DNA from: Acidobacteria bacterium Mor1 | Lineage (GTDB): Bacteria; Acidobacteriota; Polarisedimenticolia; Polarisedimenticolales; Polarisedimenticolaceae | Assembly (NCBI GenBank): GCA_001664505.1 | Contig: CP011806.1 | Coordinates: forward strand, 4,938,551 to 5,002,550 | Length of the DNA: 64,000 nt | Direction: 5' to 3' | In this document: piece by piece, positions 1 to 64,000 of the stretch | How the letters are laid out: every line of letters begins with the position of its first letter | Numbering within the stretch: the stretch's first letter is position 1 | Translations under genes and position numbers: made by a program | Notes under the pieces: generated by a model | The model's input: the letters and a program-made list of their open reading frames with translations, nothing else | The model's database searches: none | Told to the model about the DNA's origin: nothing

Positions 1-75
1 GCCGACGCGCGCAGGCTTCCGCCGGCTCCGGACCCGCCGTCTCGCCGCATGGGGCGCCCCCTCGACAGAGCGTTC

Positions 76-109
76 GTTCTTTGAACGGTGTCTGATTATT
101 GAACGGTTC
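76..109. repeat. Direct and inverted repeats upstream of the sigma-54-type promoter
   Basis: The nonamer TTGAACGGT occurs at 81-89 and 99-107, exactly 18 bp apart. The first copy lies in a palindrome (CGTTC-TTT-GAACG, 75-87) and the second in GAAC-G-GTTC (101-109). They sit about 100-130 bp upstream of the -24/-12 element at 208-223, the usual distance for sites of a sigma-54 enhancer-binding protein. The repeats are seen directly; their role as activator sites is inferred. Confidence 0.4.
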
Positions 110-207
110 GGCGGGCGGGGTCAATCGATCCGCGAGCGTTGGTGTCGATCGCCTTTCTCTCTTGTTTTCAACGCTTTGAGCGGCCAACTTCGGGCCCGCA
201 GACTCCC

Positions 208-223
208 TGGCACCCCCCTTGCC
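208..223 (+). promoter_or_regulatory. Sigma-54-type promoter
   Basis: TGGCAC, five bases, then TTGCC: the invariant GG (209-210) and GC (221-222) are separated by exactly ten bases, as the RpoN -24/-12 consensus requires. Transcription would start near 234 and give a leader of about 45 bases before the start codon at 280. This also shows that in-frame start codons upstream of 208 are not used. Confidence 0.6.
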
Positions 224-279
224 CTTCAGGTCCCGTCGTGACGGCCGCGGCGACCGCTGGCCGCGACGGGAGGATGAAC

Positions 280-2226
280 GTGAGAAAGCTGATTCATGGC
301 GCATGTTTCGTGTTGCTCTGCCTGGCCGGTGTGCCGGGCATCTCGGCCCAGACCCAGATCGATTGGACCGGAGTCGCGGGGAACGGCAGCTACTCCGGGA
401 CCACCGCCGGCGTCGGTTGGAGCCTGACGGTCTCGAGCGCCGACTCGGTCCAGGCGGACAGCGCCGATCCAAGGCTGCTACGCGGCCGGGTCGGCAACCC
501 AAACGGCTCGGCGATCTACGAGATCGAGTTCGACCGGCCGGTTCACGTGGTGTTCTGGAATGACGCCTCCGGGACCGTCGGGGGGCTCGCCGGGCTCTCG
601 GGCAGCCAGGAGCAAGTCGATCTGGTCGCCGCCAGCGGCGACTACAGCTACGTCGACAACTCGATCAACATCGCGGCGCCGCCCAACGCGGCGGCCAAGC
701 CGGTCTTCGGTCAGACCGGTTCGGACCTGACGGCGAGCGCGGTGGCGGGCGTCGACCACGCCTACTACCTGGCGCGTTCGATCGGCGCCAAGACCCGCCT
801 GACCTGGCGCCATTCCAATGTCACCCCGAAACTGGAAGCCTGGCGCGTGGCGATCGCGCCGACCATCGACTGGACCGGTGTGGTCGCCAACGGGACATAC
901 ACCGGAACCGTCGACGGCGTCGGCTGGACCCTGACGGTTTCCGGCGCCGACTCGGTGCAGGCGGACAGCGCCGACCCGACCATGCTGCGCGGCGTCGTCG
1001 GAGACACCAGCCAGACCGCGACCTACGAACTGGTGTTCGATCATCCGGTCAGCATCGTCTGGGCCAACGCGACCAACGCCACCGTCGGAGGCCTGGCGGG
1101 TATCGGCACCAGCGACGAACAGGTCGAGATCGTCGGAGGGTCCGGCAGCTACACCCTGGGGAGCAACGCGCCCAACGTGGCCGCTGCGCCCAACGCTACG
1201 TTGCCGCCGGTGTTGTCGAATCCGGGAAACAATTTGAGGGCATCCAGCGCTCCGGGGCAGGATCACGCCTACTACAAGGCGCAGTCGATCACGCCCCAGG
1301 TGGCCCTGCGCTGGACCCACAGCAACACCGTGCGCAAGGCGGAGCTGTGGCGCATGTGCATTTCAGCCTGCCGCCGGATCGAATGGGGCAACATCGCAGG
1401 GGACGGCGCCTACAACGGGACCCAGGACAACTTCTCGTGGACCCTAAACATCCAGAACGCCGATTCGGCCTCGGTCAGCCCGAGCGAGCCGGCGGTACTG
1501 CGTGGCCGCATCGGCGACCCGAACCCCAGCGCGACCTACAACATGACGATCAGTCCCGCCGCCGATCTGGTCTGGTACAACGTCCACAGCGGGACCCTGG
1601 GCGGCCTCGCCGGTGCCGGGATCAGCAACGAGGGTGTCTCGCTCACCGGCGGCGCACCGAACTACTCGCTTCTCGACAACGCCTCGAACATCGTCAACCC
1701 GCCGGCCAGTGCGGCGTCGCCGCTCCTGAGCCAGATCGGAAACAACCTGCACGCCGACGCCAGCCCCAACGTCGATCACGCCTACTACCTGGCGCGGTCG
1801 ACCTCTCCGCAGACCTCGCTGGACTGGGTGCACACCAACAACACGGCGAAGCTCGAAGGGTGGAGCGTATGTCCCTCCTGCCCGGCGCGGAGCGGCACGC
1901 CGTCGCTCTTCGTCGACCGGGTCGATGGTGAGGTCCTGGTGCGCTGGCTGCCGGTAGCGGGCGCCTCCTCCTACGACCTGGTCTACGGCTCGCTGACCGA
2001 ACTGCGGGGCAGCGGCGGAGATTTCGAGCTGGCGACCCTGGACTGCGTCGCCGAGAAGACCCAGCTCGAGAGCCCCGTCACCCTCAAGCCGCCGCCGGGA
2101 GAGACCTACTGGTACCTGGCCCGAGCGGTGTTCTGTCAGGGGGTCGGGACCTTCGATTCCACCGGCTTCCGCCAGCAGGGGCCGCGTGATCCGGGGATCG
2201 GCTTCTCGGGGAACGACTGTCCGTAG
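280..2226 (+). CDS. Secreted protein with three tandem ~130-residue repeats and a C-terminal FN3-like module
   Basis: I do not recognise a named family. A signal peptide ending ISA is followed by three homologous units of about 125-130 residues, each opening with I(D/E)W, containing GGLAG in the middle and ending in a DHAYY...(R/Q)S segment. A final ~100-residue FN3-like module ends in a Cys close to the C-terminus (NDCP). The chosen GTG at 280 has GGGAGG at 268-273 at ideal spacing; an ATG at 274 sits directly on that motif. Expression is probably RpoN-dependent (promoter at 208). The repeats look like beta-rich extracellular domains; function unknown. The same C-terminal module recurs in other secreted proteins of this window. 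Confidence 0.8.
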   Translation: MRKLIHGACFVLLCLAGVPGISAQTQIDWTGVAGNGSYSGTTAGVGWSLTVSSADSVQADSADPRLLRGRVGNPNGSAIYEIEFDRPVHVVFWNDASGTVGGLAGLSGSQEQVDLVAASGDYSYVDNSINIAAPPNAAAKPVFGQTGSDLTASAVAGVDHAYYLARSIGAKTRLTWRHSNVTPKLEAWRVAIAPTIDWTGVVANGTYTGTVDGVGWTLTVSGADSVQADSADPTMLRGVVGDTSQTATYELVFDHPVSIVWANATNATVGGLAGIGTSDEQVEIVGGSGSYTLGSNAPNVAAAPNATLPPVLSNPGNNLRASSAPGQDHAYYKAQSITPQVALRWTHSNTVRKAELWRMCISACRRIEWGNIAGDGAYNGTQDNFSWTLNIQNADSASVSPSEPAVLRGRIGDPNPSATYNMTISPAADLVWYNVHSGTLGGLAGAGISNEGVSLTGGAPNYSLLDNASNIVNPPASAASPLLSQIGNNLHADASPNVDHAYYLARSTSPQTSLDWVHTNNTAKLEGWSVCPSCPARSGTPSLFVDRVDGEVLVRWLPVAGASSYDLVYGSLTELRGSGGDFELATLDCVAEKTQLESPVTLKPPPGETYWYLARAVFCQGVGTFDSTGFRQQGPRDPGIGFSGNDCP

Positions 2227-2229
2227 CAG

Positions 2230-2279
2230 AGCGACGGAGTCCCGGGCCTCCGCATGGGGGCCCGGGGCCCTTCGTCGCT
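2230..2279. terminator. Bidirectional terminator hairpin
   Basis: Nested inverted repeats: AGCGACG (2230-2236) pairs with CGTCGCT (2273-2279), and CCCGGGCC (2241-2248) pairs with GGCCCGGG (2259-2266). It lies between two convergent genes and overlaps the stop codon of the minus-strand gene. Confidence 0.6.
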
Positions 2280-3567
2280 ACTCCGCCCTGGCCTTGATGT
2301 CGTAGACGTACAGGTTCTCCTGCTCCCGCAGGTAGAGCTTGCCGTCGGCGATCACCGGGTGGGGCCAGCTGAACTGCTTGACCTCGGGAATTGTGAAGCT
2401 TCCCCGTTCCTTGTAGCCCTCGGGGGTGGCCTCGATCAGCACCACCAGGCCGTTCTCGTAGCGGAAGTACAGCCGGTCGTCGGCAAATGCGATCGCCGCC
2501 GAGCGATTGCCCTTGTTGCGGGCGGGGCCCCAGAGCACCTTGCCGCTCTGCATGTCGACGGCGATGGGAAAACCCTTGTTGTGGCCGGTGCCGGTGTAGA
2601 CCACACCCTTGTGCAGCACCAGGCCGCCATGGTGGTTCTGCAGCGTGTCCGCCTCGAGCCAGTACACCTCGCGCGCCTGGAGCTGCTTGCCGTCCTTCTT
2701 GCTGATGTGCAGCAGCGCCGAGCCGGTACCGTAGCCGGTGGAGACGAAGACGTGGTCTCCGTCGATCAGCGGCGTCGAGATGTTGGCCACGTCGTTGGCC
2801 ACCTTGTTGTAGGACCAGAGCTGCTTGCCGGTCTTGGCGTCGACGCCCAGCACCCCGCGGCCGACGAGCTGGACGTATTGTTTGACTCCCGCGGCGTTGG
2901 AGACGACCACCGAGGAGTAGCCGGCGCCGTCGCGGCCTTTGTCTCCCGGAATCGATCCGGCGGGAGTACGCCAGACTTCTTTCCCGTTCTTGGCGTTGAG
3001 CGCCACGAGCAGGGCTTCCTTGCCGCCGGGCGTGACGATCACCTTGCCGTCATCGACCAGCGGCGACTCGGAATACTTCCAGTCGACCTTGCCCATGGCT
3101 TTCATCAGCGCGCCGCCGAACTCTTCGATCAGGTTGCGTTTCCACTTGACCGAACCGTCCTTGGCGGAAAGGCAGTAGACCTCGGATTCGGTGGAGACCA
3201 GGTAGACGTGGCCGTCGACGACCGTCGGGGTTGAACGCGACCCGATGAACTGATCTTCGTGGATCGGGCCGATCCGGGTCTTCCACAGGATCTTGCCGCC
3301 GGGTTGCTGAACCGCGATGGCGTGCTGGCCGTCGCTCAGATCGCCGACGGTGTAGACCCGGTCGCCGACCACGGCGACGCTGGAGTATCCGGCGCCGAGA
3401 CCCGCCGCCGACCAGGCCAGCTTCGGTCCACCCTCGGGCCAGTTCTGAAGCAGGTCCGTATCCGGGGCCTTTCCATCCCGGTTCGGGCCCCGCCACTGAG
3501 GCCAGTCGGCGGCAAGGACGGGAGCGAGCAGCAGCAGGGCGGCCAGACAGGGCAGGATTCGACGCAT
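2278..3567 (-). CDS. Secreted PQQ-like beta-propeller protein (BamB-like fold)
   Basis: The protein has 429 residues with a clear signal peptide (cleavage after VLA). Just after it comes the WPQWRGPNRDG opening typical of PQQ-like propeller proteins in Acidobacteria and Planctomycetes. Repeats of the form G(K/D)xLW and AxNAKNGKEVW along the chain mark the blades. The ATG has GGAGG upstream. Such proteins are periplasmic or secreted; some bind quinone cofactors, but many are only structural, and no catalytic residues can be assigned here. It is the only gene between a terminator and a short intergenic gap, so context says little. A second, more divergent member is at 31237-32583. Confidence 0.85.
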   Translation of the reverse strand: MRRILPCLAALLLLAPVLAADWPQWRGPNRDGKAPDTDLLQNWPEGGPKLAWSAAGLGAGYSSVAVVGDRVYTVGDLSDGQHAIAVQQPGGKILWKTRIGPIHEDQFIGSRSTPTVVDGHVYLVSTESEVYCLSAKDGSVKWKRNLIEEFGGALMKAMGKVDWKYSESPLVDDGKVIVTPGGKEALLVALNAKNGKEVWRTPAGSIPGDKGRDGAGYSSVVVSNAAGVKQYVQLVGRGVLGVDAKTGKQLWSYNKVANDVANISTPLIDGDHVFVSTGYGTGSALLHISKKDGKQLQAREVYWLEADTLQNHHGGLVLHKGVVYTGTGHNKGFPIAVDMQSGKVLWGPARNKGNRSAAIAFADDRLYFRYENGLVVLIEATPEGYKERGSFTIPEVKQFSWPHPVIADGKLYLREQENLYVYDIKARAE

Positions 3568-3660
3568 GGGTACCTCCGTAGACCCTACAGGTTAAGCCCG
3601 GCCTATCGGGGCGGTTGTAAACGTTGGTAAAAGCAGCGGCGCGGGGGCGCCGTAGGAGTT

Positions 3661-5118
3661 TCAGTTCGATTCGAGACAGTCCCGTTCTGCGGGCCGTTCG
3701 ACGGGCCGGCTGTCGAAGCCGAGGCTGCCCTCGACAACGCCCACCGCGGTGACCAGGTAGAAGAAACCGTCACCGGGCAGCGGCTCATCCGCGTCGCTCA
3801 GACCCAGGGGAATGCCGCAGAAGAAACGTGCGCCGGGAACCGTCTGGGGATCCTGGGTGTAGGTGCCTGTCTGAAGCAGCGTCTCGAGGTCCCCCCGGTA
3901 GACGTTGTAGGTGATGCCTTCTCCCGCGGCCGGATCCCAGCTGAGCGTGTCTCCGTCGAGGCCTAGCCGTGTGATGCCGGTGCTCTCCCGGGCGCCGATA
4001 TCGGCGCGGGCCGTTCCGTCGAGGTCTCCGTCGAGGCTCCGGGGAAATCCGGCTACGTCGAGGAGGACCCCGGGGCCTGGATTGGCGACGTCGGACTCGA
4101 TCAACGGCGAGGAGCTACGCGGGGCAAAAGTCGTCTCGTCATCGAACAGCGGGTCGACCTCCGAGACCCCGTCGCCGGGCAGCGCCGAGCCGCCGGGGGA
4201 GTTGGCGAAGGAGACGTTGCCGGCGTAAGTCAGGTTGTTGTTGGTCGGCGTCCAGAAATCCGCCTCGTAGCTGAACGACGAGTTGCGGAAGAACACGTTG
4301 TTGGCCAGGGTGCCGCCTCCGTCGAACACACCCATGCCGCCGCCGTAGTCGCCGAAGTTGTCGATGAAGCTGTTGTGGACGATCTCAGCGTCTCCGAAGG
4401 TCAGATAGATCCCGCCGCCGAAGACTCCGCTATTGTCGAGAATCAAGTTGGTGGTGATCGTGGCGCCGCGGGACTGGACCAAGTAGATCCCGCCGCCGCT
4501 GTTGGCGTGGTTGTCGCGGATGATGTTGGCCGAGATCGTCGGAGCCGGATCGGGGTCACCAACGACGCCTGACACGTAGATGCCGCCGCCGTAGATGAAA
4601 GACGGGTTCGGCTGGGGGATCCCGTTGTCGCGGATGATGTTGCGGGTAATGACCGGGCTGCCGCCCAGCACCGCAATCCCTCCTCCTCCGCCATTGCTTT
4701 TCCGGCCGTTCTGCAGGGTCAGATTCGATAGCTCCGTATCGGAGCCGACTCGCGTCAGGGTCACCACCGTGTCGAGCTGACCCCCGTCGACGATGGCGCA
4801 GTTTCGATCCACGCCTCGCACGGACACGCCGCTACGCATGACGAGGTTCTCCTGGTAGAGGCCGCACTGGACCAGCACGTCATCCTGCCCGGGAACGGCA
4901 GCGTCGATCGCCGCCTGGATGTCCGTGAAGTCGGCGTCTCCCTCCGGGGAAACGGTGAGGGTTGCCGCGAGGGCAGCGGCGCCGCCGAGCAGCAATAGAC
5001 TGCCGATCGCTGAGGTTCTTGCGATCGACCTGGTCTTGCCCAAGGCTCGCCTGGGACCCGCGGCTCCGAGTTCGGCCTTCGCCGCGCATCGACCGGCGTC
5101 CCTGAGGGTTGAGAGCAT
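3661..5118 (-). CDS. Secreted right-handed parallel beta-helix protein
   Basis: About 485 residues. The start at 5118 is favoured by GAGG at proper spacing; the frame is open further upstream without an RBS. A signal anchor is followed by a segment typical of pectin-lyase-like helices (near FTDIQAAIDAA). Then come many short coils with GGGI, N-I-I-R-D-N and GGGMG motifs, the hallmark of NosD/Pel-type beta-helix proteins. The last ~100 residues form an FN3-like module (LSWDPA..., YNVYRG..., FFYLVTAVG) ending close to a Cys, like the module in the protein at 280-2226. No catalytic residues are evident; it may bind or cleave polysaccharide, or be a surface protein. Confidence 0.8.
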   Translation of the reverse strand: MLSTLRDAGRCAAKAELGAAGPRRALGKTRSIARTSAIGSLLLLGGAAALAATLTVSPEGDADFTDIQAAIDAAVPGQDDVLVQCGLYQENLVMRSGVSVRGVDRNCAIVDGGQLDTVVTLTRVGSDTELSNLTLQNGRKSNGGGGGIAVLGGSPVITRNIIRDNGIPQPNPSFIYGGGIYVSGVVGDPDPAPTISANIIRDNHANSGGGIYLVQSRGATITTNLILDNSGVFGGGIYLTFGDAEIVHNSFIDNFGDYGGGMGVFDGGGTLANNVFFRNSSFSYEADFWTPTNNNLTYAGNVSFANSPGGSALPGDGVSEVDPLFDDETTFAPRSSSPLIESDVANPGPGVLLDVAGFPRSLDGDLDGTARADIGARESTGITRLGLDGDTLSWDPAAGEGITYNVYRGDLETLLQTGTYTQDPQTVPGARFFCGIPLGLSDADEPLPGDGFFYLVTAVGVVEGSLGFDSRPVERPAERDCLESN

Positions 5119-5291
5119 ACGAACCTCGTCGCCGGGGGGAAGCGTTGCGACGAGTCTCCCGTGGGGGGCGGCCGGGGTCAACTGAAAACTGTCGGGCTCG
5201 CCCGAGCCCCGCCTTCCGGAGAGGGTTACTTATCGAGAAAAATGAAGGCATGTGTCGATTTCGAGCAGGGAGCCCGTCTACCTCATGAGCG

Positions 5292-5309
5292 GAGGCGGTT
5301 CCTCCGAGA
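5292..5309 (+). other. Small hairpin before the 5322 start codon
   Basis: CGGAGG and CCTCCG form a 6-bp stem around CGGTT, about 10 bases ahead of the functional GGAGA ribosome-binding site. The stem contains a decoy GGAGG. Its effect is unknown. Confidence 0.3.
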
Positions 5310-5321
5310 AACGGAGACGAA

Positions 5322-5831
5322 ATGAAGCAGGTACTCGGAATTGCGACTCTCTTGACGCTGGTGGTGCTGCCGTCCCTTGCCTTCCAGCCGGTAGCGGTGG
5401 CCGCCGAGCTTCCCTCGGGCCAAGAGGTCACTATCGAGGACTTCGCCTGGCTGGCCGGCGCCTGGATCGGCGAGGGCTTCGGCGGCACGCTGGAAGAGGT
5501 CTGGACCCCGCCGCGAGCGGGAATGATGATGGGCTCCTTCCGCCACATCATGGACGGCAAGGTACAGTTCATGGAGATCGTGACCCTCTCGGAGTACGAC
5601 GGTGAGATCCAGATGCGGGTCAAGCACTTCAACTCGGATCTGGTGGCCTGGGAAGAAAAGGCGGACTTCGTCACCTTCCGGCTCGAGTCCCTGACCGAGG
5701 AGCGGGCCAAGTTCGACGGCCTGACGATTCATCGCCGCGACGCGAACAAGATCCAGATCGACGTGAACATTCGCAGCGGCGACACGGTCAACACGGCGGA
5801 GCTGTTCTTCCAGCGCTACAAACTGCCATAG
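5322..5831 (+). CDS. DUF6265 family secreted protein
   Basis: A signal peptide (about residues 1-28) is followed by a compact ~140-residue domain. It has the pattern W(L)AGAWIGE...EEVWTPPRAG.MMG..R, a central FMEIVTLSEY strand, and late F..L....E..A.F. This matches the DUF6265 family, a lipocalin-like beta-barrel of unknown function. The start has GGAGACGAA before the ATG. It is followed after 10 bases by the lipoprotein protease gene at 5842, so the two are probably co-transcribed. No enzymatic activity can be assigned. Confidence 0.75.
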   Translation: MKQVLGIATLLTLVVLPSLAFQPVAVAAELPSGQEVTIEDFAWLAGAWIGEGFGGTLEEVWTPPRAGMMMGSFRHIMDGKVQFMEIVTLSEYDGEIQMRVKHFNSDLVAWEEKADFVTFRLESLTEERAKFDGLTIHRRDANKIQIDVNIRSGDTVNTAELFFQRYKLP

Positions 5832-5841
5832 GGAGTGAGCG

Positions 5842-7191
5842 ATGGTGACAAGGTCACAGGTGGCGGGGCGGCCGGGGCCGAGGGTGCGTAGAACGCTCGT
5901 GCTGGTCGCTCTGCTGCTGCTGGCGGGTTGTTCCCGGCAGCCCGGGGACACGCCGGTGGTTTCCTCGGACGTGGGGCTCTTCTGGGAAGCCTACGATGCA
6001 GTGCGCAGTACGGAGGATCCGGATCAACGCCTGCGCATCATCCGCGAACGCTACATCGAGGCGGGCTCTCCCGGGCTCGACGGCATCGTGCGCGCCCGGG
6101 GGTACACCGCGCAGGAGTACTTGAAGGCGATCGATTCCTACCCGGCCTTCTGGGACGCTGTGCGCCCCCACACGACGGAGGTCGACCGGGTCGTGCCGGA
6201 CATCCTGGCGGGCATCGAAGAGCTGCGGGAGATCTACCCCGGGCTCACACCCGCCCGAATCTACTTCACGATCGGAGCCCTTCGGACCAACGGAACGATC
6301 CTTGACGGCAACCTGCTGATCGGCGCCGAGCTGGCGTTCTCGACGCCGGAGACTCCTGCGAAGGAGTTGGAGCAGGATCTCCCCCATCTCGCGTCTTTCT
6401 TTGCGACCAACCCCAAGCGGTTGGTCGGATCGTTGGTCCTTCACGAATACGTACACACGCAGCAGGGTGGGTCCGGCGGCTACGACCTGCTGTCCCAGGC
6501 GCTCTACGAAGGGGTCGCCGAGTACGTCGCGACGGCGGGGCTCGGTCGAGAGAGCGGGGTCGAGGCCATTGCGTTCGGCAAGGCTCACGACGCCGAGCTC
6601 AAGGCGCATTTCGCCGGCGAGATGTTCCTGCCCTGGTACGACGGTTGGATCTGGAATTCTCCCGACAACCGCTACGGCGTGCGCGATCTCGGCTACTACA
6701 TGGGCTACGCCGTTGCCGAGGCCTATGTGGCCGGTGCCGCGGAGCCGCGGTCTGCGATCGAACGCCTCATCCAGTTGGACTACGGAGACCCCGAGGAGGT
6801 CGAGGCCGTCGTCGAGCAGTCCGGCTACTTCGACCGGCCGCTGGCCGAGCTACGGGCCGAGTACGACAAGACTCGTCCGCGAATACTGGGGAGGGCCATC
6901 GTCAAGAGTCGAAACGCGACCGAGGCCGACCCCTGGACTTTCGATCTGACGGTCCGTTTCACCGAGGAGATGGACACTCGCTACGCATCCGCACATCCGG
7001 GCCCGTTGGGTCGAGATCACTTCCCCGAGGTTCGCGGGGTGAGTTGGTCGGAAGACCGGCGTTCGGTGACCTACGAGATCCGGCTCGAGCGGGGTCTTTC
7101 CTATCAGATGGACATCCGGTCCGGCTATCGCAGCGCCCGCGGCTATCCGCCGGTGGGGCGCCTGCTCGATTTTGGCCCGGTCATTCCCTGA
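5842..7191 (+). CDS. Lipoprotein zinc metallopeptidase, DUF2268-like
   Basis: The 449-residue product has a type II signal peptide (LLLLAGC, lipid Cys at residue 30), so it is likely anchored in a membrane facing the periplasm. HEYVH at residues 201-205 followed by E227 in EGVAEYVA gives the HExxH...E arrangement of gluzincin-like peptidases. The surrounding sequence, including a preceding YFTIGALRTNGT segment and YYMGYA downstream, resembles DUF2268-type putative Zn proteases. The last ~100 residues look like a separate beta domain. An RBS (GGAGTGAGCG) precedes the ATG. Substrate unknown; the catalytic claim rests on motif only. Confidence 0.75.
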   Translation: MVTRSQVAGRPGPRVRRTLVLVALLLLAGCSRQPGDTPVVSSDVGLFWEAYDAVRSTEDPDQRLRIIRERYIEAGSPGLDGIVRARGYTAQEYLKAIDSYPAFWDAVRPHTTEVDRVVPDILAGIEELREIYPGLTPARIYFTIGALRTNGTILDGNLLIGAELAFSTPETPAKELEQDLPHLASFFATNPKRLVGSLVLHEYVHTQQGGSGGYDLLSQALYEGVAEYVATAGLGRESGVEAIAFGKAHDAELKAHFAGEMFLPWYDGWIWNSPDNRYGVRDLGYYMGYAVAEAYVAGAAEPRSAIERLIQLDYGDPEEVEAVVEQSGYFDRPLAELRAEYDKTRPRILGRAIVKSRNATEADPWTFDLTVRFTEEMDTRYASAHPGPLGRDHFPEVRGVSWSEDRRSVTYEIRLERGLSYQMDIRSGYRSARGYPPVGRLLDFGPVIP

Positions 7192-7199
7192 GCAGCAGA

Positions 7200-7226
7200 G
7201 CCGGGGAGAGTAGGCCTCTCCCCGGC
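7200..7226. terminator. Bidirectional terminator hairpin
   Basis: A perfect 11-bp stem (GCCGGGGAGAG at 7200-7210 with CTCTCCCCGGC at 7216-7226) around a 5-base loop, placed between two convergent genes. Confidence 0.65.
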
Positions 7227-7236
7227 ATCATCGTCG

Positions 7237-9852
7237 TCAGCGCTTCCGGTAGCTGAACAACCCGTCACTCTTGCGGAACTTGAGCACGTCCCGGCTGCCG
7301 TCGCTCTTGCGCACGACGAGCTTCCAGTTGGTCGGTTGAGATTGGAACCGATGCTTGGATGCGCCGGCTCCTGAACCCGAGGAGATGAACAGGCTGAGGT
7401 GCTCCACGACCTGCCCCATGTTGTCGGTGCTGACCACCACGTGGGTATCCGGTTCCGTCATCGCCTGCAGGAAGCTGCACGAATCGGCGCAGTCGCAGGC
7501 TGGAATCGACCAGGTCGAGCTGTTGATCGAGACCGTCTGGGGCAGCAGGATCTCCTGGCGCAGCGTGGTGGCTCCGCTGGTGTAGTCGACCAGACCGTTC
7601 AGCTCGTCGTGGATCGCCGAGCCCGGCGTGTGGAAGTTCCAATCGACGTCATTCGGCGTCTCGATGCGGTCGTAGACCACGAAGTATTCGTCGGTGAACA
7701 CGATCTGGCGTTCGAACTTCGAGACAGCCGCGTCGGCGTCGTAGAGGAAGCCGCTCTCGGCGACGATGTGCTTGTACTCGGCGTTGGTGAAGTCGGAGAC
7801 CAGCTGGCCGGGCTGGGCGGCCTGGAACGACGCCCAGGCTGCGTCGACGTCCACGGGGTCACAGTTGTTCGCCGCGGCGCGATCGCTTTCCGGCTGGCGC
7901 AGGCACTCGGGGTGATGCTGCCCGTAGCTTCCGCTGGCGTCTCTGAGGGTGATCGTGTTGTGCCACTCGGTGCATTCGAAACCGGCCTCGGCTGCGGTCA
8001 GTCCGCAGAGTTTCCTCGGTTCCAGGCAGTTCTTGGCCGGGTAGTCCTGGAGGAGCACGTCGCCGTTGTCGTAGTAGACGAAACTCCCGGCGTCGGCGTG
8101 GTCATGGCCGTTGTTCATGCCGCGGCCCGCGGCGGGGTCGGCCAAACCGCCGGCGTTGGCGCCGCCGGGCCAGCCGGACTTGAAGGCCAGGTAGTGATCG
8201 CCTGCCGGTTCCGGGCCTTCGCAGCCGCTGCCGCCGTCGGTCCAGCGGTTGCGCAGGGTGACGACGCCAAGGTCGGAGAACTCCGCCTCGGTGTCCAGAC
8301 AGCGCAAGGAGTCCGCCGGCACGGAGGTGTCGTAGTCGATGACCACCAGCGGATCGGCCTGGAACGGCGCCAGGATCGACGGCTCTCCCGACGAGGGCAG
8401 CACGATCTCCTCCAGCAGCCGTTGGGCCTGGGGGTTCTGGTGTTCGCTACCGGCGGCGGCGAGTAGAGCGGTGACGCCGGGAATGAAGGCCCGGGTGATG
8501 TTGGGGAAGATGTCGCCGTAGCGGAAGGTCCCGACCAGGTCCGGCAGGGTCGTGTGGGCCAGGAAGGTCGGCCCTTCCAGGTGGAACGGGGTCGTCGGGT
8601 AGGGATCGCCATCCTGCTGCTGGATCAGGACCGAGAGCGGTACCGCGGCTTCGGCCATGACGTGGTAGTAGGGAATGCCCTCGTGCCAGCTACCGTCGGG
8701 AGGCATCAGGTACTCGCCGGAACCGTCGCCGGAGAGGTCCTGGGTCTGCTGGGCGTACTCGCTCTTGGCGAAGTCGATCCAGGCCTGGGCGCGAGGATCC
8801 TCGCGGCGAATAGCGTAACCCGCGGTGGCCACCGCCGACAACGCCTGCTGGTTGTGGTTTTGCCAGGGCCGGTTCCAGTACCAGGGCCGGTTCGACGGGA
8901 TCGGGTCGCTCAGCCGGGCGAACTCGCCGCTGTTGGACGATCCGTCGCACTGGGGCGTCGCGTCGGTGCCGTCCCCCATCTCCTTGCGCAGCTTCCAGCG
9001 GATCTCGCCCAGGCGGTTCAGGCTCGGATCCGCATCGTCCAGGGCCTTGAGTTCGTCGAACAGCCAGTCGTAGGCGGTGGCCATGCCTCGGGCCAGGGCG
9101 TTGCGGGTCAGGTTGCAGTTGGCTCCGTCGAGCCAGTCGCCGTAGTCCCAGAGCATGGCGTCCAGGTACTCGAGGGCTCGATCGAGGTAGCGGCTGCGGT
9201 TGGGGTAGGCTCCCTCGTTTCCTTCCGCCATGCGGTAGGCGAAGGCCAGTTGCCGGAGTCGGCGACCGTAGGCGTTCGGCGTGCTGTCGTTCGGGAAATC
9301 CGTCGCGCTCACCGGGGCGTACTCGGTGTTGGCCGGATCGGAGAGCACATCGGCCCTTTCTACGATCAGCGCGAACAACGCTCCCGGGACGGTGTTCGGG
9401 TCGGCGATCTTCGCTTGCAGCTCAGGCACTTCGTCGGCGGTGAAGAACAGCATCGGATGGTCGCAGTAGCCCGGCTGTTCGGTCTGATGTCCTCCCGGGC
9501 AGGGGTCGCAGCCGTCGGCGATCCCGTCACCGTCGTAGTCGGCAAAATCATCTCCGGGACAGGCATCGCAGGCATCGGGAACACCGTCCCCATCGCCGTC
9601 ATCCCGATCGTACCCGCCGGGGCAGACGTCGCAGCCGTCGGGCACCGAATCCAGGTCGCTGTCGAGGTTGTCGTTGTGGCCGGGGCAGCGGTCGCACTCG
9701 TCGTCCACTCCGTCGCCATCACTGTCCTGGCCGAAGGGATCGGGCAGGCACCCAGTCGGAACGTCTGCAGCGAAGGCCAGCAGGGGGAAGGCGGCGAGTA
9801 TCGTGAGGGCCAGGAGTCTGAAAACGGGGGAGGGGCGTCGATCGTGGCGCAT
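7237..9852 (-). CDS. Secreted heparinase II/III-like polysaccharide lyase with thrombospondin type 3 repeats
   Basis: About 871 residues. A signal peptide is followed by four or five calcium-binding type 3 repeats (DSDGDGVDDECDRCPG pattern) over roughly residues 40-125. Next comes an alpha/alpha-toroid region (YLDRALEYLDAM, WQNHNQQALSAVATAGYA). A C-terminal beta-sandwich carries the heparinase II/III signature HDHADAGSFVYY with a following DVLLQDY. It probably cleaves an acidic polysaccharide by beta-elimination outside the cell; the substrate cannot be told. The start at 9852 has GGAG seven bases upstream; the frame stays open beyond 10,100 but without a plausible start. Transcribed divergently from the sigma factor gene. 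Confidence 0.82.
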   Translation of the reverse strand: MRHDRRPSPVFRLLALTILAAFPLLAFAADVPTGCLPDPFGQDSDGDGVDDECDRCPGHNDNLDSDLDSVPDGCDVCPGGYDRDDGDGDGVPDACDACPGDDFADYDGDGIADGCDPCPGGHQTEQPGYCDHPMLFFTADEVPELQAKIADPNTVPGALFALIVERADVLSDPANTEYAPVSATDFPNDSTPNAYGRRLRQLAFAYRMAEGNEGAYPNRSRYLDRALEYLDAMLWDYGDWLDGANCNLTRNALARGMATAYDWLFDELKALDDADPSLNRLGEIRWKLRKEMGDGTDATPQCDGSSNSGEFARLSDPIPSNRPWYWNRPWQNHNQQALSAVATAGYAIRREDPRAQAWIDFAKSEYAQQTQDLSGDGSGEYLMPPDGSWHEGIPYYHVMAEAAVPLSVLIQQQDGDPYPTTPFHLEGPTFLAHTTLPDLVGTFRYGDIFPNITRAFIPGVTALLAAAGSEHQNPQAQRLLEEIVLPSSGEPSILAPFQADPLVVIDYDTSVPADSLRCLDTEAEFSDLGVVTLRNRWTDGGSGCEGPEPAGDHYLAFKSGWPGGANAGGLADPAAGRGMNNGHDHADAGSFVYYDNGDVLLQDYPAKNCLEPRKLCGLTAAEAGFECTEWHNTITLRDASGSYGQHHPECLRQPESDRAAANNCDPVDVDAAWASFQAAQPGQLVSDFTNAEYKHIVAESGFLYDADAAVSKFERQIVFTDEYFVVYDRIETPNDVDWNFHTPGSAIHDELNGLVDYTSGATTLRQEILLPQTVSINSSTWSIPACDCADSCSFLQAMTEPDTHVVVSTDNMGQVVEHLSLFISSGSGAGASKHRFQSQPTNWKLVVRKSDGSRDVLKFRKSDGLFSYRKR

Positions 9853-9931
9853 GGGTGTTCTCCGCGTGCTCGCTTGGCCGCACCAGAGCGACCGAGCGGG
9901 TTCGTCTCGTAGGTCGATGCGACGAAACGGC

Positions 9932-10021
9932 GGGAACCGGTCGGTCTCGGCCGTGCGGCGGAGGCATTGCCGACAGCTACCCGACAGCACATGCGACAAA
10001 ACCTCGGGAATCGGTCGGTCT
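9932..10021. repeat. 16-bp direct repeats in the divergent promoter region
   Basis: GGGAACCGGTCGGTCT (9932-9947) recurs with one change at 10006-10021, 74 bp downstream. The region also carries TTCGTC...GACGAA as an inverted repeat around 9901-9926. It lies between the divergently transcribed lyase and sigma-factor genes. The repeats could be operator copies or alternative ECF promoter elements; this is an inference from position. Confidence 0.4.
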
Positions 10022-10105
10022 TTCTTTGCTGCACCGCCTAAGCCCAGTTTTCGCTGGGAGTTACGGCAAAGTCGCGGTAGGTTTTCGAGTGGGAAGGGTG
10101 GGATC

Positions 10106-10675
10106 TTGAACACGCCGATTACGCAGATCCTGGAGCATTGCGACGGAGACCCCGAGGCCCTGCAACAGCGCCTGTTGCCGGTGGTCTATGAATCGCTGCG
10201 CCGCATGGCCCGGCGCCAGCTCGCCCGGGAACGGCGGGCCAGCCTGCAGCCGACGGCTCTGGTCCACGAGGCCTACCTGCGGCTCTTCCGCGATGACCGG
10301 GCGTTCGAGAACCGGCGTCACTTCTACGGTGCCGCGGCGGAATCCATGCGCCGCATCCTGGTCGAACAGGCCCGGCGCCGGGAGCGGGTGCGGCACGGGG
10401 GCCACCTGGTGCGCGCCTCGCTGGACCCCGACGGCCTGTCGTCGAGAAACGACACCACCACGATTCAGCTGGACGATGTGCTCGATCGCTTCGAGGCTCG
10501 CTCCCCGCGGCCGGGGATGGTGGTAAAGCTGCGCTACTTCCTCGGCCTGTCCATCGAGGAAACCGCGTCGTTGATGCAGCTGTCGCCGACGACGGTCAAG
10601 GCGGATTGGAGCTTTGCCCGGGCCTGGCTGCATCGTGAGCTGCGCGGACGACCCCGCCGGGACGTCCGGGGCTGA
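10106..10675 (+). CDS. ECF-family RNA polymerase sigma factor (ECF43/TIGR02999-like)
   Basis: A 189-residue sigma factor starting at a TTG behind a GGGTGGGA motif. The frame is open upstream, but the family normally begins with this T-x-L-L-x-x-x-x-x-G-D region. Sigma-2 carries LLPVVYESLRRMARRQL and LQPTALVHEAYLRL; region 4 has LSIEETASLMQLSPTTVKADW as the HTH. The QPTALVHEAYLRL segment replaces the usual acidic DAED of region 2.2. This is characteristic of the group whose members need phosphorylation by a linked Ser/Thr kinase before binding RNA polymerase (EcfP/PknT in Vibrio). The kinase gene starts two bases after the stop codon. Family assignment is firm; phosphorylation control is inferred. 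Confidence 0.88.
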   Translation: MNTPITQILEHCDGDPEALQQRLLPVVYESLRRMARRQLARERRASLQPTALVHEAYLRLFRDDRAFENRRHFYGAAAESMRRILVEQARRRERVRHGGHLVRASLDPDGLSSRNDTTTIQLDDVLDRFEARSPRPGMVVKLRYFLGLSIEETASLMQLSPTTVKADWSFARAWLHRELRGRPRRDVRG

Positions 10676-10677
10676 CG

Positions 10678-13212
10678 GTGGCGACCCCTCGCCCCGACAT
10701 CCAGGATCTGTTTCACCGGGCCCGCCGGCTCCCTGAGGATCAGCGCGAGCGCTTCGTCAACGAGCGCTGTAACGGACATACGGCAGAGCGCCGGGAGGTG
10801 CTCACGCTGCTGCGCCACGCCGACGCGCCGGATTCGTTTCTGGACTCGCCCGCCGTCGTCGAGACCGGTCACGAAGCATGCGCCGTGTTGCCCGAGGGCA
10901 CCCGGGTCGGCCGCTACCGCATCGTGCGCCACCTGGGAGACGGCGGCATGGGGGAGGTCTACCTGGCTGATCAGGATGAGCCGGTGCGAAGGCGGGTCGC
11001 TCTCAAGCTGATCAAGCCCGGCATGGACTCCCGGCAAATCGTCGGCCGTTTCGGGCGGGAACGACAGGTCCTGGCGCTGATGAACCATGCCGGCATCGCT
11101 CAGGTGTTCGATGCGGGGACGACCGATCGCGGCCGCGCGTTCTTCGCCATGGAGTATGTCGACGGCCGGCCGTTGGTCGAGGCCTGCGACCTGAGCCGGA
11201 GTTCGGTGGAGCAGCGGCTTCAACGGTTCATCCAGGCCTGCGAGGCGGTCCAGCACGCCCATCAGAAGGGCGTGATCCATCGCGATCTCAAGCCATCGAA
11301 CATTCTCCTTGGAGACGCTCCGGACTCCGCCCCCAAGGTGATCGACTTCGGGATCGCCAAGGCGAGCGACCCTGCCATGGATGGCGAGGTTCGCTACACC
11401 CGTACCGGCATGCTGATGGGCACACCCGACTACATGAGTCCCGAGCAGGCCGAGCCGGGCTCTCAGGTAGACACCCGCAGCGACATCTATTCCCTGGGGG
11501 TGATCCTTCACGAACTCCTGGTCGGTACGTTGCCGAGAAAGCGCAACCCGTTGCCGTCGCCGCCGAGCACGGTGGCGACGCGGGAGCGCAACGCCGAGCG
11601 GGCGCAGCAGCGGGGTACGAGCGCAGAGCATCTCGCGCGGCGGCTCCACGGAGATCTCGACGCCATCGTTCTGCGCGCCATCGACCCGGATCCGGAGCGA
11701 CGCTATTCCTCGGCGTCGGAGCTGGCGGCGGATATTCGCCGGCATCTCCACCGGGAACCGGTCAGTGCCCGGCCACCCAGCCTGACCTATCGGCTGGCTC
11801 GGTTGGTCCAGCGCTACAAGGGATTGTCGGCGTTGACCCTGGCGCTGCTCGTCGCGCTGATCGGCGGCCTGGGCATCAGCGCCTATCTGAGCGGCATCGT
11901 CCGCGAGCAGCGGGACTCGATCTATCGATTGTCCGACAAGGCGGTGCTCGAGCGAGTGATTCGCGAGGCCGAGACGCTGTGGCCACCCCATGACGATCGG
12001 ATTCCGGCGATCGAAGCCTGGCTCGAGGGGGATGTCCGGCGGCTGATCGAGCGCATCCCGTTGCACGAATCCTCCCTGGCGGCTCTGACCGCGCGGGCGC
12101 AGCAGGAGAACGACACCGAGGCGGAGTTCTTCATCGGGGAAACCCGCGACCTTGTGCAGCGGCTCGAGGCACTCCAGGGCCCGGAGGGCTTGATCTCCCG
12201 TGTTCGCCGGCGGCTCGAGTTCGCGCGGACCATTCGACGGCGGAGTCTGGAGGAGCCGGCAGCGGCCTGGCAGGCTGCCGTCGAGGCGATCGCCCGATCG
12301 CCGAAATACGATGGGCTGCGCATCCGGCCGCAGCTCGGCCTGCTGCCCCTCGGCGTAGACCCCGAGAGCGGACTGCACGAGTTCGTGCATCTGCAAAGTG
12401 GTTCCGCCCCGCAGCGTGATTCTCGAGGGCGCCTGATGCTGACCGAGGATACCGGGTTGGTGCTGGTCCTGTTGCCGCCGGCCCGGGTCACCCTGGGCTC
12501 TCGCCGTCCGGTGGCAGGCGAGAGCGCGGCGACTCCCCACGTGGACCCTCTGGCGCGGGCCAAGGAGGGGCCGGTCCACGTAGTGGCCATCGAACAGCCG
12601 TTCTTCCTCTCGAAGTACGAGATGACTCAGGGACAGTGGCTGCGCATCAACCATGAGAACCCGAGCGACCGTCCGGCGGGTCAAGCTGTCGGGGATGGGC
12701 CGGTGCATACGTTGCTGCATCCCGTGGAGCGCGTAGACCTTCCGTCGGCCGAGCGAACCGTGCGACGGATGGGGCTGAGCCTTCCCACCGAGGCGCAGTG
12801 GGAGTACGCCGCGCGGGCAGGCACCGTCACGCCGTTCTGGACCGGAGCCGACCGATTCTCCCTGGAAGGGGCGGAGAATCTCGGGGACCTCTCCCACAAT
12901 CGCCGAATCGACGTCAACCTGGACGAGATTGCCCCCTGGGACGACGGCTATCCGGACACCTCGCCGGTGGGGCGGTTCCGGGCCAACCCCCTCGGCTTTC
13001 ACGATGTCCAGGGGAACGTCTGGGAGTGGTGCAGCGGTCTGCATTCCGGGTTCCGCAGCGATCCCGACCTACTGCGGTCCGACGGGCGGATCGGCGTGTT
13101 CCGCGGTGGGAGCTGCAAACGCTCCCACACGCGAATGTCCCGCCGGGTCACCTTGAACGAGGACAACGCCTACGACGTCGGGCTGAGGCCTGCAGGTGTC
13201 CTGAAGCCCTGA
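10678..13212 (+). CDS. Membrane Ser/Thr protein kinase with C-terminal FGE-sulfatase-like domain
   Basis: 844 residues, starting at a GTG two bases after the sigma-factor stop. The Hanks-type kinase domain spans about residues 75-360: glycine loop GDGGMGEV, lysine K110 in VALKLIK, catalytic HRDLKPSN from H201, DFG at D223, and activation loop TRTGMLMGTPDYMSPEQ. One transmembrane helix lies near residues 383-405. Beyond it is a periplasmic part ending in a formylglycine-generating-enzyme-like domain (about 593-844: EMTQGQWLRI, LPTEAQWEYAARAG, NVWEWCSG, FRGGSC). Active FGEs have a catalytic Cys pair, but this one shows a single Cys in GGSC, so it is more likely a sensor or ligand-binding module. 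It likely phosphorylates the adjacent sigma factor. Confidence 0.9.
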   Translation: MATPRPDIQDLFHRARRLPEDQRERFVNERCNGHTAERREVLTLLRHADAPDSFLDSPAVVETGHEACAVLPEGTRVGRYRIVRHLGDGGMGEVYLADQDEPVRRRVALKLIKPGMDSRQIVGRFGRERQVLALMNHAGIAQVFDAGTTDRGRAFFAMEYVDGRPLVEACDLSRSSVEQRLQRFIQACEAVQHAHQKGVIHRDLKPSNILLGDAPDSAPKVIDFGIAKASDPAMDGEVRYTRTGMLMGTPDYMSPEQAEPGSQVDTRSDIYSLGVILHELLVGTLPRKRNPLPSPPSTVATRERNAERAQQRGTSAEHLARRLHGDLDAIVLRAIDPDPERRYSSASELAADIRRHLHREPVSARPPSLTYRLARLVQRYKGLSALTLALLVALIGGLGISAYLSGIVREQRDSIYRLSDKAVLERVIREAETLWPPHDDRIPAIEAWLEGDVRRLIERIPLHESSLAALTARAQQENDTEAEFFIGETRDLVQRLEALQGPEGLISRVRRRLEFARTIRRRSLEEPAAAWQAAVEAIARSPKYDGLRIRPQLGLLPLGVDPESGLHEFVHLQSGSAPQRDSRGRLMLTEDTGLVLVLLPPARVTLGSRRPVAGESAATPHVDPLARAKEGPVHVVAIEQPFFLSKYEMTQGQWLRINHENPSDRPAGQAVGDGPVHTLLHPVERVDLPSAERTVRRMGLSLPTEAQWEYAARAGTVTPFWTGADRFSLEGAENLGDLSHNRRIDVNLDEIAPWDDGYPDTSPVGRFRANPLGFHDVQGNVWEWCSGLHSGFRSDPDLLRSDGRIGVFRGGSCKRSHTRMSRRVTLNEDNAYDVGLRPAGVLKP

Positions 13213-13323
13213 CCCGGGCGGGTGGGATCGAGTACAGGTACGCCCATTTATTCGAGCGCTGCGTCCCGTAGTGCAGCGCACCACAGCGGGTACCCTGGGT
13301 CTCCCGAAGTCGCTGGAGTACCC

Positions 13324-13674
13324 ATGCAAGATGCCGCGCAGATCAAGGAACGTGTGTTCGAACTGGGCCCCGAGGTCCGCTACATCGCCGTCTACCGGAA
13401 CGGGGAGCTGGAACTGTTCCAGCGGGAAAGCCTCGCCGGCGCCTCCACGTCGGAAAGCGACAAGTACGAGGAGCTGCTGGTCAACCCGACGTTGCTGACC
13501 CTGGCCGGCCAGCGAGGAAACATCGATTGCGGCGGCCTCGATTTTCTCATCATCGGCTACGGCAACTTCTATCAGCTGGTGCTGGAGGTCCCCGAGGGGC
13601 ACGTCTCGGTAGCGGTCGAGAGAAGCGCCGACCCGATTCCCTTCGTCGAGCGCATCCGGGCGGTGCTGGACTGA
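13324..13674 (+). CDS. Small cytosolic protein of unknown family (possibly Roadblock/LC7-like)
   Basis: A 116-residue protein without signal peptide or membrane segment. GGAG lies six bases before the ATG, which fixes the start; longer in-frame extensions have no RBS. The pattern is an alternating helix/strand chain: VRYIAVYRNGELELF, a helix around EELLVNPTLLTLAGQRG, the strand LDFLIIGYGNFYQLVLEV and HVSVAVE. It is reminiscent of the Roadblock/LC7 fold used by small-GTPase regulators, but I cannot confirm this by eye. It stands alone between the kinase gene and a convergent ligase gene. Confidence 0.6.
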   Translation: MQDAAQIKERVFELGPEVRYIAVYRNGELELFQRESLAGASTSESDKYEELLVNPTLLTLAGQRGNIDCGGLDFLIIGYGNFYQLVLEVPEGHVSVAVERSADPIPFVERIRAVLD

Positions 13675-13675
13675 C

Positions 13676-13695
13676 CCCGGCCGAGGGCGGCCGGG
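13676..13695. terminator. Hairpin between convergent genes
   Basis: CCCGGCC and GGCCGGG form a 7-bp stem around GAGGGC immediately after the stop codon of the small plus-strand gene. It precedes the end of the minus-strand ligase gene. Confidence 0.5.
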
Positions 13696-13699
13696 TCGC

Positions 13700-15241
13700 C
13701 TAGCCGCGCTCGCGCAGGACCCGGCGCAGGATCTTGCCCGAGGCCGCCTTGGGGATCTCGTCGACGAATTCGAGCAGGCGCAGCTGCTTGTAGTGCGCGA
13801 CCCGTTCGGCGACGAAAGCCATGATGTCCTCGGCGCTCGCCTGCGCATCCGGCTTCAACACCACGAAGCCCTTGGGTAGTTCACCGCACTCGGCGTCGCA
13901 GATACCGATCACGGCGGCATCGGCCACGGCGGGATGGGTGACCAGCAGCGCCTCGAGTTCGGCGGGGGGCACCTGGAACGCCTTGTACTTGATCAGTTCC
14001 TTCAACCGGTCGACGATGCGGAAGTGGCCGTCGTCGTCGACTCGGGCCACATCGCCGGTACGTAGCCAGCCGTCCTCGACGATGGTTTCGGCGGTGGCCT
14101 CGGGGTTATTCAGGTAGCCCAGCATGACCTGGGGACCGCGAATCCAGATTTCGCCGTCGGCTTCGTTGCCCAGGCTCTCACCGCTACAGGGATCGACGAT
14201 CCGGGCCTCGGTGTTAGCCAGCAGAAATCCGATGGTGCCCAGTTTCACCTGACCCTTGAGCGAGAAGTGGGTGACCGGCGAGAGCTCGGTCATGCCGAAC
14301 CCCTGCAGCACCTCGCAGTCGAGCCGCTCGCTGACCTCTCCGGCCAGGCCGCCTCCCAATGGCGCGGCGCCGGAGATCATCACCTCGAGCGCCGAAAGGT
14401 CGAACTTGTCGACCAAAGGGTGCTTGGCCAGCGCCAGCACTACCGGCGGAACCACGAAGGCCCGGGGGCTGCGGTGATCCTGGGTCAGCCGGAGGAACAA
14501 CTCCAGATCGAAGCGAGGCATGGTCAACGCCTTGCCCCCCTGCCACAGGGCGCCGTTCATCAGCACCTGCATGCCGTAGATGTGAAAGAAGGGCAGGAAG
14601 GAGACGACGTTCTCTCCCTCGGCGATGGGCAGCACGTCGCCGACCTGCAGCAGGTTGGCGATCAGGTTGCGGTGGCTGAGCATCACCCCCTTGGACAGGC
14701 CGGTGGTGCCCGAGGAGTAGGGGAGCGCCACCACGTCGTCGGGAGCGACCGCGGCGTGTTCAGCCATCGGTGCGCCGAACAGCTCCGTAAGCTGTGGCGC
14801 GTCGCCGGGGTCGATGGTGAAGACCTCTTCCACGGCGGTGCCCTCGGCGGCCTTCCGGGCTACTTCGAGGAACGGTGAGACCGTGACCAGGAGCTTCGCG
14901 CCGGCGTCTTCGAGTTGGTGGCGCACCTCGTCGGCGGTGTAGGTCGGGTTCACGGTAGTGATCACCCCGCCCATCCAGGCGGTGCCGTGGAACACCACCG
15001 CGTACTCCGGAATGTTGGGGGCCATGATGGCGAGGACATCCCCCTTGCCGAATCCCCGGGCGGCGAGGCCCCCGGCCAGAGCCTTGATCGCACCGGCCAG
15101 CTCGCCGTAGGTGATCGTGCGGCCGGAGGGGCCGTCGACCAGGGCGGGTTCCGACGCGAGCCGTTCTGCGTGCTGCAGCACGAAGGGAGTCAGCGGACCC
15201 GCGGGAATCTCGAGGTCGGCGTGAGGGCTCTTGAAGATCAT
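13700..15241 (-). CDS. AMP-forming acyl-/aryl-CoA ligase (4-coumarate-CoA ligase-like)
   Basis: About 513 residues, typical for the ANL superfamily. Visible core motifs: the phosphate-binding loop YSSGTTGLSKGV followed by LSHRN; A5-type GFGMTELSPV; A7-A8 GWLRTGDVA...RLKELIKYKAFQVPPAELE; and the catalytic lysine motif PKAASGKILRR at the C-terminus. It would activate a carboxylic acid to an acyl-adenylate and transfer it to CoA in the cytosol. The overall pattern is closest to 4CL-like and medium/long-chain ligases; the substrate is not determinable. GGAG five bases before the ATG at 15241 sets the start. Confidence 0.87.
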   Translation of the reverse strand: MIFKSPHADLEIPAGPLTPFVLQHAERLASEPALVDGPSGRTITYGELAGAIKALAGGLAARGFGKGDVLAIMAPNIPEYAVVFHGTAWMGGVITTVNPTYTADEVRHQLEDAGAKLLVTVSPFLEVARKAAEGTAVEEVFTIDPGDAPQLTELFGAPMAEHAAVAPDDVVALPYSSGTTGLSKGVMLSHRNLIANLLQVGDVLPIAEGENVVSFLPFFHIYGMQVLMNGALWQGGKALTMPRFDLELFLRLTQDHRSPRAFVVPPVVLALAKHPLVDKFDLSALEVMISGAAPLGGGLAGEVSERLDCEVLQGFGMTELSPVTHFSLKGQVKLGTIGFLLANTEARIVDPCSGESLGNEADGEIWIRGPQVMLGYLNNPEATAETIVEDGWLRTGDVARVDDDGHFRIVDRLKELIKYKAFQVPPAELEALLVTHPAVADAAVIGICDAECGELPKGFVVLKPDAQASAEDIMAFVAERVAHYKQLRLLEFVDEIPKAASGKILRRVLRERG

Positions 15242-15349
15242 GGCGGCTCCATCCGGTCGCGGGCCTATTGCAACCGGCGGGATTCTCCGGTCGCGGTCGC
15301 TCAGTCTAGTGGGGACGCTCGGTGGAGGGAACCCTGTCCGGCTCAAAAC

Positions 15350-15361
15350 CTAATTCATTAG
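15350..15361. promoter_or_regulatory. Putative BlaI-type operator 1
   Basis: CTAATTCATTAG, with CTAA/TTAG half-sites. A near-identical copy lies 45 bp downstream, and this copy sits just upstream of the -35 box of the blaI-like gene. Confidence 0.5.
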
Positions 15362-15390
15362 TTGACCCGCGGCCGGTTCGGGGTTAGGCT
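15362..15390 (+). promoter_or_regulatory. Promoter of the BlaI-M56-S41 operon
   Basis: -35 TTGACC (15362-15367), 17-bp spacer, -10 TAGGCT (15385-15390). Start of transcription would fall near 15397, giving a leader of about 18 bases with AGGAG before the GTG at 15415. The promoter is bracketed and overlapped by CTAA/TTAG palindromes, which fits autorepression. Confidence 0.6.
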
Positions 15391-15406
15391 ATGCCTAATT
15401 CCTTAG
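15384..15406. promoter_or_regulatory. Putative BlaI-type operators 2 and 3
   Basis: TTAGGC-TAT-GCCTAA (15384-15398) is a perfect 6-bp inverted repeat covering the -10 box. CTAATTCCTTAG (15395-15406) overlaps it and differs by one base from the copy at 15350. A repressor bound here would block initiation. Confidence 0.55.
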
Positions 15407-15414
15407 GAGTTGGC

Positions 15415-15813
15415 GTGGCACGAACGACATCGAAGACGTTGACCGAAGCGGAACAGCGGGTGATGGAGGTCCTGTGGGATCTGCCGGAAGCGTCGGTTCG
15501 CGACGTCGTGGACAGGCTGAGCGAGGAACGCCCACTGGCGTACAACACCGTGCAAACCGTCCTGGGCATCCTCTACCGCAAGAACTACGTCGAGTTCCGC
15601 AGGGAGGGGCGAGCCCACATCTACCGGGCGGTGGTCTCCCGTCCCGAGGCGCAGCGGGAAGCATTCGACAATCTAGTCACCCGTTTTTTCGGCGGCTCCA
15701 AGAACGCCTTTGCCCGGTACCTCGTTGAAGAGGGGCAGGTCGATGCAAGGGAGCTGAGCCGGCTCAAGGGCCTGGCCCGGAAGTCGCGCCGCAAACGGGA
15801 GCCGCGAACGTGA
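15415..15813 (+). CDS. BlaI/MecI/CopY-family transcriptional repressor
   Basis: About 132 residues from the GTG at 15415, which has AGGAG at ideal spacing. An ATG at 15391 would lie upstream of the predicted transcription start and inside the operator. The winged helix shows LTEAEQRVMEVLW, SVRDVVDRL and YNTVQTVLGILYRKNYVEF, typical of BlaI. A basic C-terminus follows the dimerisation region. It should act as a dimer on the CTAA/TTAG palindromes at its own promoter. Its stop codon overlaps the GTG of the M56 peptidase gene (GTGA), the standard BlaI-BlaR1 gene pair arrangement. Confidence 0.88.
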   Translation: MARTTSKTLTEAEQRVMEVLWDLPEASVRDVVDRLSEERPLAYNTVQTVLGILYRKNYVEFRREGRAHIYRAVVSRPEAQREAFDNLVTRFFGGSKNAFARYLVEEGQVDARELSRLKGLARKSRRKREPRT

Positions 15814-17237
15814 ACTACGCCGCCATCCCCGCGCTCGTGTTCGGCGCGCTCTGGCAGTCGGCCGCGATCGCTATCGTCGCCGTCCTGATGTTGCGGGGGC
15901 TTCGCATCCAGAACCCCTCGACACGCTCGACCTTGCTGTTCCTGGCCTTCCTCGCCGCAGCGATCGTCCCGCTGTGGGCCCTGATTCCGCTCGCCGATGC
16001 AACGGAACCTGTGGCTGCGCCCTTCGATGCGGGGTTCGCCGGCAGGGTTCCCTCCGGCGAAGCGCCGGAACGGGGCACCGCGGCGCCGACCGGTTTGCCG
16101 CAGTCCTTTTCTTTCTCCGGCGCCGGCCGTTTGCTGGCAATGATCTGGACCGTGGGAACCCTCCTCGGGGCAACACGCCTGATCGGCGATTGGATGGCCA
16201 TCCGCCGCTTGCGTCGAGCCGGCCGCTCCCTGGGTCGATCCGGCGACCTCGAGGTGCTGGCCGTCCCCTCGCTTCCGGGGCCGATGGCGGCCGGCATCCT
16301 GCGCAAGGTCATCCTGCTGCCCGAAGCCTGGGTCCACGAGGAAGGCTCGGCCGAGTTCGGCTGGGCGATGGCCCACGAGCGTGCTCACCACCTCCGCCGC
16401 GACCTGCTCGCCCACGCGGTCGAGGCGGTGCTGCTTTGCGCCTTCTGGTGGAACCCGGTACTGCACCGGCTTCGCAAGGAGATCGAGGCCCAGCGAGAGA
16501 TGGCCTGTGACGATCAAGCGGTGCTCGAGTGCCGGGATCCCCAGGGCTACGCCTCGGCGTTGATTACCTGCGCCGAGTTCGCTCTGGCCGCCCGGAGCGC
16601 ACGTACTCGGCCCATGGCGCTCGGCGCCGCTTCCGCCGGATCCCAACTGGCTCGGCGGGTCGAACGTCTGCTGGACGGCGGCTATCGCATCCACCGTGGC
16701 AGGGCGCGGGGACCCGCGGCCGCCGCCCTCTCGGGCATTGCCGCCGCATGCCTGGTCTCCGCCGCGGCGGCGCCGCCGATCGAGGTTCTCGACCCGACCC
16801 GCGAAACCGTCGATGGCGTCGCGGAACAGCGGAACCGAGCGTCATCGGGGCGCGATCTCGTGCGGGCCGCCGTCGTGGGAGATCTGGCGGAAGCGCGGAG
16901 GCTTCTGTCCCGGGGCGCGGACATCGATGCGGTGCTCGAACTCGACGGCACCCCGCTGATCGCCGCGGTCAATCAGGGGAACCGGGTGTCGGCGCGCTGG
17001 TTGATCTCCCAGGGCGCCGATGTCGATGCCTACGCCCTCTACGACGAAACGGCTCTGATATCTGCGGTGCGCCGGGGAGACCTCCCGATGGTCCGCCTCT
17101 TGCTCGACGCCGGAGCCGACCCCGACCTCGCCGCAGCGACGCAGCACGGTTACTACCGGACGCCCATGGGCGAGGCCGGGCGCCTGCGCCGCGATGACAT
17201 CGCGGATCTCCTGATCCGCTACGGCGCGCGGCCATAG
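15810..17237 (+). CDS. BlaR1-like M56 membrane metallopeptidase with C-terminal ankyrin repeats
   Basis: 475 residues. N-terminal transmembrane helices (about residues 10-60 and 105-125) lead into a gluzincin domain with HERAH at 189-193 and the third zinc ligand E230 in REMACDDQAV, as in BlaR1/MecR1. The protein continues to a further hydrophobic segment near 310. BlaR1 ends in a penicillin-binding sensor domain; this one instead ends in three ankyrin-type repeats (about 350-475: LVRAAVVGDLAEARRLLSRG, then GTPLIAAVNQGN and ETALISAVRRGD). It would sense a signal and cleave the BlaI-type repressor. What the ankyrin part detects is unknown. Confidence 0.85.
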   Translation: MNYAAIPALVFGALWQSAAIAIVAVLMLRGLRIQNPSTRSTLLFLAFLAAAIVPLWALIPLADATEPVAAPFDAGFAGRVPSGEAPERGTAAPTGLPQSFSFSGAGRLLAMIWTVGTLLGATRLIGDWMAIRRLRRAGRSLGRSGDLEVLAVPSLPGPMAAGILRKVILLPEAWVHEEGSAEFGWAMAHERAHHLRRDLLAHAVEAVLLCAFWWNPVLHRLRKEIEAQREMACDDQAVLECRDPQGYASALITCAEFALAARSARTRPMALGAASAGSQLARRVERLLDGGYRIHRGRARGPAAAALSGIAAACLVSAAAAPPIEVLDPTRETVDGVAEQRNRASSGRDLVRAAVVGDLAEARRLLSRGADIDAVLELDGTPLIAAVNQGNRVSARWLISQGADVDAYALYDETALISAVRRGDLPMVRLLLDAGADPDLAAATQHGYYRTPMGEAGRLRRDDIADLLIRYGARP

Positions 17238-17275
17238 CGCGTCGCCGCCGGCAGTTCCGGAACTGGAGGACCCCT

Positions 17276-18964
17276 ATGAGCGAGTTCATGCGAATCCCGT
17301 TGTTCGTCCTGTTGCTGGCGGCGTTGTTTGCCCCTGCGGTCCAGGGCCGGGCGCTCACCGACGAACAGTGGCGTGAGGACATCGACGCCGCGGTCGCCCA
17401 CATCCTGGAGAATCATCCCCGGCCCTTCGCCACCGGCTCCCGCGAGACCTTCGAGTCGCTCCATGCCGCCCTGCTCAGGGATGTGCCCGGACTCGCGGAC
17501 CGGGATGTGGCGCTGCGCCTCGCGGCGCTGGTCGCCGTCATCGAGGATGGGCACACGCGCCTGGCGCTGCCCCGGGGATTGCCGCGTCTGGCACACAACC
17601 CGGCGCACCACCGTGACGATCCCGCCCATCCGGCGCTGCTCTTCGGAAGCCTGCCTTTTCGCTTCTACCGTTTCGAGGAGGGGCTGTACATCGTCGAGAC
17701 CATCGCCGGGTACGAACCCTACCTGGGTGCCCGGGTCCTGGCTTTCGGCTCCAGCGATGTCGATGCGGCTCTCGCTGCCGTGGAGCCGATCCTCTACGCC
17801 GAGAACGAGCATGGCGCGAGGTTGCTGGCCGCGGACCGGTTGTCCCTGCCCGACGTCCTGATGCACTTCGGGCTCGTGGAGGACAGCGGACCGGTTTCCC
17901 TGGTCCTGCAGCGGCCTGGACAAGAACCCGAGACGTTGCGGGTTCCGCCCTACGAAGACGCCGAGAACCCGGAGCCGGTCGGACCCCGATATGACGAGGT
18001 GCCCTTCGCCCGGCAGTACCCGGATCGCAAGCGCTGGCACGCCCAGGTGCCGGGCAAGAAAGCCTGGTACGTCCAACTCGACGAGATCGAGATGTTCCCC
18101 GACACACCGACTGCCGACTTCTTCGCCGAGGCGCTGGACCAGGCCCGGCGTCACCGCGCGGACAGGTTGCTCCTCGATCTGCGCTCCAACACCGGTGGCT
18201 CCGGGTCGTTCAACGCCGCCATCGTCAACGCCCTGGCTCGCAGCGAGTACAACGCCTACGGCAGGCTGTTCGTGTTGACCGGCCGTGAGACCTTCTCCGC
18301 CGCCAGCATGTTGATGGTGGCGCTGGAGGAGTACGTCAACGCGATCTTCGTGGGGGAACCCTCCGGCGCGCGGCCCACGACCTACGGCGACCCGCGCCGG
18401 CTCCGGCTTCCCCACAGCGGGTTGACCCTGCGCACCTCGACACTGGTCTGGCCGTCATCCTTCGCCGGAGACTTTCGCGAGTTCATCGAAACCCATGTCG
18501 ATGCGCCTCCCACCGCCGCGGACTTCTTCGCCGGCCGGGATCCGGCCATCGAGGCGGTGTTGGCCTACGAGCCGCCCCGGGGGCCGGTGGCGCAAATGGT
18601 GGAGCTGTTCGAGAAGGACAAGCTGCAATCGGGCCTGATCCGCTTCTTCACCTGGCTGCGGAGCCCGGTCGATGGATCCCACGCCGGTGCCGTCGATGAT
18701 CTGATCGTTCAGGGGCACCGCTATCTCGACGACGGCCAGCAGACCAAGGGGCGATTCATGATGTCGATGGCGCGCGACTACTACCCGGCGAACGCGGCGG
18801 CCAGGGTCGGACTGGGCCGGGCGATGGAACTCGGTGGAGACGCCGAGAGCGCCAGGGAGCGCTACCGCGAAGCCCTGGAGCTGGCCCCGGACTTCGAGCC
18901 CGCCCGCAAGGCGTTGGCGCGGCTGGACGCCGGCGACGAGCCGGAGGCTGATGTCCGCCGTTGA
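17276..18964 (+). CDS. Secreted S41-family (tail-specific protease-like) peptidase with TPR-like tail
   Basis: 562 residues with a signal peptide (cleavage near VQG). The middle shows an S41-type core: LLLDLRSNTGGSGSF, the serine-containing turn ETFSAASM with S341 as probable nucleophile, and VGEPSGARPTTYGD. The last ~80 residues form a TPR-like pair of helices (AARVGLGRAMELGGDAESARERY). It starts 38 bases after the M56 gene with its own GGAGG and is probably the third gene of the BlaI-regulated operon. A canonical catalytic lysine cannot be assigned by eye. Confidence 0.78.
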   Translation: MSEFMRIPLFVLLLAALFAPAVQGRALTDEQWREDIDAAVAHILENHPRPFATGSRETFESLHAALLRDVPGLADRDVALRLAALVAVIEDGHTRLALPRGLPRLAHNPAHHRDDPAHPALLFGSLPFRFYRFEEGLYIVETIAGYEPYLGARVLAFGSSDVDAALAAVEPILYAENEHGARLLAADRLSLPDVLMHFGLVEDSGPVSLVLQRPGQEPETLRVPPYEDAENPEPVGPRYDEVPFARQYPDRKRWHAQVPGKKAWYVQLDEIEMFPDTPTADFFAEALDQARRHRADRLLLDLRSNTGGSGSFNAAIVNALARSEYNAYGRLFVLTGRETFSAASMLMVALEEYVNAIFVGEPSGARPTTYGDPRRLRLPHSGLTLRTSTLVWPSSFAGDFREFIETHVDAPPTAADFFAGRDPAIEAVLAYEPPRGPVAQMVELFEKDKLQSGLIRFFTWLRSPVDGSHAGAVDDLIVQGHRYLDDGQQTKGRFMMSMARDYYPANAAARVGLGRAMELGGDAESARERYREALELAPDFEPARKALARLDAGDEPEADVRR

Positions 18965-18985
18965 ACTCCGGTTGGGCGATCCGGG

Positions 18986-19675
18986 TCAGGGGAGCGGCGC
19001 GCGAAGCTCGGCGACGAGTTTCAGAGCGCGGGACACCAGCGGGCGCATGGGAGGCAAACGGCTGACGCGAACCAGCCGCACCACCAGATCCCCGGTCTGC
19101 TCGATCAGACGATAGGTCCGGGCGCAGTCCCTGGAGTCGTCGTGGATCCAGTAGAGGATGATCCCCATCTGGTAGGTCCAGAGAAGTTCCGGGAGTTCCT
19201 GCGCCAGCTTGCCGGTCACCTTGGTCGACGAACCCTCGACCACACGGGTGAGCAGCTCGATCGATTCCAGGCGGACCGGGGCGGACTCGTGGCTGAAGGG
19301 ACTCAGCGGGCTCTTGGGGTCCGCTGCGGTCTTGAACAGCTGTCCGGCGAAGTGATGGTAGGGCTGGCTGGTTTCGATCTTGGCGGCCAGCACGCCGATC
19401 AGCCGGTTCTTGAGGTCGGTTTCGCTCTCCAACAACGGATCGCACGCCGCCAGATGGTCCTGGTGGCTCCGCGCGTAGTAGGCATGGATCAGGTGGTCCT
19501 TGGAGGCGAAGTAGTAGTACGTGTTCCCCAGGGATACGCCGGCCTCGTTGGCGATGGCGCGCATGGTGGTTGCGTCGTAGCCGCGCTCACGGAACATCGC
19601 CAGGGCGCACTCCAGAATGCGGCCCCGAGTCTGCTCCCCCTTGCGCGTCTTCGTCGATCCTTCCGTTGCGGTCAT
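18986..19675 (-). CDS. TetR/AcrR-family transcriptional regulator
   Basis: About 229 residues from the ATG at 19675; alternative ATGs at 19684 and 19687 are only 3-4 codons upstream. The N-terminal HTH is textbook TetR: RGRILECALAMFRERGYDATTMRAIANEAGVSLGN followed by TYYYFASKDHLI. The ligand domain is helical and rich in aromatic residues. It overlaps the 3' end of the upstream membrane-protein gene by 89 bases, so the two are co-transcribed. The long palindromes at 20692-20717 and 20753-20764 are its likely operators. The partner gene's lipid-binding fold suggests a hydrophobic ligand; this is inference. Confidence 0.87.
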   Translation of the reverse strand: MTATEGSTKTRKGEQTRGRILECALAMFRERGYDATTMRAIANEAGVSLGNTYYYFASKDHLIHAYYARSHQDHLAACDPLLESETDLKNRLIGVLAAKIETSQPYHHFAGQLFKTAADPKSPLSPFSHESAPVRLESIELLTRVVEGSSTKVTGKLAQELPELLWTYQMGIILYWIHDDSRDCARTYRLIEQTGDLVVRLVRVSRLPPMRPLVSRALKLVAELRAPLP

Positions 19676-20684
19676 CGGAATCATCATACCCGGGTGCTCC
19701 AGCGGCTGCCTCGGACTCGCGCTGAACCTGCTCCAGGACCCGTTGATGAATCTCCCCGATGATCGGGTCGGACCACATTCCCCAGTAGAGTTGCGGGCCC
19801 ATTCTGAGCTCATACCAGGTCGTGCCGGTGAGCCGGGTGCGGCCACCCGGCAACCCGGTCAGCAGGAACTGGCCGCGCTTGCTCTGCATTCCTTCCATCA
19901 GGTGCTCGGCGTGGACTTTCTTGTACGGGCTCCACTCATGCATGGTCGGTGGCTGTTGAGTGACGTCGAAGGCGAGTCTCCGCGGCGGCTCCCAGACGGT
20001 GATCGGTTCGATGAAGGGTCCGGTGGAGAACTCGCAGTAACGCACCGCGCCGACCCCCGTCCCGTCCAGCCGGGCGCGCAAGGGGTGGGCGATCCCGATG
20101 TGAAACAGCCAGCGCTCGGGGGGCGGCAGTTCACCGAAGGCGATCACCGATTGCCAGACCACCTCCGGAGGGGCATCGATTTCGATCGACGTGGCCACCT
20201 CACGCAGGTGCCAGTTCTGTTCACGGGGTGCACTGCCCAGGATCAGGGGCAACAGCACGATCAAGGTCAGCGAGACTCCGCGGCTGATTCGAGCGTCGCT
20301 GATCGCATGACCGAGCCCGGCCCCGAAGACCGCGAGGCCGCCGGTCAGCGGCACGGCCATGAGCAGGCAGACGACGCCCTCCCAGGCGAAGGCCAACAGG
20401 ACGATGCCCACGTTCGCCTGGGTCCAGAAGGCGCACCAGAGCGACGACTTGAAGCGAAAGAGCTGCCGGTAGTTGAGCACCAGGGTCGAAGAGAGGGCCA
20501 TGGCGAAGGGAGTGCCGAGAAAAAGCGCCCAACCGTAGTTGGTGTTCAGCTTCACCAGGAATCCGAACAGCAACAACCCGATCAGCGTGCCCACCAGGGA
20601 GCAAAGCCAGATGTTGGCCGGCGGTGCCGGAGGTCGGTGATCGGGACCGGTGTTCATCAAGCCCGCAGGGGAGTAGTCCGGCAT
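19587..20684 (-). CDS. Membrane protein with C-terminal SRPBCC (START-like) domain
   Basis: About 365 residues. Five or six transmembrane helices fill residues 20-165 (WLCSLVGTLIGLLLFGFLV and others). A START/Bet v1-like domain follows from about 185: IEIDAPPEVVWQSVIAFGELPPPERW, then LTGLPGGRTRLTGTTWYEL and MWSDPIIGEIHQRVL. Such domains bind hydrophobic ligands. The start at 20684 has GAGG at good spacing inside the operator region. The last ~30 residues are acidic, low in complexity and encoded within the start of the downstream TetR gene, so the C-terminal tail may be a by-product of a lost stop codon. Confidence 0.75.
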   Translation of the reverse strand: MPDYSPAGLMNTGPDHRPPAPPANIWLCSLVGTLIGLLLFGFLVKLNTNYGWALFLGTPFAMALSSTLVLNYRQLFRFKSSLWCAFWTQANVGIVLLAFAWEGVVCLLMAVPLTGGLAVFGAGLGHAISDARISRGVSLTLIVLLPLILGSAPREQNWHLREVATSIEIDAPPEVVWQSVIAFGELPPPERWLFHIGIAHPLRARLDGTGVGAVRYCEFSTGPFIEPITVWEPPRRLAFDVTQQPPTMHEWSPYKKVHAEHLMEGMQSKRGQFLLTGLPGGRTRLTGTTWYELRMGPQLYWGMWSDPIIGEIHQRVLEQVQRESEAAAGAPGYDDSDDRNGRIDEDAQGGADSGPHSGVRPGDVP

Positions 20685-20691
20685 GGGAAGC

Positions 20692-20717
20692 CTCTTTTTG
20701 AACGTGTTCAAAAAGAG
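20692..20717. promoter_or_regulatory. Probable TetR operator (12-bp perfect arms)
   Basis: CTCTTTTTGAAC and GTTCAAAAAGAG are perfect 12-base arms around a 2-base centre. The palindrome lies just downstream of the -10 box and covers the RBS of the minus-strand operon. Confidence 0.75.
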
Positions 20718-20744
20718 TATCGGGCGAGCGAGGGCCGGCGTCAA
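20716..20744 (-). promoter_or_regulatory. Promoter of the SRPBCC-TetR operon
   Basis: Reading the minus strand: -35 TTGACG (20744-20739), 17-bp spacer, -10 GATACT (20721-20716). It is flanked by a TGAACGCGTTCA palindrome upstream and the 26-bp palindrome downstream. Confidence 0.6.
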
Positions 20745-20752
20745 TCATTTTT

Positions 20753-20764
20753 TGAACGCGTTCA
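20753..20764. promoter_or_regulatory. Second probable TetR operator
   Basis: TGAACGCGTTCA is a perfect 12-bp palindrome with T-rich and A-rich flanks. Its core (GAAC-NN-GTTC) matches the larger operator 60 bp away. It sits immediately upstream of the -35 box. Confidence 0.65.
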
Positions 20765-20781
20765 GAAAAAGCCCTAAGGCG

Positions 20782-23322
20782 CTAGTTTTCCCGCAGAACC
20801 TCGACGGGTCGCCGCCCCAAGGCGCGCAGGCTGGCTCCGATGCCCGCAGCCACCGCGAGCACCACGGTTCCAATCACGGCGACCCAGGGAGCGGGGGTGG
20901 CCCAGGTCCAGGGGACGTTCATCCAGTAGACCAGGATCGCCCAGGAGAGCAGCGTGCCGCCGAGGGCGCCGATCGCTCCCGCGACCAGCCCGATCAGGCC
21001 GTACTCCACGGTGTAGACCGAGACGACTCCCGAGCGGGTCATGCCGATCGCCTTGAGCAGCGCCACCTCACGGCCGCGCCGGATGGTCCCGGCGCTGACC
21101 ACACCGCCGAGAATCAGGATCCCCGCGATCACGGTGAAGGCGCCGAGCAGCTGCACACCCAGGCCGGCCTGGCCCAACACCTCGACGATGCGGTCCAGCA
21201 CCTGGCGCACCTGGATCACGGTGACGTTGGGGAAGTCGGCGGCGAGCACGTCCTGCATCTTCTGCTCGTTGCCGTCGGGGAAGCGGGCGGTGGCGACCAG
21301 GAACTGGGGCGCCTCTTCCAGCACCCCCGGTTCCACCAGCAGGAAGAAGTTGACGGCGAAGGATTCCCAGTCGACCTCGCGGATGCTGGTCACGTGCAGG
21401 GTGATCGGCACACCCTGGACGTCGAAGACCAACACCGATCCGACGTCGGCCCCCATGTCCTCGGCGAACTCCCGTTCGACGCTGACCTCAGGAAGGCTCT
21501 CGTCGGAGAACCACTTGCCCCGCAGGATCTCGTTGCTCTCGGGAAGGTCGGCCTGGTAGGTCAACCGCTGTTCCCGGGTCAGTACCCAGCGGTTGCGGGG
21601 TTCGTCTTTGGGGATCTGTTCCACCAGGGACTCGACGCCGACACCGTCGACCGAGACCAGCCGGGAGTTGACCATCGGCACCGAGGTGATGTCCAGGGCG
21701 CCGTTGTCGTTCAGTAGCCCCTCGACGCCGTCCCACTGCGAGGGTTGGATATCGACCATGAACGCCGTCGGCGCGTCGTCGGGCAGGTCGGCGTTGAGCT
21801 GGCCGCCGAGCCTCGTTTCGATCAGGTACATGGTCAGCACCACGACGACGCCCAGCCCCAGGGCGACAATGGCGCCGAGGGTGCCCGCACCGGGGCGGGC
21901 CAACGCCGCCAGGCCGTGCCGCAGCCAGACCTTCGAAAAACTCCGGGGTGCTCCGGCGACCAGCCGGGCCGTGAGCCAGGCCCCGAGCGCCAGAACCACG
22001 CCGCTGGCCAGCAGACCGCCGGTGAATTGCGCCGCGAGCAGCCAGGACCCTGACTGCAGCAGTGCCGTGACGAACAGCCCCGCCAGCAGCACTCCGCCCA
22101 CGCCGTAGCGCAGGGCCGGGCTCACCGGCAGCGGGGCCGCGTCCCGGCGAAAGACGAAGGCCGGGGGCACCCGCCGCACGGTCAGGAGCGGCGGCAGGCT
22201 GAAGAGCAACGCCACGCCGACCCCGAGCAGCACGCCGCGCAGGATGGCGAAGGGCTGCCAGACCTCGATCACGTAGGTCGGGAAGACGCGGGTCAGGAAT
22301 GCCGGGGCCAGGGACTGCAGGCCCACGGCGACCACCGCGCCGATGACGCTCCCGGCCAATCCGAGCAGCACCGTCTGTCCCAGGTAGAGCGCCAGGATCT
22401 CGCGAGGGCGCAGACCGAGGCACTTGAGAATCGCGATCGAGTCCATCCGGCTCTGAAGCCAGGCCCGAACGGTCTGGCCCACGCCGAGCCCGCCGACGAG
22501 CAGCGACAACAGCGCGACCAGGGAGAGGAACCGTTCGGCCCGCTCCAGTCCGCGGCGCAGTCCCGGCTGAGCCTCGGCGTAGGTCTCGACCTTCATGTAC
22601 TCGACGTCGGGTAGCTGCAGCCGGACCTGCCTTGCGGCAGCGCGTACACCGTCGGCGTCGGTGCCGGGGAGGCGCACCAGCGCCCGGTACTTGATGCGGC
22701 TGCCGGTGGCCTCGAGGCCGGTGCGATCGACGCCGGCTTGAGACAGGAACACCCGCGGTGCCACCGAGGTGAAGGAGATGTTGACCTTGTCCGGTTCGGA
22801 AAGCACCGCCCCGGCGATGACGAAGGACTCGCCCCCGACCCGCAGGGCATCGCCGATGGCCAGGCCCATCGGCTCCAGCATTCCCTGGGCGACCACGACG
22901 CTCCGCGCGTCAAGCAGGTCGTGGAGCACTCCCGCCGGTTCCAGTTCCAGCTCGCCGTAGAAGGGGTAGGGGGGCGCGACCACCTTGAGTTCGGCCAGGC
23001 GGGACTTGCCCGGCTGGGATCCGCCGTCGGCGGCGACGACGCTGACGAACTCCTTGAGGTCGACCCGTTCGGTCGCTGGGCCGAGGTCCGCGAGGATCCC
23101 GTCCAGCTCGGCGGGCAGCGGGCGGCGGCTCTCCACCGCCAGGTCCGCCGCCAGGAGCTCCCGGGCCTTGGAGCGCAGTCCCCGTTCCATTCCGTCGGAG
23201 AGCCCGGCCACGGCGATCACCGCCGCCACCCCCACCGCCAGGCAGAGGACGAAGAACACCAGACGCCCCGCCGAACCGCGCAGCTCCCGTGTCAGGTACC
23301 GCAGGTAGAGGCTCCCGTTCAC
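20782..23322 (-). CDS. FtsX-like ABC transporter permease (YbbP-like)
   Basis: 846 residues, a single-chain two-lobe permease of the YbbP/COG3127 type. An N-terminal helix ([20 protein letters not shown]) is followed by a large periplasmic MacB-like domain, a central helix bundle near residues 260-480, a second periplasmic domain, and C-terminal helices ([27 protein letters not shown]). Its GTG overlaps the stop of the ATPase gene by four bases. In E. coli the same pair lies divergent to tesA, and the esterase gene is divergent here too. It probably handles a lipid or lipoprotein at the inner membrane; the substrate is unknown. Confidence 0.88.
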
Positions 23323-24017
23323 GTGAGCACTTCCTCCCGGGCGGCGTCTCGATCCAGCCGTCCGTCCCGCAGCCGGATCTGCCGGCCGGCCAGGGCGCCG
23401 ACCTGCTCGTCGTGGGTCACCAGCACCATGGTGGTGCCGTGTTCGCGGCGCAGTTCGGCGAGGCGCTCCAGCACGAGCTTGCCGGTGTTGGAATCCAGGT
23501 TGCCGGTCGGTTCGTCGGCCAGCAGAATGGAGGGCTCCGGGCCGAAGGCCCGGGCCAGCGCCACCCGCTGTTGTTCACCTCCCGAAAGCTGGGAAGGATA
23601 GTGATGACCCCGATCCGAAAGCTCCACCATCTCGAGCAACCGGTCAGCCCGGGCGCCGGCATCCTTGCGCCCGTTGAGCTCCAGGGGCAGCAGGATGTTC
23701 TCCCGCGCCGTCAGGTTGCCCAGCAGCTGGAACGACTGGAACACGAAGCCGATCTTGCGCCGGCGGATCAGCGCCAGGGCGTCCTCGGACAGCGCCTGGA
23801 TCGGTTCCCCGTCGAGCAGGACCTCTCCCTCGGTGGGGCGGTCCAGGCCGGCCATCAGCGCCAGCAGGGTGGACTTGCCGCTGCCCGAGGGCCCCAGCAC
23901 GGCGACGAACTCGCCGGCGTCGATGGTCAGGTCGATCCCGTCGAGGATCGTCAGGTCCCGGCCGCCGGAGGGCAGCCGGCGGGTCAGGCGGCGCAGTTCG
24001 ATCGCGGGTGGTTTCAT
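23319..24017 (-). CDS. ABC transporter ATP-binding protein (YbbA/LolD-like)
   Basis: 232 residues, a stand-alone ATPase. Walker [10 protein letters not shown] is at 42-50. Next come the Q-loop in [13 protein letters not shown], the signature [14 protein letters not shown], Walker [13 protein letters not shown] and the H-loop in LVTHDE. The spacing and the NLD after Walker B place it in the MacB/LolD/YbbA group that works with FtsX-fold permeases by mechanotransmission. It is translationally coupled to the permease gene by a GTGA overlap, and its start lies only 12 bases from the start of the divergent esterase gene. Confidence 0.92.
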
Positions 24018-24029
24018 GGTTCGATTCTA

Positions 24030-24719
24030 GTGGCGCTGCTGTTCCTTTGCATGGCGTGTGGAGGGGCGGGAAGCGACGCCCCGGGCAACGGCGGAGCCGG
24101 CTCCGGTGGGGCCGCTGCGGATCCGGCCGATCCGGTGGCGGGTTCGGCAAGTGACGGTGACGGGCCGGTGCGGATCGTGTTTCTCGGCGACAGCCTGACC
24201 GCCGGTTTCGGCCTGGAGCAGGAGCAGGCATTCCCGGCCAGGGTCGCCGAGCGTCTCGAGGCCGCCGGCCACGAGGTGACCGTGATCAACGCCGGCACCA
24301 GCGGCGACACCACCGCCGGCGGTGCCGACCGGATCGACTGGCTGCTGCGTCAGTCGCCGGACATCGTGGTCCTGGCCCTGGGCGGCAACGACGGGCTGCG
24401 AGGCCTGGATCTGGAGATGACCGAGCGCAACCTGCGCCGGATCGTCGAGCGGAGCCAGGCGGCCGAGGCCCAGGTGCTGATGGCGGGCATGATGATGCCG
24501 CCGAACTACGGCCCGGACTACACCGAGCGGTTCCGGGCGTTGTTCCCGCGGGTCGCCGGCGATCTGGAGGTCCCGTTGATTCCGTTCTTGCTGGAGGGGG
24601 TCGGCGGGGTGCCCGAGCTGAACATGCCCGACGGCATCCACCCCACCGCCGAAGGGCACCGGAAGCTGGCCGACAACGTCATGCCCTACCTGGAACCCCT
24701 GGTCCGCGATCTGCGCTGA
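24030..24719 (+). CDS. tesA: TesA-like arylesterase / lysophospholipase L1 (SGNH hydrolase)
   Basis: About 229 residues from the GTG at 24030. It probably makes a lipoprotein (hydrophobic stretch then CMAC, lipid Cys at residue 10), although the n-region lacks basic residues, so the start is uncertain. SGNH blocks are clear: block I FLGDSLTAGFG (Ser), block II NAGTSGDTTAGG, block III LGGNDGLRG (Asn), block V DGIHPTAEGH (Asp/His). Family enzymes hydrolyse thioesters, aryl esters and lysophospholipids in the periplasm. Its divergent arrangement with the ABC pair repeats the tesA-ybbA-ybbP order of Proteobacteria. Each gene's promoter must lie inside the other's coding region, as only 12 bases separate the starts. 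Confidence 0.82.
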   Translation: MALLFLCMACGGAGSDAPGNGGAGSGGAAADPADPVAGSASDGDGPVRIVFLGDSLTAGFGLEQEQAFPARVAERLEAAGHEVTVINAGTSGDTTAGGADRIDWLLRQSPDIVVLALGGNDGLRGLDLEMTERNLRRIVERSQAAEAQVLMAGMMMPPNYGPDYTERFRALFPRVAGDLEVPLIPFLLEGVGGVPELNMPDGIHPTAEGHRKLADNVMPYLEPLVRDLR

Positions 24720-24785
24720 CGAATCCGTTATCGGGATTGCGAGGCTGAACTTGCTTTCCCGTGGGCCGGGTTCGACCTTCTTCGC

Positions 24786-25337
24786 ATGCGCTCAAGGATT
24801 CTCGGCGGCGTGGCCGCTCTGCTGATGTTCGGTTGTCTGACCCAGTCCTTCGCCGCTCGGGGCGAGGTGGTGCGGTTCACCGACGGCCGTTACCTGGTAG
24901 TCGAGGCTCATCGGATCGAGTCGGGCTACGCCCAGCTCAAGGTCGGCGACGAGAGCTACCTGACCGTGCCGCTGCGCAAGCTGCACACCATCCAACGGGA
25001 TGACCGGGTGGTCTTTCGCCGGACCCTCGAGCGAGAGCGCAGCGAAGCACCGATGAGTCCTGCCGAGCGGAAGACGGCACGGCTGGCCGAAGCGATCAAG
25101 GCAGAGCGGTCGGCCCTGGCCGAAGGTTCGACACGCCGGGCCCAGGTCGCTGCTGCCGCCGACGAATGGAGCCGCCGCTTCCCCTACGAACGGGCGCTTA
25201 CCATGCGGCCCTCGATGCCGGTCCGTCACGTGGTCGACACCGTGGCGGAATCCTCCGCGATGCAGCCTCGGCAACTCGCCGAGCGGGTCTGGGTCGGCAG
25301 CCTGACCTGGCGTCCTGCTCTGCCGCCGGTGCGCTGA
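24786..25337 (+). CDS. Hypothetical secreted protein
   Basis: 183 residues, no family recognised. A signal peptide (about 1-24, ending SFA) is followed by a short beta segment (EVVRFTDGRYLVVEAHRIESGYAQL) that reads like a small SH3-type or DUF-like barrel. A charged helical stretch rich in Glu, Arg and Ala comes next, then a C-terminal part with VWVGSLTWRPALPP. There is no convincing RBS before the ATG. It stands between the esterase gene and the next plus-strand gene with normal spacing. Confidence 0.6.
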   Translation: MRSRILGGVAALLMFGCLTQSFAARGEVVRFTDGRYLVVEAHRIESGYAQLKVGDESYLTVPLRKLHTIQRDDRVVFRRTLERERSEAPMSPAERKTARLAEAIKAERSALAEGSTRRAQVAAAADEWSRRFPYERALTMRPSMPVRHVVDTVAESSAMQPRQLAERVWVGSLTWRPALPPVR

Positions 25338-25417
25338 AAGTTCGGGCGGCTGCGCCGCCTTGCCCGCCGGAAACCTCGAGGGTATCGTCGCCGGTAGTTC
25401 CGGTCCTCGAGGGAGTC

Positions 25418-26206
25418 ATGAACCACTATCGCCTCGTAGCAACGCTTGTGGTCGCCTGCCTGGGCGCTTCCGGCGGTGTGTTCGCCGGAGAAGTCGCGGC
25501 CGATGGCGATGCCGCCTCCCTGCCCGACCCGGCGACCCTGGTGGAGCGGGCGCTGGAGGCCGGCGGCGGCCGTGAACGGCTGGAGCGTACCCGGTCGCTC
25601 GAACTCAAGCTCGACTTCTCGATCCCTGAGCTGCGCCACTTCGGTGCCGGCGAGATGTACTACCGCGCGCCCGCCGATTTCTACGGCAAGTCGGTGATTC
25701 CCCGCTACGGCGTCTTCGAGCAGGGATCCGACGGAGTGCGCGCCTGGACCAACGATCCGTCTCGTTCACCGAGCTGGCTCGAGGGGCTCGAGCTCGAGCG
25801 GGCCCTCCTGGAAACCCGGGTGCATTTCGTGTTGTCCCTCGAGGAGCTCTACGAGTGGAGCAGGACCGTCGGCAAGAAGGAGGTCGAGGGTGAGCTCACC
25901 TACGAGGTGCTCGGAGTCTCCGAGCAGGGGAACACCACCTCGTTCTTCTTCAGCACCGAGACCGGCCTGCTGCGCATGTTGCAGAGCCGCTTCAAGAGCG
26001 ACATCGGCGAGATCACCCTGCACACGATCTTCGACGACTACCGGGATGTCGACGGCATGTTATGGCCCAACAAGACCCGGGTTCGCGGCGAGTGGCTGGG
26101 GAGGATGGCCCCCGAGCAGGTGTTGACGGTCAAGCGCATCCGCGAGAACGTCGAGATACCGGACAAGAAGTTCCGCGTGCCCAAGAAGCTGCAGGAAACG
26201 AAGTAG
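25418..26206 (+). CDS. Secreted LolA-like (outer-membrane lipoprotein sorting-type) protein
   Basis: 262 residues with a signal peptide (ending VFA). The domain begins with ATLVERALEAGGGRERLERTRSLELKLDFSI-type sequence, continues through alternating strands, and contains FFFSTETGLLRMLQS and IFDDYRDVDGMLWPNKTRV. The G-G...L........V/L..DF..VDG..P pattern is that of LolA/LolB-fold and DUF4292-like periplasmic proteins that bind lipid moieties in an open barrel. The ATG follows GAGGGAG closely. No operon partner is obvious; function beyond the fold is unknown. Confidence 0.65.
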   Translation: MNHYRLVATLVVACLGASGGVFAGEVAADGDAASLPDPATLVERALEAGGGRERLERTRSLELKLDFSIPELRHFGAGEMYYRAPADFYGKSVIPRYGVFEQGSDGVRAWTNDPSRSPSWLEGLELERALLETRVHFVLSLEELYEWSRTVGKKEVEGELTYEVLGVSEQGNTTSFFFSTETGLLRMLQSRFKSDIGEITLHTIFDDYRDVDGMLWPNKTRVRGEWLGRMAPEQVLTVKRIRENVEIPDKKFRVPKKLQETK

Positions 26207-26224
26207 CCGGTCTCGCGCCGGCAA

Positions 26225-27025
26225 CTAGAAGCCGAAGTGGCCGCCGAAGGTATAGCGGTCGTTTTCCGGTTCGAGGCGGCAGCCGATACGGAAGTTGCGG
26301 CCGATCCGGGTGTCGGCGAAGTCCAGCCGGACGTCTCCGTCGAGGGTGACCCGAACCCGCAGGTTGCCGTAGGGCAGCCGCTGCTTGATCCCGAGCTCGG
26401 GGCGCAGGCTGCCGATCTCGACCCGGAAACGGGTGCGGCCGGGATCCTTGGTGGCTTCCTTGCGGGCCATGCGGTCTTCCACCCGGGTCACGACCCGGTC
26501 CAGGGTCGCTTCCCGGATCAGCATCTCCTGCAGCGCCTTCTCGCAGCCGCGCTGGAGCCCACGCTGAGATTGCCGGTGGAGTTCCTCGTAGTAGACGTGG
26601 TCGAACAGCGACGCGGTGGTCGGCGCCCCGAGATCCACCGCCGCCGGATGGTGCAGGTAGCGATCGACGGTGGGCAGCAGTTCCTGGTCGATGAAACGAC
26701 GGGATCCGCCTGCCGGCGCCGCCCGGAAGCTCTCGATACTCCGCAGCTGCGGGGTGGTGTCGAGGCTGGCGAAGGCCGGGCGAGGAGCCGCCAACGTGCC
26801 GAACCCCGAACCCAAGAGGGGAGTGCCCGTGGGAAGGGTGGCCAGCTCCGCCGGCGTAACGCGGAGGCGTTCACTGGTCGCGGTGGGAGTCGGTTCCGGC
26901 AGGGGGATGGCCGTCTCCGTCGGCGCCTGAGCCAGGCAGGGCAACAACGCGGCGAGGGCCGCACACCCGGCCACCGCGCGTCCAACGCGCCGCCGAATGT
27001 CTGTTGTTGCAGGCCTTTGGGCCAT
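26225..27025 (-). CDS. Hypothetical exported protein
   Basis: About 266 residues. The start at 27025 is supported by GGGAGG eight bases upstream; the frame is open further up without an RBS. The N-terminus is basic then hydrophobic and ends ...LAQAPTE, a likely signal peptide. A Pro/Thr-rich linker follows, then a helical middle (HVYYEELHRQSQRGLQRGCEKALQEM). The C-terminus has short alternating strands (NLRVRVTLDGDVRLDFADTRI) ending in GGHFGF. The aromatic-terminated beta-rich end would suit an outer-membrane or surface-associated protein, but this is speculative. Confidence 0.6.
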   Translation of the reverse strand: MAQRPATTDIRRRVGRAVAGCAALAALLPCLAQAPTETAIPLPEPTPTATSERLRVTPAELATLPTGTPLLGSGFGTLAAPRPAFASLDTTPQLRSIESFRAAPAGGSRRFIDQELLPTVDRYLHHPAAVDLGAPTTASLFDHVYYEELHRQSQRGLQRGCEKALQEMLIREATLDRVVTRVEDRMARKEATKDPGRTRFRVEIGSLRPELGIKQRLPYGNLRVRVTLDGDVRLDFADTRIGRNFRIGCRLEPENDRYTFGGHFGF

Positions 27026-27047
27026 CTCGCGCCCTCCTATCCCTTCT

Positions 27048-27076
27048 CGTTTACCGTGGGCACGGCCCCGCGACAA
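27048..27076 (-). promoter_or_regulatory. Promoter of the exported hypothetical protein
   Basis: Minus strand: -35 TTGTCG (27076-27071), exactly 17 bases, -10 TAAACG (27053-27048). The ATG is at 27025 with GGGAGG in between. Confidence 0.45.
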
Positions 27077-27290
27077 GGCGGTTTCAGACGATGCTGCGGC
27101 GAAAGGGCCGCATTTCGTCTTGTTTTTCGTGACTTTCCAGCCGCACCGAGGCTCCAATCCCTTGTCCCCGGTGCGTTCCGCCGGGCCGGGTGAGCGGTTT
27201 TGTCCTCGTGTTAGGCTGACTTTCCCAGGCCCACGACCTGTTTAGCGAGACCGCGAAGCATCCGCCTTCGCCGTCGAGGAGGTTTCGGTC

Positions 27291-28742
27291 ATGACCCGTC
27301 GCGTCCATCCTCGCGTCGCCCTGTTGGCGGTGGCGCTGTCCAGCCTCTTGTTCATGACGTGCTCGATGAACGCCGCCACCGGCAAGCGTCAGTTCATCCT
27401 GATCAGCGAAGCCCAGGAAGTTCAGATCGGCCGGGATAACGACAAGGCGATCGTGGCCCAGATGGGGCTCTACGAAGATCCGGAGCTACAGAAATACGTC
27501 TCGGATCTCGGCCTGGAGCTGGCCGCGCTCTCCGAGCGTCCGAACCTGCCCTGGACCTTCCGGGTGGTCGACGACCCGGTGGTCAACGCCTTTGCCTTGC
27601 CCGGCGGGTTCATCTACATCACCCGCGGGATCCTGGCCCACTTCGATAGCGAGGCGGAGCTCGTGGCGGTACTCGGTCACGAGATCGGCCACGTCACCGG
27701 CCGCCACGGCGCCAAGCAGATGAGCAAGGCCCAGCTGGCCCAGATCGGACTCGGTGTCGCCACCATCGCCGCCCCGGAGCAGGCCCAGCGTTACGGCGCT
27801 CTGGCCAACACCGGGGTCGGCCTGCTGTTCCTGCGCTTCGGCCGGGACGATGAGCGCCAGGCCGACGACCTGGGCTTTCGCTACCTCGATCGTGCCCAGT
27901 ACGACCCTCGACCCATGGCCAAGGTGTTCCAGACCCTCGGCGCCGTCAGCGCCGCCGCCGGGGCCAGTCAAACCCCCGCCTGGATGTCGACCCATCCGGC
28001 TCCCGCCGACCGCGAAGCCTGGGTCGGCCGCCGTATCGCGGGCATGGCGCCGGGCAGCCTCGACAACCGCAAGGTCAACCGGGAGCCGTTCCTGCGTCAG
28101 GTCGACGGCATGGTCTTCGGCTCCGATCCGCGCCAAGGGTTCTTCCAGGGCAATGCCTTCATCCACCCCGAGATGAAGTTCCGCCTCGATTTCCCGTCGG
28201 GCTGGAAGTACCAGAACCAGCGTGCGGCGGTGCTGGCGGTCAGCGAGGCTCAGGACGCGATTCTGCAGCTGACTCTTTCCGATGCGACGACCCCGCAAGA
28301 GGCCCTGGACAAGTTCCGGCAGACCCAGGGGGTGACCTTCGGCAACGCCTGGCAGCCGGCCGGATCCGCCAGCCGTGGGGTCGGTTTCTCGGTCGCGTCG
28401 CAGCAGTCGAACCTGCGCGGCCTGGCCGGCTTCGTCCAGCACGACGGCAAGGTGTTCCAGCTGATCGGCTACAGCGCCGACGCCAAGTGGTCCGGTTACG
28501 ACAGCCCGATGCGGAGCGCCATGGGTAGCTTCAGCCGGTTGACCGACCGCAAGCTGCTCAACGTGCAGCCGCAGCGCATCAAGCTGGTCAAGCCGAGCCG
28601 GGCGATGAGCCTCGAAGAGCTGGCGCGGGCCTACGGGTCGCCGGCGGACGCCAAGACCCTGGGCTTGCTCAACCGGGTCAACCCGAACGAGCGGACGGTG
28701 CCGAACCGCACCTACAAGGTGGTCGTCGGCGAGTCGCTGTAG
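27291..28742 (+). CDS. M48-family metalloprotease lipoprotein (BepA/LoiP-like)
   Basis: 483 residues. A lipoprotein signal peptide (LFMTC, Cys 24) precedes an M48 peptidase domain with HEIGH at residues 130-134, followed by GRHGAKQM and the third ligand in DDERQADDLGFRYL. The upstream ATGKRQF and DPELQKYVSDLG segments are standard for this periplasmic family, which degrades misfolded outer-membrane proteins. After about residue 260 there is a domain of unknown type, and the tail ends in a LysM-like segment (LEELARAYG...NRVNPNERTVPNRTYKVV) that could bind peptidoglycan. GAGGAGG lies at proper spacing before the ATG. Confidence 0.88.
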   Translation: MTRRVHPRVALLAVALSSLLFMTCSMNAATGKRQFILISEAQEVQIGRDNDKAIVAQMGLYEDPELQKYVSDLGLELAALSERPNLPWTFRVVDDPVVNAFALPGGFIYITRGILAHFDSEAELVAVLGHEIGHVTGRHGAKQMSKAQLAQIGLGVATIAAPEQAQRYGALANTGVGLLFLRFGRDDERQADDLGFRYLDRAQYDPRPMAKVFQTLGAVSAAAGASQTPAWMSTHPAPADREAWVGRRIAGMAPGSLDNRKVNREPFLRQVDGMVFGSDPRQGFFQGNAFIHPEMKFRLDFPSGWKYQNQRAAVLAVSEAQDAILQLTLSDATTPQEALDKFRQTQGVTFGNAWQPAGSASRGVGFSVASQQSNLRGLAGFVQHDGKVFQLIGYSADAKWSGYDSPMRSAMGSFSRLTDRKLLNVQPQRIKLVKPSRAMSLEELARAYGSPADAKTLGLLNRVNPNERTVPNRTYKVVVGESL

Positions 28743-28745
28743 CGG

Positions 28746-29159
28746 CTAGTTCATATCCGAGGGAGCCTGCAGGGCGCGGGCCTTGGCCAGCAGCAGTTCC
28801 GGGGTCGCGCCCATCGCCTTGGCGGTCTCCGGATCCTCGAGCCCTTCGCCCAGGTCCATGCCCAGAGTGTCGATCAGCCCCTGGTAGTCATCGGGCAGCC
28901 GTTCGAGCAGGTCGTTGTGCTCGGCGGTCAGCAGGCAAAAGAACGCGTCGACGGTGAACAGGTTGTCCTCGGTCTCACCGTCGGCCGAGCCGATGTGCTC
29001 GATCAGGGTTACCAGGGATTCCCGCAGTAAGGTCAGGTTCGGTGCCGGGCGGACGAACAGATCGAAGAACTGGCGCAGCAGGGTCTGGAGCGCCGGGGTG
29101 GCGCCGGGCCGGCTGGCCTCTTCCCACCAGGCCTCGAAGGGTTTGGGTGCCGATTGCAT
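28746..29159 (-). CDS. Hypothetical protein
   Basis: 137 residues, no signal peptide or transmembrane helix, acidic, almost entirely helical by composition (LQTLLRQFFDLF, LRESLVTLIEHI, AFFCLLTAEHNDLLERLPDDY). I recognise no family. It lies 49 bases downstream of the acyltransferase gene on the same strand and is probably the last gene of that transcript. Its stop is three bases from the stop of the convergent protease gene. Confidence 0.55.
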   Translation of the reverse strand: MQSAPKPFEAWWEEASRPGATPALQTLLRQFFDLFVRPAPNLTLLRESLVTLIEHIGSADGETEDNLFTVDAFFCLLTAEHNDLLERLPDDYQGLIDTLGMDLGEGLEDPETAKAMGATPELLLAKARALQAPSDMN

Positions 29160-29208
29160 GGCTCCATTCTAGAGCGTTGCCGCGGCGCTGTCCTTCGCGG
29201 AGCCCGGG

Positions 29209-29841
29209 TCACTCCCAGACGGGGAGATTGCCCTCGTCGGCGAGCTGCTCCATGGACCGGTTGAGCTCCGCCATGAACCGGTCCCGGTCGTCGGAGCCGT
29301 GGATCGGTTCGCCGACGAACACGTCGCAGAAGAAGGGCACCAGCAGCGCCTCACCTCGGGGCAGCGCCTTGCCCAGCCCGTGAAGGAACACCGGCGTTAC
29401 CGGGATCTCCGGGTGGGCCGCCGCCAGATGTGAGATGCCCCGCTTGAGTTCGGCCATGGATTCGGGCTCACCCCGGGTGCCCTCGGGGAACAGCACCACG
29501 ATGTCCCCGGCCGCCAGGGCGCGGTGGGCTCCCTCGAGCAGCTTCTCCCGGGGGGTGCCCCCCTTTCGATCGACGGGCAGGATGCCGATCATGTTGCGGG
29601 AGAACCAGGCCATCAGACGGTTGGACAGGAAATAGTCGGCGGCGGCGACCGGCCGGATCCGGCGCAGCAGGCGCAGGGGGAACAGAGTCATCAACACCAG
29701 AGTGTCGAGATGGCTGTTGTGGTTGGCCACCACGATCGCCGGGCCGCTGCTCGGCAGCCGCTCCCGGTGACGCACGTTGAGGCCCAGCAGGACCAGCACC
29801 ACCGGCCGGACGATCAACAGAAAGAAGGCGATCTTCCACAC
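29209..29841 (-). CDS. 1-acyl-sn-glycerol-3-phosphate acyltransferase-like protein (PlsC family)
   Basis: 210 residues starting at a GTG. The family blocks are visible: block I NHNSHLD (His/Asp charge relay), block II near RNMIGILPVDR, block III FPEGTRGEPESM, block IV around VTPVFLHGL. An N-terminal hydrophobic stretch (FFLLIVRPVVLVLLGLNV) would anchor it to the inner membrane. It would acylate lysophosphatidic acid or a related lipid; the exact acceptor is unclear because many bacterial paralogues exist. The upstream DNRLRE gene ends 29 bases before it. Confidence 0.85.
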   Translation of the reverse strand: MWKIAFFLLIVRPVVLVLLGLNVRHRERLPSSGPAIVVANHNSHLDTLVLMTLFPLRLLRRIRPVAAADYFLSNRLMAWFSRNMIGILPVDRKGGTPREKLLEGAHRALAAGDIVVLFPEGTRGEPESMAELKRGISHLAAAHPEIPVTPVFLHGLGKALPRGEALLVPFFCDVFVGEPIHGSDDRDRFMAELNRSMEQLADEGNLPVWE

Positions 29842-29870
29842 GGTGCCGCTGGTGCTCCTCTACATGCCGG

Positions 29871-30662
29871 CTAGCGCAGCAAGCGCCGATTCGGCGCCGC
29901 CGTCCTGCCGCTCACCGGTGAGTTGGCGATCGGTCGGGCCGCAGCGCCGATCGGCCGCAGCCGTTCCGGAACCTCGTACTCGATGACCAGTCTGGGGCGC
30001 AGCGACGGATCCGGATGTTCCCGACTGTCGAAGCGCTTGGCGGTGGTGTTCACCGTCTCGTCGCCCAGCAGGATCCAGCCGAAGTTGCGCAGGTTCTGCG
30101 CGCGGGTCCGGCCCATGTCGACGAGCATCCCGGCGGAACGGAAGCTGTAGAAGCCGTTGCCGCCGACGATGGCGGCCGCGCTCGGCTCTACATCGAAGTC
30201 TCCGCCCGGCGTGTCCCAGGTGGCGGCGTCCCAGAAGGTGTGGGTCCAGGTTGCGTCGCCGGGCATCGCCTCGGTACCTGTGCCTTCGGGCCCCGGCGCG
30301 TCGGATGCGCCTTCGCCCCAGGGTTGAGTCAGCCGGTGCAGGGTCATCGGGGTGTCGCCGGCGATGGTCCGCGACATGTGTAGCTCCAGGCGCATGTCGG
30401 TGATGCGCGCTCCGGCGGGAAGCACGCCGGGGGACGGGAGCTCGAAGCGCAGCAGCGCTCGGCGGCGGGGGCCGAACAGGATCTTGCCCGCGAACAGGTG
30501 CTGGCCGGCTCCGTTGCTGAAGGTCGGCGCCTCCTCGAACAGGCTGTTGTCCTGCACGGGATGCAGCACCAGCGTCTCGGCCGTCGCCGGTGCGGCGAGA
30601 ACGGTCAGGGTCACGAGGATGGTTGCGGCGGCGAGGTACAGGCGGCGGATGGTCCCGGACAT
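29871..30662 (-). CDS. Secreted DNRLRE-domain protein
   Basis: 263 residues with a signal peptide ending ATA. The mature part is a DNRLRE-type beta-sandwich: LHPVQDNSLFEEAPTFSNGAG at its start, then RALLRFELPS, ITDMRLELHMSRT, LHRLTQPWGEGASD, W..AATWDTPGGDF and RPRLVIEYEVPE at its end. These modules are found in extracellular or surface proteins and are thought to be structural or carbohydrate-associated. The RBS GAGGAGA is well placed, and a good promoter is present at 30747-30775. Confidence 0.8.
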   Translation of the reverse strand: MSGTIRRLYLAAATILVTLTVLAAPATAETLVLHPVQDNSLFEEAPTFSNGAGQHLFAGKILFGPRRRALLRFELPSPGVLPAGARITDMRLELHMSRTIAGDTPMTLHRLTQPWGEGASDAPGPEGTGTEAMPGDATWTHTFWDAATWDTPGGDFDVEPSAAAIVGGNGFYSFRSAGMLVDMGRTRAQNLRNFGWILLGDETVNTTAKRFDSREHPDPSLRPRLVIEYEVPERLRPIGAAARPIANSPVSGRTAAPNRRLLR

Positions 30663-30746
30663 CGGAGTCTCTCCTCAGGGGGTTTTCTCAGCGGAAACGG
30701 CCCGGACCGGCGGATGCCGAACCGGGCCCGAATGCCGGATGCCGCT

Positions 30747-30775
30747 AACTTACCGGGATTGCCCGGGGTTGCCAA
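30747..30775 (-). promoter_or_regulatory. Promoter of the DNRLRE-domain gene
   Basis: Minus strand: -35 TTGGCA (30775-30770), 17 bases, -10 TAAGTT (30752-30747), about 85 bases before the ATG at 30662. Confidence 0.45.
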
Positions 30776-30802
30776 GCGCCCGGGCGTCAGGCGCAAGGAG
30801 AG

Positions 30803-31108
30803 CTAGCTCGGCTCTGCCGACCTGACGGTCACGCCGTAGTGCCGCTCGGGGACGCCGTCACTGAGGTGGCGCTGGATCGTCTCCACGATATCCCGCATGT
30901 GCTCGCCGGCGCGTTCGGCGTAGGCATCGAGCAACTGGTCGATGCGGTACAGCTCGGAGTAGCTCAGGGTGGTCTCGCCGCGGACCGCGAGTTCTTCAAG
31001 ATTGGTCGCCATGTCGGCCAGCAGCTTCGCCGTATCCCAGGCGAGACTCGGATTGCGGGCGGCGATGCTCATCGCCTCGTCGGAAATGCGGTAGTACATC
31101 TGGATCAT
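30803..31108 (-). CDS. Hypothetical small helical protein
   Basis: About 101 residues from the ATG at 31108, chosen because GGAGG lies eight bases upstream; an ATG nine codons earlier (31135) has only a crowded AGGAA. No signal peptide. The chain is predicted helical throughout (YYRISDEAMSIAARN, TAKLLADMATNLEEL, LYRIDQLLDAYAERAGEHMRDIVETI). No family recognised. It is transcribed divergently from the PQQ-like propeller gene at 31237. Confidence 0.55.
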   Translation of the reverse strand: MIQMYYRISDEAMSIAARNPSLAWDTAKLLADMATNLEELAVRGETTLSYSELYRIDQLLDAYAERAGEHMRDIVETIQRHLSDGVPERHYGVTVRSAEPS

Positions 31109-31224
31109 CTCGCGTCCCTCCGGGGTCCCGTCCATTTCCTGGCCGGGAGCGGTTCATTGGCGATTCGGAGGACAGGTGCCGGCCGGCACAGGGTTGTTAC
31201 ATACGCCGGGCTATTTTTCTCGGT

Positions 31225-31230
31225 TAGACT
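31225..31230 (+). promoter_or_regulatory. -10 box suggesting a leaderless transcript
   Basis: TAGACT ends six bases before the ATG at 31237, and no ribosome-binding site is present. This spacing is what leaderless mRNAs show in other high-GC bacteria. No good -35 box is visible. Confidence 0.35.
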
Positions 31231-31236
31231 CGACGG

Positions 31237-32583
31237 ATGAACCTCTCGAAGCTGCTGCTCGCGTTCGCCTGCGTCGCAGGTTCGCTTCTCTGGGCCGGCT
31301 CAGCGGGTGGCGAATGGCGGCAATGGCGCGGTCCGCTGGGCACCGGCGCCGCGCCGGAGGCGGACCCGCCGACGACCTGGAGCGAGCGCCGGAACATCCG
31401 GTTCAAGGCGGAGCTTCCGGGGCTCGGGCACTCGACGCCGGTGATCGCAGGCAAACGGATCTTTCTGACCGCCGCGGTGCCCCACGGCGAGCCGCTGGAG
31501 CCTCCTTCGGCCGCCCACGATCACGTTCACGACCACGGGGCTCACGACAACATGGACCCGACCCGCAAGATGCGGTTCGTGGTCATCGCCTTCGATCGCC
31601 ACAGCGGCAAGCGGCTCTGGACCACGACGGTGCGGGACGCCCAGCCTCACGAGGCCACCCACGTGACCGGCAGTTGGGCCTCGGCCTCGCCGGTGACCGA
31701 CGGCAAGCGCATTTACGCCTCCTTCGGCTCCGCAGGCATCTACGCCCTGGATACGAAGGGCAAGGTGCTCTGGGAGAAGGATCTGGGGGACATGCGCACC
31801 CGGCACGAGCATGGTGAGGGGAGTTCGCCGGCGCTCTGGGGCAAGACGCTGGTGATCAACTGGGATCATCAGGGCGCGTCGTTCCTCGCGGCCCTCGATA
31901 CGCGCAACGGCAAGGAGCGTTGGCGGGTGCCGCGGGACGAGATCACCTCGTGGTCCAGCCCCTTGATCGTCGAACACGGCGGCCGCCGCCAGGTGATCGT
32001 CGCGGCGACCGGCAAGGTCCGCGGGTACGACCTGGAGGACGGTCGACTGATCTGGGAATGCGGCGGCCTCTCGCGCAACGTGGTGGCGACGCCACTGGCC
32101 GCGGGAGGCGTGGTCTACGTGGGCAACAGCTACGACTGGCAGGCGCTTCTGGCCATTCGGCTGGACCAGGCCAAGGGGGATATCACCGGCAAGCCCGCGG
32201 TGATCTGGTCCCTGGACAAACACACGCCTTACGTGCCCTCCCCGGTGCTGACCGCCGACGGCCTCTGTTTCATCAAGCATCTTTCCGGGGTGCTCAGCTG
32301 CGTCGACCCGGCAACCGGCGGAGTCCACTGGGGCCCGAAGCGTCTTCCGGGGATCCGGCAGGTCTTCGCGTCCCCGCTGGCGGCGGGGGGACGGCTGTAC
32401 GTCGCCGATCGCAACGGCGTGGTCAGCGTGTTGGCCCAGGGGAAGGCGTTCGAGGTGTTGGCGACCAACCGGCTCGACGACGCTTTCTCGGCCTCGCCGA
32501 TCGCCGTCGGCGATACGCTCTACCTCAGGGGCGAGCACCATCTCTACGGGATCGCTTCGACTGTGGCCGCGGAGAAAAGGTGA
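31237..32583 (+). CDS. Secreted PQQ-like beta-propeller protein with a His-rich loop
   Basis: 448 residues with a signal peptide and the EWRQWRGPLGTG opening of the family. Blade motifs recur (FDRHSGKRLW, LDTRNGKERW, VDPATGGVHW, YVADRNGVVSV). Compared with the protein at 2278-3567 it has an insertion around residues 88-107 carrying six His and three Asp in HDHVHDHGAHDN, a likely metal-binding loop. No catalytic assignment is possible. Its stop overlaps the GTG of the acetyltransferase gene by four bases. The start has no SD sequence but a -10-like TAGACT just upstream. Confidence 0.8.
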   Translation: MNLSKLLLAFACVAGSLLWAGSAGGEWRQWRGPLGTGAAPEADPPTTWSERRNIRFKAELPGLGHSTPVIAGKRIFLTAAVPHGEPLEPPSAAHDHVHDHGAHDNMDPTRKMRFVVIAFDRHSGKRLWTTTVRDAQPHEATHVTGSWASASPVTDGKRIYASFGSAGIYALDTKGKVLWEKDLGDMRTRHEHGEGSSPALWGKTLVINWDHQGASFLAALDTRNGKERWRVPRDEITSWSSPLIVEHGGRRQVIVAATGKVRGYDLEDGRLIWECGGLSRNVVATPLAAGGVVYVGNSYDWQALLAIRLDQAKGDITGKPAVIWSLDKHTPYVPSPVLTADGLCFIKHLSGVLSCVDPATGGVHWGPKRLPGIRQVFASPLAAGGRLYVADRNGVVSVLAQGKAFEVLATNRLDDAFSASPIAVGDTLYLRGEHHLYGIASTVAAEKR

Positions 32584-33377
32584 GCGATTCGATTTCGCTC
32601 ACACCCGATGACGGTTCGATCCATCGGGCACACCGCCAAGCCTACCTGGCCCGATTGGTTGCCCCGATGGATGACATGTGGGCGGCCTTTGTCGAAGGCT
32701 CCTCGCACTTCGCTCTACGGGTCGACGGCGTCCTCGCAGGTTCCTGTGCCATCGATGCCGAGAAGCGCCTGTTGCGCTTGCATGTCGAGGCCGCCTACCG
32801 GGAACGCTCAGCCGAGTTCCTGCGCCGGGTCCGGGACGAGCTCGAGCCGGCATGCGCCATGGCCTTCTCGCTCGATCCCCTCGGGCTGTCCGCCATGCTC
32901 GGCCTCGCTCAACGGGTCGAGCCGCACACCCTGTTGTACGGCCCCCACGGGGAGCCCACGAGTCCCGGCCTCGAGGGGTTGCGCCCCGGCGAGGCCAGGG
33001 ATCACGCATCCATCGTCGACTTTCAGCAGGCGGCGATCGGCGCGCCCAGCGCGTTTCTCGAGCCCTACACCCGGGAGCGGTTGGACCGCCGGGAGCTCTG
33101 GCTGCACGAGCGGGACAAGCGGCTGCTCGCCGTGGGAGAGCTGCGCCGTGACGATCACCAGCAGGGGATCGCTCACCTGGGCGTGATCGTGCACCGGGAC
33201 GAGCGGGGCAAGGGGGTTGCAACGGCGATGCTGTCGAGTCTGGTGCGCCTCTGCCGCGAGGAGGGACTCACGCCGCATTGCTCTACCGAGGTCGGAAACG
33301 TCGCTGCTCAACGAGCGATCGAGCGAGCCGGTTTTCGATCGGACCACCGCCTGTTGCAGGTGGACCTTCACGGCTGA
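32580..33377 (+). CDS. GNAT-family N-acetyltransferase
   Basis: 265 residues from a GTG overlapping the propeller stop (GTGA), with GGAG five bases upstream. The C-terminal half is a GNAT domain: LAVGELRRDD, HLGVIVHRDERGKGVATAMLSSLVRLC (acetyl-CoA binding motif A, R-G-K-G-V-A) and NVAAQRAIERAGF. The N-terminal half (about 1-125) is a second, degenerate GNAT-like or DUF domain. It would transfer an acetyl group to an amine; the substrate is unknown. Confidence 0.82.
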   Translation: MSDSISLTPDDGSIHRAHRQAYLARLVAPMDDMWAAFVEGSSHFALRVDGVLAGSCAIDAEKRLLRLHVEAAYRERSAEFLRRVRDELEPACAMAFSLDPLGLSAMLGLAQRVEPHTLLYGPHGEPTSPGLEGLRPGEARDHASIVDFQQAAIGAPSAFLEPYTRERLDRRELWLHERDKRLLAVGELRRDDHQQGIAHLGVIVHRDERGKGVATAMLSSLVRLCREEGLTPHCSTEVGNVAAQRAIERAGFRSDHRLLQVDLHG

Positions 33378-33378
33378 A

Positions 33379-33400
33379 CCGGCATCGCGGCGGTTGCCGG
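33379..33400. terminator. Hairpin between convergent genes
   Basis: CCGGCA (33379-33384) and TGCCGG (33395-33400) form a short stem between the acetyltransferase and purE stop codons. Confidence 0.4.
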
Positions 33401-33401
33401 G

Positions 33402-33896
33402 CTACTTCTTGGCCGCCTCGACCCGGGCCGCGCCCTTCATCGCCTTTTCCACCAGAGCGTCCCGGTAGGCTTCGAGCCGTTCGGCGACTGCAGGGTCGCC
33501 CAGGGCGACGATGCGGGCCGCCAACAGTCCCGCATTGCGGGCGTTGTCCACGCCGACGGTGGCGACGGGAATCCCAGCGGGCATCTGGGCGATGGAGTAC
33601 AGGGCGTCGACTCCGTTGAGCGGCGTGACGTTGACCGGCACGCCGACCACCGGCAGCCGGGTCATCGAGGCCACCATGCCCGGGAGGTGCGCGGCCCCGC
33701 CGGCACCGGCGACGATGACCTGCAGCCCCCGTTCGGCGGCGCTCTGCGCGTAGTCGTACATCCGCTGGGGTGTGCGGTGGGCGGAGACCACCGTCATCTC
33801 GTACTCGACGCCGAACTGTTCCAGCATGTCGGCTGCCTGCTGCATGACCTTGAGGTCGGAGTCGCTGCCCATGATCACGCCGACGGTTGCACTCAT
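33402..33896 (-). CDS. purE: 5-(carboxyamino)imidazole ribonucleotide mutase PurE (class I)
   Basis: 164 residues, normal for class I PurE. Signatures: MGSDSDLKVMQQAADML near the start, VSAHRTPQRM (active-site His), GAGGAAHLPGMVAS and LPVVGVPV. It converts N5-CAIR to CAIR in de novo purine synthesis in the cytosol. Its ATG overlaps the purK stop by four bases (ATGA), so translation is coupled, with purK first. Confidence 0.96.
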   Translation of the reverse strand: MSATVGVIMGSDSDLKVMQQAADMLEQFGVEYEMTVVSAHRTPQRMYDYAQSAAERGLQVIVAGAGGAAHLPGMVASMTRLPVVGVPVNVTPLNGVDALYSIAQMPAGIPVATVGVDNARNAGLLAARIVALGDPAVAERLEAYRDALVEKAMKGAARVEAAKK

Positions 33897-35053
33897 GCGG
33901 TTACCTCGGAACTGACTTCAAAACGAATCAGCGCCCGCGCCTGGCGGACACGTTCCAGTGCGTTCAACGGGTCGGCATCAAGCGCCGTCAGGTGACCCAT
34001 CTTGCGGCCGGGCCGGACTTCCTGCTTGCCGTAGAGGTGGATACGAACACCGGGGATCTCGAGCGCGTCACTGAGATCGATCCGCACCTTGCCCTTGAGT
34101 TCCGGCGGGCCGAGCAGGTTGGCCATGGCCGCAGGGCTGATGCAGCTCGAGTCGCCGAGAGGCAGATCGAGGATCGCCCGCAGATGTTGCTCGAACTGGG
34201 AGGTCGCGGCGGCTTCGATGGTCACGTGACCGGCATTGTGGGGTCGTGGCGAAATCTCGTTGACCCACAGTTTTCCGTCGGTGTCGACGAACAACTCCAC
34301 CGAGAAGATGCCGGAACCTTCGAGGGCGGCGATCGCCTGTTCGGCCAGGGCGCGGGCGTTCCGGTCGAGCTCGGGAGAGATCGGCGCCGGGAACGTCAGG
34401 GTATCCAGCGCGTGAGTCGCCGGATCGGGCTGGACGGAAACCGTGGGGTAGCTGCTCAACTCTCCCGAGGGGCGCCGTGCCACCAGGACCGCGAGTTCTC
34501 CGGCGATGGCGACCTTCTCCTCGACCATCGAGGGGGCGTGCAGGCGGTCGGCGTAACGGTTGGGTTCCTTCAGGATCGCCACGCCACGGCCGTCGTATCC
34601 GCCCCGGCGCGCTTTCTGAACCAGCGGAAAACCGAAGGCGAGCATCGACTCGAGACTTGGATCCGGCAGGTCGGCGAACCGGGGCACGGGAGATCCGTGG
34701 GACTGCAGGAACTCTCGTTGGACCAGCTTGTCCTGGATGGTGGCCAGCACCCGGGGGCGGGGCAGGATCAGATGCCCCTGCTGCTCGAGCGCTCCCAGCG
34801 CGACACTGTCCCCGGCCTCGATGTCGAAGGTGGTGATCCGGGACATCTCCGCCAGCCGGCGCAGTCCCTCGGCGTCGTCAAAGGCCGCCTCGATGTGGTG
34901 GTTGGCGAACTGCGCAGCGGGGCAAGCCGGATCGGGGTCGAGAATGGCGGTGCTCAGGCCCAGATGTGCCGCGCTTTCAATGGTCATGCGGGCGAGCTGT
35001 CCTCCCCCGACGATACCTACGTCGACACGATGCATGGCCGCATCATAGCTCAT
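33893..35053 (-). CDS. purK: 5-(carboxyamino)imidazole ribonucleotide synthase PurK
   Basis: About 386 residues. ATP-grasp enzyme that carboxylates AIR with bicarbonate and ATP to N5-CAIR. Seen: the N-terminal nucleotide fold VGIVGGGQLARM, FDIEAGD, KARRGGYDGRGV in the glycine-rich loop, SVELFVDTDGKLWVNEISPRPHNAGH (metal and substrate binding), and GKMGHLT-type ending as GRKMGHLTALD. The start at 35053 is one of two near ATGs (35053, 35035); GGAG lies 11 bases before the first. It heads the purK-purE unit and is preceded by a long leader with a 9-bp inverted repeat. Confidence 0.94.
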   Translation of the reverse strand: MSYDAAMHRVDVGIVGGGQLARMTIESAAHLGLSTAILDPDPACPAAQFANHHIEAAFDDAEGLRRLAEMSRITTFDIEAGDSVALGALEQQGHLILPRPRVLATIQDKLVQREFLQSHGSPVPRFADLPDPSLESMLAFGFPLVQKARRGGYDGRGVAILKEPNRYADRLHAPSMVEEKVAIAGELAVLVARRPSGELSSYPTVSVQPDPATHALDTLTFPAPISPELDRNARALAEQAIAALEGSGIFSVELFVDTDGKLWVNEISPRPHNAGHVTIEAAATSQFEQHLRAILDLPLGDSSCISPAAMANLLGPPELKGKVRIDLSDALEIPGVRIHLYGKQEVRPGRKMGHLTALDADPLNALERVRQARALIRFEVSSEVTA

Positions 35054-35107
35054 GGACGGGAATTCTCCGGAGTGCCCGCGGTGCGGTGAAGGTTCGGCCA
35101 TATCGAA

Positions 35108-35162
35108 GCGTGGGCCTGGCAGTGGGCAAGACTGCTGAGGGCTCGGTTGGGGCGGCCCACGC
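35108..35162 (-). promoter_or_regulatory. Inverted repeat in the purK-purE leader
   Basis: GCGTGGGCC (35108-35116) and GGCCCACGC (35154-35162) are perfect 9-base arms with 37 bases between. They lie inside the predicted ~160-base leader of purK, so the RNA could fold as a stem with a large loop. I do not recognise a known riboswitch. Confidence 0.4.
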
Positions 35163-35220
35163 CTCGTATGGCCTGCAAGAGCGCCCTGATTCGGGAGGTC
35201 GGGAGCGCCTTACGCAGTGA

Positions 35221-35249
35221 ATAGTATTTAATCGGTTCTATTTCGTCGA
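35221..35249 (-). promoter_or_regulatory. Promoter of purK-purE
   Basis: Minus strand: -35 TCGACG (35249-35244), 17 bases, -10 TACTAT (35226-35221). It lies in the AT-rich part of the intergenic region and predicts a leader of about 160 bases. Confidence 0.45.
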
Positions 35250-35343
35250 CTAGAGAATCTGGGTGTCTTCGTTAGGCTCAGTCGAAGATTGGCTCGACGT
35301 TGGTTCTGGCTTCCGATGGGGAAACCCCGGGCCGGTTCGACAG

Positions 35344-35349
35344 TACAAT
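35344..35349 (+). promoter_or_regulatory. -10 box suggesting a leaderless transcript
   Basis: TACAAT ends seven bases before the ATG at 35357, and no ribosome-binding site precedes the start. No clear -35 box. Confidence 0.35.
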
Positions 35350-35356
35350 TCCTCGA

Positions 35357-36175
35357 ATGAAGCTCCACCTCCATCGGCCAGGCCCGCCCCTCGACCGTTT
35401 CGTCGAGCTGGTGACCTACTTCGCCGACTACCAACCGTCCCACACCAAGGAACGGGTGCTTCCCGACGGAGCGGTGGAGATCATCGTCGATCTGACCGAG
35501 GCGCCGAAGCGGCTCTACGAGCGGGAGGACCTCTCCCGGTCGACCCAGTTCCGCCGGGCCTGGATCTCGGGCATGCGGCGCCGATGGATCGCCATCGAGG
35601 CGGCACCGGGTGCGTCGATGGTGGTGATCCGGTTTCGGCCGGGGGGCGCCTACCCGTTTCTCGGCTTCGCCGTGGAGGGCATCACCGACACCGTCGACCA
35701 GCTGAACGTGGTGTTGGGTGAGATGACCGCGTCGCTCCGCGACCGGATCCTGGCGGCGAGGGGAGCGGCCGCCAAGATGGCTGCGGTGGAGTCCTGGCTT
35801 CACGAGCGCGCCCGCGGCAGGTTCGAACCGAACCCGGTGGTCGAGTACCTGACCGGCCGGCTGTTCGCGCCTGCGGGCATTCGCATCGGCGACGTGGTCG
35901 ATGAGGTCGGCTACAGCCAGCGGCACATCGCCGGGTTGTTTCGCCGCTGGGTCGGCCTGCCACCCAAGCAATACGGCCGTATCCGTCGTTTCCAGCAGGT
36001 GCTGGGCTCGGTGACCCGGGATCCGCGCTCGCCGGACTGGGCCGACGTCGCGCTGGAGCATGGCTACTACGATCAGTCCCACCTGGTCCGCGACTTCCGC
36101 GAGATGGCCGGGATGTCGCCGGGGGCGTATGCCGAGACCTACCCCGGTCTGGATAACTACCTGCCGATCGATTGA
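35357..36175 (+). CDS. AraC-family transcriptional regulator
   Basis: About 272 residues. The N-terminal half contains VLPDGAVEIIVDL, SGMRRRWIAIEAAPGASMVVIRFRPGGAYPFLG, the DUF6597-type sensing domain often fused to AraC regulators. The C-terminal ~100 residues contain two HTHs: IRIGDVVDEVGYSQRHIAGLFRRWVGLPPKQYGR and WADVALEHGYYDQSHLVRDFREMAGMSPGAY. The ATG at 35357 matches the normal start of the family; no SD is seen. Effector and targets are unknown. The next gene starts 155 bases downstream and could be a target. Confidence 0.85.
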   Translation: MKLHLHRPGPPLDRFVELVTYFADYQPSHTKERVLPDGAVEIIVDLTEAPKRLYEREDLSRSTQFRRAWISGMRRRWIAIEAAPGASMVVIRFRPGGAYPFLGFAVEGITDTVDQLNVVLGEMTASLRDRILAARGAAAKMAAVESWLHERARGRFEPNPVVEYLTGRLFAPAGIRIGDVVDEVGYSQRHIAGLFRRWVGLPPKQYGRIRRFQQVLGSVTRDPRSPDWADVALEHGYYDQSHLVRDFREMAGMSPGAYAETYPGLDNYLPID

Positions 36176-36180
36176 TTCCG

Positions 36181-36214
36181 GCCGCCGGACCCGGGTTCGG
36201 GCCGCCGGACCCGG
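36181..36214 (+). repeat. Short tandem repeat after the AraC-type gene
   Basis: GCCGCCGGACCCGG occurs at 36181-36194 and 36201-36214, a 20-bp period. The GC-rich CCGG/GGTTCGG parts could form a stem and end transcription. Confidence 0.4.
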
Positions 36215-36330
36215 CTCATCGGTGGAGTTCCGTTTTATCCAATACCGCCGCCGGGAGGCTCCCTAGCATCTTCCGCATCCGGTCCCGAGTGGGCCAAGTC
36301 ACCGGGAGTAGCCCGGAAAGCGGAGGAATC

Positions 36331-36735
36331 ATGAGTGAGCACATCAACATCGGGGCGGTCCTCGCCGCAGCGGCGGCCAACTTCCTGATCGGCGGCCTGT
36401 GGTATTCGCCGGCGCTCTTCGGCAAGGCCTGGATGCGGGCCAACGGCTTCAGCGAGGCGGATCTGCAGAAGGGTTCCCCGGCGGTGATCTTCGGCGTGTC
36501 CGCGCTTTTCTGTTTGATCATGGCGGCGAATCTGGCGGCCTTCCTCGCCGCTCCGGAGACCACCTTCGCCTTCGCCGTGGCCGCCGGCGTGGCCGCCGGA
36601 CTCGGCTGGGCAGCCATGGGGCTCGGCGTCGTGGCGCTGTTCGAGCGCCGCCCCTGTAGCTATCTCCTGGTCAACGGCGGCTACCTGACCGTCTCGTTCG
36701 CGGCGATGGGGGCGATCCTCGGTGCCTGGCGCTAG
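36331..36735 (+). CDS. DUF1761 family membrane protein
   Basis: 134 residues with four predicted transmembrane helices. It opens with INIGAVLAAAAANFLIGGLWYSPALFGKAWM, the diagnostic WYSP..FG..W segment of DUF1761, and closes with YLTVSFAAMGAILGAWR. An excellent RBS (CGGAGGAATC) precedes the ATG. Function unknown. Its stop codon overlaps the stop of the convergent napB gene in a shared CTAG. Confidence 0.8.
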   Translation: MSEHINIGAVLAAAAANFLIGGLWYSPALFGKAWMRANGFSEADLQKGSPAVIFGVSALFCLIMAANLAAFLAAPETTFAFAVAAGVAAGLGWAAMGLGVVALFERRPCSYLLVNGGYLTVSFAAMGAILGAWR

Positions 36736-37328
36736 CGATCCCGGCGCGGCTCCCGGCGCTCGAACAACGAAGCGGTCCGGATCGAGACGTGGCACTGGAC
36801 GCAGCGCGCTCGTTCCGGGTGGGAGGTGCGGATCTCTTCGCGGGCGGCAGGGCCGCTGTGGCAGGCGACGCAGTTCTCGCGCATGAAGATCGAGTGCGGC
36901 GTCACCGGGGGAGCGATCGGGTTCTGGCGAGTGCCGCGGCGGAGGTTCTGACGCAGTCCGGAGAATCCGTTCGCGGCGAACAGCGAGTCGGTGTTGACGA
37001 ACACATGGCACTGCCGGCAGCGGCTGGTCGCGCTCATGCCGTCGGTTTGCTCATGGGGTGATGGCGGAGCGAAACCGGTACCTTCGATCTCCATTCCGTC
37101 CTTGTTGTGACAGCTGGTGCATTCGATGTTGAAGTCGGCGTGGCTGATGGTCGGCGGAGCTCCGTCGAAGGCACGGCGCTCCGCCCGGTCGCTCGCGGGT
37201 GTCTTCTCGACATCCGATCGGTTCTCTCCCTGGCCATGGGTCAGCATCGGACCGGCGATCGCGAGGATCGCCGCCACGGCGAGCAGCAGGCCCGCGTGGG
37301 TCAAACGCGTTCTAGTCGAGCGGCGCAT
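36732..37328 (-). CDS. napB: NapB-like periplasmic cytochrome c with four haem motifs
   Basis: 198 residues, one N-terminal signal or anchor helix (residues 10-28). Four CxxCH sites: C70-H74, C104-H108, C153-H157, C176-H180. The second half matches NapB (R.NPIAPPVTPHSIFMRENCVACHSG...SHPERARCVQCHV), which passes electrons to NapA. Classical NapB binds only two haems; the two extra N-terminal sites make this a four-haem variant. It could therefore take electrons straight from another multihaem protein. Its start overlaps the end of napA by 28 bases. Last gene of the Rieske/cytochrome b operon. Confidence 0.82.
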   Translation of the reverse strand: MRRSTRTRLTHAGLLLAVAAILAIAGPMLTHGQGENRSDVEKTPASDRAERRAFDGAPPTISHADFNIECTSCHNKDGMEIEGTGFAPPSPHEQTDGMSATSRCRQCHVFVNTDSLFAANGFSGLRQNLRRGTRQNPIAPPVTPHSIFMRENCVACHSGPAAREEIRTSHPERARCVQCHVSIRTASLFERREPRRDR

Positions 37329-39652
37329 TTCTTGTAATCCGGCTCCTTGCTGATGTTGTCCATCGCATCGAGCGTCAGGCGGTTGATCAGTTTGGATTCA
37401 TCGAAGAACGGCACGAACAGCATTCCGCGCGGGGGCTTGCCGCGGCCGTCGACCTCGGCGTCGAGTTCCAGGCTGCCTCGCCGGGTCACCAGCCGCACTC
37501 GATCTCCCTGTTTGATGCCGAGCTCCCGCGCGTCTGCGCGATTGACCTCGACGAACGCCTCGGGAATCGCCTGGTGGAGCTGCTTGACTCGCCGCGTCAT
37601 GGAGCCGGTGTGCCAGTGTTCGAGGACCCGCCCGGTCGTGAGCCAGAGCGGGTACTCGCCATCGGGTACTTCGGCCGGCGGGTGGTAGGGCCGCAGCCAG
37701 AAGGCCGCCTTCTCGCCGTAGGCCTTGGCCTTGTAGAAGTGGACCCCCTTCTTCTTCTTGACGTAGGGGTCATGCTCGGCGCTGTATCGGTAGGGGGTTT
37801 CCTTGCCGTCGACGACCGGCCAGAGTTGTCCGCGGGTCTCACGAAGCTGCTGGTAGCTCGCGAGGTCCTTGCCGGTGCCGAGGCCGAAACTGCGGTACTC
37901 CTCGAACATCGGCTCGTGCCAGTCATCCTCCGGCCAGGGGAACAGGTGCCCCATGCCCATGCGTTTGGCGACCTCGATGAACTGCCAGGCATCCTCCTTC
38001 GCTTCCCCCGGGGGGTCGACCTGTTTGTTCCATTGCTGGGTGCGGCGCTCGGTGTTGCCGAAGGCGCCTTCCCGTTCGATCCACGCCGCTGACGGCAGGA
38101 TCAGGTCGGCGGCTTCGGTCGTCGGCGTCGGGTAGATGTCGCTGACTACGATGAAGCGTCCGTCGCCGGGCTTGCGCTCGAAGCGGTGGAGGTTGGGCAT
38201 GCTGACCCAGGGGTTGGTGGTCTGGATCCACATGGCCTTGATGTCTCCGCGGCTCAGCGCACGGAACATGTCGACCGCGTGATAGCCCGGCTTGGCGGGA
38301 ATCGTGCCGGGCTCCAGCTTCCAGATCTCCTCCGCCTTCTTGCGATGGGCCTCCTTGGTGACCAGCATGTCGGCGGGCAGGCGGTTCGAGAGGGTGCCGA
38401 CCTCCCTCGCTGTGCCGCAGGCGCTGGGCTGCCCGGTCAGGCTGAAGGGATTGGCGCCGGGCCGGCTGATCTTGCCCGTGATCAGGTGCAGATCGTTGAT
38501 CAGGTTGTTCATCCAGGTGCCGCGGACGTGCTGGTTGACCCCCATGCACCAGAGGCTGACGGTGCCGCGGCTCTGGTCTCCATACATCTCGGCCAGGGCG
38601 TGAATCTGTTCGACGGGGACGCCGCTGATCTCGCTGACCTTCTGCGGGGTGTAGTCTCGCAGGAAGGTCTCCAGCTCTTCCAGTGAGCTGGCGCGTCCCT
38701 TGTCCTTGAAGGTGTAGCGCTCGGCCTGATCGCCGTAGCAGCCGTAGCCGATCTGCTCGAGATCCTCGATCCCGCGCTTGAAGACCACGTTCTCCTTGAC
38801 GAAGGCCCGGTCTACTTTTCCTTTCGAGACCAGCAGGTGCAGGATGCCGTTGGCCAGGGCCAGGTCGGTGCCCGGTTTGAACTCGACGTAGAGGTCGGCA
38901 TAGTCGCTGGTCGGTGTGCGCCGCGTGGCGATGTCGACGATGCGCACCCGCGGATTGCGGCGTTTGCTCTCGAGCATGCGGCTGAAGAGCACAGGGTGCA
39001 TCTCCGCCATGTTGTTGCCCCAGAGGACGAAGTCGTCGCCGGCCTCGAAGTCCTCGTAGCAACCCATCGGTTCGTCGCTCTTGAACTGGGTCACGAAACC
39101 CATCACGGCGCTGGCCATGCAAAGGCGCGCGTTGGGGTCGATGTTGTTGCTGCGCATTCCGCCCTTGATCCACTTGAGCGCCGCGTAGCCGTCGAAGATC
39201 GTCCACTGGCCGGAGCCGTAGATCGCTACCGAGTCGGGGCCGTGGGTGTCGAGTGCCCCCTGGAATTTCTCGGCGATGAGGTCGAGAGCCTCGTCCCATG
39301 AGATACGGCTGAATCCCTTGCCGTCGGGGTTCCGCTTCATCGGGTGTGTCAGACGGTCCTCGCCGTAGAGGATGCTGCCGACGTGGTAGCCCTTGACACA
39401 CAGCAGGCCGCGGTTGACCGGGTTGGCCTCATCGCCGCGGATCGCCCGCACCCGGTTGTCCTTGACGCCGACCTCGATGCCGCAGCCGACGCCGCAGAAG
39501 CGGCAGACCGCCTTGTCCCAGCGAAGGTCGCTGTCCGACAGGGTTGCCTCATCCGCCTCGAGACGGGCGGCCTCGCGGCGGTCATCACAGGAAAAGGCCG
39601 CGATGCCGGCGCCGGTAACCCCTACTACCTTGAGAAAGTTTCTTCGCTTCAT
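37301..39652 (-). CDS. napA: Periplasmic nitrate reductase catalytic subunit NapA
   Basis: 783 residues. A twin-arginine signal (RRNFLK at residues 3-8) marks folded export. The N-terminal [4Fe-4S] site is CRFCGVGC (C50, C53, C57) plus C85. C178 in DPNARLCMASAVMGF is the expected molybdenum ligand of Nap-type enzymes. MGVNQHVRGTWMNNLINDLHLITGKI, ACGTAREVGTLSNRLPADM and GRVLEHWHTGSMTRRV are typical of NapA bis-MGD binding. It reduces nitrate to nitrite in the periplasm. No napD chaperone, napC, napG or napH is nearby. The start is three bases after the octahaem-cytochrome stop. Confidence 0.92.
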   Translation of the reverse strand: MKRRNFLKVVGVTGAGIAAFSCDDRREAARLEADEATLSDSDLRWDKAVCRFCGVGCGIEVGVKDNRVRAIRGDEANPVNRGLLCVKGYHVGSILYGEDRLTHPMKRNPDGKGFSRISWDEALDLIAEKFQGALDTHGPDSVAIYGSGQWTIFDGYAALKWIKGGMRSNNIDPNARLCMASAVMGFVTQFKSDEPMGCYEDFEAGDDFVLWGNNMAEMHPVLFSRMLESKRRNPRVRIVDIATRRTPTSDYADLYVEFKPGTDLALANGILHLLVSKGKVDRAFVKENVVFKRGIEDLEQIGYGCYGDQAERYTFKDKGRASSLEELETFLRDYTPQKVSEISGVPVEQIHALAEMYGDQSRGTVSLWCMGVNQHVRGTWMNNLINDLHLITGKISRPGANPFSLTGQPSACGTAREVGTLSNRLPADMLVTKEAHRKKAEEIWKLEPGTIPAKPGYHAVDMFRALSRGDIKAMWIQTTNPWVSMPNLHRFERKPGDGRFIVVSDIYPTPTTEAADLILPSAAWIEREGAFGNTERRTQQWNKQVDPPGEAKEDAWQFIEVAKRMGMGHLFPWPEDDWHEPMFEEYRSFGLGTGKDLASYQQLRETRGQLWPVVDGKETPYRYSAEHDPYVKKKKGVHFYKAKAYGEKAAFWLRPYHPPAEVPDGEYPLWLTTGRVLEHWHTGSMTRRVKQLHQAIPEAFVEVNRADARELGIKQGDRVRLVTRRGSLELDAEVDGRGKPPRGMLFVPFFDESKLINRLTLDAMDNISKEPDYKKCAARLERV

Positions 39653-39655
39653 GGT

Positions 39656-41290
39656 CTAGCTCTCTCCGGCCTTGCCGTAGCGGGCTTCCATCTGTTTCCG
39701 GATGGTCTCGGTCTGGTCGGCGGCGCCTTCCTTGAACCACTTGTGTTCGGGCCGCGCCAGGATGTCGTCGATGACCCGGTCGACGGCCCGGCCGGCGTTG
39801 GCCGACGGCGCGTGAGCGGTCAGCTCGCGGGCTTGCGGAATCATCTCCATGTAGAAACGCTCGGCCACCTCGTACATGCCGTGCCAGTGGGTGTAGTCGG
39901 GGGCCATCATCGAGGCTCCGTGCCGCGCTCGCCGACCCTCGTGGTGCCACAGGTAGAACCACGTCCATTCGATCTCTTCATCGAACTGGGTGGGAGTGAT
40001 CAGGCCGTTGTCCCGCAGGGCCCCGATGATCTTCTTGCCCGGCTTGGCGAACTTCTCGTTGTAGAGCACGACAAGGTCGTCGTATTGGGTGTAGAAGCCG
40101 TTGATGTAGTCGGGGGTGTGGCAGTGGGAACAGACCTGCTTCATCCGGTCCCGCTTCTGTTCCGCGGTGTCGTGGATCGTCTCGCGGCGCACCTCCGGAT
40201 CCAGCGAGGTGACGATCTTGTGGTTGATGTCGGTGTCCATGACCAGGCTGACCGGTGGGCGGTTGGTCCAGGAGATCCGTTCGCCGGGATCATGGGTGAC
40301 CCTGCCGCCGTTACGCAGGTTGCCCGACATGTGGCAGGTCGCGCAGGTCGGCGCAGCGGAGTAGTCCTTGCCGAGGACCCACTCGTCGGCATCGAGGTTC
40401 ATGTCCGCTCTCAGGTCGCGATACGCCGCGCCGTGTTTCGACTCCTCGAAGATCTCCTTCTGCGGGTGGTCCGGCCCCAGGTGGCACTTGCCGCAGTTTT
40501 CGGGCTGCCGTGCACGGCGGGGCGAGAAGTCGTGGCGGCTGTGACAGGCGGAGCAGGAGCCGCGGGACCCGTCCAGGTTGAGCCGGCCAATCCCGGTGTT
40601 CGGCCAGGTGCCCGGATGCATCAGCGGGCGGCCCTTGTCGTCCCGAAGGATCCGGGCGACCGCGTCGAGATTGGTCGGGATTCCGTTCTCATCGGGAACC
40701 AGGGCGTCCACATCGATCATGCCGCCGTCGGTCGCCTGCAGCGCGACCTTGGAGCCGTGGCACTGCTGGCACCCGGTAAAGGCGCTCGCCAGGCCGTTGA
40801 CCAGATCGATCTGCTTGCCCGGAGTCGGACCGTGGGGGTTGAACGGAGTCCGTGACCCTTCCACGGTTTCGGCCAGGAAGTTGTCCAGGGAGGCGAGGAT
40901 GTTGCCCCCGGCCGCGTGGTGGCTCTGAGCGAACTCCTCGGCTTCCATCGGGTGGCAGCGGCTGCAATCCCGCGGCGTCACGACGGTGGCGATATGTTCG
41001 CCGTAGTGGGTGTAACCGTCGGGATCGTCCGGGCCGGCCTGGTGGCACTCCACGCAGGCGACCCCTTTTTCCGCGTGGCTGCTGCCCTCCCAGTGCCCGA
41101 CGATGCCCGGGTTGGACTTTCGGTGGCAATCGACGCAGTCCCGGCTGTTGGCGGGAACGTCGATGTGAGGACTGCCCAGGCCCGCCTCGGTGCGCCGGCG
41201 CGCTGTCTCGAGCCCTTGGACGAAGAGCAGTGAGACAATGAACAGTGCCGCAAGTGCGGCGATGACGATTTGCTTCTGTTTCAGTGTCAC
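39656..41290 (-). CDS. hao: Octahaem cytochrome c of the hydroxylamine oxidoreductase family
   Basis: About 544 residues. The GTG at 41290 has GAGGTG just upstream; another GTG lies two codons earlier. A single membrane anchor (about 8-26) is followed by eight CxxCH sites: C52, C79, C109, C174, C246, C266, C316 and C387. GSCSACHSRHDFS, NCGKCHLGPDHPQKEIFEESKHG and FDEEIEWTWFYLWHHEGRRAR are hallmark HAO-family segments. Family members oxidise hydroxylamine or hydrazine, or reduce nitrite and hydroxylamine to ammonium. Direction depends partly on a haem-crosslinking Tyr; Y466 in APDYTHWHG is the candidate, but I cannot align it. It sits between cytochrome b and napA in one operon. Confidence 0.88.
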   Translation of the reverse strand: MTLKQKQIVIAALAALFIVSLLFVQGLETARRRTEAGLGSPHIDVPANSRDCVDCHRKSNPGIVGHWEGSSHAEKGVACVECHQAGPDDPDGYTHYGEHIATVVTPRDCSRCHPMEAEEFAQSHHAAGGNILASLDNFLAETVEGSRTPFNPHGPTPGKQIDLVNGLASAFTGCQQCHGSKVALQATDGGMIDVDALVPDENGIPTNLDAVARILRDDKGRPLMHPGTWPNTGIGRLNLDGSRGSCSACHSRHDFSPRRARQPENCGKCHLGPDHPQKEIFEESKHGAAYRDLRADMNLDADEWVLGKDYSAAPTCATCHMSGNLRNGGRVTHDPGERISWTNRPPVSLVMDTDINHKIVTSLDPEVRRETIHDTAEQKRDRMKQVCSHCHTPDYINGFYTQYDDLVVLYNEKFAKPGKKIIGALRDNGLITPTQFDEEIEWTWFYLWHHEGRRARHGASMMAPDYTHWHGMYEVAERFYMEMIPQARELTAHAPSANAGRAVDRVIDDILARPEHKWFKEGAADQTETIRKQMEARYGKAGES

Positions 41291-41321
41291 AAACACCTCG
41301 TGCCCGGGGATATCGCCCGAC

Positions 41322-42371
41322 TCAATGCTTGACCACGGCTTCCCAGACGGTCAGCCCGATGATCAGCAGGACGCCGATGATCCCGATCCAGACGCTGGCT
41401 TCCTTGAACTTCGTTTTCTTGCGAATGAAGCTGTCCACGAAGGGCCACATGAACATGGTGAACACGATGAACCCCATGCTGAGGACGGCGGTGGTGCCGC
41501 TGAACAACTTCAGCCAACGGAACGTGACGTAGAAGAACCACTCCGGCTTGATCACCTCCGGTGTGGTCAGGGGATCCGCCGGGGGGCCCATGTGCGCCGG
41601 GGCGATGGTGGCCAACGCGCTGAGCAGGATCATCAGCAGCAGGCCGATGCCGACCTCGGTGTAGAGATGGTCCGGGAAGAAGTTGAACGTCTTGGGCGCA
41701 TCCGCGGGTTCGTCCTCGAAGCGCAGCTCGGTGACCCCCTGGACGCGGATCAGGGCGATGTGCACGATGATCAGCGCGACCATCAGGACCGGAAGAACCG
41801 CCGCGTGGAGAATGAAAAAGCGCGACAAGGTGTGTTCGTTGTAGGTCGCACCCCCCAGTAACATGTTCTTGAGGAACCCACCGACCAGCGGCACCATCTC
41901 GGTGAGATTCGCCCCGACCGTCGCGCCCCAGTAGCTGAGCTGTTCGAACACCAGGCTGTAGCCGGTAAAGCCGAGCCCGAGGGTGCAGAGCAGCAGGCAC
42001 ATGCCGACCATCCAGTTCGGCTCGCGGGGCTTGCGGTAGGCGCCGGTGAAGTACACCCGCATCTGGTGCAAGATCACGGCGGCGACCATCAGAGTGGCCG
42101 CCCACTTGTGGATCCCGCGGATGTACCAGCCGAAGGCCGCCTCTTCGGTGATGTAGCGCACCGACTCGTAGGCGGTGGTCGGTGCCGGTTCGTAGTAGAA
42201 GGCGAGCAGGATCCCGGTGAAGATCTGCACGACGAACAGGTAGGCGGGGGTGCCGCCCAGGGCGTACCACCAACGCTTGAGGTGGTTGGGAACCGGTTCG
42301 TTGGTCAGTTCGCGCAGGCTATCGCCGGAGATCGGCAGGCGCTCCTGGATCCATGCGGTCACTCGGCTCAC
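41322..42371 (-). CDS. Cytochrome b (b6-type with fused subunit IV) of a Rieske/b complex
   Basis: 349 residues with about eight transmembrane helices. Haem b ligands H88/H102 and H189/H204 are present; the 15-residue step of the second pair is the b6-type spacing. The quinol-site motif appears as PEWFF (276-280), a variant of PEWY. The C-terminal part corresponds to subunit IV, so both halves of the b6f-type pair are fused. It oxidises quinol and moves electrons to the Rieske protein. It starts two bases after the Rieske stop. No cytochrome c1 or f gene follows; the octahaem cytochrome takes that position. Confidence 0.93.
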   Translation of the reverse strand: MSRVTAWIQERLPISGDSLRELTNEPVPNHLKRWWYALGGTPAYLFVVQIFTGILLAFYYEPAPTTAYESVRYITEEAAFGWYIRGIHKWAATLMVAAVILHQMRVYFTGAYRKPREPNWMVGMCLLLCTLGLGFTGYSLVFEQLSYWGATVGANLTEMVPLVGGFLKNMLLGGATYNEHTLSRFFILHAAVLPVLMVALIIVHIALIRVQGVTELRFEDEPADAPKTFNFFPDHLYTEVGIGLLLMILLSALATIAPAHMGPPADPLTTPEVIKPEWFFYVTFRWLKLFSGTTAVLSMGFIVFTMFMWPFVDSFIRKKTKFKEASVWIGIIGVLLIIGLTVWEAVVKH

Positions 42372-42373
42372 GG

Positions 42374-42982
42374 TCAGGCTCGCTCGCCGTCACGAACAGG
42401 GTTCGGCGCCTTGGCGAGACAGGGGTCGTGCCCTGCTGCGTGGATGCCCTCGACCCGGTCGATGACCCGTCCCTTTCCGCGGGCCATGGCGTCACCTGCG
42501 GGGAGCTCGATGAACAGCAGCGCTCCTTCCAGCTTGAGTTGATACCTCGGCAGCGATTGACCGGAGTCTCCCGGCGGCCCTCCGACCCCTTTGCCGCTCG
42601 CATCGAAGATTCCGTTGTGGCAGGGGCAGAAGAAGCGGCTCTTGTCACCTTCCCAGAACACCTGGCAGCCGAGGTGCGGGCAGGTGCTGGAAAGTGCGAT
42701 GAAGTCGTCGACCTCTCCGCTTTCCCGTTGTCGCGCGATGTTGATCGTCTCGCCGGAGGGGCCCTGAAAGATCACTGAATCGCCGGCCTTGAAGCGGTCG
42801 ATCTCGGCGACGAAGGTCCAGCGGGTGTCGCGGGGTTTGGCGGGGTATAGAAAGCGGGCCGCGATCGCAGCGAACCCGCCGTAGGCCCCGGCAAGTCCGA
42901 GCAGCATCGTCAGGCGCGAGCTGAGGTCGAGGAAGCCTCGGCGTTCCTGGCCTGCAGCCGGTTTGGGTTCCTGTTCGCTCAT
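42374..42982 (-). CDS. Rieske [2Fe-2S] iron-sulfur protein
   Basis: About 202 residues. A cytoplasmic N-terminus and one membrane helix (about 24-45, LTMLLGLAGAYGGFAAIAARFL) precede the Rieske fold. Cluster ligands: C101 and H103 in CPHLGC, C119 and H122 in CPCH, with C106/C121 for the disulphide. GPPGDSGQSLPRYQL is the proline loop. GAGG lies close before the ATG at 42982. It is the first gene of the five-gene operon (Rieske - cytochrome b - octahaem cytochrome - napA - napB) and delivers electrons from quinol to the periplasmic partners. The C-terminal ~45 residues are an extra tail. Confidence 0.93.
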   Translation of the reverse strand: MSEQEPKPAAGQERRGFLDLSSRLTMLLGLAGAYGGFAAIAARFLYPAKPRDTRWTFVAEIDRFKAGDSVIFQGPSGETINIARQRESGEVDDFIALSSTCPHLGCQVFWEGDKSRFFCPCHNGIFDASGKGVGGPPGDSGQSLPRYQLKLEGALLFIELPAGDAMARGKGRVIDRVEGIHAAGHDPCLAKAPNPVRDGERA

Positions 42983-43296
42983 GAGGACCTCACGACTGGA
43001 GAGGAAGGCGGTGCAGCTCCGGTGGCAGTCCCGGTGGTGCAGTATCCGGAGAACAAGCACGGTTTGAAATGGCCATAGGGGACCGATTCACTTCTCTATC
43101 GGCCTGACTCGGCACAACGCGCGAGAACAGGCGCTTCGTGGCGCTCCGGAATTCGGGACCGTGGGCATCCGCAATGGACGCCTCAGGCTCCGCCTGCCGC
43201 CGGCCGGGGGCGAAAAGTCGTTTGGCAATCGCGCGAGCGGGGTTAGCCTGGGGTAACGCCGCGCGGGGGGCGGCTCAGACGTATTGGGGGGGAGCG
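42983..43296. other. 314-bp divergent intergenic region
   Basis: No gene that I can support. It separates the Rieske/cytochrome b operon from a divergent lipoprotein gene. A promoter for the latter is at 43222-43249. For the respiratory operon a weak minus-strand pair, TTCAAA then GATACT with 16 bases between, lies around 43052-43081. I found no convincing FNR or NarL-like box. Confidence 0.5.
43222..43249 (+). promoter_or_regulatory. Promoter of the 43297 lipoprotein gene
   Basis: -35 TTGGCA (43222-43227), 16-bp spacer, -10 TAGCCT (43244-43249). The leader would be about 40 bases and ends in a GGGGGGAGCG ribosome-binding site. Confidence 0.45.
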
Positions 43297-44172
43297 ATGA
43301 AATATCTGAAGTTGACTTACTTTTTGTTGTTCGCTGCGGTTCTTTGCACATCCAGCGGCTGCTGGATTTCCAACTACGGCCTGATCACCGACAACAACCA
43401 GATCTCGGATCCCGGTGGACCGCGGGACATCGTGGTGACCAACGGCAAGGCGAAACTGGTCTACGCCTCGCAGTGGGCCACGACCTGGGCCGACGGCACC
43501 GACGAGAACCTCACCTACATCCGCCAGGACGCGTCGGGGGCCCAGACCCTCTACACCCACAACAACTTCTCGGTGGCCGGAGATGCGACCTTCTCCGACG
43601 ACCTGTACTGCTCGCCTGAATGGAAGGGCTGCGCTGCGGCCAAACGGATCGACGAGGATGCGGCCGATCCCTTCGATGATCCCTTCGACTTCTCCTACAT
43701 CGACCATTGCCCCGGTGTGCGGAGTCTCTGCGTGGTGGTTTCCACCGGCCGCTACTACGGGGAGTGCGGCCGGACCAGCGCGTTGAGCCTGCAAGACCGG
43801 CTGTCTCTGTGGAACTACGGCCGTCTCGGCATGCACAGCGGTATGGAGGTGCTGAGCTACGACCTCAATCGCAGCAACATCAGCATCACCCTGGACAACC
43901 GGGCCGGCGTCGTGGCCGACCTGCCGATCAGTGGTACGGCCCAGGGGTGGGTTTCGCTCTCCGGGCGGCGGTCCAAGGTGATGGAGATGAACGATCCGCT
44001 GCTGTCCAACGTGGGCCGTTCCTACGCCGAGTGGCTCGAGCACTACGGCACCGCGTCCACCATCGTGAGCGGCTGTTACAACGGCGTCTGCCGGGACTGG
44101 CACATCGCCGGCAACGACGGCAAGTTGACGACGCCCGAGCGGGTGATGGATTGGGTCAACCGCAGGTGGTAG
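43297..44172 (+). CDS. Hypothetical lipoprotein
   Basis: 291 residues. A lipobox (SSGC, lipid Cys at residue 22) marks it as membrane-anchored. The mature part has several Cys (in LYCSPEWKGCAA, DHCPGVRSLC, GECGR, SGCYNGVC) that could form disulphides. It also has an acidic DEDAADPFDDPFDFSYIDHC stretch that could bind cations. I recognise no family. It is transcribed divergently from the Rieske/cytochrome b operon, with a strong purine-rich RBS, and is followed by the small Cys-rich protein gene. Confidence 0.65.
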   Translation: MKYLKLTYFLLFAAVLCTSSGCWISNYGLITDNNQISDPGGPRDIVVTNGKAKLVYASQWATTWADGTDENLTYIRQDASGAQTLYTHNNFSVAGDATFSDDLYCSPEWKGCAAAKRIDEDAADPFDDPFDFSYIDHCPGVRSLCVVVSTGRYYGECGRTSALSLQDRLSLWNYGRLGMHSGMEVLSYDLNRSNISITLDNRAGVVADLPISGTAQGWVSLSGRRSKVMEMNDPLLSNVGRSYAEWLEHYGTASTIVSGCYNGVCRDWHIAGNDGKLTTPERVMDWVNRRW

Positions 44173-44306
44173 CGGCGCAACGATGAAGGGGCTGCGTCCT
44201 GGGGGTGAAACACAACCCCTCGCGTGTGCTCGATACCGTGCACCGCAGGCGGGACAGTTTCCGGCGCTGATTCATGGATCGCGCCGAATCGATAGCTAAT
44301 CGGAGT

Positions 44307-44322
44307 AGGCATCGCAATTGCA
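44307..44322 (+). promoter_or_regulatory. Sigma-54-type promoter
   Basis: AGGCAT, five bases, then TTGCA: GG (44308-44309) and GC (44320-44321) are ten bases apart. The -12 half is perfect and the -24 half has two deviations. Start near 44333, about 30 bases before the ATG at 44363. Confidence 0.45.
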
Positions 44323-44362
44323 CCTCTGGGTGGGCAACCCTTTTCACCTTAGGAGGTGCCGC

Positions 44363-44785
44363 ATGTTGAAGAAGACTCTGTGGATTGCCGCGATCTTGTT
44401 GCTCTGTTCCGGCCCGGCGTTCGCCGGTGAGATGCAAGAACGCCAGACCTGCAATGCGACTCCGAACCAGCTGAGCGCCGCGGCGGAAGAAGCCGCCAAG
44501 GACCTGGAAGCCTGGGCCAAGGAGCGCGGTCTGAGGCTGCTGGACTCTCTCGAGCTCCAGGACAAGTCGCTTACCACCTGCCCCTTCGTCGCCTGCAGCA
44601 ACCCGAGCTGCAACATCACCCTGAGCTGCAGCGGTTTGCAGGACACCGGCCTGAGCTCCTGCAGCTTCGGCAACAACAACGTCGGTTGCGGGCCGGGCAA
44701 GACCATCTGGATCAACAACTGCGCGTGCAACGACGCTCTCGGCGGCGCGTGCGGGAGTGCGACCACCCAGATCGTCTGTCAGTAG
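44363..44785 (+). CDS. Small secreted Cys-rich protein
   Basis: 140 residues. The start at ATG 44363 is fixed by TAGGAGGTG, one of the strongest Shine-Dalgarno sequences in the window, suggesting high expression. A signal peptide ends AFA at residue 21. The mature protein begins with a helical stretch (NQLSAAAEEAAKDLEAWAKERG) and then carries ten more Cys after the first in QTC, eleven in all, in a compact Ser/Asn/Gly-rich tail. This looks like a disulphide-knotted extracellular domain. No family recognised; toxin, adhesin or structural roles are all open. A sigma-54-type promoter lies upstream and a hairpin terminator downstream. Confidence 0.7.
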   Translation: MLKKTLWIAAILLLCSGPAFAGEMQERQTCNATPNQLSAAAEEAAKDLEAWAKERGLRLLDSLELQDKSLTTCPFVACSNPSCNITLSCSGLQDTGLSSCSFGNNNVGCGPGKTIWINNCACNDALGGACGSATTQIVCQ

Positions 44786-44811
44786 GGTTCCGAAGAGTCG
44801 ACGCCAACGGT

Positions 44812-44841
44812 CGGGGCGGGTGCTCCAGGGCGTCCGCCCCG
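44812..44841. terminator. Hairpin between convergent genes
   Basis: CGGGGCGG (44812-44819) pairs with CCGCCCCG (44834-44841); three T follow on the plus strand (CTTT). Confidence 0.55.
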
Positions 44842-44852
44842 CTTTGCGTGAC

Positions 44853-46040
44853 TCAGTTCTCCTCGGCCGCGCGTCGGCGCAGACGGTCGAGGCGGTCCTT
44901 GTAGGTCGGGAGATTCGGATCCGACGAGGCGCTGCCCATGGTGACCGCCTGCTGGAATAGCGCCACGGCCTGCTCGAGCTTGCCCTCTTCCTCGAGCGCC
45001 CAACCCAGGCAGAAACGCGCGTAGGCCGAACGCGGGTAGCGCTCGACGCTCTGGGTGAGGATGTTCGCGCCCTTGGCGGGATCACCCAACATCATGGTGC
45101 GGAGGCCGAGGGTGTTGATCGTGGACTCCGGGACCGGGATCTCGTAGCCGTAGCGACGAGAGAGGCCGGCGAAGTGGGTGTCGAAGCCCTCGAGGCCCTG
45201 CTTCTGCAGGTCCGCCGGTGTGCGCCAGCCATCGAAGATCGCTCTCAGGCCACGGTGTACCCCGGGCATGAACGTCGAGCCGTGGTCGTCCTCGGTGAAC
45301 TCTCGGTGGGACCAGCGAAGATGCTTCGGAGCGTCCTGCTTCAAGCGGGCGATCAGCCGGTGATAGGTCTCGAGCGACTCGCCGGTCTCGTCCGCCTTGC
45401 TGAGAAACAAAAACTCGTTCGACCCGCCGGCCTCTCGCTCGAGGAACGATTCGAAGCTGCCGATGATCGCGGCGTTGTCCCAGTGGGTGCTGGGGGAGAT
45501 GGCGATGTAGCCGTCGAAACCCGCCGGGGCGTTGAACAGGGTGTGCAGGGTGAACAGGCCACCCAGGGAGCGTCCGACCAGGATACGGAAGGGGGCGGTG
45601 GGGTAGTTGGCCTCGATGTGCGGCGCCAGCTCGCGGGTGAGGAACTCCCCGTAGCGGTCGGCGCCGCCGGAGTCGGCGATGAAACGCTGCATGTGCGCCG
45701 GAGAGTCGGGGCTCTTCCAGGCAGGCGCCAGATCCCGGGTGCGGGCGGTGTGTTCGACGCCGACCAGGATCGCCGGGGGCATCAGGTCTTCGTGGGCCAG
45801 CAGTCGAAGCACCGCAGAGGTGTAGTGGAACAGATCCTCGCCGCCGAGCAGGTACACCACCGGGTAGCTCCCCGAGTCCGGGTCGAAGCCACCGGGTAGA
45901 GCCACACGGTAGGGGCGATCCTCGTCCAGCAGTTTCGATCGCAGGGAGTCGGTTTCGCCGATAGCAACCGGTGCCGCCGAGGTCGTGGTGCCGAGGAGTG
46001 CGGTGACGGCCAGCGCGATGGCGAGGCACGAGTGCTTCAT
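44853..46040 (-). CDS. Secreted esterase (EsD-like alpha/beta hydrolase) with TPR tail
   Basis: 395 residues with a signal peptide. The alpha/beta-hydrolase part shows YRVALPGGFDP...YPVVYLLGGE, the nucleophile elbow GRSLGG (Ser) and the late EDDHGSTF containing the likely catalytic His, the esterase D/Fes-like pattern seen in putative siderophore or acyl esterases. The last ~90 residues are TPR-like (NILTQSVERYPRSAYARFCLGWALEEEGKLEQAVALFQQAV). GGAGG precedes the ATG. It lies 25 bases downstream of the haem-toroid gene on the same strand, separated by a hairpin. Substrate unknown. Confidence 0.8.
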   Translation of the reverse strand: MKHSCLAIALAVTALLGTTTSAAPVAIGETDSLRSKLLDEDRPYRVALPGGFDPDSGSYPVVYLLGGEDLFHYTSAVLRLLAHEDLMPPAILVGVEHTARTRDLAPAWKSPDSPAHMQRFIADSGGADRYGEFLTRELAPHIEANYPTAPFRILVGRSLGGLFTLHTLFNAPAGFDGYIAISPSTHWDNAAIIGSFESFLEREAGGSNEFLFLSKADETGESLETYHRLIARLKQDAPKHLRWSHREFTEDDHGSTFMPGVHRGLRAIFDGWRTPADLQKQGLEGFDTHFAGLSRRYGYEIPVPESTINTLGLRTMMLGDPAKGANILTQSVERYPRSAYARFCLGWALEEEGKLEQAVALFQQAVTMGSASSDPNLPTYKDRLDRLRRRAAEEN

Positions 46041-46049
46041 GGGTCCTCC

Positions 46050-46069
46050 GTAGCGGCCGGGGCCGCTAC
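46050..46069 (-). other. Intercistronic hairpin
   Basis: GTAGCGGCC and GGCCGCTAC are perfect 9-base arms around GG. The hairpin covers the stop codon of the upstream gene and ends ten bases before the esterase start. It could be an attenuating or mRNA-stabilising structure. Confidence 0.45.
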
Positions 46070-47457
46070 CAGAGTACCAGCGTGCCGGTGAGCGCGTCTC
46101 CTTCGGTTTTGCGTTCGAAGTGCTCCCCCTGGAAGCGGCCGGCGACGAATCGGCCGCGGAACAGGTAGGTCACATCGCGCTCGGTGTGCAGCACCTCACC
46201 CTCGAAGGGGCCCTCGGTCAGATTGCCGGCGGCCGATCCGGCGAAGGTGTAGGGCGTTCCCTGAAAGTCGAAATGGAAGGTGACCGACCAGCGATTTGCG
46301 CCTGCGGCCGTGAAGATCGCCTCGACCGGCTTTTCCGGTTCCGCGCCGGCGGCCTCGGGAGTGCCGGCGAAGTAGCGTCCGTGAAAGGTGTGCCGTGCGC
46401 CGGAAGCCGGAGCACCCGTCGCTGCGCCGCCGTCCGCGTCCGCTTCGGCACTCAACGAACGGGACAGGCCGATCGCGGCCCAGGCGGTGCCCCAGTAGCG
46501 GTAGATGTAGTCCTTGCCCTCGTTGGGCTCGTGGCTGGTTTCCATGCTCGGCGTGGGCCAGGTGCCGTCGGGCAGCTGAGACTCCAGCAGGAACTCCCGG
46601 GCAGCTTCGATCACCTCGGTCTCGCCACTTGCGGACAGCGCGTAGAGCGCCTGCCCGGTGTTGAAGGCGTTGCTCGGTGAATCGCTGTGCCAGCCCCAGC
46701 CGCCGTCGCCGTTCTGCGCGGCGAGGAGGAGCGTCCCGGCCTCGCTCACCGATTCACGGCCCAACACCGATTCGAGCGCGTAGCGGGCGGTCATCCATTC
46801 GATGGTCGGGTCGGCGCCGAGCTCCGGGTCCGGCTCCTCGAGCCGTTCGACGCCGAGGGAGCGTTCCCGGCGCAGCCGTTCGTCTCCGGTATCCAGCGCG
46901 CTCAGGGCGAGCAGGGTCCACATCGCGTTCACCGCGTCCGACTCGGCGATCGAGCGGTTCTGGGTGCGGAACTGACCGCCGGTTCGCCACCACCCGTCGG
47001 TGTCGTTGAGCGCGTGGATCAGCGTGGCTCGCAGCGGTTCGTTGGCGTCGTCCCGTGATGCCGGCCGGCCGGCAAGCAATGGTCCCGCGCTGAGTACGTG
47101 GGCTTTCTCCGGCCGGGTGAGGAACTCGAAGGCTGCCTTCTCCAGCGTGGCGATGCGGGCCCCGTCTCCGTGGACGCCCGCCCGCCCGGCTTCGCGGTGG
47201 CTCCAGACGGCGAAGCCGACGTGGTGGCAGGAGACGCAGCCGTTGCCCCCCTGGATCGGAAGAGCCCCTGCGAGCCAATCGCTTCCATGCTGTTCGAGCC
47301 AGGGCAGGCTGCGGGCGATGGCTTCGCGCACCGGGTCGTCGGCCGCCGGGGCGGCCTCGATTGCGGGCTCGACAGCCGGGCAGGGCGCGGGTATCCAAAT
47401 AGCTACAAACAGAGCCAGCGCCACGCTCAGGGCCTGAATGGAACGACCGATGCTCAC
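46066..47457 (-). CDS. Secreted alpha/alpha-toroid (terpene cyclase/prenyltransferase-like) protein with a c-type haem motif
   Basis: 463 residues starting at a GTG, with an N-terminal signal peptide. CVSCHHVG near residue 74 is a c-type haem site. The middle consists of toroid repeats like those of squalene cyclases and alpha-macroglobulin-type domains (LLLAAQNGDGGWGWHSD, FLLESQLPDGTWPTP, YIYRYWGTAWAAIGLSRSL). It lacks the DxDD acid motif of real cyclases, so enzymatic cyclisation is unlikely. The final ~130 residues are a beta domain (YLFRGRFVAGRFQGEHFERK). It looks like a periplasmic redox-tagged binding protein. The esterase gene follows on the same strand. Confidence 0.75.
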   Translation of the reverse strand: MSIGRSIQALSVALALFVAIWIPAPCPAVEPAIEAAPAADDPVREAIARSLPWLEQHGSDWLAGALPIQGGNGCVSCHHVGFAVWSHREAGRAGVHGDGARIATLEKAAFEFLTRPEKAHVLSAGPLLAGRPASRDDANEPLRATLIHALNDTDGWWRTGGQFRTQNRSIAESDAVNAMWTLLALSALDTGDERLRRERSLGVERLEEPDPELGADPTIEWMTARYALESVLGRESVSEAGTLLLAAQNGDGGWGWHSDSPSNAFNTGQALYALSASGETEVIEAAREFLLESQLPDGTWPTPSMETSHEPNEGKDYIYRYWGTAWAAIGLSRSLSAEADADGGAATGAPASGARHTFHGRYFAGTPEAAGAEPEKPVEAIFTAAGANRWSVTFHFDFQGTPYTFAGSAAGNLTEGPFEGEVLHTERDVTYLFRGRFVAGRFQGEHFERKTEGDALTGTLVLW

Positions 47458-47503
47458 CCGGCGAACGTACCACCAACCAGTGCCCGCGCCCTCGAAATCG
47501 ACG

Positions 47504-47509
47504 TATACT
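47504..47509 (+). promoter_or_regulatory. -10 box of the 47527 operon
   Basis: TATACT, a near-consensus -10, lies 18 bases before the ATG at 47527. The -35 region at the expected distance is weak. Confidence 0.35.
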
Positions 47510-47526
47510 TCGGCTCGGGGGGAAGC

Positions 47527-48027
47527 ATGTCTGCACGCCGGCTGTGTCTCGCAGCGATCATTCTGTTCGCGGTCTTGCTGCCGGCCTACGCCTCACAGTC
47601 CACCTCCGCGAGCTTCGTTCTCCATCAATCGACGGTCAACTCCGGCGGCGACGAATCCGCTTCGGCCTCGTTCGTGCTGACCGGTTCCGTCGGCCAGGAG
47701 ACCGCCGTCGGCGCGTCTTCCGCCGGCACCAGCTACGTGCTGCAGTCCGGCTTCTGGAGCTTCGCCGGTTCAGGGCTCGTTCCGGTTGTCCTTGCCGTGG
47801 ACCGCAACGACGTGACCCCCGAGAACCTCGATCTGAACTGGTCGGGCAACAACCCGCCGTATTCGATCTACCGGTCGGCCGACTGCGGGGACGTGCTGTC
47901 CTCGCTTTTCGATTCGACGCCGGCAAATGACTACGAGGACATCGCGCCCCTGGCGTCGTCCCTGGAATGTTTCAACGTCCTGGCGACGGCGCCGGGACCC
48001 GCCCCGCCCCCTGGGAGCCTGCCATGA
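47527..48027 (+). CDS. Secreted protein with SASFVL-type repeat and truncated FN3-like tail
   Basis: 166 residues with a signal peptide ending AYA. Two copies of a short unit built on SASFVL (SASFVLHQSTVNSGG and SASFVLTGSVGQ) lead to the phrase YVLQSGFWS. This combination recurs in secreted proteins of Acidobacteria and Deltaproteobacteria. The rest is a shortened FN3-like segment (LDLNWSGNNPPYSIYRSADCG). Its ATG follows GGGGGGAAGC, and its stop overlaps the next start (ATGA). It is the first gene of an operon running to 52350. Likely a surface or secreted structural component. Confidence 0.7.
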   Translation: MSARRLCLAAIILFAVLLPAYASQSTSASFVLHQSTVNSGGDESASASFVLTGSVGQETAVGASSAGTSYVLQSGFWSFAGSGLVPVVLAVDRNDVTPENLDLNWSGNNPPYSIYRSADCGDVLSSLFDSTPANDYEDIAPLASSLECFNVLATAPGPAPPPGSLP

Positions 48028-49292
48028 GCCTTCGCAGTTTCTTCGTCGCCGGGCTGATCGCCCTCGTCGCCGGTTCGGCCCTTGCGGCCGTGCCTACGGT
48101 GATGAACTACCAGGGGCGGCTGACCGACAACTCGCCGCAACAGAACCCGCTCGACACCACGGTCTCGATCGAGTTCCATCTCTACGATTCGGCGATGGGT
48201 TCCGACGTGCTGTGGAGCGAAACCTGGCCGTCGGTTCAGGTGGTCGACGGAATCTTCAGCGTGTTGCTCGGTTCCAACGGCAGCCCGATCCCGCCCACGG
48301 TGTTCAGTCAGGAGAATCGCTACCTCGAGCTGATCATCAACGGTGAGACGTTGGCGCCGCGACAGCGTCTCGGCGCCGTCGGCTACGCCTTCGAGGCGGA
48401 GCGGCTGGCTCTGGCCTGCAACGAAGGGGAGACCCTGCAGCGCATCGGTGACGAGTGGGTCTGTGCCGACGTCAACGTCTGTCCCCAGGGATCGATGATC
48501 GGGTGCTACACCGGCCCCACCGGCACCGTCAACGTCGGCGCCTGCAAGGCGGGGGCGGCCCAGTGCCTGCCTGACGGCAGCAGCTACGGGCCCTGCTCCG
48601 GCGACGTGCTGCCCACGACCGAGGTCTGCTTCAACGGCATCGACGAAGATTGTGACGGTACCCCGGACAACGGCTGCGCCTGCCCCGACGGGCTGACCAA
48701 CTGCGGCGGCGTCTGCGTCGATACCCTCTCGGATTCCGACAACTGCTTCTCCTGCGGAAACGATTGCGATCTCGGCACGTTCTGTCAGAACGGTACCTGC
48801 ACCACCGGCGCGATCTACGGCGGTATGGTCAGCAATCCCGCGGACCCGGCCCAGCCGGGACCGGGCATCCCCTCGGTCTGGGAGTACGGCGGATCGATCG
48901 GCACGTCGGCGGGCGACCTGATGTGCCAGCAGATCGGCGCCGATCACGCCTGCCGTCACGAAGAGGTGCTGGCCGCCGAAAGCCGCGGCGAGCTCCAGCA
49001 GGTTTTGCAGATGAACGGCCAGACCTTCTGGCTCAACCGTACAGTGCTCACGGCTCAGGTCGGAGGTCAGGATTCGCCGCCGGGAGCCGGCGGCCGCTGC
49101 AATGACTGGACCTACACGACGGCGCACATCTCCGACGGTGAGTACTCCCGGGTCGAGAACGCCCGCTTCGAGCACTTCTTCGACCAGGACACCACCTTCA
49201 GCGGAAACTCCGCCGACGGCCATGCCGGAAGCGGCCCTGACGACGGCGGAGATTGCGGCGGACCCCTGCGCGCCATCCTGTGCTGCAACTGA
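48024..49292 (+). CDS. Secreted protein with MopE-like metal-binding motifs
   Basis: 422 residues. A signal peptide is followed by an N-terminal domain opening VPTVMNYQGRLTDN, seen at the head of many secreted and fibre-like proteins. A Cys-rich region then contains CNGIDEDCDGTPDNGC, the MopE-type putative metal-binding motif, and the paired TNCGGVCVDTLSDSDNCFSCGNDC unit. The C-terminal ~150 residues (ending GPLRAILCCN) form a separate Cys-containing domain. MopE of methanotrophs binds copper; whether this protein does is not known. Translationally coupled to the upstream gene. Confidence 0.75.
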   Translation: MSLRSFFVAGLIALVAGSALAAVPTVMNYQGRLTDNSPQQNPLDTTVSIEFHLYDSAMGSDVLWSETWPSVQVVDGIFSVLLGSNGSPIPPTVFSQENRYLELIINGETLAPRQRLGAVGYAFEAERLALACNEGETLQRIGDEWVCADVNVCPQGSMIGCYTGPTGTVNVGACKAGAAQCLPDGSSYGPCSGDVLPTTEVCFNGIDEDCDGTPDNGCACPDGLTNCGGVCVDTLSDSDNCFSCGNDCDLGTFCQNGTCTTGAIYGGMVSNPADPAQPGPGIPSVWEYGGSIGTSAGDLMCQQIGADHACRHEEVLAAESRGELQQVLQMNGQTFWLNRTVLTAQVGGQDSPPGAGGRCNDWTYTTAHISDGEYSRVENARFEHFFDQDTTFSGNSADGHAGSGPDDGGDCGGPLRAILCCN

Positions 49293-49300
49293 TCGAGTCG

Positions 49301-50830
49301 GTGAAGGGGCGCATCGTCGCGGCCCGGGCTGTGCTCGGAGCGGTCTGTCTGGTAACGGCAACGGCGGTTGCCATGATGGTCGCCGCTCACGCCTCGCCCC
49401 CGGCGCCGAGCGCTCCCGAAGAATCCTCGCGGGCCATTCCCTGGCCCCACGGCCGCCCGCCGACCGACCTCGAACTTCGGGAGCAGCTCGCCGAGGCGGC
49501 GGAGCTGTCCGACCGCGAACGGGCGGAAGAGTTCCTCGAAGCGATGGAGAAGGGGGAGGACAGCGAGCACATCTTCCTGCTTCAGGAGCGGATCGATGCC
49601 GGTGAACTGGACCTCGACGAGCTGTTCACGATAGGCGACAGTTTCTTCGAGCACGCCTTCCGCGGTCTCGACGGTTACGGCGACACCCCGGAGCCTCGTC
49701 AACAACGGGTCCATCGCGGGGCGCGAGGCGGCCTCGACACCTTTGCTTGCGCCGGCTGTCACAGCGTCGGCGGCCCCAACGGCGCCGGGACCTTCGGGCA
49801 GAACGCCTTCCTCGACGGAGACGGCGAACGTTTCGACTCGGCCAATCCCCGCAACCCTCCGGCGCTGCTCGGAGTCGGGTTGATCCAGGCGCTGGCTGCC
49901 GAGATGACCCGGGAGCTGCAGGCGGCCCGGGAACGTGGGTTGACCCAGGCGGAGGCTGACGGCGCGCCTGTCGACGTGGAGCTCACCGCCAAGGGGGTGG
50001 CGTTCGGGCAGTTGACCGCGGCGCCCGACGGAACCGTGGACACTGCCGGAGTGCGCGGGGTGAGTCCCGACCTGGTCGTGCGACCCTTCGGCTGGAAGGG
50101 GCATGAGGCGCGGCTGCGTCGTTTCATCGAGAGCGCCGCACGGATTCACATGGGGATTCAGTCCCACCCCCTGGCCGTCGCTCACCGGAGAAACCCTCAG
50201 CCCCATCTGCTGGGTTACGGCGAGAACTGGTACGACCCCGACGACGACGGCGAGCCCCGGGAGTTGGAAGAGGGGACGTTGACCGCGGCGGCGGTCTACC
50301 TGGCGATGCTCGAGGCTCCGGTGATGCTTCCACCCCGGGACCCGGCGCTGCTCGAACGCTGGGCCGAGGGCCACGCGCTGTTTGACACGGTCGGCTGCGC
50401 GGCCTGTCACCGGCCGACGCTCAAGCTCTACCGCAACGAGTGGAAGGAACAGCCGGACACCACCGGCGGTCCCGCCGTGGTCTTGCGTCCGCTTCATGAC
50501 GGCGATGCCCCCAAGGGGTTGGCCGACGTGGCGCTCTACAGCGACCTCAAGCGTCACGACATGGGGCCCGAGCTGGCCGACCCGCATCCGGACTCCAGCG
50601 GGATTCCCCGGGAGCGTTTTCTGACCCGGCCGCTGTGGGGCCTGGCGGAGACCGCCCCCTACCTCCATGACGGGAGGGCGGCGACCATCCCCGAGGCGAT
50701 CGACGCTCACGGCGGCGAGGCGGCTTTCTCCAGAGAAGCGTTCCGGCAGCTCTCGCCGGCAGAGCGCGCGAGCCTCCACGTCTTCTTGCTCTCGCTGACC
50801 CGTCAGCCGCGGGTGCGGTACTCGCGATGA
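49301..50830 (+). CDS. Di-haem oxidoreductase family protein 1
   Basis: About 509 residues from the GTG at 49301, which gives a good signal peptide; a TTG at 49253 inside the preceding gene is less likely. Two c-type haem motifs, CAGCH near residue 152 and CAACH near 366, sit in the di-haem oxidoreductase (DHOR, putative thiol oxidoreductase/peroxidase-like) architecture. RVHRGARGG, LYSDLKRHDMGPELADP and PLWGLAETAPYLHDGRA are family markers. Likely periplasmic and handling electron transfer or peroxide. It lies in an operon with a paralogue whose ATG overlaps its stop. Confidence 0.85.
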   Translation: MKGRIVAARAVLGAVCLVTATAVAMMVAAHASPPAPSAPEESSRAIPWPHGRPPTDLELREQLAEAAELSDRERAEEFLEAMEKGEDSEHIFLLQERIDAGELDLDELFTIGDSFFEHAFRGLDGYGDTPEPRQQRVHRGARGGLDTFACAGCHSVGGPNGAGTFGQNAFLDGDGERFDSANPRNPPALLGVGLIQALAAEMTRELQAARERGLTQAEADGAPVDVELTAKGVAFGQLTAAPDGTVDTAGVRGVSPDLVVRPFGWKGHEARLRRFIESAARIHMGIQSHPLAVAHRRNPQPHLLGYGENWYDPDDDGEPRELEEGTLTAAAVYLAMLEAPVMLPPRDPALLERWAEGHALFDTVGCAACHRPTLKLYRNEWKEQPDTTGGPAVVLRPLHDGDAPKGLADVALYSDLKRHDMGPELADPHPDSSGIPRERFLTRPLWGLAETAPYLHDGRAATIPEAIDAHGGEAAFSREAFRQLSPAERASLHVFLLSLTRQPRVRYSR

Positions 50831-52350
50831 GGAGGGCGACACGATCCAGGGGCGGTGCGCTCGTCGCGGCTGCCCTGGTTCTGAGCGGCGCGTGCTGCCT
50901 CGTCCTTGCCGGCGATGCGAAATCGCCGAAGCAGACGGCGAGCACGACCGGCCCGAAGCCATCGGTCTCCGAGCAGGCGACCGTCGATGTCGCCGCGTCG
51001 ACCCTGGAGCAGGCCCGGCAGGCCTTGGCCCGGGATGCCTGGCGGCGAGAGCTTCGTTTCGCCGAGGCGGTCGACCCCGGTCGCAGTCTGCGCAGCACCC
51101 GGATCTCCCAGCAAGAGATCGATCAGGGCCGGTGGACCGTCGAGGAGCTGTTCGCTGTCGGCGGCCGGGTGTTCGACGCGACGTTCACGATCGCCGACGG
51201 TCTCGGTGACGGGGGCGGCCTCCTGCGGGTACACCGTGGCGAACGAGGAGGGCCCGATGCCTTCGGATGCCGCGACTGTCACTTCCGGGGTGGGCCGGCG
51301 GGTAGCGGTGACGCTTCCGCCAACGCCTACCTCACCGGTGACGGGGCGACGCAACGGTCAGCGCTTTCCCGCAACCCCCCTTCACTTGCCGGTGCGGGGC
51401 TGGTCGAGTTGCTGGCGGCGGAGATGAGCCGGGAGCTGCAGGCCATCCGGACGCGCCTGGCCGAACAGGCGAGTCGCAGCGGCGAATCGGCGCGGGGAAA
51501 GCTCACGGCCCTCGGGGTCGAGTTCGGCTGGTTGACCGTCGGCGCCGACGGAAGGCTCGATGCCAAAGAGGTCGAGGGGGTCGACGCCGACCTGGTGCTG
51601 CGGCCGTTCGGCCGCAAGGGACGCTTCGCCACCCTGCGGGAGACCATCGAGGAGAAACTGCGGATCCACCACGGGATGCAGACCACCCGCCTCGCGGCCA
51701 GCGGCGATCCAGCGCGAGTCGGCGCCCATCGCCGGCCGGACCCCGACGGAGACGGCATCGTCGATGAGATCGTCGAGGGGCAGCTGACCGCGTTGACCAC
51801 CTTCGTGGCGCTCCAGGAGATGCCCACCGTCGAGCCGCCCCAGGGGGGGCTGGTACCGGTGACCATGTGGGCGGAAGGGCGTCGCCGCTTCGAGAGCCTC
51901 GGATGTGCGAGCTGTCACACGGTGTCCTTGCGTCTGGAACGGCCGACCCTGAGCCTGCCGTCTCGAGAGGCTGACGCCGCCTTGAAGCTGGATCTGTCTC
52001 GGGATGGCCGGGGGCCACGTCTCCAGCTTCAGACCGCCGATGAGAGCTATCGCGTCTTCCTGCACAGCGACCTCAAGCGCCACGACATGGGGCCGGCGCT
52101 GGCGGAGAGCAGGGACGAGGCGGGCATTCCACGTGGGCAGTTCATCACGCCGCCGTTATGGGGTCTGTCACGCAGTGGGCCGTGGCTTCACGACGGACGG
52201 GCGCCGACCATCGAAGATGCGATCCTGCTGCACGGTGGCGAGGCCCAGGCGTCCCGTGACCGTTTCGCGGCGCTCAGTGAAAAGGAGCGCGCGTCGCTAC
52301 GGGTCTACCTGACGTCGTTGACCCGGGCCCGCCGGCTGGTGGCGCCCTAG
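50827..52350 (+). CDS. Di-haem oxidoreductase family protein 2
   Basis: 507 residues, paralogous to the product of the gene before it. The same layout is visible: RVHRGERGG, haem motif CRDCH (near 149) and CASCH (near 359), LHSDLKRHDMGPALAES, then PPLWGLSRSGPWLHDGRAPTIEDAI. The signal peptide contains CC near residue 24. It starts with ATGA overlap. The first haem environment differs (F-G-C-R-D-C-H instead of F-A-C-A-G-C-H) and the middle insert is shorter, so the pair may act on different partners or as a heterodimer. The tandem duplication is clear from the shared motif order. Confidence 0.85.
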   Translation: MRRATRSRGGALVAAALVLSGACCLVLAGDAKSPKQTASTTGPKPSVSEQATVDVAASTLEQARQALARDAWRRELRFAEAVDPGRSLRSTRISQQEIDQGRWTVEELFAVGGRVFDATFTIADGLGDGGGLLRVHRGERGGPDAFGCRDCHFRGGPAGSGDASANAYLTGDGATQRSALSRNPPSLAGAGLVELLAAEMSRELQAIRTRLAEQASRSGESARGKLTALGVEFGWLTVGADGRLDAKEVEGVDADLVLRPFGRKGRFATLRETIEEKLRIHHGMQTTRLAASGDPARVGAHRRPDPDGDGIVDEIVEGQLTALTTFVALQEMPTVEPPQGGLVPVTMWAEGRRRFESLGCASCHTVSLRLERPTLSLPSREADAALKLDLSRDGRGPRLQLQTADESYRVFLHSDLKRHDMGPALAESRDEAGIPRGQFITPPLWGLSRSGPWLHDGRAPTIEDAILLHGGEAQASRDRFAALSEKERASLRVYLTSLTRARRLVAP

Positions 52351-52512
52351 CAGCACCTGTCCGCAAGCAAGGCGGGCCGGCGCGGGTGGGAAAGAACGCC
52401 AGGGTACAACGCCCATCGCCGCGCCTTCGCGGCGGAAACTCCTTCCCGCATGCGGTGGCGAAACTTCCCGTTGATCATCCCGTTGCCTGCAAAACCGAGA
52501 ACAAACCTCCTC

Positions 52513-52529
52513 TGGCACGCTCTCTGCAA
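52513..52529 (+). promoter_or_regulatory. Sigma-54-type promoter
   Basis: TGGCACG, four bases, then CTGCAA: GG (52514-52515) and GC (52526-52527) are exactly ten bases apart. Transcription start near 52539; the ATG is at 52574 with a perfect AAGGAGG between. Confidence 0.65.
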
Positions 52530-52573
52530 TTTGAGCCCGCCGGGACATCACGGTCCCGAAGGAGGTTCAAGCG

Positions 52574-52906
52574 ATGCAACGACGTTTCATGGTTCGAGTG
52601 GTGCTTGCGGTGGTCGCATTGGCCATGGCGCTCCCGGTTCTCTCGGGAGATCCCGCCGAAGCGGTCAACGGCGAGGTCATTCAGGTCGACGCCGACAAAT
52701 CGACCATCGCCGTCAAGGTGCCGATGGAAGGTGGCGAGAAGACGTTGGTGGTGCGCACCGACGAGAGCACCCAGATCACCCGCGGAGATGCACCCATCGA
52801 GCTCGGCGAGGTGCAGTCGGGTGAGAAGGTCGCCATGACCTACGCCCGCCGCGATGGAATCTTGATCGCGAGCCGGATCGAGGTGAGCGAGTCCGCCGCC
52901 GGCTAG
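52574..52906 (+). CDS. Small secreted DUF5666-like protein
   Basis: 110 residues with a signal peptide (cleavage near LSG or AEA). The mature 80 residues form a small OB-like barrel: NGEVIQVDADKSTIAVKVPMEGGEKTLVV, RTDESTQITRGD and LGEVQSGEKVAMTYARRDGILIASRIEV. This is the pattern of DUF5666-like modules (V.D.....T.I..G......L..G..V). AAGGAGG at ideal spacing and a near-perfect sigma-54 promoter suggest strong, regulated expression. It is followed by a strong terminator and is monocistronic. Function unknown. Confidence 0.7.
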   Translation: MQRRFMVRVVLAVVALAMALPVLSGDPAEAVNGEVIQVDADKSTIAVKVPMEGGEKTLVVRTDESTQITRGDAPIELGEVQSGEKVAMTYARRDGILIASRIEVSESAAG

Positions 52907-52915
52907 TCGGGAAGG

Positions 52916-52942
52916 ACCCGGGCACCGAAGGGGTGCCCGGGT
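52916..52942. terminator. Strong terminator hairpin
   Basis: Perfect 11-bp stem: ACCCGGGCACC (52916-52926) with GGTGCCCGGGT (52932-52942), five-base loop, short T run. It serves the plus-strand gene and probably the convergent MarR gene. Confidence 0.7.
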
Positions 52943-52968
52943 TTCCGACTCGGTTCCAGGTTCGGGCG

Positions 52969-53406
52969 CTAGCGTCCGATGCCGTCGAACAGCTCGGTCA
53001 TCTCGGCAGCCTGGGAAGACAATTCCGGCGTGCGTTTGAGCAGCGACTTCATCGTGTCGTCGACGACACCCGAGGCGTCGTTGAGCAGTTCCCGGCCGGC
53101 CTTGGTCAACACCGCCATGGCCAGCCGCGCGTCCCGCTTGCTCTTGACGGTCCGCACGACGCCGACCTTCTCCAGCGGCTGCAGGGCGCGGGTGACTCCC
53201 GAGGGGGTCAGTCCGACCTCGGAGGCGAGGTCGACCCGGCTGGCCTGAGCATCCGGTGCATCTCCCAATGTGCGCAGCAGCCGGTACTCGGCCAGGCTGA
53301 TGCCGCGAATGGCGCCGAGGCTGTGGTCCAGCCGCCGCTCCAGCCGGTTCCAGGCCGAGGCGAAGGCAAGGGCGAGGGTCTGTTCGGGGGATTGCTTCTT
53401 TTTCAT
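52969..53406 (-). CDS. MarR-family transcriptional regulator
   Basis: About 145 residues from the ATG at 53406. The winged helix reads ISLAEYRLLRTLGDAPDAQASRVDLASEVGLTPSGVTRALQPLEKVGVV and KRDARLAMAVLTKAGRELL, standard MarR. Flanking helices mediate dimerisation. No RBS precedes the start, and a TATGCT box ends six bases upstream, so the transcript may be leaderless. A GCGTGA-GTAG-TCACGC palindrome lies between its -35 and -10 boxes, as expected for an autorepressor. The ligand is unknown; no obvious target gene is divergent to it. Confidence 0.85.
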   Translation of the reverse strand: MKKKQSPEQTLALAFASAWNRLERRLDHSLGAIRGISLAEYRLLRTLGDAPDAQASRVDLASEVGLTPSGVTRALQPLEKVGVVRTVKSKRDARLAMAVLTKAGRELLNDASGVVDDTMKSLLKRTPELSSQAAEMTELFDGIGR

Positions 53407-53412
53407 GAGGGA

Positions 53413-53442
53413 AGCATAACATATGCGTGAGTAGTCACGCAA
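53413..53442 (-). promoter_or_regulatory. MarR promoter with internal operator
   Basis: Minus strand: -35 TTGCGT (53442-53437), 18 bases, -10 TATGCT (53418-53413). The palindrome GCGTGA-GTAG-TCACGC occupies 53425-53440. Confidence 0.5.
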
Positions 53443-53517
53443 TGGGCATGGAAATCCCGCGGAACTCCCACCGATCATCGAGGATTCTGGAGGCCAGGAT
53501 GTCGACCTTCCGCTGGA

Positions 53518-56505
53518 TCAGGGGCAAACCGTCGAGTTGCGTTCCGGGTCCCCGCCGTAGGAACCGGCCGCACATACGTTGCTCCCGCGCACCAGATACC
53601 AGAAGCCGGTGTTCGGCGCCGGGATGTCCACGTCGGTCGCACGGGTCTCGGCGATCTGCGATTGAAGGCAGCTCTCCGAGGCACCGTTGCCCACGGGGAA
53701 CTCATCCAGCCGGCCGCGAAGCAGGTCGTGGAGAGTCCCGGCGCCTCCGCTCGCGGCGGCGGCGTACCAGGTGAAGGTCGCGGCGTCGGAGCCGGCCAGC
53801 AGGTTGATCACCGCGGCAGGTTCGCCGAAGGTCCCCGGGTCGTTGACGGCGCAGTCGCATGGGTCGGCGATGCCGTCGCCGTCGGTATCCGGGTTACCCA
53901 CGTAGTAGAGCCCACCTGTATTGGTCAGGCGGGAACCCCAGACGATCATGGCGTTACCGGTCCACTCCGCCACGTGCTGCGCCCGGGCCAGGGGCGCATT
54001 GACCTCGGAGGTCGGCGTCCACGTTCCGGACGCCGGCGAGTAGCGAGCGCCGGAACTGACCTCGAGGCCGGCATCGGGAACAGGCTGCCCGCCCCAGACG
54101 ATCATCTCATCGCCGGTCCAGATCGCGGTGTGGTACGTGCGCGCCGACGGCGCGCCACTCAGCGGCATCGCCGACCAGCTGTTGCCGGCCGGGTCGTAGC
54201 GGCCGCCGTCCTGGAACGGCGACATCAGGAAACGGCCTTCCCAACCGCCCCAGACGATCATTTCGCTCCCGGTCCACACCGCGGTGTGCTGGCTGCGCTC
54301 ACTGGGCGCGCCGCTGGTGCTCGTGGGATTCCAGGAGTCGGTCGCCGGGTTGTAGCGTCCTCCGTTGTTGAGCCAGAAGATTCCGCTGGCGCGTACGCCA
54401 CCCCAGACGATCAACTCGGTTCCGGTCCAGACACCGGCGTGGCCGTCTCGGGCTTCCGGCGCGCCGGTGAGGGTCGTCGCCGTCCAGGTGTCGGCCACAG
54501 GGTCGTAGCGGCCGCCGGTGTCGGTTCTGGAGCTGGCGAAGTTGCCGCCCCAGACGATCATCTCGCTGCCGGTCCACACCGTGACGTGCTCGGTACGCCC
54601 GGCGGGGGCATTGAGGGTGGTCATCGGCGTCCAGCTGTCTGTGGCCACGTCGTAGGCGAAGCCGTCGTTCAGCTTGGTGTCGCCGGGAACGGTGGTGCCG
54701 CCCCAGATCAGCATCCGGTCACCGGTCCACACAGCGCTGTGGCGCTCACGCCGTTCGGGCGCTCCGGTCAGGGTCGTCGGGGACCACTGAGCCAGGGTCA
54801 CGTCGTAGACCCCGCCGGTGTCGGTCCGGTTGTCGTAGTCGGTGCCTCCCCAGACGATCAACTCCGCGCCGGTCCAAACACCCGCCTGGTTGCGGCGGCC
54901 GGTCGGAGCGGTGCCTGTGGAGATCTCGCTCCAGGTGTCGAGGGCCGGGTCGTAGCGTTCCCCCAGGTTGCTCGCCGAGGACGGGCCCCGTCCCCAGACG
55001 ATCATCGCGTCGCCGGTCCAGACCGCCCCGTGCCCCGAGCGCGACCTGGGAGCGGGGAAGGTGCTGGTCGGAGTCCAGCTGTCGGTGGCGGGGTCGTAGC
55101 GTCCGCCGCTGCTCGTCGAGAAGCCGCTCGGGTTCACGCCGCCACCCCATACGATCAGTTGGCTGCCGGTCCAGACCGCGCTATGGCGTTCCCGTTCCTC
55201 GGGCGCACCGACCAGGCTGACCGCGCTCCACTGATCGAGGGCCGGGTCGTAGCGTCCGCCGTCGTTGAGCCGGACGCCGGCGATACCACCCCAGACGATC
55301 ATCTGGTCGCCGGTCCATGTTGCCGTGTGCTGCACCCGTCCGGCGGGTGCGCCGACGTTGGAGATCGGACTCCAGCTATCGGTCGCGGGATCGTAGGACG
55401 CGCCGTCTCCGAACAGCGCTGCGCCGCTGCCGCCCCAGATCAGCATCGCAGTGCCGGTCCAGACCGCGCGGTGCCCGCTTCGCGCAGCAGGGGCGTCGGA
55501 GGAAGAGGTCGGCAACCAACGATCGAGGGACGGATCGTAGCGTCCGCCGGTGTCGGTGAAAGCGCCGTTCTCTCCGCCCCAGACGATCATCTCCGAGCCG
55601 GTCCAGATTGCGGTATGTCCTTCGTTTCCGGTCGGGGCATCGACGGTGGAGATCGGCGTCCAGGCGTCGGCGGCGGGATCGTAGCGTCCACCGGTGCTTC
55701 CGGCGGAGGCGCCGCCGGGCCCGATGCCGCCGAAGACGATCAGTTCGGTTCCGGTCCAGACACCGGTGGCGGAGTCTCGCGGTGAGGGGGCGCCGGCGTC
55801 ACTCATCGGCAGCCAGGTATCCAGCACCGGGTCGTAGCGGCTGCCGGTACGCAGACGCACGAACGATTCATGGCGGCCGCCCCACACCAGCATCTCGCTT
55901 CCGGTCCAGACGATCACGCTGTTTCCGCGCTCGACCACGTCGTCGAGGCCGCCGTGGCTCCAGACATCGTCGGGGATGCAGCTCTCGTCGATCGACTCGG
56001 TCGTGAGGAGGGGAGTCCGCGACTCGAGCAGTCGCCGTGCTTCCAGCACGTCCCGCGTTGACAGGCCCTGCTCGGGGAGTTCGAAGGGTGCCGCCGGGGC
56101 GGCCTCGGTCGACAACCGCCGGCCGGCACGCTTGACCAGGGCCGGCGCGACCAGAATCTCTTGAATCAGGTAGGGGTCGTTCTCGAGGATGTCATGAAGT
56201 TCGAGCAGGCGTCCGGGGAAGAGGCTCTCCTGAACCATCCTGCGATACTCGGCCCTGTACGCGCGCTTCAGTTCCGCCGGGCTGCGCTGCAGGCGCAGAA
56301 GATAGCTGCGCTGAAGGTGCGCCTCGACCTGTTGCCGGGCGGCGTCCGTCGGCAGTTCATTGCCGCCGCGGTACTGCTGATACCGGAGTTCGACGGCGTA
56401 GCGCGCCGCGGTCAGTGATTGCAGGCTGTGCTTCGAATCCGTCGCCTGGATCGTGCCCCACGCCAATAGCGCTAACGCGCCGGCCGCCATTCGTTGCATC
56501 CACAT
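53518..56505 (-). CDS. Secreted kelch-like protein with 14 repeats and C-terminal FN3-like module
   Basis: About 995 residues; the ATG at 56505 has GGGGAGG at good spacing. After a signal peptide and a helical region (about 20-180), 14 copies of the kelch-type core WTG-x-x-(M/L)-(I/L)-V-(W/F)-GG recur at roughly 50-residue steps, each with RYDPA.D.W and GAP....H. Fourteen repeats suit two seven-bladed propellers. The last ~100 residues form the same Cys-terminated module (TFTWYAAA..., FWYLVRGSNVC, NSTVCP) found in other secreted proteins here. The central aspartate-rich DTDGDGIADPCDC is a type 3 calcium repeat. Likely extracellular adhesion or binding; no enzyme site visible. Confidence 0.82.
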   Translation of the reverse strand: MWMQRMAAGALALLAWGTIQATDSKHSLQSLTAARYAVELRYQQYRGGNELPTDAARQQVEAHLQRSYLLRLQRSPAELKRAYRAEYRRMVQESLFPGRLLELHDILENDPYLIQEILVAPALVKRAGRRLSTEAAPAAPFELPEQGLSTRDVLEARRLLESRTPLLTTESIDESCIPDDVWSHGGLDDVVERGNSVIVWTGSEMLVWGGRHESFVRLRTGSRYDPVLDTWLPMSDAGAPSPRDSATGVWTGTELIVFGGIGPGGASAGSTGGRYDPAADAWTPISTVDAPTGNEGHTAIWTGSEMIVWGGENGAFTDTGGRYDPSLDRWLPTSSSDAPAARSGHRAVWTGTAMLIWGGSGAALFGDGASYDPATDSWSPISNVGAPAGRVQHTATWTGDQMIVWGGIAGVRLNDGGRYDPALDQWSAVSLVGAPEERERHSAVWTGSQLIVWGGGVNPSGFSTSSGGRYDPATDSWTPTSTFPAPRSRSGHGAVWTGDAMIVWGRGPSSASNLGERYDPALDTWSEISTGTAPTGRRNQAGVWTGAELIVWGGTDYDNRTDTGGVYDVTLAQWSPTTLTGAPERRERHSAVWTGDRMLIWGGTTVPGDTKLNDGFAYDVATDSWTPMTTLNAPAGRTEHVTVWTGSEMIVWGGNFASSRTDTGGRYDPVADTWTATTLTGAPEARDGHAGVWTGTELIVWGGVRASGIFWLNNGGRYNPATDSWNPTSTSGAPSERSQHTAVWTGSEMIVWGGWEGRFLMSPFQDGGRYDPAGNSWSAMPLSGAPSARTYHTAIWTGDEMIVWGGQPVPDAGLEVSSGARYSPASGTWTPTSEVNAPLARAQHVAEWTGNAMIVWGSRLTNTGGLYYVGNPDTDGDGIADPCDCAVNDPGTFGEPAAVINLLAGSDAATFTWYAAAASGGAGTLHDLLRGRLDEFPVGNGASESCLQSQIAETRATDVDIPAPNTGFWYLVRGSNVCAAGSYGGDPERNSTVCP

Positions 56506-56540
56506 GATGCGCCTCCCCCTCAACTACCGGACCTCCCAGG

Positions 56541-56546
56541 ATCATA
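56541..56546 (-). promoter_or_regulatory. -10 box of the kelch-like gene
   Basis: TATGAT on the minus strand, about 36 bases before the ATG at 56505. The -35 region is weak. Confidence 0.35.
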
Positions 56547-56659
56547 CGACCGATCGGGCCCGTAGGCAGGGCTTGTCGTCCGGTACCCCGCTTCGGCCGG
56601 GATTCCGCGGAAAAGGTCGAATCGGTTAGCATGGGAGAAACCACCGAGGAGGAACTCCG

Positions 56660-57565
56660 ATGCCTTCGCGAACAGCACCGGTGTGGATCACGCCGCTTGT
56701 CTCCCTGGTCGTTGCTCTGGGGTTGTCGGTTTCGGTTTCTGCCGCGCAGCAGCCCGAGACACTGGATGACCTGCTGGCCGCCTTCGGGCACACGTTCTCC
56801 CAGATTCTCACTCCCGACGAGTTTCGCCAGTACCGCACCCGCAACGCCGACGAGATCCGCCGGGCGGATCCTGAGCTGTACCAGAAGATCAGCCAGAACG
56901 TCGTGCGCTGGACCGACGCGTGGGTCAAGCATGTGGAGGCGGACTACGAGACCATCCCCGAGGAGCGAGTCGCCCAGGCGCGGAGCGAGGCTGCCGAGGT
57001 AGACGAGAAGCTGAGAGGCTACTTCGCAGAAAGGCAATGGGACTACAAACGGATGCGTGTGGTCTTCCTGGCGCAGAGGCGGCTTTACGGTCCCGGAGGT
57101 GCCAAGTCGCGGGGCGTCTTTCTGCGCTACTACCCGGATGCGTTCTTCTCCACCGTGGATCATCGAGCGCCTCGGCAGCATGTCCTGGTGCATGAGAGCC
57201 TGCACTACAACGCCGCCTGGGGTTTCTGGGGGCCGGTGTTGGTCGAAGCGGTCACCGAGGCCAAGGCCCGTCGCATCAGCGCGGAGTTCGGCTGGCCGAT
57301 CAAGCAGAACCGCGAGGAGTACTACCCACTGGCCCGAAAGCGCCTGGACCCGATCCTGGAGCAGATCTCCGCGCGGCGCAGCTGCACCGGCGACGAGGCG
57401 TTGGATCTGCTCTTCGAGGACTACCTCAAGGGGGACGATGCCCACATGACGGAGACCTTCGGGGTCGAGGCCTGGAGCAAGATCGTCGACATGTCCAGGG
57501 CCGGCCGGCGCTGGAACAAGAAGGACATCTTGAAGGTGCTCGAAGGGGCGCCGAAGCCCGAGTAG
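56660..57565 (+). CDS. Secreted protein with HExxH zinc-peptidase-like site
   Basis: 301 residues with a signal peptide ending SAA. HESLH at 178-182 in HVLVHESLHYNAAWGFW is followed by E200 in LVEAVTEAKA, giving HExxH-17-E, the geometry of gluzincin peptidases. The upstream portion is helical and charged. It is not similar at the sequence level to the DUF2268-like lipoprotein at 5842 beyond the zinc motif. RBS: GAGGAGGAAC before the ATG. Substrate unknown; peptidase activity is inferred from motif only. Confidence 0.7.
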   Translation: MPSRTAPVWITPLVSLVVALGLSVSVSAAQQPETLDDLLAAFGHTFSQILTPDEFRQYRTRNADEIRRADPELYQKISQNVVRWTDAWVKHVEADYETIPEERVAQARSEAAEVDEKLRGYFAERQWDYKRMRVVFLAQRRLYGPGGAKSRGVFLRYYPDAFFSTVDHRAPRQHVLVHESLHYNAAWGFWGPVLVEAVTEAKARRISAEFGWPIKQNREEYYPLARKRLDPILEQISARRSCTGDEALDLLFEDYLKGDDAHMTETFGVEAWSKIVDMSRAGRRWNKKDILKVLEGAPKPE

Positions 57566-57576
57566 TCCGCAGGCCT

Positions 57577-58515
57577 CTACCCGTACATGTACCTGATGAA
57601 GTGGAAGAAGATCGGCGCGGTATAGGTCAGGCTGTCGAGGCGATCGAGAATTCCACCGTGCCCGGGCAGCAGCGACCCGCTGTCCTTGGTCCCCAGGTCA
57701 CGCTTGAGCGCCGAGATCACCACGTCGCCGACGAAGCCGCCGGCGCCGATCAGGAAGCCTACCAGCGCTGCCCAGGCGTGGGTCATCGGAGTCAACCAGG
57801 GCGCAAGGAGCATGGCCAGCAGCACCGTCGTGGCCACGCCGCCGATCAACCCCTCGATGGTCTTGTTGGGGCTGACCTTGGGGATCACCTTGTGGCGGCC
57901 CAGCAGCTTGCCCCACAGGAACTGGGACACGTCGTTGAACTGGGTCAGGAACACCAGGTACAGCACAAGCGCCGGCCCGCTTCCCTGAGGGTTGACGCTC
58001 GCCGGCAAGACCAGCAGGTAGGCGACATGGCCTACGGTGAAGACCGTGGTCATCAAGCCCCAGTGGATCATCCCCGCCGCCCGTAGGAACCCCTTGGTTT
58101 CACCGATCAGCACCATGCGGAAGGGCACGAAGAGGAACGCGTAGACCGGGACCCAGATGATGAACATCCCGTAACGGGCTTCGTGAATCCAGTAGTACTG
58201 GAGCGGGATCGCCAGGTATGCCCAGAACAACACCCGGCGGTCTGCCCGGCGGGTCGGGATCAGCGACAGGTATTCCTTGAGCGCCAGGAAGCTGACGAAG
58301 GCAAAGAACGCCAGGGAGATGCTGCGGCTGAGCACCATCGCCAGGGTGAAGACCGCCGCCATGACCCACCAGGAACGGACCCTGTCGGTCAGTTCGCCGA
58401 AGTCGGCGCCCGGCTTCGCCCGGCGCAGCAGGAACAGCACCGTGCTGGCCACGATCAGGATCCCGAAGATCCCGCCGAGGCTCCAGAGCACCCGCTGGTC
58501 TACGGGCAGGGTCAA
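57577..58515 (-). CDS. Phosphatidate cytidylyltransferase-like protein (CdsA family, YnbB-like)
   Basis: About 312 residues starting at a TTG that overlaps the upstream stop (TTGA), with GGAG five bases before it. Eight or so transmembrane helices. The C-terminal family signature is clear: SALKRDLGTKDSGSLLPGHGGILDRLDS. It makes CDP-diacylglycerol (or a similar CDP-lipid) from phosphatidate and CTP at the inner membrane. The tight coupling to a CDP-alcohol phosphatidyltransferase gene resembles the ynbA-ynbB pair of E. coli. It may serve a special lipid rather than bulk phospholipid synthesis. Confidence 0.87.
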   Translation of the reverse strand: MTLPVDQRVLWSLGGIFGILIVASTVLFLLRRAKPGADFGELTDRVRSWWVMAAVFTLAMVLSRSISLAFFAFVSFLALKEYLSLIPTRRADRRVLFWAYLAIPLQYYWIHEARYGMFIIWVPVYAFLFVPFRMVLIGETKGFLRAAGMIHWGLMTTVFTVGHVAYLLVLPASVNPQGSGPALVLYLVFLTQFNDVSQFLWGKLLGRHKVIPKVSPNKTIEGLIGGVATTVLLAMLLAPWLTPMTHAWAALVGFLIGAGGFVGDVVISALKRDLGTKDSGSLLPGHGGILDRLDSLTYTAPIFFHFIRYMYG

Positions 58516-59123
58516 GAGCTCTCCGCCCTCTCGGCAAGTGCGGCGCGCACCCGGTTGCGCACGGTCAGCGCCGTCAGCAGCAGGATGCCGCCGAGCCAGA
58601 TCGTGACCCAGCGGCCGCCGGGTTCGCCGACGCCCAGCGCCAGCGCCGTCGCGCCCATGACGAAGGCGCGGTCGCTCTTGCCCATCGGTCCGTCGTAGCG
58701 GCGGCCGGCGCCGATCTGGGTCGCGACCACACCGGCCAGTTCGGTCAGTCCGGCGCCGACGACGATCAGGATCACCAGCGGACCGTATACCCCGGGGTGC
58801 AGGGCGAGCGGAAGGTAGAGCGCCGCATCGGAGATCACGTCTCCGAGTTCGTTGAGCATGGCGCCCAGCGGCGATTCCATGCCGTGTTCCCGGGCCAGCA
58901 TGCCGTCGATGGCGTTGAGCGCCATGCGCAGGAAGAGGGTCAGGGGTACCAGCAGCAGCAGGCGGGGCCGGTCGGGGTAGAGCGCGACCAGCGCGCCGAC
59001 GGCGATCGAGAGCGCCATGGCGGCCAGCGTCACCTGGTTGGCGGTTACGCCGATGGCGGCCAGGCTGCGGCACAGCGGACGCAGCAGATTCTGAAAGGCG
59101 GGCTTGAGCTTGTAGATCGTCAT
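58512..59123 (-). CDS. CDP-alcohol phosphatidyltransferase with altered motif (YnbA-like)
   Basis: About 203 residues from the ATG at 59123, with about six transmembrane helices. The family motif D-x2-DG-x2-AR-x8-G-x3-D-x3-D appears as N-A-I-DG-M-L-AR...G-A-M-L-N...D, so the first and third catalytic acidic positions are Asn. This occurs in YnbA-like proteins and differs from PgsA/PssA enzymes. Substrate and even activity are therefore uncertain; it may use a different nucleotide-activated donor. Its stop overlaps the start of the CdsA-like gene. MTIYKLKPAFQNLLRP opens the protein as in homologues. Confidence 0.8.
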   Translation of the reverse strand: MTIYKLKPAFQNLLRPLCRSLAAIGVTANQVTLAAMALSIAVGALVALYPDRPRLLLLVPLTLFLRMALNAIDGMLAREHGMESPLGAMLNELGDVISDAALYLPLALHPGVYGPLVILIVVGAGLTELAGVVATQIGAGRRYDGPMGKSDRAFVMGATALALGVGEPGGRWVTIWLGGILLLTALTVRNRVRAALAERAESS

Positions 59124-59275
59124 GGCTTCACGGAGAGCTCGGGCGGAACTCTGCGGCGCCATGGTGCCACGAATTCAGCAATGGCTGGGAGGGGAGTTCG
59201 TTCGGGTGCGGGGACGAACCGAGGGGTGGGGCGCGAGGCGGGGGGAAGCGCCGGCGGAGCCGGCCCCGGCGAAGT

Positions 59276-59316
59276 GAGGGCCGGCCGGTCAGCAAAACGG
59301 CTGCCGGCCGGCCCTC
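59276..59316. terminator. Long GC hairpin downstream of the fasciclin gene
   Basis: GAGGGCCGGCCGG (59276-59288) and CCGGCCGGCCCTC (59304-59316) form a perfect 13-bp stem with a 15-base loop. It lies just beyond the stop of the minus-strand fasciclin gene; no T run follows. Confidence 0.55.
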
Positions 59317-59332
59317 GAGCCGGAGGGGGAAA

Positions 59333-60289
59333 CTACTCGAACAGGATGTCGTCGATCACGAAGACCACGCCGTTGCTGGCGGTGATGTCGCGGATGACGA
59401 GCTTGATGCCGTTTACCTGACGGCGGCGTGCGTTGAAGTCCAGCTCCAGGCCGCCCAGGGCCTGCAGCTCGCTACCGAAAATGTCCAGCTGGAGCAGGTC
59501 CTTGCTGGTGTACTCGGCGGCGACGACATGGTCGAGGAGCACGGCGGTCAGGGTTTCGACGTCGATGTTGTCCGGGTCTACGCCGGCGTTCTCGAAAGCC
59601 TCGTTGGTCGGGGCGAACACGGTGAAGGGGCCGGGCCCGCTCAGGGTTTCGACCAGATCGGCGTTGACCACGGCGGTGACCAGCGTCGAGAGAGCGGGGG
59701 TGGCGATCGCCAGGTCGACGATGGTCGGCGCGGAATCTTCAAGCAGCACGCCGTCGATCAGGAAGACCGAACCGTTGCTGGCCTTGATGCGATCGCTGAC
59801 GACCTCGATGCCGTTGACGGTCAGCGGGCGAGCGGACAGGGACAGGTCGAGCCCGCCCACAGTCGGGACACGGTCGCCGGCGCGAGCTTCGAAGCGCAGG
59901 TAGAGCTCGCTCAGGTCGCCGTAGACCACGTGGTCGAGCAGCACGCCGGTGAGGGTCTCTTCATCGACGGCGTCCGGGTCGATCCCGGCGGCGGCGAAGG
60001 CGTCGTTGGTCGGGGCGAAGACGGTCCAGTCTCCACCCTCGTCGAGGGTCTCGGCGAGGCCGGCCTTGAGCACCGCGTCGACCAGGGTCGAAAGCGACGG
60101 AGTGGCCAGGGCGAGGTCGACGATGCTCTCGTCGGAGGTGACCGCCTGGTCCAGCGGCGAGTTCACCACCGGCGACAGGCCGGGGCCGATCAGCGGAGCA
60201 CGGAAGCGGGCTTCGGCCGGAACGGCCAGAGCCAGGGTCATCAGGCAGGTCAGCGCGGTTGCGGCGATACGTCCCTTGTAGCGGTGCAT
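59333..60289 (-). CDS. Secreted protein with two fasciclin domains
   Basis: 318 residues with a signal peptide (about 1-27). Two fasciclin (FAS1) domains in tandem: first about 55-180 (IVDLALATPSLSTLVDAVLKAGLAETL, TVFAPTNDAF, LLDHVVYG), second about 190-318 (IVDLAIATPALSTLVTAVVNADLVETL, TVFAPTNEAF, LLDHVVAAEY, ending in VFVIDDILFE). FAS1 domains mediate adhesion and cell-surface contacts. GAGGAGGACC precedes the ATG. A second fasciclin gene lies in the sigma/anti-sigma operon at the window end; MPT70/MPT83-type fasciclins are SigK targets in mycobacteria, so this gene may belong to that regulon. Confidence 0.88.
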   Translation of the reverse strand: MHRYKGRIAATALTCLMTLALAVPAEARFRAPLIGPGLSPVVNSPLDQAVTSDESIVDLALATPSLSTLVDAVLKAGLAETLDEGGDWTVFAPTNDAFAAAGIDPDAVDEETLTGVLLDHVVYGDLSELYLRFEARAGDRVPTVGGLDLSLSARPLTVNGIEVVSDRIKASNGSVFLIDGVLLEDSAPTIVDLAIATPALSTLVTAVVNADLVETLSGPGPFTVFAPTNEAFENAGVDPDNIDVETLTAVLLDHVVAAEYTSKDLLQLDIFGSELQALGGLELDFNARRRQVNGIKLVIRDITASNGVVFVIDDILFE

Positions 60290-60407
60290 TGGGGGGTCCT
60301 CCTCGGATGTTTCGATGGCAGTCCTGGACGTCTTGCCCAGGATCTGTTCGTAACTTGTCTAGGACAGTGGTTTCGCGAACCCCCGGGAGGTGGATGCACC
60401 GGATGCG

Positions 60408-60415
60408 AAAAAAAA
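60408..60415 (-). terminator. T-tract downstream of the thioredoxin gene
   Basis: On the minus strand eight T follow a GC-rich segment with weak pairing potential (around 60420-60450), about 95 bases after the thioredoxin stop. A terminator is plausible; the stem is not clear. Confidence 0.3.
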
Positions 60416-60506
60416 CAGAAATCCCCGACTCGGAGCTCGGCGGGCGCCCCGGATCAGGCTATTGCGCGCAGTTTCGGTCGATTTCGGACGAAATCGAATC
60501 AGCCGG

Positions 60507-61025
60507 CTATTCGGCCACGATGCCGTGTTTCTTGGCGATCCTGTCCAGCTTCCGGCGGTAGCTACCCGGGCCCCGGTAGCCGCTCATCCGCTCGACCGGG
60601 GTCCCGTCGGCCTTGGCAATGATGATCGTCGGGTAGGACTGGATGTCGTAGCGATCGGCCAGCTCAACCCCGGAGAGGCCTCCAGGACCCTTCCGGCTGG
60701 ACTCGCAATCCACCTGGACCGGGACAAAGGCGGCGTCGATCGATTCGGCGACCTTGGCGTCGTAGAACGTGACGGCATCCATCTTCTTGCAGGGGCCGCA
60801 CCACTCGGCGTAGAAGTCGATCATCAGCAGCTTGTTCTGGGTCGCGGCCTGGTTCAGCGCTTCCTCGTAGGGGACCCACTGGAACGGCCGGGGCCCCGAC
60901 GGAGTCGGCACGTAGAGTTGGGTGAAGAGCATCCAGACCAAGAACGCTCCGGCACCCAGGGTGAAGGCTCGCTCGAGCCAGACCTTGCGGGCGCTGCGGG
61001 GCGCGGCGGCATCGATTTCGGCCAT
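60507..61025 (-). CDS. Membrane-anchored thioredoxin-family protein
   Basis: 172 residues. One transmembrane helix (about 18-38, FTLGAGAFLVWMLFTQLYV) then a thioredoxin domain facing outward. The redox site WCGPC is at 75-79. A cis-Pro in SYPTIIIA and GDSD-like EERMSGYRGPGS are visible. It resembles DsbD-gamma/thioredoxin-7 domains that reduce periplasmic disulphides or assist cytochrome c maturation, fitting the many c-type cytochromes of the window. Substrates unknown. It lies 117 bases downstream of the HAD phosphatase gene. Confidence 0.83.
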   Translation of the reverse strand: MAEIDAAAPRSARKVWLERAFTLGAGAFLVWMLFTQLYVPTPSGPRPFQWVPYEEALNQAATQNKLLMIDFYAEWCGPCKKMDAVTFYDAKVAESIDAAFVPVQVDCESSRKGPGGLSGVELADRYDIQSYPTIIIAKADGTPVERMSGYRGPGSYRRKLDRIAKKHGIVAE

Positions 61026-61142
61026 TTCCGTGCGGTCTCCACCATTTTCCCGAAGCGTCCGACCTCGGGTGTCTGTATCGATTGAAACACAGACGGCGCA
61101 GGATTTCTTCCCGCGCGCCCCGGCGCCGGCGGGCCTGGTCCG

Positions 61143-61808
61143 CTAACCCGGGTCCATCAGGTGGGGCAGGATGTCCCGCAGGTCGCCGGTATCGACGACC
61201 ACGTCCGCCTTGGCCACCAGCTCCTCGCTCTTGGGGCAGAAGGCGATGCTGAAGCCGGCGGCATCGGCGATCCACACGTCGTTGCCCGAGTCCCCGACGT
61301 AGGCGCAGCGGGAGAGGGGAATGCCTTCCCGCAGCGCCACCGCGCGGAGCGCCGTCTCCTTGCCCTGCATGTCGAAGGGGGTCGCCTGCCAGTGGCTGAT
61401 CTTGCCCGCGTCGTCGAAGCCGATGTGGTTGCAGTAGACCTCGGCGAAGGGATGCTCGGGCAACAGGGTGTTGAGCATCAGATCCAGCGTGCCCGAGATC
61501 ACGATCAGCCGGGAGCCGGTGCCCTCCAACGCTTTCAGCATCTCGCGGGTGCCCGGGATCAGCTCCAGCGGCGCAAAGCCCTCGATCATGTCGCTCTTCG
61601 TGGCGCCGGCGTCACGCCAGCCGGTGACGTCCATCTCGACCCAGTCGGCGTAGGAGATCTTGCCCGCCACGTAGTCGGCGTAGCGCTGCTTGTTGACCTC
61701 GCCGGTGCCGATGTAGCGCTTGTTCAGCACTTCCCAGACGGTCCAGTCGTCGGGATGCCGGACCAGGGTGCCGTCGATGTCGAAGGCGATCAGGTCGAAG
61801 CGGCTCAA
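61143..61808 (-). CDS. HAD-IB family phosphatase (SerB-like)
   Basis: About 221 residues from a TTG at 61808. HAD motif I FDIDGTLV (nucleophile D10, D12), motif II VISGTLD, and motifs III/IV GDSGNDVWIADAAG are complete. The helical cap after motif I (YIGTGEVNKQRYADYV) is the subclass IB type of phosphoserine phosphatase. It probably hydrolyses a phosphomonoester such as phosphoserine, but close relatives use other substrates. It starts seven bases after the anti-sigma stop and is the last tightly spaced gene of the fasciclin - sigma - anti-sigma unit. Confidence 0.82.
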   Translation of the reverse strand: MSRFDLIAFDIDGTLVRHPDDWTVWEVLNKRYIGTGEVNKQRYADYVAGKISYADWVEMDVTGWRDAGATKSDMIEGFAPLELIPGTREMLKALEGTGSRLIVISGTLDLMLNTLLPEHPFAEVYCNHIGFDDAGKISHWQATPFDMQGKETALRAVALREGIPLSRCAYVGDSGNDVWIADAAGFSIAFCPKSEELVAKADVVVDTGDLRDILPHLMDPG

Positions 61809-61815
61809 GATCCGA

Positions 61816-62655
61816 TCAGGCCTCGACCGCCGCGATGACCAGCAGCGGGCCGGCCGAGACCACCACGCCACCCTTCTTCTCGCGGGTGATGGCGAAGACC
61901 GCGGGACTGTCCACCGCGAGCTTCGAATCGATCGGGATGATCGCCTCGCCCGCTCCCGCCGGCATGTCGAACACGCCGCCGTCGACCGGGTGCTTGTCCA
62001 CCTCGGGGTCGACGATCCAGAGCTGGTACTGATCGTCGCTGTCGGCGATGGCCGGCAGGCCGCTCAGGCGCATGAAGCCGCGCTGCTCGGCGTTGCTCCA
62101 GACCACGTCGCCGGTCACCCCTTCGTAGCCTTCCACCGTCGGCGGGGCCCAGGCGACCGTGATCACGTCGGACGCCTGATCGAGCAGGAACTGGCGCTCC
62201 TCGGCCGCGGTGGGCGGCAGGTCCTCGACCACCTCGGTCGGAGTGCCGGTCGGCTGATCCGGGCCGCCGATCGGCCAGGGAACGAAGGCCAGGGCCAGCG
62301 CGGCAGCCACCGCCCAACCCAGCCAGGTCATCGGATTGAAGCCCTTGTCGCCCCTGCCCTCGCCGGCATCTTTGCCGGGGAAGGGAACCACGTCAGGGGT
62401 TGCAGCCGGTTTGGCCCGGCTGACGAACTCGGCGGACTGGGCCATGACCTTGGCCCGCAGATCCGAGGGCAGGGCTTCGGCGCCGCCGGCGCGGCGCTGG
62501 ATCGCCAGATCGGCGGCAGCAGCGGCCAACTCCAGCTCTTCCTCGATGAACTCGTCCTGAGCGGCGAGCATCGGATCGAGCTCGCGCAGTTCGTCGGAAT
62601 CGAGCCCTTCGGTGGCGCGGGCGGTCATCAGGTCGAGAAGGCGATCGCGGTTCAT
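61816..62655 (-). CDS. RskA-type anti-sigma factor
   Basis: 279 residues. The N-terminal ~80 cytosolic residues (LDSDELRELDPMLAAQDEFIEEE) would bind the sigma factor. A transmembrane helix (about 110-128, WLGWAVAAALALAFVPWPI) leads to a periplasmic RskA-like C-terminal domain: VTGDVVWSNAEQRGFMRLSGLPAI, DDQYQLWIVDPEVDKHPVDGGVFDMPAG and FAITREKKGG. Such domains are cut in steps by proteases to release sigma-K. ATG overlaps the sigma stop (ATGA). It should hold the sigma factor inactive at the inner membrane. Confidence 0.88.
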   Translation of the reverse strand: MNRDRLLDLMTARATEGLDSDELRELDPMLAAQDEFIEEELELAAAAADLAIQRRAGGAEALPSDLRAKVMAQSAEFVSRAKPAATPDVVPFPGKDAGEGRGDKGFNPMTWLGWAVAAALALAFVPWPIGGPDQPTGTPTEVVEDLPPTAAEERQFLLDQASDVITVAWAPPTVEGYEGVTGDVVWSNAEQRGFMRLSGLPAIADSDDQYQLWIVDPEVDKHPVDGGVFDMPAGAGEAIIPIDSKLAVDSPAVFAITREKKGGVVVSAGPLLVIAAVEA

Positions 62656-63380
62656 CGCATGGCCTCCCCGCCGATGCCGCTTCGAGATGCGGTCATGGCG
62701 TCACGGATCCTCAGGAGCCCCCTTCGGATGTGTGTCTTGACGGTTCCGAGAGGCAATCCGAGCTTCTCGGAGATGATCTGGTGGCTGTATCCGTAGTAGA
62801 CCGAGAGCCGGATCGCTTCCCGCTGCTCGGGTTTGAGTTCTTCCATCAGCTTCTCGGCCCGCTCGGCCTCGTCCACCGTTTCGATGGCGACACCGGCCGG
62901 GGCCTCGCTGACCTCGACGGCCTTGTCCAGTTCCTCGGTGGTCGGCTGCCGCTTGCTCTTGCGCAGCCGGTCGATCAGCCGCCTGCGGGCGATCATCGCC
63001 ACGAAGGTGGTTTCCGACGCCTTGTTCTCGTCGTAGCGGCCGGCGTTGGACCACAATTCGATGAAGATTTCCTGGACGGCGTCTTCCGCCTCGGCCCGGT
63101 TGCGCGTGAAGCGGTGGGCCAGAGACCACACCAGATCGCCGTACCGGTCGAGTACGGCAGACACGGCCGCCTGGTCTCCCTGGGCTACTCGGCTCAAAAG
63201 CGGGTCATTCACGGACAACGGGCTTTCTTCGGCACATCCTTGTTCGGAGGCGGATTCTACCTCATTTCTCGGTCCACTCCACCGCCGTGAGGTGGGGCGG
63301 CCGGTCTCCACCGGAAGCGGCCGGGCGGGAGTCCACCCGTCGCCGAACGACGCCGCGTGCTCTCCCTGCCAGGCCATCAT
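62652..63380 (-). CDS. ECF RNA polymerase sigma factor (SigK-like)
   Basis: 242 residues if it starts at ATG 63380 (AGGA five bases upstream). GTG/TTG starts at 63212-63218 would give the usual ~185-residue core, and the first 56 residues do not look like sigma sequence, so the true start is uncertain. Region 2: YGDLVWSLAHRFTRNRAEAEDAVQEIFIELW. Region 4: LKPEQREAIRLSVYYGYSHQIISEKLGLPLGTVKTHIRRGL. The RskA partner and the fasciclin gene on either side identify it as SigK-like. It is likely released by an extracytoplasmic signal. Confidence 0.88.
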   Translation of the reverse strand: MMAWQGEHAASFGDGWTPARPLPVETGRPTSRRWSGPRNEVESASEQGCAEESPLSVNDPLLSRVAQGDQAAVSAVLDRYGDLVWSLAHRFTRNRAEAEDAVQEIFIELWSNAGRYDENKASETTFVAMIARRRLIDRLRKSKRQPTTEELDKAVEVSEAPAGVAIETVDEAERAEKLMEELKPEQREAIRLSVYYGYSHQIISEKLGLPLGTVKTHIRRGLLRIRDAMTASRSGIGGEAMR

Positions 63381-63412
63381 CCAGTCCTTTCGTCAAGAAG
63401 CCGCGTTCGGAT

Positions 63413-64000
63413 TCAGCGGCGGGAGGCGTGCATCGCCGGGGCCATCATGTCCTCCAGCGTGTCGTCCAGGGCGTAGCGCAGGATCCAGGCCTGTTCCCGG
63501 GCATCGTGCTCGGATGCGGCCTCGGCCAGGGCGTGTTCCAGGCGGTCGACCGAACGGCCGGGCAGCTCGTAGTTGCCGGCGATCAGGCTGCGGGCGGCGA
63601 TCTCGTAGACCGCGCGGCAGGCCTCGGGCTGGTCGCGGTTATAGAGCGGCACGCCACGGTCGATGGCCAGGCGGATGATCTCCGTGGCCTCGTTGGCGGG
63701 CGCCGTCAGCGAGGCTGCGTCGAAGTTCGGCGGAAGCAGGACCGCGTCGATCACGTGGATCACGCCGTTCTCGGCGAAGACGTCGGTGGCGGTGACGTTG
63801 GCCGAACCGATGCGGACGCCCCGCTTGATGTCGATCTCGGCCCGTTGACCGTTGAGCGTTTTGACCGAGCGCAGGTTGGTCACGTCCTCGGCGGTCAGCC
63901 GGCCGCTGGCCACGTGGTAGGTCAGGATGTCGATCAGCTTCTGCTTGTTCTGCGGTTCGAGCAGGCTGGCCACGACGCCGGCGGGAAGCGCGGCGAAGGC
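63413..64000 (-). CDS. Fasciclin-domain protein, cut by the window end
   Basis: Partial: the 5' end lies beyond 64000. The visible part reads from AFAALPAGVVASLLEP, a fasciclin core (...LIDILTYHVASGRLTAEDV, GSANVTATDVFAENGVIHVIDAVLLPP), followed by a ~85-residue C-terminal helical extension (EIIRLAIDRGVPLYNRDQPEACRAVYEIAARS...) found in some FAS1-sigK-linked proteins. It precedes the sigma gene by 32 bases, so it is in the same operon. Same family as the two-domain protein at 59333-60289. Confidence 0.85.
   Translation of the reverse strand, partial: AFAALPAGVVASLLEPQNKQKLIDILTYHVASGRLTAEDVTNLRSVKTLNGQRAEIDIKRGVRIGSANVTATDVFAENGVIHVIDAVLLPPNFDAASLTAPANEATEIIRLAIDRGVPLYNRDQPEACRAVYEIAARSLIAGNYELPGRSVDRLEHALAEAASEHDAREQAWILRYALDDTLEDMMAPAMHASRR

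Follow-up and report, generated by a model that had tools for sequence, protein, structure and literature searches.

A five-gene operon was identified within the window, the stretch of 64,000 nucleotides analysed here, and on balance we favour reading it as an electrogenic quinol:nitrate oxidoreductase chain. Its Rieske and cytochrome b proteins very probably form one complex with an octahaem cytochrome of the HAO family (OCC). This Rieske/b-OCC unit is likely to feed the nitrate reductase NapAB through a tetrahaem double NapB.

Gene content of the operon

We found that the operon comprises the following genes, listed in the direction of transcription.

42374..42982, minus strand: Rieske [2Fe-2S] protein, 202 aa, ATG start; PF00355 37.7 bits (cut-off 20.3)
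41322..42371, minus strand: b6-type cytochrome b, 349 aa, GTG start; PF00033 178.9 bits (cut-off 27.2), PF00032 36.8 bits
39656..41290, minus strand: OCC, octahaem HAO-family cytochrome, 544 aa, GTG start; eight CXXCH motifs; Multi-haem_cyto 81.6 (cut-off 21.9)
37301..39652, minus strand: napA, catalytic subunit of periplasmic nitrate reductase, 783 aa; TIGR01706 947 (cut-off 930.55)
36732..37328, minus strand: tetrahaem double NapB, 198 aa; four CXXCH motifs; two tandem NapB di-haem domains

The genes are spaced by 2, 31 and 3 bases, followed by an overlap of 28 bases, and all open reading frames are intact. Open reading frames and family searches confirmed the five minus-strand genes and the spacing given in the original prediction, and its claim of a single transcript is supported by the overlaps and the conserved gene order, which suggest cotranscription. 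The start of OCC was placed at the GTG at 41290 and not at the GTG at 41296 chosen by the ORF lister, because homologues begin with MTLxxKR. Plus-strand genes for a DUF1761 protein and an AraC-type regulator flank the operon at its 3' side, and an open reading frame without a Pfam match lies at the opposite side.

The Rieske protein carries the cluster boxes CPHLGC and CPCHNG, as detected by a motif scan. Cytochrome b consists of the N-terminal domain and a short C-terminal domain, with the Qo motif PEWF and the haem ligands H88/H102 and H189/H204, which are separated by 13 and 14 residues as in b6. The cluster boxes together with the four haem-b histidines identify the pair as a Rieske/cytochrome b complex. 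It is not a bc1 or b6f complex proper, since the operon has OCC where a gene for cytochrome c1 or f would stand. Family searches of the neighbourhood detected none of c1/f, napC, napD, napG/H or nrfH beside the operon, as had been claimed. The identity of NapA was also supported by PRK13532 (976, above the cut-off of 904), and the protein has a Tat-type signal, a 4Fe-4S motif at C50 and the Mo-ligand motif NARLCM. A Cys follows the Tat signal in about half of the NapA homologues, and lipoprotein anchoring is not claimed.

The last protein of the operon matches the Pfam NapB family weakly and below threshold (21.3, cut-off 25.1). It has four CXXCH motifs, and a further four His residues are invariant among 17 homologues; the two halves of the protein align with each other (hhalign probability 99.2, E 3e-19). 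The three best PDB matches of the family profile are the NapB structures 3ml1, 1ogy and 1jni, and 16 of the 17 family members match Pfam NapB at E <= 0.01. The tetrahaem state was common to all 21 NapB-like homologues found at OCC loci. By homology, the protein is therefore a tandem-duplicated NapB domain with four haem motifs, distinct from the dihaem, single-domain NapB. The earlier call of a NapB-like protein stands as to homology; it had given no haem count, which is four rather than two, and had not included the tandem duplication. A structure prediction of the double NapB was set aside (pLDDT 49).

Distribution and gene order among relatives

OCC relatives were drawn from three sets, comprising 60 near genomes, 199 genomes belonging to the phylum and the GTDB species covered by a scan. 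Cytochrome b was found directly upstream of OCC in 72 of 99 loci (window counted), with the Rieske gene also present in 69 of these; because the sample was chosen by similarity to the window's OCC, these and the following fractions describe near relatives and not all OCCs. The loci examined came from Acidobacteriota, Gemmatimonadota, Planctomycetota, Krumholzibacteriota, Myxococcota, Bacteroidota, Chlorobiota and Nitrospinaceae, among others. A search for the ordered set Rieske-cytb-HAO-NapA-NapB, as the original prediction had proposed, uncovered all five genes in 19 of the 99 loci, window included, spanning multiple phyla. Six more loci contained Rieske-cytb-OCC-NapA without a visible NapB, and four of these end at a contig edge. 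The Rieske-cytb-OCC order was kept down to approximately 30-50% protein identity in many phyla, and its recurrence across them suggested that the operon order is more than chance.

Among the 60 Rieske/b-OCC loci whose downstream sequence extends for 2.5 kb or more, NapA was present downstream in 22 and absent in 38. It was found at none of the 19 OCC loci lacking Rieske/b (Fisher p = 0.0009, relatedness uncorrected). On the OCC tree, at least 18 changes are needed to account for the presence of NapA, compared with at least 7 for Rieske/b. As judged from gene order, the stable unit is thus Rieske-cytb-OCC, to which NapAB is often but variably added. The distance matrix of OCC was correlated with that of cytochrome b (r = 0.86) and with that of NapA (0.86), both values being confounded by shared ancestry. 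NapA was detected at E <= 1e-150 in only 14 of 199 Acidobacteriota genomes. The closest full-length matches to the window's NapA (74-76%; G041, G138 and G212), as well as one at 57% (G218), adjoin OCC.

Several loci had further features. At one planctomycetotal locus (L128), genes for NapA and a double NapB come immediately after that for a soluble-looking OCC, and a contig end hides any Rieske/b. Two modules from Bacteroidota/Chlorobiota (L131, L141) carry a longer, diverged NapA-like protein of about 900 aa (38-39% identity), and a double NapB was not detected in them. Outer membrane porins of the Alginate_exp type recurrently adjoin OCC genes (L062:3996-5324, L137:9284-10591 and others; 15 loci, one cluster). 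Rrf2-family regulators and protoglobin-histidine kinases also recur near OCC loci (L110:5501-5944, L139:3619-4794), perhaps for NO or O2 sensing. In six loci (L077:12613-13200, L143 and L154 among them), the sequence downstream of the module encodes a small conserved protein of about 200 aa that matches no Pfam family.

OCC membrane anchor and probable quinol dehydrogenase partner

To characterize the OCCs, we scored their N-termini by regular expression, with three rows (L063, L124, L151) read by eye. An uncleaved hydrophobic helix, with the pattern MxLxxKRxxI...LFLxSLxxVQ, was found in all 70 scored OCCs that have Rieske/b upstream. It was absent from all 19 scored OCCs without Rieske/b, which have cleavable or lipoprotein-type export signals instead. 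In the predicted model of the window's OCC, the anchor is a single helix spanning residues 3-35. The anchor moves along with Rieske/b on the OCC tree. A sign test of anchor against Rieske/b gave a median p of 0.125 with typically no discordant pairing, and this test cannot reach significance because well-supported branches provide just five independent pairs. The tracking of Rieske/b by the anchor suggested that, in the Rieske/b complex, OCC fills the role of c subunit. It also supports the earlier claim that OCC would stand in place of cytochrome c1/f, as the anchor occurs exactly where Rieske/b is present.

In Gammaproteobacteria, a tetrahaem protein of the NapC/NirT family is encoded directly downstream of OCC (PF03264 172 bits). 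This suggested that Rieske/b takes the place of NapC, and the OCC family appears to draw electrons from either Rieske/b or a NapC-type quinol dehydrogenase.

Fold and active-site residues of OCC

The nearest solved structure to OCC is IhOCC of Ignicoccus hospitalis (4qo5, phmmer E 2.8e-42), followed in the structure search by HAO, hydroxylamine oxidase, hydrazine dehydrogenase and kustc0458. A predicted model built from 54 sequences (pLDDT 86) matches the folds of 4qo5, 6h5l and 1fgj. Against HAO 1fgj, the Foldseek E was 8.6e-7 and the VIA Z was 9.7 over 195 residues at 3.4 Å. For the comparison with 4qo5 the whole-model rmsd was 19 Å, and we relied on the C-terminal half, approximately 195 residues at 3.3-3.4 Å. 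MccA, ONR and NrfA, with Z of 3-5, were not used for classification. With eight c-type haems and the HAO fold, OCC belongs to the HAO family.

The original prediction had proposed an alignment to structures to judge the Tyr of the catalytic haem. We found that the residue aligned with the cross-linking Tyr467 of N. europaea HAO is Trp in all 54 OCCs, both by MAFFT and by a gapless scan. The gapless HAO-OCC alignment had its best offset at +2 in both windows tested, with the next best clearly worse; a permissive, low-stringency hhalign instead set a neighbouring Tyr at this position. A PDB search with the C-terminal HAO sequence used for this comparison matched 4fas at full identity and confirmed Tyr as residue 467. 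The equivalent residue is Phe in IhOCC and Trp in kustc0458. Asp274-His275, which align with HAO Asp267-His268, a pair that lies at the catalytic haem in HAO, and the haem-4 motif were invariant in all 54 OCCs. By these alignments, OCC thus lacks the cross-linking Tyr of P460-type HAO and groups with the reductive kustc0458/IhOCC type, which has the HAO fold without that Tyr. A reducing role is favoured because the Tyr467 position is Trp while the Asp-His pair is kept, and the residues point to a reductive enzyme. That OCC would be catalytically reductive, besides transferring electrons, we give an even or slightly better chance.

Respiratory partners elsewhere in the genome

The source genome, that of a member of the Acidobacteriota, is a single contig of 5.985 Mb. 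By family searches across it, the operon cytochrome b is the sole Cytochrome_B, NapD was not detected, and there was no NapH above cut-off. NapC was also not detected: the single NapC-family match is NrfH, which adjoins its own NrfA, a protein with five CXXCH motifs (L158, G000:C1:5594000-5608000, 4791-6983). The proposed search for a NapC/NrfH partner elsewhere therefore returned only this NrfH, and the absence of NapC, NapD and NapH supports the idea of a dedicated quinol dehydrogenase for Nap. Genes for alternative complex III (ACIII), followed by a haem-copper oxidase, are located elsewhere in the genome (L163, G000:C1:2888000-2902000). Since aerobic respiration has its own ACIII and oxidase, Rieske/b would be left free for nitrate. 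With one cytochrome b, no NapC, NapD or NapH, and a separate O2 chain, Rieske/b is most easily understood as the nitrate branch. The same genome also encodes a 657-aa fusion of a Rieske domain with a thiamine-diphosphate enzyme (L159:6355-8325, G000).

Proposed electron chain and alternatives

In the proposed chain, the Rieske/cytochrome b pair would oxidise (mena)quinol via a Q-cycle, and the Rieske cluster would pass one electron to the membrane-anchored OCC, the stand-in for cytochrome c1/f. OCC would hand electrons to the tetrahaem double NapB and on to NapA, which would reduce nitrate to nitrite in the periplasm. Having a seemingly reductive catalytic haem, OCC might also reduce nitrite or another N-oxide from the same electron supply. 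Complex formation, the electron path, the Q-cycle, the direction of flow and the substrates are what we infer from gene content, order and sequence. The route from Rieske/b through OCC to nitrate that was originally predicted remains the favoured one; nitrite reduction, its further step, need not fall to OCC because the genome has NrfHA.

The absence of NapA from 38 of 60 Rieske-cytb-OCC loci implies that OCC must have a further output or activity. OCC could be the terminal enzyme, making Rieske/b-OCC a quinol:nitrite (or NO or hydroxylamine) reductase with NapAB co-transcribed only to make nitrite, the two together forming an ammonification or NO-forming pathway. We regard this as a real contender that falls somewhat short of an even chance, and it is compatible with the quinol:nitrate chain, the two not being exclusive. 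Most Rieske-cytb-OCC loci lack NapA, IhOCC is the nearest structure, and Rrf2 regulators and protoglobin kinases lie near several loci. The invariant haem-4 motif and Asp274-His275, and the Trp shared with kustc0458, also agree with a terminal reductase; kustc0458 is, by the title of the paper cited for it, a nitrite-reducing octahaem protein without the cross-link. However, NrfHA is already available for nitrite to ammonium, and NapAB would still need a donor, with NapC and NapH absent. If OCC were instead a pure electron wire of Rieske/b without catalysis, its soluble partners (NapB4, other cytochromes) would vary by organism. The exact tracking of Rieske/b by the anchor, the 18 changes of NapAB and the presence of NrfHA are consistent with this, but a mere wire would not need the invariant Asp274, His275 and haem-4 motif, and we consider it doubtful. 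Equally doubtful is the most inclusive reading, in which the five proteins would form one membrane-bound, proton-translocating quinol:nitrate/nitrite complex with a catalytic octahaem reductase as the c-type subunit of Rieske/b, OCC would be both wire to NapAB and terminal nitrite/NO reductase, and the complex type would be common to many environmental phyla.

NrfH or ACIII, both encoded in the genome, could in principle feed Nap, the operon position of NapAB then being incidental. We find this hardly likely: NapA directly follows OCC in many phyla, NrfH adjoins its own NrfA, and NapA is missing at all 19 of the OCC loci examined that lack Rieske/b. The reverse direction, which the original prediction had kept as an option, would have OCC oxidise hydroxylamine or NO and deliver electrons through Rieske/b to quinone. 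OCC has the HAO fold, and the HAO-type enzymes of nitrifiers and anammox bacteria are oxidative. However, the cross-link Tyr is replaced by Trp in every OCC aligned and OCC is associated with a nitrate reductase, and this direction is not favoured, being very improbable. The quinol:nitrate chain remains our preferred reading.

Nitrate respiration by Nap fed by NapC is usually counted as not energy-conserving. If the preferred reading is true, Nap nitrate respiration would be electrogenic in many mostly uncultured bacteria. Genomes with 'hao', 'napAB' and a stray Rieske/b could then be misread as those of nitrifiers or incomplete denitrifiers. One octahaem family, anchored where it is coupled to Rieske/b and soluble where it is coupled to NapC, would form a natural series that makes the origin of the c subunit of bc-type complexes testable.

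Relation to known systems

The exact five-gene order and the tetrahaem double NapB were not described in the literature we searched, which for the gene order was the openly readable part. As far as that literature shows, the new elements are the five-gene order and its occurrence across multiple phyla, the correlation of the anchor with Rieske/b, the NapC swap and the double NapB. The earlier statement that no description was known holds for the exact order and not for the idea itself, which has a precedent in Caldithrix abyssi. According to the accessible part of its report, the nap cluster of that species (Cabys_2564-2556) has Rieske and cytochrome b genes adjoining an octahaem eHao and lacks napC, and its authors proposed a route from Rieske/b via a tetrahaem protein to Nap and/or eHao (PMC5317091). 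As in the source genome, ACIII is encoded elsewhere. In contrast, Caldithrix has NapM and NapGH but no NapB, whereas the window operon has the double NapB and no NapM, NapG or NapH; its napA precedes the Rieske, cytochrome b and eHao genes, whereas the window's follows OCC. Neither the anchor correlation nor the wide spread is described in that part of the report (PMC5317091). Surveys of Planctomycetota and Phycisphaerae, in the parts accessible, mention 'hao' or 'Onr', NapAB and R/b genes but do not connect these as components of a single system (PMC10732223, PMC11266412).

Kuste4569-4574 of Kuenenia stuttgartiensis is similar in having a b6-like Rieske/b, a multihaem c protein replacing cytochrome f and an HAO-like OCC (PMC12954380). 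However, in Kuenenia subunit IV is a separate protein, the complexes contain a further hexa/octahaem c protein as well as an NAD(P) oxidoreductase subunit, and their description does not count NapAB among the components. IhOCC (4qo5), the nearest solved structure in fold as well as in sequence, resembles the window's OCC as a membrane-associated octahaem protein whose Tyr467 position is not Tyr (Phe), but it is archaeal, has approximately 23-30% identity, and in the alignment has Asp-Val where the window's OCC has Asp-His. The Deferribacter napMADGH-hao cluster also joins NapA and an HAO-family protein, but contains no Rieske/b, and electron entry was proposed via NapGH (PMC6896113). In Campylobacter jejuni, which has no NapC, a QcrABC mutant showed that Rieske/b is the obligatory electrogenic donor to NapAB; that complex uses a dihaem c4-type cytochrome as its c subunit rather than OCC, and NapGH is present (PMC6195509).
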